NCBI RefSeq assembly: GCF_037975245.1
Contig: NC_092582.1
Coordinates: forward strand, 9,834,001 to 9,898,000
Direction: 5' to 3'
DNA: 64,000 nucleotides
From: Apostichopus japonicus
Lineage: Eukaryota > Echinodermata > Holothuroidea > Aspidochirotida > Stichopodidae
Position numbers and translations under genes: made by a program. Below are positions 1 through 64,000 of the stretch, piece by piece. Under the pieces are notes generated by a model that was given only the letters and a program-made list of their open reading frames with translations, was not told where the DNA came from and searched no databases. How positions within the stretch are numbered: the first letter of the stretch is position 1; each line of letters begins with the position of its first letter.

Positions 1-447
1 ACCAACCAGACAGAGAACAGATCTCAAGAAGAAATTATGTTTCTCAAGTTTACAGTAGAAAGTGTCAACAAGTAATAAGTAAAGTCTGAATCAGAAAGAA
101 GAAGTCCTGTGAGATTATAACTAAATTTGAAACAGCTAAACAAGTACATGCTATGTAATGGGATTCACACTTGGAACATACAAGGAATTTAAATAACATA
201 GTTTTACCGAATGGGATAACTGGTTCAAGTTTCATATCAGCAAAAGTCTTTGCTTGCTTTTAATCCTTAATTGTGTCTTAAGAAGACAAAGAAAATCACT
301 TTTTAAAGAAATCCAGTACTCTTGTTATTTTCACGAATAAATGTTTCTAACATTCCTGACCTATGGAATAATAGTCACATCAATGAAATGCTTAACTATA
401 ACAATTAACACAAGTTGTCTCTTGTCCATCTTTACAGAAAAGGATAC

Positions 448-2537
448 TTTTTAGTTTTGGTTGATATCTGTAAAATGCTCCAGTCTAAGGATTCAGCTCC
501 TGTCGATGGAGAAAGATGCTTCTTTTGAAACAGTTTGTAAATAGCAAAGAGTATCTGTCTCAGTTTGCTCTGACTTTTATTTAGTTCTTCGTCGGATGCT
601 GCAACATATATCCCCATCACACTTAGTCCTCCTGGCAACATCCTCATCACCTGCAAGGAGTAAAATTGATAAACGACTAAATCAAGCTTTGTGACAAAAT
701 TATATAATTTAAACCAGTTGCCAACCTCTGAAGCCAATGTCTGGAATACTTCTATCTGTGATTAGACCACCAATATACTTTGAAGATCTTGGATAAGCTA
801 CCCATTGGGGTATCATCGACCAGCACATAGAACCAATGCCAAGGCAAAAAGAAGAAAGAGTGACATGAAGAGGAGAATAGGAGGGTTGGAAGGGGGAGGT
901 TGTTTACATGTCTGTCCCTCTATAAACACAGTAATATTACCACCAGTTCGGCAGCATAGATAAACAGTATAACACCAATGGTTCTCTTTTGCTGCTAACT
1001 GAAGCATAATGCCTTACCGAGACATTGTCATCATCTCAGTTGTTCTTAAAAGACTGTGAAAAACTTAGAAAATTTGAAACTTTAGAATTATTGGCAACTT
1101 ATATTATATGGTTCTTTGAAAACTAAACTAGTTTGGTCAAATAAAACAATTTTAAGTGTTTTCATGCCTGTGCACCACACCTTTTTTAGCCTGTGTTTCC
1201 CAAAACAGTGATATGTTTTAACATCACAAAAGAGGTTTAGAAAATCAGGACAACTAGTTTGCCAGATGTACAATATATTTTAATTGCAAAAATGGGGCAA
1301 ATTGGGATGTAGGGTAGCCCAAACATTGTGAAAAGACTCTCACCTGTCTGGCATGCTCAGCTATCCATTGTTCATTTACTTTCTCAATGCCTCTCTGCTT
1401 TGCTGAGGCCTTGCTCTCCATTAATTCTCCATCTCCTTCGTCTTCATCATCTTCTGCTGGTGTTGGCAACAAAGCAACTACATAGTCCCTTTGAGAAGAT
1501 TTCTGGACGTGTCAAGAAAGGGCATCAAAAGCTTACTTTATTTTACAGAATTTATCCAAGATCATTATCACAACAACAATATCAATGAACATTTGCATTT
1601 CACTGTTATCTGTCCAACATATGCTAATGGCACATTGACAACAATCTGAAGAGAACACCTTAAGGTAGTCAAACATAAGGGTATAACAAATAGATAAACA
1701 TACTCAGCAACAATTAAAACTGGCCTTCATAACCAGTGTTACATTTTAGAAATGTCAAGAAATGAATTTTATAAACACATATCATATTACAAAGTGACAT
1801 GTATTTAATCTGGTCAGCATAACTCCTCTGTGAATTATTGATGGGATAAAGGATTATCAAATCATATTTTTTACCCTAAATTTTTGTAGGGTAAAGAAAT
1901 GTATATTATTTTATTGACTGCATCTGAGTGGGTGCTTACAACCACTTGATCCTACTATTTTATCTGGATCTGTACTCTGTGGCTATGTCACTATCTCTAC
2001 AGCAATAACATAACAACACAAGGCTATGCAGCTAACAATTTGATTGCATGATAGGTACAGTATGTTAGAATTCATAATTGAAATCATCCTTAGCCTAGGC
2101 ATATGTGTGTTTTGAAGATTTTGTCTTACTGACAAGTGACATGGAGATTGCTAGGACTAGTAGACTGATTTATTGTTTCTAAACTTAACAAAGCAATGGA
2201 TATTACAACACTGGTCATCAAATAAGGAAGTATATTTTGATCCCTCTTGTCAGTGTTGCTCACTGCATGGGCTACATTGGACAACTGCAAAAACAACATT
2301 TCGCGAAACTAGTGTAGGCCTAGGCCTAACATAAACCTAGACCTATGTTGCGGTGAGTACGTAAGTATTGCTCATGAAGCATGACTGTTACTGTAGTAAT
2401 GTGTTTCAGTAACATATGTCTCCCCAAAACATGCTTACATGACCAGCGATCAGGCCCAAATTACACGGCAACGATATTTCACAGACAGATGAAATATAGT
2501 TTTGAAGGAATTCCTCCGCTAAGATAGCTTTCACCAT
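448..2537 (-). CDS. ODR4: ODR4 homologue, 5' three coding exons (partial, runs off left edge)
   Basis: Coding exons on the minus strand are 2537-2439 (33 codons), 1502-1344 (53 codons) and 650-448 (67 codons plus 2 nt). All have GT donors and AG acceptors, and both complete introns are phase 0. Exon 1 starts MVKAILAEEFLQNYI and ends GLIAGH before a gtaagc donor. Exon 2 carries SSQRDYVVALLPTP, an acidic stretch, and ends EHARQ. Exon 3 begins VMRMLPGGLSVMGIYV. This follows the order of animal ODR4 (VEETVGQYL, SSQKDYV, EEWATEHASQVSRMLPGG in the human protein). ODR4 is known as an ER membrane protein that helps G-protein-coupled receptors reach the cilium or membrane and that anchors the UFM1 protease UFSP2. 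The rest of the protein, including the expected C-terminal membrane segment, lies outside the window. I chose the start because the ATG opens a 33-codon exon matching the family N terminus with no upstream extension needed. The family call is firm; the exon 3 donor (gtatcc) is the weakest boundary. Confidence 0.88.
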
Positions 2538-2723
2538 TTTGTTGTCTATATAGTGTGATGCGAATCCAATGTTGATTCACTGTGACACCTACACAGCCCA
2601 AAGATTGCGCAAGAGAGATTGTGCTCCGCACGCGTATTTTTTTTCCCAGGACGAACGTGGGCATCGGCCAATCAAATCCCTGGATTCCCCGCACACGGTA
2701 GCATACGCACATTAAAAGCCCAT

Positions 2724-3365
2724 TGACTTACACACTAATTCACAAAAGTAATGTGGTCTCTAAGTCTAGATAAAAGTTCAGACTAGCTAATCGCTACCCA
2801 TCACTGGATAGCTGACAAGCTGGCCTTTCATGGCACTATCAATTTTCCGTATCATGACCATGAAGAGTTTTTGCTATCAGAGCCTGAAGTTTTCGTCACT
2901 TGGAAACAAACCTCTTCACTCAGTACCAAACAGTTTTCGTACGCTGCTTCTGAGAGGCCTAAATGGGTCTCAAATTGCCTCAATTGACCCAATTTTCAAT
3001 AAATCCTGATTGATAACAGGTAAAAAAAAGATGTTCTCCTGCTGCTGCTTTTTGGCACTTTTTCTGAAGGAGAGATATCGGTAGGATGGATTTAGACTCT
3101 AATAGGAGTATGCCATCACATGGATCGTACCTTTTTTTTTGGTGAAAACTATGGAGTCACTTTGACCGACCTTGCGAGTGTCGCATCACAATTAATTCTT
3201 CCATTGACCTATACACTAAACTCGTCACTTCAAGACCTGCCAAAGCATAGATAGACGTTTTCAACTGTATATCCTACCCATCACATGATATATGAGATCT
3301 TGGCCTATCATGGCACTTGCAAATTTCCATATCATGACCGTTTAGATTTTGAGCTAGAAGAGGAG
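2724..3365 (+). repeat. Diverged direct duplication of about 160 bp
   Basis: Segments 2724-2880 and 3202-3365 share an ordered set of words: cccattgac, tacacacta, ctacccatcac, a tggccttTcatggcac-type core and tatcatgacc. The copies differ by many substitutions and small indels, so the duplication is old. Between them is unrelated sequence. They may be two copies of a dispersed element rather than a local duplication. Confidence 0.6.
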
Positions 3366-3652
3366 CAAGTTAAGCATCCCCAACTATTCCATCCGCTGGC
3401 TCGGAGTAATATCAACATTTAACCAAAGATTTCTAAAATGGTTTATATCACCTTCAATCCTTCCTATTTTCACACCATCTGTACTTTAAATTATGCTCTT
3501 TCATATTAAGGCAGAACAAACAATGATGGTTACTGATAATATGCTTAAACAAGCATTACATTAGGTACTCTTACCTCTTTTCTCCGAGCGGATGTACACT
3601 ACTCTAATTGTGGTGCGGTACCTGCAAACCTGTGATCGGGACCGTGTGGACG

Positions 3653-4040
3653 TCAAAACGACCTCAGGTGGCGTTGCAACCCTAAACAGTATGCAACGCC
3701 AAAAGGACCACAGGTGGCGCTACTACTCTAAACAGGAGGTGCTACTATATGGAACGCCAAAAGGACCACAGGTGGCGTTGCTACCTTAAATAGGAGGTGC
3801 TACTACCCTAAATAAGAGGTGCTTATACCCTACATATGAGATGCTATTACCCTAAAAAGGAGGTGCAACTACTCTAAGCAGGAGGTGCTACTGCTCTAAA
3901 CAGAAGGTGCTACGACTCTAAACAGATGGTGTTAATACTCTAAATAGGCGATGGTACTGTGCTACTATACTACATGCGGCGATGCTACTGTAAATTATTG
4001 GCGCTACTACCCTAAACGGAAGGTGCAAATACTTTAAATG
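3653..4040 (+). repeat. Degenerate tandem repeat, unit about 22 bp
   Basis: The unit is close to aggtgctactaccctaaaca, repeated roughly 16 to 18 times with substitutions and small indels. The first copies carry a variant with an 'aaaggaccacaggtggcg' segment. It ends about 120 bp before the hAT element at 4160. No open frame runs through it that resembles a protein. Confidence 0.8.
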
Positions 4041-4159
4041 TGTCGCTACTAATCCGTAACCAAACGTGTTTCCAAAACAATATTCACAGAGGGGTCATCA
4101 TGAAAGTCAATCTCCGTACCGAGTGTGGTTATTGCAACCACATTCTTTTCAGACAGGAC

Positions 4160-4749
4160 CAGTGGCGGACTGGCCACACGGGCATTTGGGCAATGCCCGG
4201 TGGGCCGGTGGCACGGTGGGACGGTGGGCTGGGGAGCCTGGTAAAAATTACAACCCATTTCACAGTAGTTAATAAAGTACAGACAGGCTGTGTAGAAATA
4301 TATTTTTAGCTGTGGGAATCAGCTCATGAAATCACCGTGTTAAATAGTCTTTTAGTTCGTAACAAAAGAACGTGCTATTGGCAACCCGTCCGTGCTAATG
4401 GATTTTATTTAAGTTTTCTTCCATTTTTTAAGCATGTTGTCACAAAATGCTTGAAAAACTAACTTAAATCCATTCTAAAACATATATTTTTGTCTATTTT
4501 TGTTTACGTTTTTAACTTGCTTCTGGAAAAATATGTTTGGGTCTTCAATTACAAATTTGAGAATTATAGAACCATTTTGCATCTTGGCATTCCTTAACTT
4601 AAAAAAAATTTCAATGGGGAGGGGGAGACCCTCTCCCCTTAGACCCCTGCCCCATGATGGCGATCACTATGTAAGTAACATATCAATGAATAATGGGCCG
4701 GTCTAGGTGAAGAATGCCCGGGACGGTTTTAAGACTCAGTCCGCCTCTG
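4160..4749. mobile_element. Non-autonomous hAT-type DNA transposon (590 bp)
   Basis: The left end reads cagtggcggactg and the right end is its imperfect inverted copy (reverse complement cagaggcggactg). The flanks are gacaggac on the left and gcacaggac on the right, an 8-bp target duplication with one extra base. Ends starting CAG and 8-bp duplications are typical of hAT transposons. There is no transposase. A GC-rich hairpin module at 4615-4660 is shared with two other places in the window. Confidence 0.72.
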
Positions 4750-6961
4750 GCACAGGACCAACCAATAGCAAGAGGACAGTTCTATTACAAGAGTCTTTAT
4801 AGCCTTTAACACGTTTGCGGGACACGTTTACTCTGTGACTTCAGGTGTGAATGAGCCACTCATATATATAACTAGTATAAATATATGAAATATCGAGATT
4901 TAATTTCATCATGGAAGACTGTCATATTGAAAAGTGTTGTATTATGTCATTTAGTGTATCTACATATGTACTGTCATCCTGTTTGAACAGGGACTCAGCT
5001 CTCCAAATAACAGCTCCTTGGTTTGACCACGCCAATTTCATTACGTTCATTCATTTTCAGGCATTTCTGTGACATCCATTGCTATCATTGTGGATGTAGT
5101 ATCACATGATTTACACATTTCATTCAAATGCAATATAACTGGTATGCATACCTCCCTGGGGTTGCAGTTTTTTATGTGTTTGTGTGTGTTGGTGATGGTA
5201 GGGCGGGAGAATATTGTAGGTAATCCATCTTAATTGCGTGGCTCGGTCGAAAATTTCGAATGAACTTAGTTTGCTAAGGTCACCCCCTGCCGTATCTTTT
5301 TCGAAGGTATTCCTTTTTCGCCTGAAGAAAATTGATTTCGGGTAAAGAAAGTTTCTAGTAACGTCGGCCTTCGTTTTATAACTTCAGCAAGTTGTCCTCG
5401 TTCGATCTCCGATTTCTTGCGCACTGGAAACAAAATTTGTAAATCGTTGTTGTTACATGTTTTTCACTCGTTGATACTTTTTCTTCCTACGTTTTTCTTT
5501 TTGGCTGCTGAGAATATTTTTGTTTTGCAATTATTATTTCCTTTCAAAGTTGGGCATACATTATTTCCTATTGTTCCCTTTCTTCTTTGTTTGTTTGTTA
5601 TTTTCTCTGACGGCCGCCCATATAAATATGGTACGATAAGAAACCCATCGCAGGGAAAGCAGTGTCCATTCTTATCTGTGCAACCGATGTGAATGCTCCG
5701 TAGGTATTACGAAGTGATAAGTACACAAGTAATACACGTCCGTGTCGCGGGCAATGTCCATCCCCGAAGGATCAGATGACTAGGTTTTGTAGCCAATAGG
5801 AACACAGTTTTACGGGACATGCCTTCTATCCCACGCCTACAAAAGAGATCTGCACAGCAGAAGCATCAAAACCAGGACTAAAATTAATGTAAGTTCTACC
5901 CTTAGCTGTTTACATTTTATTTTGACCTAATTTCCTAGTTCAATGATAGCTCCAAGTCATTTAAAACAGCAACTAAAGCCTTGTTCTAATTTTTAGAACT
6001 CCGCTCTCGAAACCACGCCTACCATAACACAAATACTACGTTACGATATGTACTGTACACAATTCATTAATTATGACGGAATGCAAACGCAATTAGCTGC
6101 TGTCACCCTGTCATATGATTAAACTAAACGCTGTGTGTGAGGTATCTGCTATTTAAAATATTGGTAACCAGCAGATTTGATTAATCAGAAACAACCTCAT
6201 TGTTAGGCTAGACGGAACTTGACGAAAATACGACAGTGAAAGAATCAGGTATGGCGTAGTCCTACTAGAGTAGAACTTAAAAATAAGGTTAGGTAGCTGA
6301 GGCCTAGGCTAGGCCTAACTCACTAAGGCTAGGGTTAGTTTACTTTATTGATAATGATACTGTCGGCGTTGATGTGTTCATAGTTACCGCAACTTTCGTA
6401 ATCTCATACTATTTAGTCTACTCTAACGAACATAGTGGTGCTACTCCTTTACTTTGGGCAAGCGCCTATGCTAGGTCCAAAGTATATAATAATTAAGTTA
6501 GGCATAGCTACTTGACTCCTGAGTTGAAACTTGTAAGATAAAATTATAGGATGGCTTATAGTAGAAATCCATCCTTTGTAAATATGTCAATAGACCAAGC
6601 ACGAAAACAACAATTGGGTGATAATAGTTAACATGTTTCTCAAGATACTCAGTTTCTATGGTAATTCGCTTTAAAATATACATGCCAAATCTCTGGAATG
6701 CACACATGGTGGCAGCGAGTCCTCAGAGTCAGACCTGCATGTTATTTAATGGCAAATCCATTATTAATAAATCCTAATAAACCAAGTAAAACATGTTCTT
6801 TGAACACCATGTAATAAACAGTAGAGCATCACTGGCTGTCATTCCACACCGTTTACCTTCGACAAGTTTGAATGCATTGTGAACATATAATTAATGACAA
6901 TGAACTAAGTCTTAGGTATTCTTATTGAGTTTTGTTGCATCTGAAGAATTGATGTATAGTA

Positions 6962-7072
6962 AAGGCTTCATAATTGACGCACCTTCATAAAATGCATACA
7001 GTTGAGTGATTTGGATTTTTCGTTGATAAACATCGTTAATCAAATCCTTAAGTGCGTCAATTATGAGCCCAC
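6962..7072. mobile_element. Short TIR element (MITE-like), short copy of the family at 56370
   Basis: The left end is aggcttcataattgacgcac and the right end, reverse complemented, is gggctcataattgacgcac, giving terminal inverted repeats of about 19 bp. The interior holds acagttgagtgatttgga. The same ends and interior occur at 56370-56944, where an extra block of about 460 bp is present. No coding capacity. The superfamily cannot be assigned because no clear target duplication is visible. Confidence 0.7.
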
Positions 7073-7531
7073 AATGTTACTAATGATCTATGTTAGACCA
7101 ACTAGTCCAGTCTCTCTGACAGATGATCCACATATTTTTTAAAAACAGTCTTTTCTATAGACGCATACAAAAAATACATAAGTTGCATGAACTGGTCTAT
7201 GAACTGCTTTTGCCAGACAGGATTTTTTTAAGAGTACCTAACAGAAACAGAAACAATCAACTAGTGTAGAGAAATGGGCATATGTTTACTGCAATTTTTG
7301 TACAAAAAGTGGAAAATACTGTTTACAAACTTTACTCTTGGAGTGAAGCTTTATAGAAAGTAGCCTTACAGGCTGAAAATTAAGTAAACTATATGATTAT
7401 GCTAATATCCTCTTATTCTTAAATGAAATTATCCATTACTTTTCTTTTTTGTCTCATCAACTGATCATAGGCTTTACAGTTAATTATCTTTCATGCTTTG
7501 GTTTTCTACCGTAAACTCGATCAGGTGCAAA

Positions 7532-10500
7532 ATGAAGTTCTTTTCACCTCTGGATTTGGGCTTCTTTCTCGCTTCCTTATTAAATGTGATATACTTTGGC
7601 TCCTGTTACCGTCTCCAAGCAAGCACCCAGTACAGACCAGTAGTAATCATACATGGAGTTCTAGACAATGCAGGCACTATGAACACACTCCAAACGATGA
7701 TACAGAAGGTTGGTTCCTTTCTATCGCTCAGAACTAAGCTTTAAGCTAGTACAACGTGTAGCTTTACATCAAAGTTTTGTGATATTTAAATGAAAATTGA
7801 ATGTTCATATTAATATCACTGTACAGGTAATTCCAGAAATGTAAAACAGATATTACACATTTGCCTAACTGTTTTACATTCATTCTTTTAAAAGGTTTTC
7901 AAGTGTCTCAAATTGAAGAATAATTGTAGCATTTTTGTATCCTGACAACCTGCCAAGCAAACTGCCAACAGGTGACCTCTTAGCAGTTATGCCCTGTATA
8001 CAGTCTTCGCTTGTTACTTCCTGTTTACAATTCTCTATATCCTATTTTCTACAACTTTGGACTAGTGTTTGCAAGTACTGTTCATTGACTGTGAAGGTAA
8101 TGCTTAATAAGACCATGGAGCTATGTTTATAGCTCCAGGATTAGACTGGGCTTGTAACCCAGAGGTCACTGGTTCAAATCCTGTTCTAGCAATGACTTTC
8201 TTTGCTCATCTGAATTGTTTATAATTTCTCAGTCAGTTTCCTGCCATTCATTTACTTTATGTATTTCTGGTCAGGCACATCCTGGAACAAATGTTACCGC
8301 ACTTAACCTCTACCCTGATGAAAAGAGTTTGAAACCTCTCTGGCCTCAAGTGAAAGACTTTGGTGATGCTCTGATACAAATCATGAAAGATGCTCAGGAT
8401 GGAATAAACATAATATGTTACTCTCAAGGTGTGTGATAAGATGTAATACGAATGACAAGAGGAAGTTGTTATATTATCTGTTGGCTAGATACAGTAGTGA
8501 CATGTCAGTAGAGTAGTGCAAACTACTAAAGTAACATTGCTGGAGTTAGAGGTCTACTGGTACTTCAGGAGAAGCAGACATTTTCAAGAAATTGAGAACA
8601 ATTTTGACTTCTTAAGAAGAGATCAATTACGGTCAGGCCTCAAAGTTCAAGCTATTTACTGACTAAATTCCAGTAGATTTTGCTGTTTTGCCAGTAATAC
8701 AAAAAGCACTCAGTCTTGGCATATTTCTGCCAGTAGAGACACGTTGCTTTTGTATTTATAGAAGTATTAAAAGTAGATTTGTTTCCAACAGACATTGTTT
8801 AGCACTTGGCTAAACTTATGAAGTACTAGACTTGAAATGACAAAAAACTCTTCTAACTTGTTGATAACATTATATGACTATTCAATAGTGTAAGTTTCAT
8901 CCAGGAAGTATCAGTAGCCTTGGGTGATAAGGATAAGAGGAAACGGCAAGTTCCATTTGTGGACAATCGTGGGTCATTCTATTGTTATGGAATGGCAACA
9001 GAAAAAGCATGCAACTAATATACGTACCCAGTTAGACAATAAATGGAAAGACAGCCTTTTTGATGTTTCAATCAAATATAATTCTCATTCCATCACCTTC
9101 TTTCACCGATCTGTGCAATTGTAATTGTTAGGGCAACATCAATTATTGTAATTACTTTGGCACTAAACTTTTGCTTATATACAGGGTACGTTATATAATT
9201 AAAAGTATGTTACTAAGAGAGGGTTAGGGGTTGGTCTGTAGATTTTCTGGTAGCGCCTTGTGAAGACTTTAGATCCTTGCGAGACAAGTTTCGGCGAATG
9301 TTAGTTCTGTTCAAACCATTGCTGGCAAACCACAATTAGCGTGTTCAACTAGTCGTTGAATGTATCGGCTATATCTATGAATAGGCGTAGTGCCTGTTAA
9401 CACTGGGCAGCAGAAGAAATCAGGCTTAGGCTTAGGACTAGGCTGAACGACTGCAATGTAGGCTAGGCCGGATTATAATATTATGACAACAGAGTAAATA
9501 GAGTAAATCTATACAGGACTTTCTGAGTACAGGAAAAGCAAGGAGACAGTCTTCTGCTGGTGATATTAATCTTTCTCTTGCTTGAGTGAAGATCCAAGCA
9601 TTTATACGGTCAGTTCTGCTATGTTCTGGATGTTTCTGGCCTACTCCACTGGAACGATTTATACAACTATTTATAAAACTAGGAACACATACTCTGGATG
9701 TTTCTTGCATCATCGCAGGAGTGATTCACTATTAATATACAGTGTAGCGAAGTTGTAGAAAGTTCTGGACCATTCAGGGAAGTATCCAGGAAAGTCTCTT
9801 GGAATGCCAAGAGTGCAAAACTGATACATATATCATACTGTATACTTACACTATGTATAAGGAGTTAAACTTTGTGACATCAGTTGGTGTCTTTATTGGA
9901 AAAAAATCACCATTCTGTAAAATTTGACTTGTCTTAGTTGAAATGTTGCAGCATGACACATTTCATTAATTTTATAATTTTGCTCGTCTTCATTTCAGTG
10001 TTTCCTTCCATTTCAAGAAAATATTAAAGCTGGTCGCATCCACCACGATAGACATTCATTAGGATTTACTTATTAAAAAAAAGAAAATTGACATGTAACC
10101 AACTGTATGCCCAGTTTCTGGCATCTTTGTGTGTTCCACTTCAGACAAAGTTTCCTGCTAACTTTGTACCTTCTTTTGCCCTCGTCTTTTTAACAGGTGG
10201 GGTCATCTGCAGAGGTGTACTCTCCACCATTCCCGACCACAATGTCAATACGTTTATCGCCCTATCGTCACCCCTGATGGGCCAGTTTGGCGACACTAAT
10301 GTCTTCAAATTTGTGCCACCGGAATTCAGAAAAGAGATTTACAAGTAGGTTCTTCAACTTGTTATCCACATTTGCATTTCATGGCGTGTATCTTTGAATT
10401 GTCTTGGTAAATGACAGTTGTGTACAGAGTATGCTGAGTGGTTATAAATAGGGCTACAACTTGATCTTAATCATAGTTAAAGATTTACTAGGAACAGACT

Positions 10501-13500
10501 TAAAAGGAACAAATATAGTTAGATGTTAAATGTGGCTAAAGATTCACAGGGAACAACATTTAAATGGAAGAGATATGACTTGATATTAAATTTGGTTAAA
10601 ACATTTCCTAGACTGAAACCACTGGATTTCCTTTGCACCCTTGCAAACATGCAGGCTTGTATAACTTTAATACTAATAGTTGCTGAATCATGTTGTTTTC
10701 CGTCTGGATTCTCCTTTTTAAGGAGACAATGAAATAAGAAGATTTCATTCTGTTTCTCACATCGGGACACGATAATTAACTTCCATTTTACACATCTGTT
10801 AGCCGTAGTGTGAAAGTCAACTCGATTTTCTGATTAGATTGTCATCATTGATCAGATTTGGATCTTTCCTTCTATATAGTTGTACTCTTACAGTATAAAT
10901 TTACCTGCACCAACTGACCAGCAGCATCCTGCACCATGCAGGCTAGTATGGCACAGGACCTGGGTACCATAGCAACAAAATGTTTTTCAATTTAGGGGTC
11001 TGGACTCATGTTACAGTTCATTCATTTTGGAATCAGCCAGCTACAGAATGAATAAAGCCCAAATGCTGAAATTGACACCAAAACAGTTGCATCACAGAAC
11101 TGTTAGGTTCAGTTTCGAGTGCCCTTTAGACTTTCCAACTATTTTGGGAAAAGTTAGTAGCTGAAAGGAGTTGAAACAGGAACTATGTAGAAGGGAAACC
11201 TATTGTAAGTGTAGCGATCCCATTTTTTGGAGTGGAGTAGCTTAGTATTCAATTTATAATAAAAAGTAGAAGAAAAAGATGTGATAAAAGGTCTATTGCT
11301 TTACAAGCTTTACATTGTCAAAACATGTTTTATACTTGTAAGTAGTAAAATAATCCCTAGCCCATTTGAAAGTGGCCGAAATTGAGTAATGTTTGTGTGG
11401 GATTTTATGGTGTTATCCTAGGTAATAGTTAACCTGCTGATTCTAATAACCTAATAATATGACAAAGGAGGAAAAATATAACAAAGCCATCATAAGGAAG
11501 TAGATCTCTGATATTTTCTAAGCGTGGATCGACTTTATTATTCTAAATCAGACCATGGCAACAAAGTAGGTGTACCTGCAATTTCTAAAAGATGTGAAAT
11601 TGCCCCTTTCAATTAAACAGGGGATAACTTTAGCATATTTAAACATTTGGATGTGAAAGACACCAGCTTTGAATTTCAACAGTAGCACAACACAACAGTC
11701 ACACAACAGATATCAACAGTAACACATGTAAAACACAAACAGTATGCAGGGAAGTGCCCAGGATTTCCTGAGTGCCGGGTATACTGATCGCCATCGATTT
11801 CTGAAGGTGCTCAGATGCCAGATGCTGGCACTTGTGTAGCTTTTGAAACACATACACAAGTACTAGTTTTGCTAACAATTTACTTTTTTTAATTTGTTTT
11901 CAATTTATGTTGAATAAATTGTTAGGAATGTCAGGATTTTAGATGAAAATAGTGCTGGACGGGATTCACGATTTTTAAGACAGTGCTGGGCGGTAATCTT
12001 TAGTGCTGGATGGGGCCGCCCAGCGTGGGCACATCCCTGCGTATGTAGGAAGTTTACACACTGTGAAGTAACTTAACTGTAGTTGAAGAGGAAATTCACT
12101 AAATTACACAAAAACTGAAAACTTGAATATTTCCACCTGCCTCAAACTTTGACAGATCTTTGAAGCTACACAAAGTGGTTACAATACACATATGGTGATT
12201 AGCTTGTTTTTCATTTGATAAGAATAAACTTATGTTGCCATGGTTCTCTAAACAATGCTGTTCTTTGTACTTGACACAGCTAAGTTTGTTTTACATTTTT
12301 ATTTTGGTACACACAGTTGAGGTTGTGTGTGTGCAAACATGTGGTAGAGCTTACTGAAGTTCACATTAAGAGTGTAGTGTGTAACACTCTACACAGGCAG
12401 TCATTATGAGTGTCACTGGCAATCAAGGTCACATTTGTCTATATTATAGTGTAGCAATCACTAGATAAAGATTGTGACTTCAGGTCAACAAGTTTCAGAG
12501 AATTCTATATAGAGAGGAAAAAACACAAACCATATGAGTAGTTTGCTGAAGGGTCAGCTAGTATCTGAAAAAGTCAGGCTGTAAATAATTATTTTCTTAT
12601 GTGGACTGAAGTTTGTTTACATTAGCAGTGTCATTAGTGAACAATTGAACTGTATTTTATCTTCTCTGCTTTTTCCCCTTTTTCTCAGTTTATTTCTTCA
12701 ACTCTGTTTTAAGTGTCAACTTCCTCCTGTCTCTCCACAGTTCATCAATTCTTTCATTTCCCCATAAATTGTCTTTTATTGTTATGTTTTCTGTATTTTC
12801 AGTTTAAGGAAGTAATATTTCACAGTTATAGATTGAAACCCCCCCCCCCCGCCCCCCCCAAGCAAAAAAAAAGAAAAAGAAAAGAAGCTAATCAGACTAA
12901 AAGTGAAAAAAAAATGACAAAAGAAAAACAGTTGAATCCCTGACTGAGGTGTAGAGTGGGCCTATTGTAATAGTTGAAGAGCGTGGCATGTTCCTTAGTT
13001 TTTGTTGGTATGAGAAGTGAATGGAGTCACTATTAACAGTAGTGTATGGTAACTTCGTGGCCCCCTTTACTGTACATAACTTTGTACCTGTATGTAAAGC
13101 TGCACTGATAGACACTGTAACTGGTGTACCTAAAATTGTAACCTATTTTTTTCAAAGATAATCTTAATGCCTAGCAGTCTTGAACAAAACAAGTTTAAAT
13201 GTATACAGTGCCAAAAGGAAACATCAACTTGGTATAAGGCACTGGAATCATTCCTTAGATATTAATGCAAATGCTAGGTTTACCTTCCATCGTCTGTTTT
13301 GTCTGAAGACCTTTACAAGTATAAATCTCATTCTGGTAGAACCTGATGGAAATATTGTTGAAAGCTGAAGAATAAAACTAAACCACTGGGCAAAGTCAAT
13401 GCTGTTATAATTTAAAAAACAATGTTTGTTTGCTTAATGGCATAGTGAAGTAACCATGTTGTGAAGTCTATAAGTAAGGATAGGAAAGCTGCTTATGTCC

Positions 13501-16500
13501 TAGGGATAGCTTAAGGGGATTACAAAGCTGGGATTACTTTGTACGTAAAGACTTGCTAATAGGATTAAAGGATAGAGCTAGAGAGATGAGGAGAGGGGTT
13601 ATGGGCAGTTGGACTGTGGCTTTTGTGAGGTTATGAGCCAAGAGATTAGGAGACGAGAAAAGGAGAGAAGCGTAAGGGAGTGTGGGAAGATAACGAGGAT
13701 AGTGTTGCAAGGAAGCAGAGGTTGTTTAAGGAGAATTGATGTTAGTGAATTGTGAAAGGAAGCAGTGGAGTTATGTGGAGCTATGTGGAGTTTGAAAAAT
13801 AAAGGAAGAAAAGCAACGAATGACACTGTCTTGAACTTATTACCCCACACTACGTAACATGGATCCCACCGTTGCCACCATGTTACGTAGCAGCTTTCCT
13901 ATCCTTATAGACTTCACAACATATGCCATCCTACATCCTGTCTGGATGCCACAAACACTGTTTGCCATCATGTTCGTTGATTTTGCATGAATTTTCTACC
14001 TTTCAAAATTGTTTCTTTAATCAACAGGTTTTGTTACGAAAGCATAGGTCAAGATCACCTATCTGTCTGTCAGTACTGGAATGGTAAGTGTTGTATTTAA
14101 CCGAAAAACCGATATTTTTGAAAACACGGTTTTACTCGGTTGCTTACGTTCATAAAAAATGAAGGAGTGAAAAAATGAATAATGAAAAACTGCCTAGAAA
14201 AAGTGTGGAAGTATGGCTGATATAAATCATTGAAAATGCCTCGCTTAGTCGCTTGTTTAAGTTTGGAAAAGTGTCAGAATAGGTATGAAGTAAAGAGATG
14301 TCCAAACTTTGCCTTTAGCAGCTTGGCTGTAAAGTTTCGTTCAGCACAAACACACATCTTGACACATTTTCTACAGACAAAACAAGCATGATCTCTTTGA
14401 TGGACAATCAATTCCAAACTTGCTTACAGTGGAAGTTTTAGAGATGGGACATGGTTTTTGTGGCTTTTAACAAGGTTTAGTGATATGTCGTAACAATGAA
14501 AATAATGGTATAGTCATTTGATAGTAGAGAGTTGGTACTGTGTCTGTTGTGCAACTCTTTCTTCCTCTTTCCTTTTCAAACAGTTTTGTTTTTTTGTCAT
14601 TTTTAACGGTCATTTCTAAATGGGTTGCAAAATAGCCATTATTATGCCAAAGTAGAATAAACATTTTGATGACTTGTGCTTTCAGAAAAATAATGGTGTT
14701 AAATTTTCCATTTGATTATTCCACTCAGAATATTGTTAAGTTATAACGTGAACCTTTTCAAAAGACATAAAATTAAACGCTTCAGATTAATTCTGAAGAT
14801 CTTTTATGGATCTTGTGATAGCTTTAAAAAGTTAGATCATAAGGTTTATTACTTAAATACTGTTCGTTCTTTGAATCAACAATGGAAATTAATGTTAACT
14901 CACCAAAGATCAGCAAATATTTTTTACGGTCCTCACTTGCCAAACTGTGCTTAACAATATATATAGCGTAAAGATCAACTTGACAAAATGTGTAACAAGG
15001 CCATTTTAAAAGGAAAAAAAAATGACCTGATAAGTTTGTTAGCCTTCTTTCAATATACATACTGATTCTACTTGCCAGTTGATATCTGCTTAATTAGTTA
15101 ATTAATCAATGTAGTAAATCAATGAGATATACAGTACCATACTAACCTCAAAAAGGGTGTATTATATAGTGTGTATTTTGTGACCAACAAGTCAGTATTG
15201 CCACTACTGTGTACAATGTTTAGACTGAACATTGCATATTCCAGTTGGACATTGTTTTGTCTATGTATATTAACTTGTTGGACATTACCCTGTTGTGTAT
15301 TTTATGTTTTGGTTGGACATTGCCATTTCAATGTACTGTATATGTACTTCTTGCACATTGTCCATTTTATGTACATGTTTGTGATTGACAATGCTAATGT
15401 ATCAATGTATACATATGTTTCAATTCGCATTGCCATTGTGTTGTATGTTCTACTTGGACATTCAGTATTTTCAAGTTAGACATAAATCCCAACGCTATAT
15501 ACCATTTTGAAAAATGGCCAATGCTACAGTATCCATGTTTCTGTTGGACGTTCCCAACATGCTATGTATGTTTCTGCTGGATTTTCCCAATATGCTATGT
15601 ATGTTTCTGTTGGCCATGTATTCTCAATGCTATGTATGTTTCTGTGGACATTCTCAATTCTATGTATGTTTGTGTTGGACATTCTCAATACTATGTACAG
15701 TATGTTTCTGATTGTCATAGATATTACTGTGTACATGTTTGCTCTGTTCCTGAAACTGAAACAAACTTAGAACTTAAGCTAAAACTCTAAAACTAGTGTC
15801 ACAAGAAGTACTTCCTAATTGTTGTTATTGTTTGAAATGTCAGGCTGGGAGTTGTCTTACTTCCTCAAAGCACTTAAAAGTCAGGGATGGATATATCGCT
15901 TTACACAGTTTAATTGATATTTAGCCATTTTCATCGACTGTAATGTCTATGTAGAAACATATGAAGTTTAACAGAGGTTGTTTACAGAGAATTTAATACG
16001 GTCAAACCAACTTCCTTTTTATAATAAAGGAACTACTCAAAGGCTTTGAAATTCAGGCACATTATACAAGTTTGGTAAACAATTGACAGGGGAAAAAATT
16101 CCCCTCTGTTACTGCTTATTATCAGTAAATATTTTTTGGCTGCTCCCATAAAGCCTTTACAGTAACTGATGTGTGCTGTAGTTCATGAGAAAAGTGGGAA
16201 GTTGATTTTAGTCAGTAGATTTCTTAATCAATTTGCATTCTTTATGGTTTCCCGAAAAGGTTAACTATGGTGTCACTCTTACCAACCTTGCAAAATTGTG
16301 AGGGGGACTGTAAATTGAAAAGTCTGCAATGAATATAACGCGGATCGCAAGTCGGTAATAACTATTTGGGTTAGATTTGCCCAACACGGCAACACATACA
16401 GAAATGTTGTACTCAAAGGTGAAGACAGAAGCCAGACACTCACTTTTGATTCCAAGAGCATTTTTCAGTTTAATTCCCTAAAAAATGCTGTATTGTAAAT

Positions 16501-19500
16501 ATCTTTGTTGCTGACACAATATTTGTTGAACTTTATTAAACTGCATTTGATGTGAAACAAACAAACTGGGTAGCAGTAGCTTCATACAGCTCTTTAACCA
16601 CCCTCCCTCCCCCCTTTCCGATTGCCTTACATTTCAGGTCCCCTCTATTCAAGTTTGTTTGACAGCCAGGTCACAGTGAACCAATCTTTCAACCATTGTA
16701 AAATAAAGTTTTATTGTTTTTTTTGTTTCGTTATTTTTGTAACCTTTTTCCACCTTTCCTTTACCACAGACCCACAGCATCAAGACCTATTTATAGAAAA
16801 AAGCATTTTTCTGGCTGTACTGAACAACCAAACAACGAACGTGAACAGTACGGGTAAGAGGCAGACATAGCAGTCTACTATATATAAGGAAGATGGCCTG
16901 GGATGAAATATAAATTGTCACCATCATTGAACTTTGTAGCGTTTGGTTCTGGCTTAGATATATGTTTTACAACATCATACAGGGGATATTTTATCTGCTA
17001 TCGCAGGCACCGTATGAGGCAAAGTGGGCGAATTGGTACGCAAGATACACACATTGATTAGCAGTGTTGCAAACATTCAGCATAGAGAATTCTCAATATA
17101 TTATGAGAACAACCTAAAACTTAATGAAGTCCCAAAATTGCTTGAGAACATTGTGAACAGTGAAAATTATTCCCATGTGTGGGTAATATGTATGCACAGA
17201 TTGCTGCTATGCATAATTCAACTTGCTCTCAGTACATGGTCAACTCTACTGATCATGACAAGCTGTACATCTCCAATTCCAATCTATAGATACAAATTTG
17301 TTGTTATTCGGCTGGTTTCGACATCAAATATAGATTGGACATGTCATTACTTTCATGTCCAACTTGTGACAGTCTTAGTTTTAACATATGACCAGATATG
17401 TCACAAATATTATAAGTCCTTTTATGTGTCTTAATTAAACATTTTGTGAAACAGTAAACAAGCTATGAAGACTTTTGACATTTCAAAAGTTATGGCATTC
17501 TGTATTGCCATGTGAATCTCAGGATTTATGATAGCGTCTAAATCTGGGGTGGGCAACCTACGGCCCGCGGGCCACATGCGACCTGTCAGTGATTTTCTTG
17601 TGGCCTGTGAGATATCTCAAGAAAAAGAAAAAAAAAACAATCTATTTTACATCATCAAAATAAACGAGCTAGCTGCTTAGAATTTATCGTCACTTATGAT
17701 GCTGTCAGGTAGGCCTATTATCCCCAATAATTATCAACTGTACTGACATTATGTTTTGGTGAATAAAGATTAAGTACACACACCTATTGCTTGAAAGTCC
17801 TCGGAATCAAAGGTTTGAAATCAACAGCAGGTCGTTGGTCAGGTGTGGCCTAGTCAATTTTTCACTCCTTATATCTGGCCCATTCATTCAAAAAGGTTGC
17901 TCACCCCTGGTCTAATCAGACTCTTACAAACAATTTCTCAAATTTTGCAAATTCTGTGATCACACCTAGCAGTTTAGTTCCGTTTCTGATTGAGACCTTA
18001 AGAATTTCATCAAGTTCTGATCAATTTATTTGAGAATTGGAATGATGGATGTTTCTAGCCCCCCTCCCACATCCCTCTAACCCCATCCCCTACCCCATCC
18101 CCTCCCTCTCTACATGGTGTTTGTGCCTCTCCTGTGTTGTTTTAATACTGTGATAATGATGTGCTTACTATTTGCTAATATTTTGTGACCAAATGGCCTG
18201 TCTGGGTGGTTGAAGAACTATTTTTTATCTGGAATGGAATACCCATTGAAAATACAAAGTATGTTTATTTAGTGTTTACATTTCTTTGCAGTGAAACTTT
18301 CTAAAGTGATGTTATCAGGTCATGTGTTTAGTTGAGTGTTCATAGCTCCTTTTTTTCTTCTTTTTTTCAGAATGGAAGAAAAATTTTATCCGAATAAAAA
18401 ATTTGGTTATGATCAGCGGTCCAGATGATGGGGTCATCACACCATGGCAATCAAGGTATGGGTTCTAAGATTCTACATAGCTGTGGTCATCTTATATCTG
18501 TGACCAGGTGTTAGGTCATAACTTCAATAGTTAGGTTCACTCCTGCTGAGACTCAGTAATAAACGCTCTTCGCACATGTCAGACAATGTCACTAAACCTG
18601 TCTAACCTTAGATTTCATATTGTTTCATTGCATTAATTTTCCCCCTATGCACATACATTTTTTAATGTGATGTCCGTTTATTTCCGTCTACATGGATAGA
18701 ATGTCATCTCCACCTCTTACAAACTTCCTTTTATAAACACAGTTTCATACAGACAGATGAGTGCATGGAGGCTAATGTTTCTTTCTCTTTTGAGAATTCT
18801 CTAGTACTGTTAGCATTGAACAGAATGAGAACCCTAGGCTGGTGAAATGTTTTGAGTCACCTGATGTTTCCAAGAGAGCCAATCTGTATTCTCTATGGTT
18901 ATCATTTTTTGTTCGACATGGTTTAGCAGATACAATAGATTTAATTAGTTGCCATTTCACACATACCCTCTAAAATGTACTTGAAAACCCTTTGGTTTTT
19001 TTTTCTGGCTGACTTGCATGTTACCTTTATCATTCTGTACTAAATGTTTCCATACGTGTACTATTACAACACAAGCGTCTAGAGTTGTAAACTTGTACCT
19101 TAAAGTTTGATGATGGTTTCCATTGTAATCTAAGACAGACAGATGCCCATCCAGATGACCTGTATAATGTCTGTCAGTATTTCTAGGTAAACTGCAATCA
19201 TATCAGCATGATGGGGTACTTTGGTTCTTTCTCAAAGAATTTTGAGCAAATATGAACATCAAAGCAAACACACATAGACTGTGTATACACAGTCTATAGG
19301 CATTGCTTACAACCTAACTATAGTGCACCATTCAACCTCATGGGCTCAACATTCAGGAAGGACATGACTAACTTTTCTTCTGTCCCCCCCCCTTATTCTC
19401 CCCTTGTTCCCCCCCCATTCACTCCTCTTCTCATAGCTCTCTTCCACCCCTTTTCTCCACACCTTTCTGTCTTTGTCCTTCTCCAGTTTATTCCCTACCC

Positions 19501-21198
19501 CCTTCCCTTAATCCTCTCTTTGTCCCTCCACTGTTTATCTCCTACCTCTCCTCTTCCCTTGTTGGTTTCTTTCTTCTCTCCATCCCTTGTCTACTAATCC
19601 CCTTACATCTATCTCTCTTTGTTCACCATGCTCATTAACCTGTCTGTATTCTGTGTGTGTTTTTGTCCCTTCTGTTACTGTTACTTGTCATTTAGCCTTT
19701 GAAGAAGATCCTACTAGGATCAAATCGTCAGGCCAACTTACTTTTACACATCAACCTAACTATAGATCAGTTTTGACCAGAAGCATCAGTTTTAATAGAC
19801 AAAGCCCACTTGAGACAGATTGCAAAGAAGTAGTAAGCAAATTTGTTGTGTTTACATTATTGTCCGTTATCCCATTTTCTTATTTTCTTTTTACTTGGTA
19901 GCCATTTTGCTTTCTTTGATGAAGAATTGAACATTGTGGAAATGGAAAATCAAATGGTAAGCTGACCGATCCTATTTTAAGATTTTTTATTCTATCGATT
20001 TCTCATTGCTAGAACCAACTTAGACTGTCTAACGTAATGGAACTGAGGAAGTGAAAAAGGGTGACAAAATCAAAACTTGATTTTAAGACTTTCAAGGAAA
20101 TGAAAGAATGAAAACAAAGACATGAAAGCAAAGCTCATTGTTCCTCTTACAATTAGATGTTTGTTGTTCTGCTAGTTTGCAATTTCTGCTGACTCTATGG
20201 TTAGACTTGTTATTGTATAATGTTTGATGTCAACAGTCATCAATTAATTCTATGAAAGTGCTGCGAAAGGTGAAAGAAGAATTCCAAAGATGAAACTAAA
20301 GTACTTGTAAAAGGAACAATTGATTTTCAGTTTTATTAGTGAGTTGCTTTCATTTTGAAAGGAAAGTTGATTGCAAGCTAGGTCAAAGATAAACAGAGAC
20401 AGTGGAAGGGCAGTCAATAACTATCATCATTGCTAGAACCAACTTAGACTGTCGTCCGTAATGGAACTGAGGAAGTGAAAAAGGGTGACAAAATCAAAAC
20501 TTGATTTTAGACTAAGTATTGCATCACAGAATGCTATACAGTATGGGCAGATTGCTATACAAAGATGAATAGCAGTGTTTTTTTTTTACACAGGAAACAT
20601 TGTATTTTGTAAGGGGATGTTGGGAGCCCTCAAAACTATAATTATATTAATTAATACTAATTATTCCCTGGAGAGAGAGAGAGTTTGTAGGGACATGAAT
20701 TTGATATAATGATAATATTGAGGATTTATTAATCGCAGACATCTTACACCGATAACGGTGCCCAAGGCACACCACAATGTACCCCGGTCAAACGATAACC
20801 GGCCAAATGTAGACCACAATCCCTCCACATGGCAGCAGCTACACTGCATCCGACTGACAGTTGATCTTGCTGGTCCCCATTCATACACCTGGATGCACTT
20901 AATTTTGATATTTCAGTCAGGTCATAAGAATAACATATATAAGTACATGATATGTACCAAATTACTTTGAATTGTATGTGAAACGATGTCAACCTATATG
21001 GTCTTTGCTGTACAGTTCATGTGTTGTTAATTTACCTTGCATTTTGTTATTCAGGTTTACAAAGAAGATTATTTTGGGCTGCAGACACTACACAAGAGAG
21101 GTGCCCTGCAGAAATGCATCATGAGCGGTGTTGAGCACACACATTGGCACTCAAATCAAACCGTATTTGACAATTGCATCGAACCTTGGCTTGGGTGA
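7532..21198 (+). CDS. PPT2: Palmitoyl-protein thioesterase 2 (complete, 8 coding exons, 300 aa)
   Basis: Coding exons: 7532-7708, 8275-8428, 10197-10344, 14028-14083, 16770-16853, 18371-18455, 19902-19956, 21055-21198. All phases join cleanly into 300 codons plus TGA; human PPT2 is about 302 aa. PPT2 is a soluble lysosomal alpha/beta hydrolase that cleaves acyl thioesters, preferring acyl-CoA over palmitoylated proteins. An N-terminal hydrophobic stretch (residues 8-24) fits a signal peptide. The VVIIHGVLD strand follows. CYSQGG carries the nucleophile Ser109, GPDDG (residues 223-227) the acid, and EHTHWHSN the catalytic His281; these match human Ser111, Asp228 and His283 in spacing. NQT and NST glycosylation sites occur near residues 200-206. 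I chose the ATG at 7532 because it directly precedes the signal peptide; an in-frame ATG at 7493 lies before a likely acceptor at 7526. Introns hold a tRNA-like sequence, two hAT-like elements and minisatellites. Confidence 0.96.
8118..8191 (+). pseudogene. tRNA-Thr(TGT)-like sequence, degraded (pseudogene or SINE head)
   Basis: The core is clear: an anticodon stem ctggg/cccag closing the loop cttgtaa (anticodon TGT at 8153-8155), then aggtc and a B-box-like ggttcaaatcc. Upstream, tagctccaggattaga resembles the A box but the D arm is shortened, and the acceptor stem pairs at only four positions. It is therefore unlikely to be a working tRNA. It lies inside PPT2 intron 1. It could be the head of an old SINE; no tail was recognised. 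Confidence 0.55.
11747..12039. mobile_element. Putative hAT-type element (293 bp) in PPT2 intron 3
   Basis: The left end cagggaagtgccca and the reverse-complemented right end cagggatgtgccca are near-identical inverted repeats. A gtatg word flanks both sides, offset by one base, so the target duplication is not clean. There is no coding capacity. Confidence 0.5.
15171..15725 (+). repeat. Degenerate minisatellite, unit about 30-38 bp
   Basis: Repeated words are ttggacatt, caatgctatg and tatgtatgtttctg. The most regular part is 15533-15690, where tatgtatgtttctgttgg recurs about every 33 bp. Open frames through it only mirror the repeat (CWTF, CYVCFC) and are not taken as genes. It lies in PPT2 intron 4. 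Confidence 0.7.
17544..17909. mobile_element. Non-autonomous hAT-type element (366 bp) in PPT2 intron 5
   Basis: The left end ctggggtgggcaacc is mirrored at the right (reverse complement caggggtgagcaacc). Flanks gtctaaat and gtctaatc agree at six of eight positions, a decayed 8-bp target duplication. The 'ggggtgggcaacctacggcc' start is a familiar hAT terminal sequence in animals. There is no transposase. Confidence 0.75.
19371..19620 (+). repeat. Polypyrimidine (C/T) tract of about 250 bp in PPT2 intron 6
   Basis: Almost every base on the plus strand is C or T, with runs of C such as at 19384-19392 and 19410-19418. A second shorter tract is at 18058-18110. Such strand-biased tracts can form triplex DNA; here it may simply be a decayed simple repeat. 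Confidence 0.7.
20004..20514 (+). repeat. 87-bp direct repeat pair in PPT2 intron 7
   Basis: Segments 20004-20090 and 20428-20514 are near-identical, both beginning cattgctagaaccaac and ending near cttgatttta, with about four differences. They enclose 337 bp of AT-rich sequence. The closeness suggests a recent duplication or two ends of one element; no inverted ends or target duplication were found. Confidence 0.75.
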
Positions 21199-23710
21199 GC
21201 TGTACTCGGGATTGCCAAAAACACAGAGTTATTTTTTTAATGTGTCGTGCAAAAAATATGTTTTAAACCTTAATACTTGCTGCAGCTTGTAATTATATTA
21301 AAAGCGTGATTATTTCTTTAATATAATTATGATGAAGAATAATTGAAATCTTCCTATACTCAAATGAAATCATGACAAAAATTGATTTTGGAGAAATATT
21401 TCCCTTTTTAAAGCAATTAGGACACTTTTAAAAGAAATTAGTAATAGACTCTGTCATTTTTTTTTTTTTGAATTCACATGCACAAACTATAATCGGTCAT
21501 TAAAACTTCTAGATGTAAATAATAGATAAAAGTCACTTGATTCCTCGACAATGTAAAGTCTTGCTAATTCACTCTCTGAAGCCAAAGAAACATTCCTGCA
21601 AAGTTAAGAATTTGCATACAGACTTTAAAAGTCAGCAGTGGATTTAGGATTTCTCGGAAGAGGTGCCCCAGAGACAAGCTACTTAGGTTAATGAAATTAT
21701 CACTCAATCCACATTTATCAGAAAAAAATTGGTAAATGTTACAAATTTAGGCTAGCGAGCCCTGCTAAATCTTTTCACTATTCACCTTGTGTTAGGCCAA
21801 ATAACTTTTTCTGCTGATATTTTAGTGCCAAAAAGAGTTTCAGAAGATGGACCTCTGGATCCTGCCTAGGTCAATTCCATGGAAATGAGATATCTTTGCT
21901 GCACTTTTTTTCCTTTTTTTTTTGGCCTATTGAACCATGCGAGGAATGTGTAAACATGAAAAATCACTTCTAGGTTTCGAGTATCTTTTGGAAATTTGAC
22001 TCATGATTTTATAACTTATAACTTGTTTCTTTTGCAAAGTGCTACAGAGTATGAAATTCCAATAACGTGTGGTATCATCTTATAGAGGACTTGTAAAGTT
22101 ATGACTTACAAACACCAATGACTTACAAACAACAATGACTTACAAACAACAATGGCAATCAAACAATGAGTGATTGTTGTACCTTGAATGGATATTAAAC
22201 AGAAGTGAACAAATTTGGGCAGACAAAATGGAAATATTTACTGATAGGATGAGGAGTAGATGGTCACCATGAATAGTATCTAACCTATCTTGATGGAAAT
22301 CATTGGGGTGTTAGATAATCCGCCGCATTCTGACAAGTAACAGGGGGGAGGGAAGGCGGGTGGAGGGGGTAAAATAACTGTAGATACCCAGTGAGAGCAA
22401 GTCAGAGAGGAACACTAAGTTAAAGGTATCCCATGTAGACATATTATCATAATATTATTTTTTGAATCATGGAATTGAAATATTGCCACAGGGTTGCTCT
22501 TCTTTCACAAAATTGTTACAGTTAGTGAATAATTATCACGTAGAGAGGAGAAAGTGAGCTCAGATTAGATGAAATATGAACCCCAAAAATGCTGCGATAG
22601 AAACAAAAAAGAAATAGTGTCTGTAATTAAGATAGATACTTTTGTTTAAAACTGGAATATTATAATTTCATGTGTGGAACAAGAATATAATTTATTCAAT
22701 TATTGAAACTTGATAGCAATGCAGAATGTTCTGTGGCAGTATCATCAGAGACTGTAGACTTCATTCTGTATACAAAAGCGGGGAAAAAAAACATCTCTAA
22801 GAATTTATAATTTTGCTGTCTTCATATATATGTATATTTGTACAACTTCCCATTATTCACTAACATGTTACTACTCACCATGAATCATGGACTACCAGCT
22901 GCTGATGAATATTCATTTTATATTTTGCATATTTATTTTGTTTTTTGTTGTATATTTCCAATGTTATTGTTTTTCATTCCTATATTTATGATTTATTAGC
23001 TACCTAATAACAATATGCAAGTTTGAATTATGTCAACATTTTTCTACATAGGGAGGAACAGTACACCGAAAATTACTTTCAGGGACAGTATTGCGTCTGT
23101 GGTACATGAAGAAATATTTTTTCAAAGACAGTATTTATGAATGTTTTGGTTTAAACCAATAAGGAAAATAGGAGGTGATCAGTTTTTAACTTAAATTATC
23201 CTTATTCAGCTTATTAAAGTGAACACTTATTAATAGACTACTCCCTCACCCCCCAATTCCCTTCAGCCACCTCACCCCACCCCTCTCTCCTCAAGAAAAT
23301 TAAAATTATCAAATTAAAATGTTAAAATATTGCAATTATATTCCTATGGGTTGTTACCTTCTAAATTATTCCAAGGAATTACTTGATTAACATCACAGGT
23401 ATGTGATTAACATCACAGGTATGAAAAAGGCAAATTACATAATAAACCATTAGTCTCTTTTTGCACTGGCAAATGAGTATTAATGAGAACTGTGTGCTCT
23501 CTCATTGTTTTATATTATCATATACTGTATATGCTTCGTTTGTTGCAGTTTTAGTTTTATATGAATTATTTATTTTGCTATTATTACTTTCGTTATTTGA
23601 AGTTCAACATCACCCCTAGCTGGGTTCATACTGATTTAAATAAGTCAGAATGTCAGTAGTGATTTACAGTCTGGACCATTTTTTGAATATGCTAATACTT
23701 ATTACAAAAC

Positions 23711-24757
23711 TAACTACAGACACGGACTTTGTTGTGTAGTTTCATTCGTAGATTCTACCGTAACTAAAGACACAGACCTTCTTGTGTAGTTTCAGCTGTA
23801 CATGCTACCGTAACTACAGACACAGACTTTGTTGTGTAGTTTCAGCTGTAGATGCTACCATAACTACAGACACAGACCTTCTTGTGTAGTTTCAGCTGAA
23901 GATGCTACCATAAGTACAGACACAGACTTTGTTGTGTAGTTTCAGCTGTACATGCTACCGTAACTACAGACACAGACTTTGTTGTGTAGTTTCAGCTGTA
24001 GATGCTACCATAACTACAGACACAGACCTTCTTGTGTAGTTTCAGCTGAAGATGCTACCATAAGTACAGACACAGACTTTGTTGTGTAGTTTCAGCTGTA
24101 CATGCTACCGTAACTACAGACACAGACTTTGTTGTGTAGTTTCATTCGTAGATTCTACCGTAACTAAATACACAGACCTTGTGTAGTTTCAGCTGTACAT
24201 GCTACCGTAACTACAGACACAGACTTTGTTGTGTAGTTTCAGCTGTAGATGCTACCATAACTACAGACACAGACCTTCTTGTGTAGTTTCAGCTGAAGAT
24301 GCTACCATAAGTACAGACACAGACTTTGTTGTGTAGTTTCAGCTGTACATGCTACCGTAACTACAGACACAGACTTTGTTGTGTAGTTTCAGCTGTAGAT
24401 GCTACCATAACTACAGACACAGACCTTCTTGTGTAGTTTCAGCTGAAGATGCTACCATAAGTACAGACACAGACTTTGTTGTGTAGTTTCAGCTGTACAT
24501 GCTACCGTAACTACAGACACAGACTTTGTTGTGTAGTTTCAGCTGTAGATGCTACCATAACTACAGACACAGGCTTTGTCCTGTAGTTTCAGCTGTAGAT
24601 GCTACCATAACTACAGACACAGACCTTGTTGTGTAGTTTCAGCTGAAGATGCTTCCATAACTACAGACACAGACTTTGTTGTGTAGTTTCTGCTGTAGAT
24701 GCTACTGTAACTACAGACACATACCTTGACGTGTAGTTTCAGCTGTAGATGCTACCG
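23711..24757 (+). repeat. 50-bp minisatellite, 21 copies, with higher-order structure
   Basis: Twenty units of 50 bp and one of 47 bp account for the 1047 bp exactly. The unit starts taactacagacacagacttt and ends near gctgtagatgctacca. Diagnostic variants (tacatgctaccg; tagatgctacca; accttcttg with ctgaagatg) alternate with a period of three units. Units 1-8 (23711-24110) are repeated as units 9-16 (24111-24507), including the rare attcgtagattctaccg variant in units 1 and 9. There is no spacer/repeat alternation, so it is not CRISPR-like. Confidence 0.95.
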
Positions 24758-25662
24758 TCTTTGTGAGGTGATGGCGACCGTAGTGTTTTTATCTGTTTGG
24801 TGACCTTGGGTGGTTTGATCTATAGTACTGCAGAACTTGCTTATTATCAAGATGAAGCAAAAGTAAAGGTTACATCTTAGAGAAAGAGTTTATGCAATCT
24901 TTCTTATGTTGCAAATGAAGACAGACAACAATGAATAAGTGGAGACTTCAAAATGGGATTATGCATATAGTGATTTTAAATGAGGTTTTATGAAACATAA
25001 TACAGGTCAATAATTTAACAAGCAGTGTAACCCAAAGAGAACCACCAAAGAGTGTCCATCTGTGATGGATTCGGGAAGAATAGTATGTCACCGAAAAGTG
25101 GATACTAGCTTAACCTACTGTCTGATATGAGGTTCTAATGATAGTGACATTCATCACACACTAAGTATGGTATAGCAAACAAATGGTACCAAAGATTTCA
25201 AATTGTGAAAAACCTTCAAATTGTGTATCTCCATGAGCAGTATATTAATACTGCAATATCAAAGAGGTAAAAAACAAAACAATAGAAATCAAGCATTTTG
25301 TTTCTTGAGGTATAAGCCATCTTTAACAGTTAAAAATCAATATCACATGTGAGCTTCCAGCAGAATTTGTTCCAACAGCATTTAAAGATACATTTTTTTA
25401 ACTTTGATTACTTAAGAAGTTATTTGTGTCTTGCCAAATATTTCTTTAAGTTATAACACTCTCTACAGGCTATGTAGGATACGAGGTCTGGAATAGGTGT
25501 AGGGATCAAAGGTCAATGAAGGTATTCACAAGTAGGTGGTGTTAGCTACTTCTTTACAGCTTTGCATAATTGTCCAAATGTATCATTTATGGCTTCCATT
25601 ATCCATTACGAAATATTGCTATAGGAACGGATGCTTTAGCAGATAATCCCATTTTACAGCAC

Positions 25663-25977
25663 CCAATCAATGAATGGTAGTTAATCAGTGCATGAATGCA
25701 TCTATGTGGAAGTGCAACCAATCAATGAATGTTAATTACTCAGTGCATTAATGCAACTTTTTTGGAAGTGCAACCAATCAATGAATGTTAATTAATCAGT
25801 GCATGAATGCATCTATGTGGAAGTGCAACCAATCAATGAATGTTAATTACTCAGTGCATTAATGCATCTATGTGGAAGTGCAACCAATCAATGAATGGTA
25901 AGTAATCAGTGCATGAATGCATCTATGTGGAAGTGCAACCAATCTATGAATGGTAATTAATCAGTCCATGAATGCAA
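25663..25977 (+). repeat. 55-bp minisatellite, about 5.7 copies
   Basis: The unit holds ccaatcaatgaatgttaatt, then atcagtgcatgaatgcat and ctatgtggaagtgcaa. Copies differ by a few substitutions (attaatcag/attactcag; gcatgaatg/gcattaatg) that alternate between neighbouring units. Confidence 0.9.
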
Positions 25978-26795
25978 GACTAATGCTGCATCATTTCTTT
26001 CTTTCAGTACAGTACAGTGCTATAATACAGACACTGAGAATAGTTATGGAGTAACTTATGTTCTACATAGGTATCTTTGCCAATCTGCAGACTAATCAGT
26101 GAAAGCTGAAATGCTTCCACAAAAGGTGTTAAAGTACTTTATATTTCCTTGTTTGTAGAAATTACGAACAAATGAGCTCATGTATGTAAATATTTTCTAT
26201 ATCAATCAAAAGAATGTAAAAAAATTATTTTAGATCTTTCATTTATATTTGGGGTTCAGCAATACACACTTTAATATGATTATGCAGTTAACTGCTTTCA
26301 TTGTTATTTTACACTTTTGAGAAATACAAGCAAAGCATAATAATCGTCATTTGTTCCATTTTCTCTGAAAATTGTCAGTCCAACACCAGATTCACCTCTA
26401 CCCCTTCTCTGAAAATTGGTATTGGTTTTACCTATGCATGCCCTTTTCTTGACACTGTAATGTTTAAAACAGAACATGATCAAAACAAAAACTCAAAGAA
26501 AAGAATAAACATGAAAAATATAATATTCATAGATAGCATGTATTTTATAAATCTGTGATGATTGTGTCTTTTCCTAGACACATTAATCTTTCATTCTATG
26601 TGAGTTGCATTAATGAAGATGGCATAAACATTGACCATAAATAAAGAAACAATAAATAAAATTTTCCAATTTAATGGATGCTTTGAAGTGGCTTAAAAAC
26701 AAACCTTGGTATATCGGCCCTAGCACTGTCCATGAGGTAGTGCAACAAGTACTAGATTACTGTTTCTAAATAATATAGAAACACATAATTCTTTA

Positions 26796-27436
26796 AACAC
26801 CAATGTATGTATGTATTTTAGATCCTCCTGCAAGCAGGAACTCGCGAAGAAGCCATCATTGGCTATCAAAGCCGCAAGCTGACCGAATTCAGTCTCTTAG
26901 ATTCATATTTAACATCCATGATTATGAATTGTCCAGCGGTGTAGGAAGGTACTTTTGAGTGGGGGGGCTGAAGACTGATGGTCGGCCTGGGGGAGGGGTT
27001 TAAGGGGAGGGGGTGTCCCCCTCCCCTTTGGAACTTTTTAGCATTTCCAGGTGGCCTCAGATGCAATTTGGTGCAATATAGCACACTTCAACCCACCCAC
27101 TCCATTTTGAATATAATTTTGCATTTTTACCTGGCCTTAGATGCAATTCTGTGCTCCAAATGAGAATTTTTTCTCATTTGGAAATGAAAAAGGGGTTTTC
27201 TGACTTGCGAATCGGGGGGGCGGAATGATACTTCTGCCCCTCCATATTTTTCACTGGGGGGGCTGGTGCTCCCCAGCCCCCCCCCCCCCCCCGGTTCCTA
27301 CGCCCTTGGAATTGTCAATTGTCAACAACTCTGTAACTGGACGAAATACAATAATCTTGGAGTGACTCGAACTCATGACCATATGATTGAAAGGCACTGG
27401 CGTTAACCACTGAGCTAATACTCCTAACACTAATGT
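26796..27436 (-). mobile_element. tRNA-derived SINE (minus strand), split by a hAT element
   Basis: On the minus strand the element begins near 27425 with a tRNA-like head: A box tagctcagtggttaacgcc and B box gagttcgagtcac, with ggagt pairing actcc. The body continues to 27317, is broken by the hAT element, resumes at 26933 and ends in a tail of tacatacataca next to 26807. Flanking copies of aacaccaatgt (26796-26806) and aacactaatgt (27426-27436) form an 11-bp target duplication with one mismatch. Body length without the insertion is about 240 bp. The family is not named here; the structure is that of a Pol III-transcribed retroposon mobilised by a LINE. Confidence 0.78.
26934..27308. mobile_element. 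Non-autonomous hAT-type element (375 bp) nested in the SINE
   Basis: Ends cagcggtgtaggaa and (reverse complement) caagggcgtaggaa form inverted repeats. The 8-bp target duplication gaattgtc is perfect (26926-26933 and 27309-27316). The interior contains the G-rich hairpin module at 26987-27030 and a run of about 17 C at 27277-27293. No coding capacity. Confidence 0.88.
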
Positions 27437-28550
27437 GTCAGTAATGGCCCCAACTCTTAACATGCTAACAAAAGGCTGCAGTCTGTGTGGTTCAACCTGA
27501 ATCTCCAAATCATTTCCAGACATTGAGGAGTGTTAACTTACACAAATGTTTTATTGAGGAAAAATACCTCAAGGCTAGTTCAGTAGTAAACTTGATTGTT
27601 CAAGTTGAACTTCGGCGACCATTATTTGACTTTCTAGCACATCTGAGGCAAATAATGATGATATTTAAATTCTCAATTTAACTCAAGGTGCTTTTCTGTA
27701 GTTGAATACAAAGAGTTGATGAACAGCTTAAATATAACAGTTTCACTGTTATCTTTGGCAAGAAGCATGACCTGAGAACATTTATGCAAATAAGCATGCA
27801 AATATAATAATATCAGACAGTTTAATGTAATAATTTGATGTCACTTTCAGACTGTTGAGAACAGACTGTAACCACATTCTAGGGCAAATTCATCTTTGCC
27901 AATGAACCTCACCCCCCTCCCCCCCAACCTCCAGTCCAGAACAAAAACCCGAAATTGCTCAAATACGCTGTCAACATGCTGTTTTGTTATACTTTCTGAC
28001 AATGCTAGCTACATGAGGCATGAAAGAAGGGAAATATAATCCTCCTAATTAATCTTAGACTAACACTACAGCCTGGTTTCTTAACCTTATCAACGTGTGG
28101 GAAGAACTGCATTCTATTAACCCACTCACGCCCCACCCGACCCACCTCCAACCTGTGCAATGTGCCCCCATCCTACTACAACCACTGACTTGGTGGTCTC
28201 ATTATTGTACGTACTGACAAGAGAAACAATGTATACCACAAAGAACCCTAATGACGTATTCCAATTACAGGAAATGGTTGAAGTCTTACATTGTTTCTGT
28301 TCATTGTTAATATTTTGAATATTTGTATACATTAGTGCACCAATACCAAAGGTCTCCTAAACGCACATTTTTCTATGATAATTATTTACCAATTATATCA
28401 AGATTTATATTTGAATCCTAATAGTAAATATTGAATGAGTCCTACTACACCCATTTAACCACAAACATACTTGTAAAAAAATTGAATAATATATATTGTT
28501 TTAGCTGCTCTGGAAAACTACCTTAATTTATACTACTCAAAAGTTCCTTG

Positions 28551-31500
28551 TCAATTAGCCCCACCATGTACCCCATTCTCCATCTCTTCTTCCCCATCAC
28601 CCAGGTCTGCCACACCTTCATCTGACCCATCCCACACCTCTTCTTGAACACCCTCCCTCTGTTCTCCCTTTACTACAATCCTTTCACCTATATCGTTGTC
28701 CATTATTGTCCCTTCATCGACATCTTGATGGCCAGGTGCTGCTTGGTTTTCTGAAACTTCTCCCTCGGTTTCATGATTAGACCTTTGACCTATACCTTGT
28801 TTGTCAGTTTCAGCCATGGAGTTTGTTTTAACCTCTGAATTATCCTCAACAGTATCACCAGCATGTACTCTCCGATTATCCTGACTTTCTATGATCTCAG
28901 AATGAGGTTCTGCGCTCTGTTTATCTGATTCCAAACTCTCACTATCGTCGGTATTTAAATTAGCCATCGTTCTTACCTCCACAGATCTTCCCTCCTCCTC
29001 CTCCTCCCTCTCATTAACCTTTGACCCCAACTCACTGTTTATTCCTTCCTTCATTTTTTTCTCTTTTGAAAGAGTTATATTTGCTGACTGTCCTCCCCCT
29101 TCATCTACTCCAACTTTGTCAGTTTCTACCAGTTCTTTGTCTCTTACGACGAGATCCAATTTCCCTTCTTTATCTTCGCTAGAAATAACACTTTTTGATT
29201 CTTCTACGATGACCTCTGGTGCTTGGTGACCAATTTCCTTGTCAGATGTGATTTGAATATTTTTAGTGCCACCGGGTCCCTTCTCGGGAACCCTCTCTGA
29301 AACTGCAAATTCTGGTAAGAAAATATACAAACAAAGAAGACTGCATTAATATTTAGAAATAATTACAACAAAAGCCAAAAACTAAAATTATGATTAAAAT
29401 GATAAAATTATGATACCAGCTAATTAAGAGAATAATACAACTCTACATCTTGGAAAACAGGCACAAAATTACAATGTACTCCATGAGAATAATGGTATTA
29501 CATAAATATCATTTTAGCATTTTATTTCATAACACATGTAGGAAAAAAAAATTGTGCACACATTTCCATAGAATTATAAGTCTTTGCACAAATCCCTCAA
29601 TCTCATTTGTCATTCTTTGTAATCATAATACAACCCACAATATCTTACAGGAGGTGTATACTGCAGCTGTGTACAATATGGCCAGGGTAGGTAGGTGATG
29701 TACTCTTATGTATGAACATTTTAATTAATTATCATGAAAGTGTGATTAATGTAGAACTACTGTATATTTCACAACAACCAATAAGACAAAATCGACACCT
29801 GTGTGTAAACTCAAAGCTTGACAGAACACCTACAGATGCAACCACTGCTTAAGTTGTTAGCTTAACGTTTTGATCAAATTTTGACCTTTACAGTTTACTG
29901 TACCAATGCATTGTTCTTAAAGCAGGTGGAATGGACTCGGTGTAAACAGCAATTGTCAGTTACATAGCAATGCGTCAGCTACTTAGCAAAAAACAAACTG
30001 TGTGCATGGTGTACAGTTTCCAAGCAACTTCAGTATGTCAATACTAGACTAAACAGTCCCTCTATAATTACACTGACAGATATCACAAAGGCATTATAAA
30101 GCACAAAGTCAGTTTATAAATACACCAGTAAATTTGCTTTGTGGAGGTTTAGCCACAGACGAAGCCAGCTTTTGACATTTGTAGAAATATCGAGTGACAT
30201 TTTGGTTTTACTTTTTGAGGTTACTGTAGTAACCAGATAAACATGATTTTTTATGAATGTAGGGGAGAAACCTTAACTGCTATATGATGAGGATAATTTA
30301 TGGTTCTCCATTATGTTACAGATTCAGGCAAAAGCAAAGAGGAGGGGGAGGGGGGAGTATGGGGGAGAGAGAGGTTTAAATATAGATAGCCGGTGCAGTT
30401 TCAGCTACCCACATTGCTAGTTAAGAGGATGAAAACACGTTATTAACAACTAAACAATTTTAGGGACATAAAGTCAATTACATAGTCTTACCTTCCTTTG
30501 ATGGTTCAGTTGCTCTTAGTGGTGTTGCTGTGCTGTTACTAGCGAAAGACCGCACAGATCTTCTCGTACTTGTCGAAAGTCTCTCTTGATCCACCATCGC
30601 TTGGGCGGAAATTGCCTGTATGAAAGAATCAAAACTCCATAATTTAATCCATTAATTATGTCACAAATTGGACGAGTGATGCATAATCATTAATTGCACC
30701 AAACATAAAAAAGGCATTGCATAAGAATTGAAAACAGTGACCATGCAATTGGCGATTGGAAACTGTTTCTTTTATTTTTTCTGAGAAACGTCAATTATCC
30801 TAAACCATTTTTCATACCATTCATTACAAATAGTGATAAAAATATTATCAAAATGTTATTAGGTTACATCTACCATAATATGACTCGCACTATAGGTTGC
30901 AATATGCACTGGCAAGTGTTACCCAAAAGTGACAGGATTCAAAATTTCCCCAAAAGAATTTTGTGCATCGTAAAATGGCAATTTATGAGGCCAGCCAAGA
31001 CAAAAAAAAAATTCTTTCTGGACTTAAAGGAGGCTGTATGAATCTATTACCACATAAAAAGATCTTTCTTCAAAGACTAAGCGAATATAACAAACCTGAG
31101 CATTATTTTGTGATCTGATTTGTTTTTCCTCCAAGACTTTATGTCTTCTCTCTCTAGCCTCTTCTCTACTCAGAAACTTGTCAGCCTTCATCAGTGTTGG
31201 TTTCGACAGGGCTGTCAGAGAGAAGGAACAGTGATATCAATTAACTTTCAAGAATAAAATGTTTCTGAAATTAATATTCCAGTTACCCAGAGGAAAAAAT
31301 CAAGTCCTGGGGTTGACTTGATTATGAAAAGTTTGTCTTCTTCATTTTTAGTAACTGACAAACTTTGTAGTATTTATGCAATAACTACATGCGTAGTCAG
31401 TGTATATTTGTGTTTTGCTTTCAGTCTATACATACAGGTGTGTATGATCTGCCAAATATGTAGAAATGGCATTCCATAATTGGTACGGAAAATCACGGTA

Positions 31501-34500
31501 AAGATGGGTGTTTATGATATTTTTCCCTAAAATATAAAATTCCAAAATCCTCTGTTATCTAAATAAAAGGCCTCAAAAAGAAACAAAACTTTGCAATATG
31601 ACTAATTGCAATATGTCCTACAGTACTTTATTATGCTTAGAGATTCCCTGATAACAAGCCCTCCAGTTGATTGGTTTGCCTTAATAAACAATATATTAAT
31701 CATATCATATCAACCAGTGAGCTGAGGTACTGTAGTCTTGAAAGTTGAACCATGCAGAGATTATGTAAGATTCTTTGGTTTCGCATGCATGCATAATACT
31801 GGTTAAAAGTAACTTGTATGTAAAATACTGGTTTTCAGGTTTGAAAATAAGGTTGGCAGCTCTAATTAAATAAATCAAGTTTTGTAATTTGTTGTATCAA
31901 AACAGTCAAATGTTGAGTCAAAACAGTCAAAATTACCCACACCGACTACGTAGATACATAAAGTACTGTAGTCTTAGAAAGAACTGTACGTAGGGCTTGA
32001 AACTTTGTTATTTATTTTTAGAAGTATATAAGTTGTACATTTTCCTAGATGGTAATAAACATTATAAATGTGTATCGTAAATTATGCAATGATTTAATTT
32101 TATCACAGTATAAACTATTGTCACAATTGACTTTAACACACTGAAAGCACAGAAACTTGTTTTATTTTTTATACCCTACAGCGACAGGATTTCCCCTGGT
32201 ATTCATTTCGTGAGATGGCTGCCCCTCTTTTTTTTTTTGGCGACCGCCTTGCATAAAGTTTACTAACATGGCCACCTGGCACCTCACTGTTTCACAGAAG
32301 TAATAAAAAATGAAATGATTGCAATCCAACTTTGTAACCTATGCCATCATCTGACATTGAAAAATGTGCTGTGAGCACTGTAATTATAGCAATAAAGGAA
32401 ACTTCTTCTGCCTATTTAACATAGCATTTTTATCTAATTTATTGTTAGGATGATTGACAGTGGGATCTTTAACAAAATTTTTGGGCAACCGTGCCCCCAG
32501 ACTCCTGTGTCGCAAACCAGTTACCACCTCTCAACCAAGCAATCCCAGGGGAAACCCTGCCCTACAAAACATGTTTTTCCTTACTAAAATGTTTAACTGT
32601 TTTGCACAGAACAATTCTTGAGTGTGTAGCAACATATCAAACCCAAACTAATTGAAAGATTCTCACGAATTAGCACAAATTACATTAAAACACAATTTTA
32701 GTAATTTATAGAAGATTGTTCCTGGTATACATGGAACCAAACCTGTTGAACTTTTTTAGAAACGTAGTATTTCCATGAGGGATGACAGTAGAGCATCTAC
32801 AATATATAGTAATGTTCAGATATATCTGCATGTTGAATGTACTGTAAATTTTATTTGACTTAATCGTGATGTTAAATAAAAATTATATTTTAATTTACAC
32901 AGACTTTTACTGAGGACATACATCCTTTACAGTTTTATATAGCCACAGAGCAAGAATTCTAAAAGTGTTGTCATTCTTAAATCACCCTGTGCAGAAACTG
33001 GATCTACTGTAGTGAAGCTACACAGATTGACAGAGTAATTGAACCCACAAGAAGCTTATTTACTTTGTAATCAATACAAGAAACTATAATGACCTTTGGA
33101 CCATGGACATAGCTATACTTGACTGACCAATATGACACCAACTCATCAATTCTGAGTACAATAAAGTCAGAAGTGAAGGAAGGCTGTCTAGTGTACATAA
33201 CTACAGTAATTACTAAAAGGGAGAAATAGTTTGTGTACATTGGGATAGAAGGAATGAGTATCTCTTATCCATAGCAACCTCCCAATATGTGTGTTATATA
33301 TATGCAAGACTGATAGTTTGTGTAACTTCTCAAGCAACTCAATCAAAGCATTAGTTCTGGGTAGTACTATTACAATTATATGCTAGTTTTGTACATAGTA
33401 TAGTATATAAAGGTCTGTCAATATCTTTTTTGTGACAATGAGTTTTACAAGAAATTAATAGACTACAAATTTGACAACTAGTGAGCATATGTGAAAACAC
33501 ATTCAAACTTTAGACTTTAAAAACTTGAATGTATTTCATTAGGTAGCCTACAGATGAATGACCATCTATAGATAAGAAGGTCTCTATAGTTCTCTACTAT
33601 CATTTCCTTTATATATAAACCCTCCCCCCCCCCCCTTCCTCCATTGCTTTCTCCTTGCTCAACTACAGAATTTAAACTTTAACTATTTGCATTTGTTGAC
33701 ACAAAATTCAACACTCAATCAAACAGATTTGTACAGTGGCACATCCAAGTGGGAAGGGGGAGGGGGGGGTGGGTTCAAAAATCCCCCAAAACTTTGGTTC
33801 CTATACCTGGTGTCCACCTAAATGAAATATGCCATGCCCAAGTATAATTATCTAGGCAAGCATGGAATAATTTACCTAGCTGGTATCACATTGTAAAATG
33901 GTCAAACTGCTAATTCTATAATTCTCTATTCTATAATTGAAATAAATGAATACAATATGTTTAATAACAAATTGAATTGAGTTGCATGGACGAAATCGGG
34001 TTGGAATCCCTACATGCATGGTGTTGAATTATAGGTATATACAGTAGTAACTGCAATTTCTAACTGGCACATACCCCACCAAAAGAATGGATAAATAGAT
34101 TGCTGCCAACTTAGGGCTGGATAGCCGATCAGTTAGTAGAAAGTAGGACTCTAGGTCATTGGGTCACAAGCAATTTGAAATAATCCACAAAAATGACTAA
34201 AAATGCAAAAATTTATATTCTTAGGTTCACTAAGGGAATTTTTGGCATTTTGGTAATGGCTTTGTAGATAAAACTTGCGATTGAAAAGGTGTGTTTAAAA
34301 TTTGATTAACGAACACACAAACAATTTGCTCTTTTTCATTATAAAAAAAACCATTCAATTGCAAAACTGTGAATGTTGATAAAACATTGAGACTCTGAGT
34401 ACGTATATTGATAGCTAACCAAACACGTAATCTATCTGGGCCTAATTAAGTGATATAGCAATTTCTACTTTGCATTAAAACATATATTTGAAATATATGG

Positions 34501-35289
34501 CTAGCCTGTAGGTCTGGATCCCATTTGTTTTCAGTAATTAGGAAACATTTCCCTATAACTAATTCACTCATACGTTTAAGTTTACCAAAAACTTTGTTTC
34601 TTAGGTTCAGTAATGGAATTTTTGGCATTTCGTTAAGGCCAGCTTTGTAGATTAATATTGCAATATTCCATAATTTCATTAAATGAGTGAAATAATCCAC
34701 AAACAAGACTAAAAATGCAAAATTTATGTTTCTTAGGTTCACTAAGGGATCTTCTGGCATTTTCGTTATGGCTTTGTAGATAAAACTTGCGATTGATTAA
34801 TGAACACAACAAATACAGTGTTTATCATTGCAGCTACAGATGTATATACACAGTAAGCAAAGTTAGGAAAATGAGAAATAACCCAATAAATTCTACAATA
34901 GAATATTTATTAGTTCATTAACTACATAATAGCTTTTACAACTTATGTTTTTACCAAATGAATATCAAACTGATTAGTTACAGTACCATCCTTAAGACTG
35001 AGAAATATCGTGCATGAGTAATGAAATTGCTCAGTGTTGAGTGAAATAGTAAAATGACAATGACTATACTGCTAGGGCAGCTAGGCCCGTAGTTATATGT
35101 GACCTGAAGTAGTCCCCATGAATGGTACTCACGTTCATTGAAGGAGTAGTTCCGTGACAAAACCAAAAATACAATCACAAGTCTGGTGTGCTTACCTTTT
35201 GAATCAGGACGTTCTTGGTTAGTCTTCGTCTCGTCATTGGCATCAGGCGTGACAACGTTACCATTATGATTCGAAGAGCCACAACCCAT
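28551..35289 (-). CDS. Unidentified acidic protein with MGCGSS acylation N terminus (4 exons, 364 aa)
   Basis: Exons on the minus strand: 35289-35196, 31211-31096, 30615-30492, 29311-28551, with matching phases and a TAA stop. The start MGCGSS has Gly2, Cys3 and Ser6, a good signal for N-myristoylation plus palmitoylation, so membrane attachment is inferred. Residues about 33-85 are rich in Lys, Arg, Glu and Gln (KADKFLSREEARERRHKVLE) and look helical; the pattern loosely recalls stathmin-like helices and the MGCG start of stathmin-domain-containing protein 1, but I do not claim homology. The last exon encodes 252 residues that are strongly acidic, low in aromatic residues and probably disordered, ending EEMENGVHGGAN. 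Exon joins are supported by consistent phase at three junctions. Exon 2 has a weak donor (gtttgt). Intron 1 (3.98 kb) holds a local duplication and a hAT-like element. Confidence 0.8.
32185..32559. mobile_element. Putative hAT-type element (375 bp)
   Basis: The left end caggatttcccctgg is mirrored at the right (reverse complement cagggtttcccctgg). Both flanks contain ccctaca, but offset by a few bases on the left, so the target duplication is not clean. It lies in intron 1 of the minus-strand gene. No open frame. Confidence 0.6.
34177..34812 (+). repeat. Local duplication of about 125 bp (two copies plus a partial third)
   Basis: Segments 34177-34320 and 34689-34812 share gaaataatccacaaa, cttaggttcactaaggga and ggctttgtagataaaactt. 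A partial third copy is at 34600-34660. Open frames here (NLRN repeated) are a by-product of the duplication. It lies in an intron. Confidence 0.75.
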
Positions 35290-38200
35290 CTTCGATGATC
35301 CTTTCTATCAAAGAGGTCGTCTGTTATTTGTATCGGTTCATGACTCAAATCTTTAAGTGTGCCATGAAATACCAAGTAAGATATCAATAGGAGACTTTCT
35401 ATCACAATATTCCTGTCTAGTAGCAGTACGCAGTCTCAAAGTCTACCTTCTTTGCGTCTGATACTCGCTGACTCTCTTGTATAACGTTACATGTTAAGCC
35501 TCTGTTACGATTCACCGTCCGCAGTCGGGGGTCTTCCCTCGTCACCACACGCAACTAGTAGTAAACTTTGGAGTAGTGACGTCACGCATGCGTTTGAGGC
35601 AGACGAACAAAAGCCATAACAGAAGTCAAAGCTCTGCTCGCGCCCTCTTTATTATACGGAGCGCAAATCGATCAATTCGGGAATGTCCCACGCTGGGTGA
35701 CGTAGAACTTTCACGTTGACGTAAACTTTCCGAATGTCTGAATGAAGATCGATTAGCCTACGCTACATGTGGTTCGAATTTATTGTAAGACATTGAAAGA
35801 CACAAAGAAAGAAGCTTTAGACATAATTAAATCCTGGTTCAATGCAGTCTGAATTGGGCATCGACTGTTGCGATAACAAATCCGGCGAATAAGCAAATCA
35901 TTCCATTCATTCAAAACCAGTCTATTGCGTTCCTGGAAAATGAGATGAAAATTTTCGTCCACGAAACCATCATTTGACATAATGCTCATCTCTAAGAAAA
36001 TTAGGCCTACGTACACTTAAAAGAAATCATATTTCTTGTAAGTATATCTAACTGACCGGAAAGTAAAAAAAAAAATGAATACATTGAAAGAACGAAGAAA
36101 AGTTGTGTGCTCTAACAACTGAACTCCATAAGCTCTTAGATATTTGAAATATTTCTCGTCACCTCGTGAATGGTCAAAACTAATCTTGAATTTAATTCTT
36201 TCGAGTAATTAATCAATTACTCATGCAGATTCTTGCTGATGCAGACACTGAATTTGACTCATTTCAACTTGTAGATAACAATTAAGCGGGCGATATTTCG
36301 TTCATGTTTAATTATGATATTTTTACGCACCGTACATATTGTTGTATCACAACATCGGTGTCCTGACGCTCCTCGGATCTGAGAATGAAAGGAGCCTGCT
36401 ACATCGAAACTGAAACAAGCGGCATCATAACGCGACAATTTAACCGATGGGAGTAGTGGCAACTTACTGACATGTCTGCATATATCTACTGATATCAAGT
36501 TTGACCCACCACCAAATCTAGCATCGTCTTTGCATAGGACGGGGGGGGGGGTGTGTGTGAGGGGCAGTGGCGTCACCAGACTTTTCAGTCTGGGGGGGCA
36601 CAGGGGGGACACCAGCATTTGATGGGGGCACTTAGGTGGATACGGATCGCCGTCCTGGGGGAGGGGTCTAAGGGGAGGGGGTAGCCCCCTCCCCTATGGA
36701 AAATTTTCGCATACGGAGGATGGGCTAGATGCAAAATGGTGCCACATTTGATGCTAAATTCGATCTGAAGATATCTATTTTTGAGGTAATGATTTTAACA
36801 ACGCGCAGAATTTTGCAGAGGATATGAACCACATGCTGTCGATATTATGCCTAACCCTATCAATAGAACCTACATTTGTTGAATTAATGTGTGCATGACC
36901 CCCGACTCCTTTCTTGTCCTTCTCGTTTTCTCCCATTATCTATTAAAGTGTAACAGGTTCCAGCATCGTTATTGGCTCCTATCAGGGATCTCACCATGCA
37001 ATCCAAAGTTTGATCACAAACTGTTGAAGGTAGTATCGCTAAAAAATCATAAACTCACCCTAATGGTTTATAAAACTTTGTTGCATATATTGCGCATATT
37101 TTCTAATCAACTCCGTATGACTGGGTCCATACTCGGAGAATAAAAGACAAAACAGTCGCATCGAAATCGCTAGTACGTAGGCTACACCACATTCGGCAAC
37201 GCGACATTCTGCAGCACGCAAACTTTTATTTCCTAGGACGGATAGGGGTTAATCAATTTTTCCGGGATTCTCAAATTTGTTTCGAAATCAAGGTTAGGGT
37301 TAGGTTAGGGAGAAAGGTCCAGAAATAGTGTTCTCTGGAGAGTAGGGGTGGCCTACTTTTCAGGAATTTGATTGGACTGCACCTAGTGATTTTCTGAATA
37401 TTCGTCCTACTTCCTAGGAAATAAAAACACGGCTGCAGCACAGCCAGAACAGGGAAATTCATTGTTTTGAACGATGAGTCATGTAGCTCGCGCAGTGGAC
37501 GTGTATAGCCGCTGGTATGGCGTGAGCACTGACACATTCAATGTAAATATCGACACCTGTTGTGATGGCGCGGGTTACGACTTCGATACCCGACGGTCGA
37601 GGATAAACTTTTTCATTTTTTCGCAGCTCATTTGAAGAAAATACGAATTACTGTGCTTCTTTGTCCTTATGAAAAACCAACTCAGATGATGGGAGTTGAA
37701 TATAACAAAATATATATATATTTTCATATGGTTTTTCCCACTCTGTTGACTTGATCATTATGTAAAACTCATCGCGAAATCAGGAACATAATCATTTGCA
37801 AAACATGGAGCTATTACGTAATGCTATCATGTGCAAAAGGACAGCAGGGGCTGCTGCGGGACCAGATCTTTAAAGTGGAGGTACACCTGGAATGTGGTTC
37901 TTCCTCTCCCCAGTTTTTAACCTATAGAGATGTATTAAGCTGAGTCCTTTGCACTAGCGATACGAGTGATTAGAGGAGCGGTTTATGTTTTGAGAGACCT
38001 CATAATACTTCTTCAATTTGACCTCTTCGACATAAAACGTCCCAACTATTACAGTTAATGTGAAAATCTCGTCACCTAGTAACATTTTCGATAAAATGTA
38101 TTGAAATTTCAAAACAATTCAATTTGAAAGAAAGAAAAGGGCTAGTAGTGGGATAGGGTAAAAGAGTGCAGAATAAGTTTTGTGCTGTACATAAATTTGT

Positions 38201-41200
38201 CTCCATCACAGACTCTTCTTTATGATAATCTCATATAGCCAAATGCTCCCATGCATGTTTCTGCACATAGGCTACCAAAGAATGTTCTCCGATGATATTA
38301 CTTGACATGCCTTAATAAAGAGAGAAAAACAAAAGCTGACAAGAAAACAAGGAGTATGATGCAATTTGTTCTTGTTTATTCACTGTACAATGAGAATGAA
38401 AAGATGAAACATACTTAACATATGGGAATAAACATTACCGGTAACATTCAACAATCTGCTTCATGTTTGAGAATTCTAATCACACAAAAAGAAAACTCAT
38501 TTCTCAATGTTTAGAATAGCAGCTGTCTTTCCACTGACTTATTGCTTTAGTCTGTGCAAATTGTCCTCTGAATTCCTGCATGTTTGCGACCACACAACAA
38601 TCTGGTTTTCAGCTTCTTTTTGACATGAGTATACAACCAAAGACAAACATCCCTCCCGAGAGAGACTTTGCATAGTCTAGAATTATGATTTTATGCAACT
38701 GGAAGCACCTGAGGAGAAATATTGGAGGGATATGTCAGTGACCAGTGGAATTAGGTGTGAAGTCTATCTGGAAGACAAGCATATTCAATTGTTGTATTGT
38801 TTTAAAAAGACCCACTTCAATTAACCTAGGAGTGTCGAGAGCAGGGCCAGGCCCTACGAGCAATTATGTCACCAGGTCCCCTTCCTAAGTCTTAAATTTC
38901 CTAAAGTGTATAGAATTAAAAAGCAAATACATTACACTTCACCATTCCTCCCCCCCCCCCCCCCCACAAATACACACACATATTTTTGCCAGTCCTGATA
39001 AACTTATTTGAGAACAAAAACTTTCTATTAATGCTGAATGCTTCATGTAGTTGACTACCTTTCATTTACTCTTAAAATTCAATGTTTCCAGATTATGGTC
39101 CAAAGAATCTTCCTATTGTCTAAATAATTTTGCACATTTGTACAGAACAAGGTCAGGCTGTTTTTTTTTTCAGATGTGAGATCACTCACTATGTTATCAC
39201 ATCATTAATAATAATAATAATAATAATGTAACTAACGAACGTAAAACTGTTTGCAGGAATTAATTTGCAGTAGTTCAGTCATTCTACTGGCCACACCTGA
39301 CCATCACTCTTTGCTAACCATATGAAAATAGAAAATCACAAGAAGTAACTCAACACCTGAAAAAAGTATTCTTTTATTATTTTAACTTCTTCATGCAACA
39401 GTGAGAGCTTATTAAGCCATGAACTGTACGGACAGGTAACCATTTTCCCCCACAATCATCAGCATATTGTGATCCAAAACTTTAAGCAATGTCAAACATT
39501 TTCCAAGATGCTAACAAAAGAAATTTCCTTGCCTACTTGGGGGCAATACTGATAATCTTTAAGGTATAGGACTAATACTTGTTTTTACTTCGCTTCCAAT
39601 TATTTAAATTATTAGTGTGCTCCCAGGCTACTGTTATGAGAGCAAACTGCATAGAGTTTTCTCTCTGTTTTGTTGAGAGACTAAATCATGGCACTTATTT
39701 TATGATTGCACAGGACTACCAAATAGCTGTTCGGACAACCAAAATCAGCTGTGCAGGTTGTGCAGAGAACTGATTGCACTGTCACTAATATATGATAGGT
39801 AAACTGATGAATCGGTATCCCTCCTCCCACCCCCCCCCCCCTCAATGTTGGTGTTTTATTCAGTAATCTACACATCTCTCCTACATTGTACATAATGGTC
39901 ATTGTAATTTTGCCAAAATGTTTTGCAGCCACCAATTTGCTATTCGGACAACCAGTAAAAACTAATTTCCCTGAAATGGCCAACTGTCATTTAGACTTTC
40001 ACAGTATTTCTGCAAAAGCCATTACATACTTAATAATAATTCAACATTAACATTAAGAATCTTGCATTGAACAATGGAACTCAATTTTTTGAACATTTGA
40101 CAACACCTGGCTATCATGAAGTATGTCTGAGGAATCACAAGATCAATTTCAAGCACACTGCAGTATAAATGGTACTAGTCTGTGGAAACAAACCATAATA
40201 TTTCTTTGATACAGACTCAAAATATCACTGTAAAAGCTAATACCAGTAGTTTATGCCAGACAGGCTATATGAACTGTTACTGTTATGAACTAATTGTTGC
40301 AACTTGCAATTAATTCTTTTTTCACTTTTTTGTAAATTGAAAACTTGCAAACTTGTTCAAATATTGTTTGCAACGATTCTTCAACCTTTCCAAAGGAAAT
40401 TCTCAGGTTTACGAAGAATTACCCAAATACTTCACACTCACCCATGCCGAGAGTGAAACCCTTATGTACAATTACCTAAAATATGCTTCCCTTACGACTA
40501 CCCGATGGTCTGCAAGCCAATGGCTTGGACAGGGAAAGACAGTAACAGCAAAAGAAATAGCCCCACCACCTCGAGAATGTCAAATGCATTTAATCCAACT
40601 ACTTGCAAGATCAAAGCTTTTGAGAATTTGTTCAAGATACAGTAAGAAGTGTTGCATATATTAGTGTTGCAAATTCCTTGGGCAAAGCTTTTCATCTTAG
40701 TTTGTATCAAGCTATGCACTCCTGACTTCAATATATCTTTGATAACTTGACGGCAGGGCTTGAATTTAAAATCGAGAGCCAAGAGAGGGAAGTCAACTAT
40801 ATCAGGGAAAAAGTTCAAAAATTGCCTTGAATTTTCATCGAAATATTATTTCATCACTTGAAATGTACCTCCAACGGTCAAATCAGAGAACAGAATTAGT
40901 TATGGTACTTTTAAATTAGTCTTGAAGCTGATCAAATCACAACACAGCTAGAATCAGACAAATACTCTGACAAAACCAACACAGCTATTCTGAAGGCTAG
41001 GTTGAGGAGCTTAAAGGGTTGACTAAAAGGTGAAGCGAACAGAAGCAATGTTTGATGGTAATATTTTGGTCAAGACTCGTTTTGCTTGGTGTATGTCATC
41101 ATGAAAACTTGTGAGTAGAAAGATTGGCCAAAAATAGAAGTTCCAAAACTTTAGAAAGATGCTTATGTTTTATGATTTAAAAAGTTTTGTGACCATTTTA

Positions 41201-42686
41201 GCATATTTAGCAACTTATGTGTCTTTGTATAGTCCCATTTTATAATACAACAAGATATATAAGCAAAGTCCTGTTATGGGTAAATGACATCGCTATGAGG
41301 ATCAAGATGTTGTTTTTACCCAGACAAAACCCACTTATAATCGACACTTTACAGTGCCCATGGTATATTTCAGTGATAAAAGTTCGGACAGCAATCTTGA
41401 TATTTATGAAGTTTTTGTTTATCATAGAATTGTTGTGTATGTTACGCAGCTGCTACACATTTTTACAACTGTTCATGACATTGGCCATTGATTGTACATA
41501 AACCATTTTCCATGCTAGATGGATATATTACCTGGTGCAGTGTGTGGACCTCAAAAGACCCCCCCAATCGAAATGATTCTCCTGTCTCAAAGATTTGTTT
41601 GATGAAAACAAGAAGCCAAAAGTGACCGAAAGAAGCTCATCATAGGTCTGCTGTTTCAAAACAAAGTATGATATGACGGTCTAAGATTTGGTAAGCCTCA
41701 AAGCATCTATCACCTTTTTTAAAACTCTCTTTTTTTAAGCCTGTTTAGGTAGATTTGAATCTAAATCAACCGATTAATCTGTTTATGCATTAAAATTAGA
41801 TGTTAACTTCTATTACTGGTAGGCCTCAAAGAAATATATCAACTTTTCTTAGACCCCTTTGTCAGCCTGTTTTAGCTAGACATCAGTCTAATCAATTTAA
41901 TAGTTTTCAATCTAATTGATTGATGAATCCATTGGTGTATGAAGAAATAACTGCTAGAAAAGTCATTATAACTTGTTGGCATTCCATGCCACTTTCTGTC
42001 TGTTCAAATGTTTTGGATTGATAGTATTTTGTGCCAGAGTACTCTCTAATGCACAGCCTTCTATCTTTACTCTATGTGTATGGTGCTGTGTATAGTCTCA
42101 TCCAGGCGTTGCTCCTTGCCTGATATTGTGGCTTCCTTATTTCTGTCCGATTATTGATCAATGACAGATTCCTGGTGCAGAAATATCAGAGACTGTCAGT
42201 CTTGTTCTTTATATAATGTTTGTCTTTACCAATCTCAGATAAACCACTCATGGAGTGAAACTTCTCTGTTACCTCTTCCATCGAACACTGCAGCTTTTTC
42301 TACCAAAAGAAATTTCAAATGCCTGTTCACTGAACTCTTGGTTTTGTCCATTTTCATAAAGTTGTCGCGGACAAACATATCAACTTTATCTACTCCTCCA
42401 TGGCACAATTAACCAATTGAATGACTCCAAAACATTTCCTGTGTTAATATCTCCGTTTTCCTAATCGGGAATGTTTACCTCTCTGATACATCCGATTCAA
42501 ATGTTAACTCAGGAACTTTGAAAAACTTGTACTTCAGCAGGTGAAGTTGCAGCTATTTGCATATTCATGCATAATTAATTAACCACACAGGTTCCCTTTG
42601 ATAGGAATGAAGTGAAGATATCAGTTTAAACTACTCAGTAATGCATGAACGGAAAACAAGACACGTCAGGGACTCGTCTTTGATCG
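35290..42686. other. Gene-poor region between the MGCGSS gene and WDR5 3' end
   Basis: The left part (35290-36050) should hold the promoter and 5' UTR of the MGCGSS gene; it is less AT-rich with several CG dinucleotides around 35460-35740. The right part (up to 42686) should include the WDR5 3' UTR. In between I see one end of a hAT-like element (cagtggcgtcacc at 36565) with the G-rich hairpin module at 36655-36700 but no matching right end, a telomere-like stretch at 37292-37310, an (AAT)n microsatellite at 39208-39229, and C runs at 38949-38965 and 39828-39841. No exon is supported. Confidence 0.55.
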
Positions 42687-51496
<8,810 letters not shown>

Positions 51497-52429
51497 TATG
51501 CTATTCGGAGAAAAAAAACTCTGTAACCTTCTCTGCAAGTAAACAAACAAGATAACAAATTAAATGGTTTCAAATCATTAAAACAGTGATCAGAAATGTT
51601 AGTTATATAACACAATCCACTACTAGTAAGAAAGATAAATGATTAAATTCTCATGAATGCCTTCATGACTCTGGGAGACCCTTTCCCTTGGAGAAAGTTT
51701 GGTTTTGGTAAGAGATTGAAGAGGCAAAATGGTGCTAACATTTCCATCATTAAACTACAATTGTGTGTATCTAACTTTACCTGCTTGTGAACATTTTAAA
51801 CTGTAAGCAACTTGGAGGAAGTTTAGTGGTGTAGGTAGGTGTATACATAGGTATCTGATGATCTCTACAGTGAGACATTTTATTTACTTAGACAACAATC
51901 AAGTTCTATACAACTTTGATTAAAAATGTCAATCACTGAATCAAAGTTAATGTTTTCAGTGAAATCTCATTCTTTGCTTAGTACTTACAGTTCATGAGGG
52001 AAAAACCTTCTGAGAAGAAGATCACACTGTGCCACAAAAACAAATAGCCTATCCAGTGTCATATATCATAATCATACCTATCCATCATTCTTTTGCCTAT
52101 TTTCTCTTTGTCTTCCCAACTTCATCCCTCAAAAAGTTCTGTGGGATAGATTGGGGGGGGGGGGCAAATTTTCCCTTACCCTTCCTCTGGCTACGCTATT
52201 GATGTATTGAACAGAAGCAATAGAAAGCAACTGTTATGGAATAAATTTAGGGCTCAAATTTTGCATAGTGCTCAATTTGCAAGGCCCAGAACATTCCCTT
52301 ACAAACTACTATGGTATATGTGCACAATTTGCATAGCATTTGGAGATGCAATACGGGATAAATTATTCCTAAGCTTTAATAATGCAGCTGGGCTCATTGA
52401 ATCTGACCAGGGCTAAATGCATCGCTAAC

Positions 52430-52770
52430 TACAGTTAAATCTCACTCCGCATAACTTTTCTTCTAATAGGGTTGTAAATGAGTGGAACGGTTTGCCAGAG
52501 AAAGATGTACTTGCAAGTAGTTTGAATGGGTTTGAGAATGCTTTGGACAAGCACTTTAAGCACTGTAATCGGGTATGAGTGTTTGTGTCTTCAGTTTTTT
52601 TCTCTCCTAGTCCTAGGCCTACATAGGGTCCTTGATGGGGACTTGAGTGTACCTCCTGATCCTGTTTCTTCTACTTAACTAAACTTAACTATACCTAGCC
52701 CCACACCTTTAACTTCCCCTACGCCTTCCACTTAATTGACTAGCAAAGTAACCCAGCGAATTCTCAACAT
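52430..52770 (+). mobile_element. 3' remnant of a non-LTR retrotransposon (LINE)
   Basis: The frame at 52443-52579 reads HNFSSNRVVNEWNGLPEKDV, continues with SLNGFENALDKHF and stops at tga. The RVVNEWNSLP...SLNSFKNxLDKHW pattern is the characteristic C-terminal end of reverse transcriptases of CR1/Jockey-like LINEs. It is preceded by unrelated sequence, so this is a 5'-truncated copy. The downstream cctaggcctacatagggtcc belongs to its 3' tail. No target duplication was located. Confidence 0.8.
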
Positions 52771-53098
52771 AAAACATAACATAACATTTGCAGGCTCATA
52801 TGAGTTCGAACTGACTGGAAAACTAATATCTTATGAATGAAGGTAAAATCAGATCATACTGTAATATTTTCACATTATGAGTCATTAGAATTAAAATTGT
52901 TCCTTTGTCTCAAAAAAATAATTGCATGAAATCCAATCGCAAGTCAAATATAGCAACCATAATTATCAGATGTTTGAAACACATGCTGAGGCTGTAAGAA
53001 TCACATTACAAATTACATGGCATAGGCCTTGTTCTTAAATAACAACCTTTTATCTCCCTAAAAATGTTAACCGTCTATGGATATAAAAAATTGGGTAC

Positions 53099-53699
53099 AA
53101 TTATAGAATACAGGGCCATTCATTAACTCTTCCCAGCATCCGGATGCGCGGATGCGCGGTGTGTCTGTACATGTCCGTACACGTATGACGCCCTCTAAAA
53201 TTCCATCACGTATTTCATTTTGACTCCGCATCCGCGCATCCACCCCGGGAGTACTAGGAAAGGACTTAGATAATTTTCGAAAGTTTACCCATATACGATA
53301 TACCATCACGTATTTCATTTTGACTCCGCATCCGCGCATCCGCGCATCCACCCGGGAGTACTAGGAATGGACTTAAATAATTTTCGAAAAGTTTCGACAT
53401 ATACCATCACGTATTTCCAATACTGAAAGTCCCGTATGTACGAAGATATTCCACATCAATAGTGTGTCGTTCTTAAAAGGCATCCGCACATGTGTGACGC
53501 CCTCTGAAATTCCATCACAGAAGTACTAGGAAAGGACTTAGGAAATTTTTGACTCCGCATCCACGCATCCGCGCATCCACACAAAAAGAAAGAACTGGGA
53601 CCTGACATTTTATACTCACATACGTACTGGGGTGAGACTGAGCATCCGCGCATCCGGATGCTCAGATAGTATCATCGAGTGGCCCTGTATTCTATAATT
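53099..53699. mobile_element. 601-bp element with 20-bp TIRs and internal 105-bp repeats
   Basis: The ends aattatagaatacagggcca and tggccctgtattctataatt are perfect inverted repeats. Inside, a unit of about 105 bp (ccatcacgtatttcatttt, then ccgcatccgcgcatcc, then gggagtactaggaa) occurs about twice in full at 53205-53403, with partial copies after. The interior is rich in catccgcg words. Target duplication is at most TA, so a superfamily is not assigned. Confidence 0.8.
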
Positions 53700-55543
53700 A
53701 CTCCAAAAATTGCAGTAAACCAACATTGACTGAGGCACCTCAGTCATAAGTAGTGCACTACTAAGAAGTGCAATCAATTTACTGAACACTTTCATGCCTT
53801 GGACCTGTATTAATCCTAGCCTAAGTTAGGCCCAGGTTAACAATCTCGTTATTGGCTGCAAATACTAAGTTAGACCTGTTGGCTATTGCATTTGGAACCT
53901 AGAGTTCCATAATTTGTTACTGCCCTTAGCCTAGGTACTACGTTAAAGCTGTTGAAGCGTTAAAGCCTAGGAATGGATGAAAAGTCAATTAGCGGCGAGC
54001 TGGCTAAGTTTGTTTTCAGTAAAAATTCAAGTACTAACCTAGCCTAAGTTAAGTCACAAGTGGTCCCATCTTCATCGATATTTAATACGGCCGATGTTGG
54101 TTCACCAGTTTAGACTCCAATTCAAGTTGATAAACCTGTCGAATGCTACAATATTATCTTGAGTAACATCACAGGATAAAAGTCAGAGTGAACACTTTAC
54201 TTAAGCCTTGGTAACAATTACTGGACTAGCCTATATTGACACCACTGCAAGTTGTAAGGTGACATCGCTACTACTATGCTAGTACTAGTCGGTAACAGCT
54301 AAATTCTCGTCGGTATGGTAGAAGCATGTACATTACTACGTACAGCTATGCCATTGAAAACGACGGTGTTTGTGTATGACCTACCTAACGTTAGGCTAGC
54401 ACGAAAAATAGTACTGCTTCTTGAACGTCGAAGGTACAGGTACATTGGACAAGCGACAAAGCCAATATCTCGTAACACTACATCTTACAGTTAGGCAATA
54501 ACGTGGTTGGCCTAGGTAGGTTTCTTACGTTTGGCAATTTTTTTTAGTTTAACGACACTGTTCATATAATTTATGTTCAGGGTTCACGCACATTGAATTT
54601 TCAATGTTGCAGTGTTGTGTTCTTCAGTTTCATTACGATTTGTTGGGCATGCACGTAACGTATTGAACCAGAGATAAACATCCCCGAGTACGTATGTTTT
54701 ATTGTCTTAGATTAGTACCATGTGACATTGGCTTGTGCAGAAACATTTCGCGCCCTATCCGCTGATGGACAAAACTCTATGTTTTAAAATGACAAAGAGG
54801 ATAAAAATACGGTCTTCCGATATGTGACATCAGTATAGCTAAAAAATTGATACAATCCCTTCATAATATTTTATATAATTTTTTGAAGGACAATGTTGAA
54901 CTAAAACAAACGATAATCAGAAATATTAACAATACTTGAATTTCGATTCTGTGATCCAGCATTACGCAAGGACATATATACTAATGTCGTGTTACAAAAA
55001 GGATAGGTAGAAAAGTGTTCACATTTCTAGAGGAAAAAAAGGTATTTTCATCAGAGTTAGCACCATTGCGGAGAACATCAGTATGCTATTAAATATTGGA
55101 ATTGAGTCATGTTGACGGCGCCGATACCACATCAACAGCGTTCCAGAAAATGAGATATTGCATCTTTCATCCTTTGTTTTAACCAATCGGAAGGAAGCAA
55201 ACACAAACGGGCCTATGTTGCAATAGCCGACGCTTAAACACACCTCGTATTTCCATTCACATTTTTCTTATTTCACGGCATCATTTTATGCTTCAATTCT
55301 GAGCCGGAATAGAAACTCCAAATGTGCAGCTAAGGTGAGATATTCAATTGAAAATGTGAAGTAATTACTTATGAAATTGAAGGTTTTTACGACAACGACC
55401 TAAACGCGGTAGTAATGTACCACATGACCTAAATTGGCCAATCACGATCTGTAATGAAGGGTTTTTACGTTAATGCCTATTGCTGGTCCGCCATTGCTGT
55501 CCTTCGGTAGCTCGTTGGTTCTTATTCAGAATCCTTTCAGATT

Positions 55544-58500
55544 ATGGACACCAAGAGCCATCCGACGACGCAAGGCCATCAGCAGCAAGCAGAAAGCGAT
55601 AAAGAAGGGTATCATTAAAGTTTTATTATTTTTTCATCTTAAAGTAATTCGAAGAATCGAAGTGAAAATCCCATGTGAGCCTAAACCTCTTGCCTTTGTA
55701 CTGTTAGTGCGGAAGGCAGAGAACTGTATTGTCGCAAACGAGGACAACTAATTTACGTTCTAATTTTGAGGGTGGATCGGATAAATTAAGAACAAAAGCA
55801 GTTCCTCCAATATTACCAGGTATACCAACAGCATTTTAGTGGAATATACTTGCTATTTTGTCTCTTTTAACCCTTACAACTGCCGAAAAACATCCATAGG
55901 CTAGCCTCGGATTCGAAGGATGCATCTTTACAAAGCCTAGGTGTAGGCTGTGTTACAAAGATAGCGGTGCTCTGAAACGCAGAATCAATAATAGCCTAAC
56001 ATGACTATTCCCGGTAGGAAGGAAATTATTTTATGCCTAAGTCATTATTTCTACGCCTAAACGTTTATAGGGTAAATGTAACTTGTATCAGAAAGATTTG
56101 CTATATTTTTAACCTCATATTCTCATAACCAGTAACAATGAAATAAGTCCCAACTTCCATTCCAGGCCTAGGCGTATCGGCTTGTACAACTTTCCTGCTT
56201 CTCCCTCACCCAAGTTACACCACACACCCCAGCGAGATATATAATTGTTAAGTTACATGGCACATAGAGTAAACTACCATACTATTTACTACACCAGTGG
56301 GTTACTTTGGGGCCATATATCATTAGGCTTACAATAAGTTTCAGCTGAGGTACAGCTACTAGTATAGTTAAGGCTTCATAATTGACGCACCTTAGTAATT
56401 GATGCACCTTCAAATATTACTAGGAATGATACAGCCGTTAGCCTTAACTATTTGCAGTCAAGCAGAGTTACATATTTGAAGAGTTTTTATCCATTTCAGG
56501 TACATGATGATCAAATTATGTTTTTTTTTAGCTTTTATCACCCTCCCCCAGTTTTGCACATTTTTTTGGCATTTGGAAATCTCACTCCCTATAAGTAACT
56601 AAAATTACCTCAATATGATACCACTACATTGGGGCCTGGCCTGTCTGAGCGTAGAGGCTCAGCATAGCAAACAGAATTCAAAGTCAATGGATGTATACTG
56701 AGTCCTACACTACAGTTAGCTTATCAACAAATGTGTCAATTTATGGGTATGAAAGAACTTGACACAGCTGACATTTTGTGGTCAAATTCTACTCAATTAT
56801 ATGTTGTGTAGGCACAGAACAATAAATATTTTGAGATCATTACATTTCTGAAGAACTACAAATAACGAAAAATGAATACAGTTGAGTGATTTGGAATTTT
56901 TCGTTGATAGACATTGTTAAACAAGTGCGTCAATTATGAGCCCACCATGTTACTACTAGGCATAGTTCCGACTCCAAAATCATGTTACTCAAATATGTAG
57001 TTTACTAAACCATGGTGTTTGTAATCGGAGGTGTAATATTTGTTATGGAATAGTGATGAGAGCAGACCAGAAATTTGCTCACAGGTACATGCTTTTATCC
57101 TTTGGCAGCCAGGTCTGTTTTCACATTCAATTTAAAACCAAACTATACTTTGGACATCACAGTTAATAATTTAGTGTTCACATTTGGTATAGCAGCGTTG
57201 AAGTCTTCAAATTTTGGTTTTATTTAATGCTAGGGCTCCTGTATAAAATCTTTCAACATATTTTAGCACTTATATAGCAATTTGCCCATTTTGTATAGCA
57301 TTTTGCTATGTGATACTCTCTAAATTTGTCCCTGCATTCATAAGCCTAAGATTTTACTGTAATGCTACACATATATGTTCAGGGAATAATTTAAATTTTT
57401 TGTAGCAGCTTTAAAGTCACTGAATTTTGTGACTAACAAAATCGCCTATGGTTCACATGTAAAAAACCACTATACTGTATATATCTTTGGACTTGCAGTT
57501 GCATAGAAATTTGACATTTTGCATAGCATTTGGCGATGTGATAGTGGTTTAATTATCCCTGAACATTACCTGTACTAATATTGAGGAATTGCTTTTTAAT
57601 GTTTATTACATACAATGTTATCATCTCAATGGTATTTTAAGTCATCCATGAAAAAGTTTGGAACCTGCAAGTGTGCTATTCTATGGCCCTGCAAGCCTAG
57701 CAGTACAATACCCCACTGAGAGAGTTGGAAGAATTCCTTTAAGCATTTCATATGGTGTATTTTCCATAAATTTCAGTCATTGGGCATTGCAATTTGTTTA
57801 CTATATGTTCGCAAACAAAGTTTCTCACACAAAAAGTGGGCACTTCTATGGTACAGAAAATATCATACTTGTGCTAGGCCAGTCTTTTTCCCCTGATGCT
57901 CCAAAAAGTCCTGGCTGTGTATAGATTAGTTGTAAAACCTGTAGAAACTACATCAACCACCCATCAAAACACGATATTGTCAAGGTATGGTACGATCACA
58001 CATTGATGACTGCTTCAGGGCACCTTGCCAATTCGCCCCATATTCAGTACATATGGTGTTGATAAATATGGGGAAACTCATTAAATATGCAAAAAATATG
58101 AGGTAGAGTAATGTGTAATCCCAAGAAATTGGATAGGCTTACAGTATCGTGTACATCATGTATGTCATGGAAATCAAATGGATTTGATAAAATCATTCTC
58201 AGTTCATTCATAGTTACCAATTTTCATTTCATTCTAAATTTACACACAAACACTCTGCTATCGACATCAGATAGGAAGGGAATATCATCAAAATATGACA
58301 TTTCAGAGGAAAACATTTGTTTTTATTCTTTCATTACCTCAAATAAACTGTATCGGCACTGGAGAAATTTAAATTAATTCCCAGACTGGCTGGTAATGGC
58401 TTGGACAGGATAATTAATTTTTCAGTTGTTCCCACGTTGGGTGCATCAGTATATCAATTTACCGAAAATACCAGGTATATCGAAAAAACTTCAGTACCCG

Positions 58501-61500
58501 GTAAAAATAGTACACGTTTAAAATAATGACCCAGGTAACCCACACAAACTTGAGGATATTCCGGCTGCTATTGTGTGTACCTAAGCCTTACCCGTAGTCC
58601 TGAACTGCAAACATTCTTGCTGCACAATCTTAGTACCTTGTACCTGTTGCTTGTACTGTGTGGTGTACAAACCATATGCAGATCATCATCATAGATGAAT
58701 CAGCATATAGCCAATGAGCTAACCGGACAAAAGTTCAAAGAAGGGACATACAGGTAAAATCCCAGTCACATTGTACCATAATACCCTCACTTTGCTACGG
58801 CTAATTGCTTAAAAACTTCAGCATAGTTGTACCATACCTTAAGCACAGTTTCCCGCGAAATGGTTCTCTCCAGTTTCTTTTCACATACGTAGTTTGTCAA
58901 ATGCTCTAACAAGTTATTTTTGGGCAGAAACCGATTCTGGGAAATATGAGTGAACAACACTGATTTTCATATTTTCAATTTGGTCAAATCTTTAAATAAA
59001 TTGATGCAAAGGAAACAAAAGAGGGGAAAATCGTTGTCATAAACCTGCAAATACATTTGTAGGCTAGGCTTGTGTCCATATTGTTCATGCTAATGTGAGT
59101 ACAGTTAATGTTAGAAGTAGTGGTTCCACAAAAATTTGTGGTTCACCAGGTATTCGTGACCCAGTATATATGTATCGGTTTGCGTATACCGACGCACCTA
59201 TTCCCACATCACTAGCATGGTAGGCTGAGTAAAAACTGGTGCTTATTTTTCAGTCTGGAATGGCAGAAAGAATTTAATGTGCCGGGTGCCCCACTGTTCC
59301 TTATCTCTGTATTTGGGCTACATAACTTGATGGCCAAAAAGCCAGTTAGGCTATCAACTTTCAATTTGCTAGCTTCCTTCATCGAGCGTTGTATTTGACG
59401 AGTGCACAAAGCACAATTAAAATTGAACCTGCTTACAACTGTCTTACACTTCTTGGTAAGAATCCAAGAAACTTTATACACAGGAAAGGAAAGTTGTTAC
59501 ATTCAATCACACTCAATCAGTCGTCTTCATAAGCTGAAGTCTTCATTGTAGCAATTGTAAAGAGTTATCATTTTCCATATCCAGACACAAATTGTTAATT
59601 TCTTACTATTATTGAAAGGGGAAAAGCGTTTCCTATTTAATACTGGAACGATACGCATCTGCTACCTGCAGTTCGTTCTTCATTTTTGCTACTTTTCAAC
59701 AGGAATGCTTCATTTCATATGACGTTATCAGTCTTCTCTTCACATCAGCAGACTATATCTACATTACCATTTCTAGTTGACAAGGTTTCTTGAGATAATT
59801 GGTTTGATTTTTTTTGTCTTTTTTCTTTAAGGTCATTGACCTCTTCAGAGCCAGCCCCTGTTGCTGGCAACAAGGGGGTGAATGGTCCAGGGGGAAAGCA
59901 CACCAGCAACAAAACCCAGCTGCAGGCAGACGGGAAGTGCAACGGCGAAATGAAGACGGAAACAGTGAGTCTTTCGAAACACTTTCATGACAGGAGTACT
60001 TAAAAGTACCACCAGTTAAATTTGACAATTAAATGACTGACAAAACACAGGATGTATACCTAAAAATGGCTAGCCAGGCTGCAGACCTAGAAATACTGAA
60101 TTAAGACTTATCTGAACCTATTTACTGTATTTTTGTTGTCAAGACAGTGATGGTCATCAGCCTTTGAACAATTAATAGTCATTGATGGTAATGTCTATAG
60201 TAAAGATGTGCAAGTTCAGCTATCATATCAGCTTTGAGAAGTAAACAGAGGGTTTAGAAGGGAGATACTTGTACACCACTCACAAGCAAATCATCACTAC
60301 AATCACTGACAGCCAAGTCCATGTCTATTCAAGCATTCATTCACTTTAATAAGATTTAGCTTGTTAGTTTTAGTGTATCACTCAGTCCATGCCTGTCCCT
60401 ATATCTGTCTTGACATTTCGTCCCTTCTTTCGCGTACTGACAAATTTGCATATTATGATATTTGTTGTACGTAGTGACAAATGTTTTAGAAACATCTATA
60501 TGCCCTTAAAATTGTCCTACATCCTTTAATTTTTATTGGCAATAAAATATAATTTGTTGTCTGTAACTTAAATCTAAGGGACTGCTTAAATGATATTCAT
60601 TGTGATTAAAATTCAGTTGCAAATTAGTGAAATGATTTGGACTGTGATATATCTTTTTTGAACATTCGTCAGTACGCAGAACAGGGAATGAATGTTCATA
60701 CCTATAGTGGTTAGGGAGAGTCTGAGGATTTCTTGGGTCCTTTCCCATAACATCAACGTCATGGAAAATAACACTGAAAGAATGAACACACATAAGCCGG
60801 GAAACTTGGGCTAGATCTGATATTGAGGATGCAGTATCAAGTGTTGAGTACACAATTACTCAGAAGTGGTTAAAATTAGAAAGCACTGTACTAAGGATAT
60901 TTCTTGAAGATTCAGAACACTCAAACAGTTCTGGCACAAAAAATCTCAAAGATGCTTTGCATTTTGGATATTTGCTGTGTATTGATCATTTTACTCTTGA
61001 ACATCTGTATAGGTATATTTATAGCTGACTCTCAACCACTGATGATGTCATCTTTTTCAGACTCCACAGATAAAAAATGAGGCTGCAGAACAGCCTGTAA
61101 CATCACCTCAATCACAGACCAAAAGACTTCAAGGAAGACAAACAAACCAGTTGCAATATTTACAGAAAGTTGTCATGAAGGCCCTTTGGAAGCACCAGTT
61201 TGCTTGGCCTTTTCACCAACCTGTTGACCATATCAAGTTAGCTTTACCTGTGAGTAATTCTCATTTGGATGAAAGTATTTATTGAAGACTGCTATACGAG
61301 AAGTTGTTATGTCTTCTGTTTCCCCTCTTGCCCTACAGCTGTTAAAAGATTTTCACTTTCCATTAGACTAACAACATTTCAGACAATCCTACCCTACAAA
61401 GGTTCAAATAACCAGGAAGCATGCGTCTCTTCTGGAGTAAGAAACAATAAGCAAAAGTACAGACTACAAGTTGTACTCTTAAATACCTAGCTGAAGTACA

Positions 61501-64000
61501 TTACCAATAATTTTGATTTGATCAGCAAATGGGAATGCAAGGCCTGCTAAAATATTCCCTGTTTCCAAAGCGAATATGTCTGCTTTCTGATCTTCATCAC
61601 CAGGATTACTATCAAATCATCCGCCACCCAATGGACTTAGGCACAATCAGGAAACGCTTACAAAACAACTTCTACCACAGTGCAAAAGAATGCATAGCAG
61701 ACTTCAAGCTCTTGTATACTAACTGTTATGTTTATAATAGTCCTGGTGAGGTAAGCATGTCAACATCGTCCTCTATCTTCAATTACTCCAATTTTGTCTT
61801 TTTTAGGATTATCTTGATGTCATCAAACACCCCATGGACTTGGGCAGCATTAAAAAGAGATTGGAAAGCATCTACTACTACTCTGCAAAAGAATGCATTG
61901 CAGACTTCAAGCTCATGTTTACAAACTGTTACACTTACAATAACCCAGGAGAGGTGAGGTTTCAATGTCTGCATGCAAGTTTGTTGTCGTTCCAGTACAA
62001 GATGTCTGCTCTATGTGCTTTGTTTCTTTTTTTTTGTTCATATTATATAATTCCTTTGCTGCTTGTAGATTTAGTTGTTATTGGATACTTTCAACTAATT
62101 TGCTACTAAATCAATCACAATCGTTGTTCTAGGAAATTTAGATCCCATGGAGTTTTTTATGGATCCGATTTATAATTATGGCAATAACACAAGATTTTTA
62201 GCAATTATGCTACATTTGTTTCCAGATTTTTTTTAAATGTTGGTGTTTTGATTTTCATCCTATTTGGCAGTCTTCTTTTGTAACCTGATTTATTTCTCCA
62301 GTTTCTCTATTACGGAGACGTTGGAGAAATCCGTATTTAAACCACCTTCTCATCATAATTAATAGTCTTTACATCGTATGTCTCTGTTTGTTTAGGATGT
62401 CGTCCTGATGGCTCAAGCACTGGAGAAGTTGTTTCTCACTAAGGTTGCTCAGATGCCTCAGGAAGAAGTTGAACTCCCTCCACCATCCAAACCAGGAGAT
62501 GCAGGAGCTAAAAGAGGAAAGAAGGGCAAACGTGTAGCACCACCTAGTGAGTTAACTTCTCATCTATTTGGGAAGGTCCATGTCTATACTCTTTATCTTT
62601 GGTGTGGCTATAGGCATTGATACTAGGTCCCTAATAGAACACACTACCCTTCTAACACGGATGTTTAATAATGTTGAACCTAAACCACATTCGTTTGGGG
62701 CATGTAGATAACCAAGCACATTCATACACAGTAATATGAAGGCAAGAATATGGGACATCAGTGGTTTCGGAGGAAAAAATAAAAGGTTGGCGTGTTTTAG
62801 CGACATTTATTCATGGAACAGATGATGCTTAGGATGTTGCTAGATGTAGAAAGTGCACAATTGTAAGATGTGTAATGTATGATGGTGAAGATAGTTGTTG
62901 GTATGCTTAATAATGCAAAGAAAACTTGAGAAATATTTACTCCAGCCAAGGAGATTTTAAGAAAGCGTTAGAACTTGTATTCCAAATCAGCATTAATTTG
63001 ACATTGAGTCTATACCATAATTCAGTAGAGCTGGTGTCCTTGGTATCTTTCTGCTTGACTTATCCATGATCAGTGATTTTTTGAAGTGACTAATTGTGAC
63101 TATGTTTTGTCCATTTCAGGAACAGTTAGGGCTAATTCTGTTAACCAGACAGAACCTATGATAGAAGATGTGGAGGAGGAAGAGGAGGAGGAAGAGGAGG
63201 AAGAAGAAGAAGAACCTCTCCCTCCTCCTGTGAAGGCTGTTCCTATGGTAGTTGAACCACCCCCACTTGTTACACAAGCTCCACCAACACCTCCAGCAGC
63301 AGTAGCAACACCTTCATTTAATACGCCTCAGCCTGTGTACACATCTCCCCCTGCACCAACTCCAACAAAGGTAAAACTCTTATACTTTGTCAGGCATGTT
63401 AGAGGCACAGAGAGAGATCTATGCTGCCCATCTTTTAGCTTTTTTATTTAATTCTTTGCCCTTTGTTTCAGTGACACTATTAGTTAATCCTAATGTAAAC
63501 CGCAATTCTTGTTATTCATTATACAGTTTTAAAGAGTCCATAGAGACTTCTTTTCATTTAACCTTTTTGGCATGGATACTGTAATTCATGTAGCTTTATC
63601 CTAATCAAAAAAGGTGAGATCAAAAACCATGTTTTAATCCCAGGATCTTTATTCCAATAAGATTGCTGATTCATGCAATGGTAACATAATGGACTTGAAA
63701 TGCCTAAGTGTCTGTGCGCAATTGCGACAGATTCTAACATCTTATGAAAAGAAGAATACTTTCCGTGTTTCGGACAATGAAAGAGGAGACAACTTCGTTG
63801 AGTTGAGCCTTTCATATGAGGCAATGCACAAGACCTTTTATCACTGATCAAATATTGCTATGTTGATAGTTTTAAAAAGGCTGAAATTTGAGTTTTGTCT
63901 TTATTGTATTGTCTTTATTCTTAGCTTTGACTAATTTCTATATTTCATTTTATAGTCCAAAAGAGGGGTCAAGAGGCAGGCAGACACTACAACACCATCA
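55544..64000 (+). CDS. BET-family bromodomain protein (BRD2/3/4, fs(1)h-like), 5' part; runs off right edge
   Basis: Coding exons: 55544-55608, 59832-59964, 61061-61249, then 61604-61750 or 61807-61953, 62396-62546, 63120-63370, 63956 to the edge. Phases agree throughout; with one of the paired exons this is 327 residues. BET proteins bind acetylated histones and recruit transcription elongation factors. Bromodomain 1 starts near [19 protein letters not shown]; the WPF shelf is residues 115-117 and the acetyl-lysine-binding Asn is residue 174, the same spacing (59) as Trp81-Asn140 in human BRD4. [12 protein letters not shown] after the domain matches vertebrate BRD3 closely. The final partial exon [13 protein letters not shown] matches the motif that precedes bromodomain 2. 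The gatekeeper position is Val180 where vertebrate BD1 has Ile. Exon 63120-63370 encodes a run of about 15 Glu followed by Pro-rich sequence. I give no symbol because the family is one-to-four with vertebrates. Confidence 0.95.
56370..56944. mobile_element. TIR element (575 bp), long copy of the family at 6962
   Basis: It starts aggcttcataattgacgcac and ends gtgcgtcaattatgagccc, the same inverted ends as the 111-bp copy. The block acagttgagtgatttgga lies close to the right end in both. The left end contains a small internal duplication (taattgatgcacctt). The extra 460 bp has no coding capacity. It lies in the first intron of the BET gene. Confidence 0.72.
61604..61750 (+). other. BET bromodomain 1 alternative exon, copy 'a'
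   Basis: 147 nt, 49 codons, phase 0 at both ends, between ccag and gtaagc. It begins [15 protein letters not shown] and ends [11 protein letters not shown]. It contains the acetyl-lysine Asn and both ZA-loop tyrosines (positions equal to BRD4 Tyr97 and Tyr98). It joins in frame to the exon at 61061 upstream and, if copy 'b' is skipped, to that at 62396. Confidence 0.9.
61807..61953 (+). other. BET bromodomain 1 alternative exon, copy 'b'
   Basis: 147 nt, 49 codons, phase 0 at both ends, between a strong tttttag acceptor and gtgagg. It begins [15 protein letters not shown] and ends [11 protein letters not shown]. It is identical to copy 'a' at 34 of 49 residues, with no gaps. The second ZA-loop Tyr is Leu here. 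The open frame is intact and substitutions are conservative, so it is not a decayed copy. Confidence 0.9.

Follow-up and report, generated by a model that had tools for sequence, protein, structure and literature searches.

A tandemly duplicated bromodomain exon in the apparently sole BET gene of Apostichopus japonicus, with two copies that are probably used alternatively

Introduction

BET bromodomains are central regulators of transcription and are drug targets. Vertebrates vary the first bromodomain (BD1) through gene duplication, and their paralogues BRD2, BRD3, BRD4 and BRDT are readers of one kind with differing BD1 modules, in proteins that carry BD1, a second bromodomain (BD2) and an ET domain. 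Variation of folded segments by splicing is known from other genes. In alpha-tropomyosin, actinin and OGDH, neighbouring homologous exons occur with a branch point less than 50 nt from the upstream donor. In tropomyosin and OGDH the intron is longer, and a large distance separates this branch point from the acceptor.

A donor-to-branch distance below 50 nt has been used as a criterion for potential steric interference (PMC5740500). In E1A pre-mRNA, a distance of 35 nt abolished assembly and 50 nt allowed it (PMC6692369), and branch points located 25-41 nt away from the donor enforce exclusion of the OGDH exons, where, as in many such pairs, runs of U lie between the branch point and the acceptor downstream (PMC7969005). 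Human intron 7 of HNRNPH1, which is also 56 nt long and has a donor-branch distance of 27 nt, is spliced with SPF45 (PMC8363638); thus, a short distance alone does not forbid joining. Substitution of tandem duplicated exons is reported for 236 events in the human gene set, as swaps of homologous segments within folded domains that keep the main functional residues (PMC9741552). Neither PMC9741552 nor PMC5740500 contains a word beginning with "BRD" or "bromodomain" in its main text, and a literature search returned no alternative exons inside a BET BD1 among the matches listed. The alternative exon described for zebrafish brd2b follows the region of the first bromodomain and is a different event (PMC2373290).

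Here, we describe an exon pair in the BD1 of a BET gene of the sea cucumber Apostichopus japonicus. The pair resembles those of alpha-tropomyosin, actinin and OGDH in having neighbouring homologous exons and a predicted branch point within 50 nt of the upstream donor, and it shares U runs before the downstream acceptor with OGDH. As in the human substitution events, the swap would concern homologous segments of a folded domain in which the main functional residues are kept. It differs from tropomyosin and OGDH in that the intron measures only 56 nt in total and the gene encodes a chromatin reader. The gene has the BD1, BD2 and ET order of the vertebrate paralogues but, unlike them, would vary BD1 by splicing, in the sole gene with an ET match. 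The splicing device is known; its location in the one BET gene detected in this genome is the new part.

Results

The exon pair and its host gene

The window, by which we mean the whole 64,000-nt stretch of DNA analysed, ends within a BET gene that lies on the + strand, as do the exons listed next. The upstream exon (61061..61249, phase 0) encodes the N-terminal portion of BD1, with helix Z, WPF and most of the ZA loop. It is followed by an intron of 354 nt (61250..61603, GTGAGT...CACCAG), exon copy 1 (61604..61750), an intron of 56 nt (61751..61806) and exon copy 2 (61807..61953), which has a U-rich acceptor. Each copy has 49 codons in phase 0-0 and corresponds to BRD4 residues 96-144. A 442-nt intron (61954..62395) separates copy 2 from the downstream exon (62396..62546), which encodes helix C of BD1 and a linker and whose donor, GTGAGT, starts at 62547.

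The copies, of 147 nt each, are identical in 108/147 bases and 34/49 residues; they are neighbouring homologues that agree in length and phase. The initial annotation had described adjacent, open 147-nt exons in phase 0-0 with this residue identity and a 56-nt intron, and we recovered the same coordinates and values. Its claim of good splice sites also holds, as both donors are near the top of the 3,632 GT sites of the window when scored with a consensus matrix (GAG/GTAAGC of copy 1 at rank 0.9989 and GAG/GTGAGG of copy 2 at 0.9997). In a genome search with copy 2 as the query, the best matches were the two copies, and the next best was 49% identical over query residues 2-46.

The BD1 of the window is followed, on the same strand, by a BD2 match at C22:9900882 and an ET match at C22:9903913. 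This is the arrangement of a BET gene, with two bromodomains and then an ET domain, and we infer that the exons for BD1, BD2 and ET form one transcript. The conserved site residues Y97, N135, Y139 and N140, whose roles are described in PMC3326523, are present in BD1 and identical in both copies. The proposed tandem exon duplication inside a BET BD1 was recovered as homologous, in-frame copies of the same phase.

Across 671,581,487 bases on 35 contigs, the ET profile PF17035 had one match genome-wide, in the BET gene studied (three candidates were scored). Because there is a single ET match and no third close copy of the exon, the Apostichopus japonicus genome appears to have no other BET gene, as far as a search by individual exons can show. 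We identified no Pfam match for neighbouring genes in the 10 stop-to-stop frames scanned, out of the window's 44 frames of >=90 aa. Relatives were also sought in viral contigs (90 pattern matches, 0 confirmed). One weak bacterial match (residues 2-27, 42%), among 40 pattern matches in genome contigs, was taken as chance.

A second repeat is present in the same gene. A tandem duplication of ~1.1 kb surrounds the first BD2 exon (C22:9898001-9904000, local 390-2905), with local positions 390-775 and 1481-1865 matching at 94% and 771-1481 and 2193-2905 at 92%. The second unit has ~330 extra bases, including the first BD2 exon (~2010-2110), that the first unit does not have, and the first unit terminates on a relic of the start of the following BD2 exon. 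It may be a failed exon duplication within the BET gene.

Branch point and splice-site signals

AG dinucleotides occur only twice in the 56-nt intron, at positions 4-5 and 55-56. The AG-exclusion rule locates a branch adenosine relative to the AGs of its intron, and the adenosines between these two AGs are at positions 7-41; thus, the branch point is predicted to be separated from copy 1's donor by <=41 nt, below the limit of ~50 nt for steric interference. Positions 31 and 35 match the branch motif best, though without a full yTnAy at either, and copy 2 probably has its branch point in this range of the intron.

The acceptor region of copy 1 (61571-61603) has its nearest plausible branch-site match, the yTnAy sequence CTGAT, only 13 nt before the end of the intron, and the preceding AG is 33 nt away. 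This layout is unusually tight and may mark copy 1 as a weaker, regulated exon.

Two other ways of enforcing exclusive use found no support. Competing RNA structures of the Dscam type are not indicated, since pairing of the 56-nt intron with the flanking introns is no stronger than in shuffled sequence: it was equalled by 24% of 100 shuffles for the upstream intron and by 46% of 100 shuffles for the downstream intron. Local folding in the region of the 56-nt intron likewise gives a structure no more stable than that of shuffles. Incompatibility of U2 and U12 sites is not indicated, as by inspection the sites at the pair are GT-AG with U2-like donors (GTGAGT, GTAAGC and GTGAGG).

Constraint and history of the two copies

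Between the copies, dS is 0.89 and dN is 0.23 (Nei-Gojobori), and nonsynonymous differences per site are fewer than synonymous ones (Fisher p = 0.001, with rounded site counts). These values point to constraint on both copies. We simulated the divergence of the pair with 1,000 runs per setting, counting as successes the runs that ended with >=34 identical residues and no stop. When both copies were constrained at omega 0.25, 213/1,000 simulations succeeded; when one copy was neutral from birth, 0/1,000 runs succeeded in each of two simulated settings; and when one copy was neutral over the last half of its branch, 8/1,000 succeeded.

The copies are equally distant from human BRD4 BD1 (31/49 and 32/49 identical residues). 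At their 15 differing positions, the BRD4 residue occurs in copy 1 at 5, in copy 2 at 6 and in neither at 4. At 7 further positions the copies agree with each other yet differ from human BRD4, BRD2 and BRDT. The shared residues are 103H, 121S, 123K, 127A, 130K, 131L and 144E, and 103H and 127A are also present in BD2 of the same gene. The seven shared non-human residues suggest a fit with duplication of the exon after the split from vertebrates, or with later homogenisation of the copies. We considered gene conversion, or constraint at the level of RNA, as an explanation for a near-identical block, and rejected both because no stretch of identical codons stands out for its length under permutation (p 0.63). 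Judged from its sequence, the tandem exon duplication in the core of this BET BD1 is real and constrained.

The 56-nt intron and predicted splice forms

Introns of this genome were sampled through exon-by-exon matches of four gene families, using 54/57 rows of the match table for CCT, 65/70 for myosin, 125/126 for kinesin and 36/38 for adaptin. The remaining rows, which were not used, comprised pieces with a single exon, weak in-frame pieces, one isolated piece, one merged match and a locus already represented by another copy. Among the resulting 101 abutting exon pairs, the smallest estimated intron is 126 nt, the 5th percentile is 232 nt and the median is 838 nt. Four short introns read in the sequence, as the best-looking GT-AG, are 129, 136, 157 and 183 nt, of which the 136-nt intron comes from a merged match and is outside the 101 pairs. 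The intron between the copies is thus less than half of the shortest sampled intron (126 nt estimated, 129 nt as read). None of the pairs (0/101) was estimated below 126 nt, in a sample of only four gene families that leaves room for rare short introns. Of 21 matches picked by eye for excess length, 5 were read in sequence; one of them held this same 136-nt intron, and no intron near 56 nt was seen.

Transcripts spliced in silico with a single copy each encode one complete Pfam bromodomain (82.0 and 80.6 bits, profile positions 4-83 of 84), and the form that skips both copies has no Pfam bromodomain. Retention of the 56-nt intron shifts the frame, so that a stop is reached in the following exon. 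The exon length of 147 nt is divisible by three, and thus no frameshift would remove double inclusion or double skipping. The form that joins both copies scores 138.3 bits as a whole, split over two stretches. The better stretch stops at profile position 77 of 84 and the second follows it. The earlier suggestion that double inclusion would break the fold is plausible on a profile match, in which the joined form gives two stretches in place of one complete domain.

What the two BD1 versions differ in

The exon had been proposed to span the ZA loop to the acetyl-lysine Asn. Mapping on 36iu_K refines this to BRD4 residues 96-144, from the end of the ZA region through helix A, the AB loop and helix B to the BC loop. 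For BRD4 BD1, the ZA loop is placed at 85-95, the BC loop at 140-144 and residues 118-122 of the AB loop away from the pocket, at the other end of the bundle (PMC9631989). The ZA-loop helix is described as starting at Y97, and helix A as following a P-hydrophobic-D motif (PMC3326523); this motif is found at residues 104-106 of the exon segment.

With these boundaries, the copies differ in the ZA-loop helix at 98, 99, 100 and 102, in helix A at 109, 111 and 115-117, in the AB loop at 118 and 120, in helix B at 132, 133 and 138, and in the BC loop at 141. Most differences (11/15) fall at 98-102 and 109-120. The apparent clustering at 115-120, where 5/6 residues differ, is not significant (permutation p 0.19). 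Copy 1 has a net charge of +1 and copy 2 of -1.

According to the initial annotation, the two versions differ in the pocket rim, at YY versus YL in the ZA loop and at QNN versus ESI, and may read different acetyl marks. Only part of this proposal is supported. The first pair of residues (97-98) is in the ZA-loop helix as defined in PMC3326523 and might tune the edge of the pocket. The second is not at the rim: it occupies 115-117, beside AB-loop positions 118-122 and remote from the pocket (PMC9631989). Y97, N135, Y139 and N140 are the same in both copies. The differences at 98-102, like that at 141, lie towards the pocket and could tune peptide preference, which leaves some room for the proposal of the initial annotation.

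Given shared site residues alongside differences in the ZA helix, the AB side, position 141 of the BC loop and net charge, we infer that a difference in contacts with partners, in dimer contacts or in nucleosome contacts is likelier than recognition of a wholly different mark. BD1 surfaces remote from the pocket can be relevant: in BRD4, the flexibility of the AB loop is reported to track dimerisation (PMC9631989). BRDT BD1 is reported to bind DNA via helix Z, and the BD1 of BRD3 and BRD4 did not bind DNA (PMC5187433). Here, helix Z is encoded by the upstream exon and is common to both versions.

Discussion

We propose, with a probability of about 0.73, that the two copies are used alternatively, one per mRNA, and that steric interference prevents the joining of copy 1 to copy 2. 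The two copies arose by tandem duplication of one BET exon. In this reading, copy 1's donor would lie too close to copy 2's branch point (<=41 nt and probably 31-35) for the spliceosome to engage both simultaneously, so that copy 1 would not be joined to copy 2 and each copy would be joined to the outer exons instead. Copy 2 is likely to be the default form because of its U-rich acceptor and higher-scoring donor, and copy 1 is likely to be the regulated form because its branch-site match is only 13 nt from its acceptor. Mutual exclusivity, as claimed in the initial annotation, thus agrees with the short intron, the nearby predicted branch point and the constraint on both copies. Steric exclusion is not absolute, as the HNRNPH1 counter-example makes clear, and exclusion at the BET pair is therefore likely rather than certain.

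It is unlikely that only one copy is used while the other, though intact in appearance, has fallen silent or is decaying. Such a duplicate would have to have lost its use late, as in the few successful simulations with neutrality for the last half of a branch; neutrality from birth does not fit in either setting. The absence of stop codons, the high-scoring donors on both copies, the low dN/dS and the equal distance of the copies from human BD1 also argue against it.

Mutual exclusion might be brought about by trans-acting repressors on the U-rich tract, and not by steric interference. The U-rich acceptor of copy 2 is consistent with this, as is the OGDH pair, in which close branch points occur together with TIA-1/TIAR and PUF60 (PMC7969005). 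Proximity below the threshold is already enough for exclusion in published cases, and we consider control by repressors alone to be quite improbable here.

Normal inclusion of both exons, which would give a BD1 with a 49-residue in-frame repeat, is the least probable of these alternatives and very unlikely: it would be allowed by exon lengths divisible by three, matching phases, the spliced human intron of the same size (PMC8363638) and the overall score of the joined form, but the intron is exceptionally short beside those sampled and the joined form has two successive stretches in place of one complete domain.

If the copies are used alternatively, one gene would provide two natural BD1s with 15 differences and the same residues at the four checked sites. 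The role of BD1 surfaces outside the acetyl-lysine pocket is hard to test, and this pair would be a ready-made experiment. We tentatively suggest, as a possibility about which we are less than evenly confident, that an animal with one BET gene gains paralogue-like diversity of BD1 through a mutually exclusive exon in the folded core. The two versions would keep the same acetyl-lysine anchor and present different surfaces at the ZA helix and the AB side, and would therefore differ in their partners, in dimerisation, in contacts with nucleosomes or in fine preference for peptides; tissue or stage might determine which version is made. Splicing in one gene would then be doing what gene duplication did in vertebrates.
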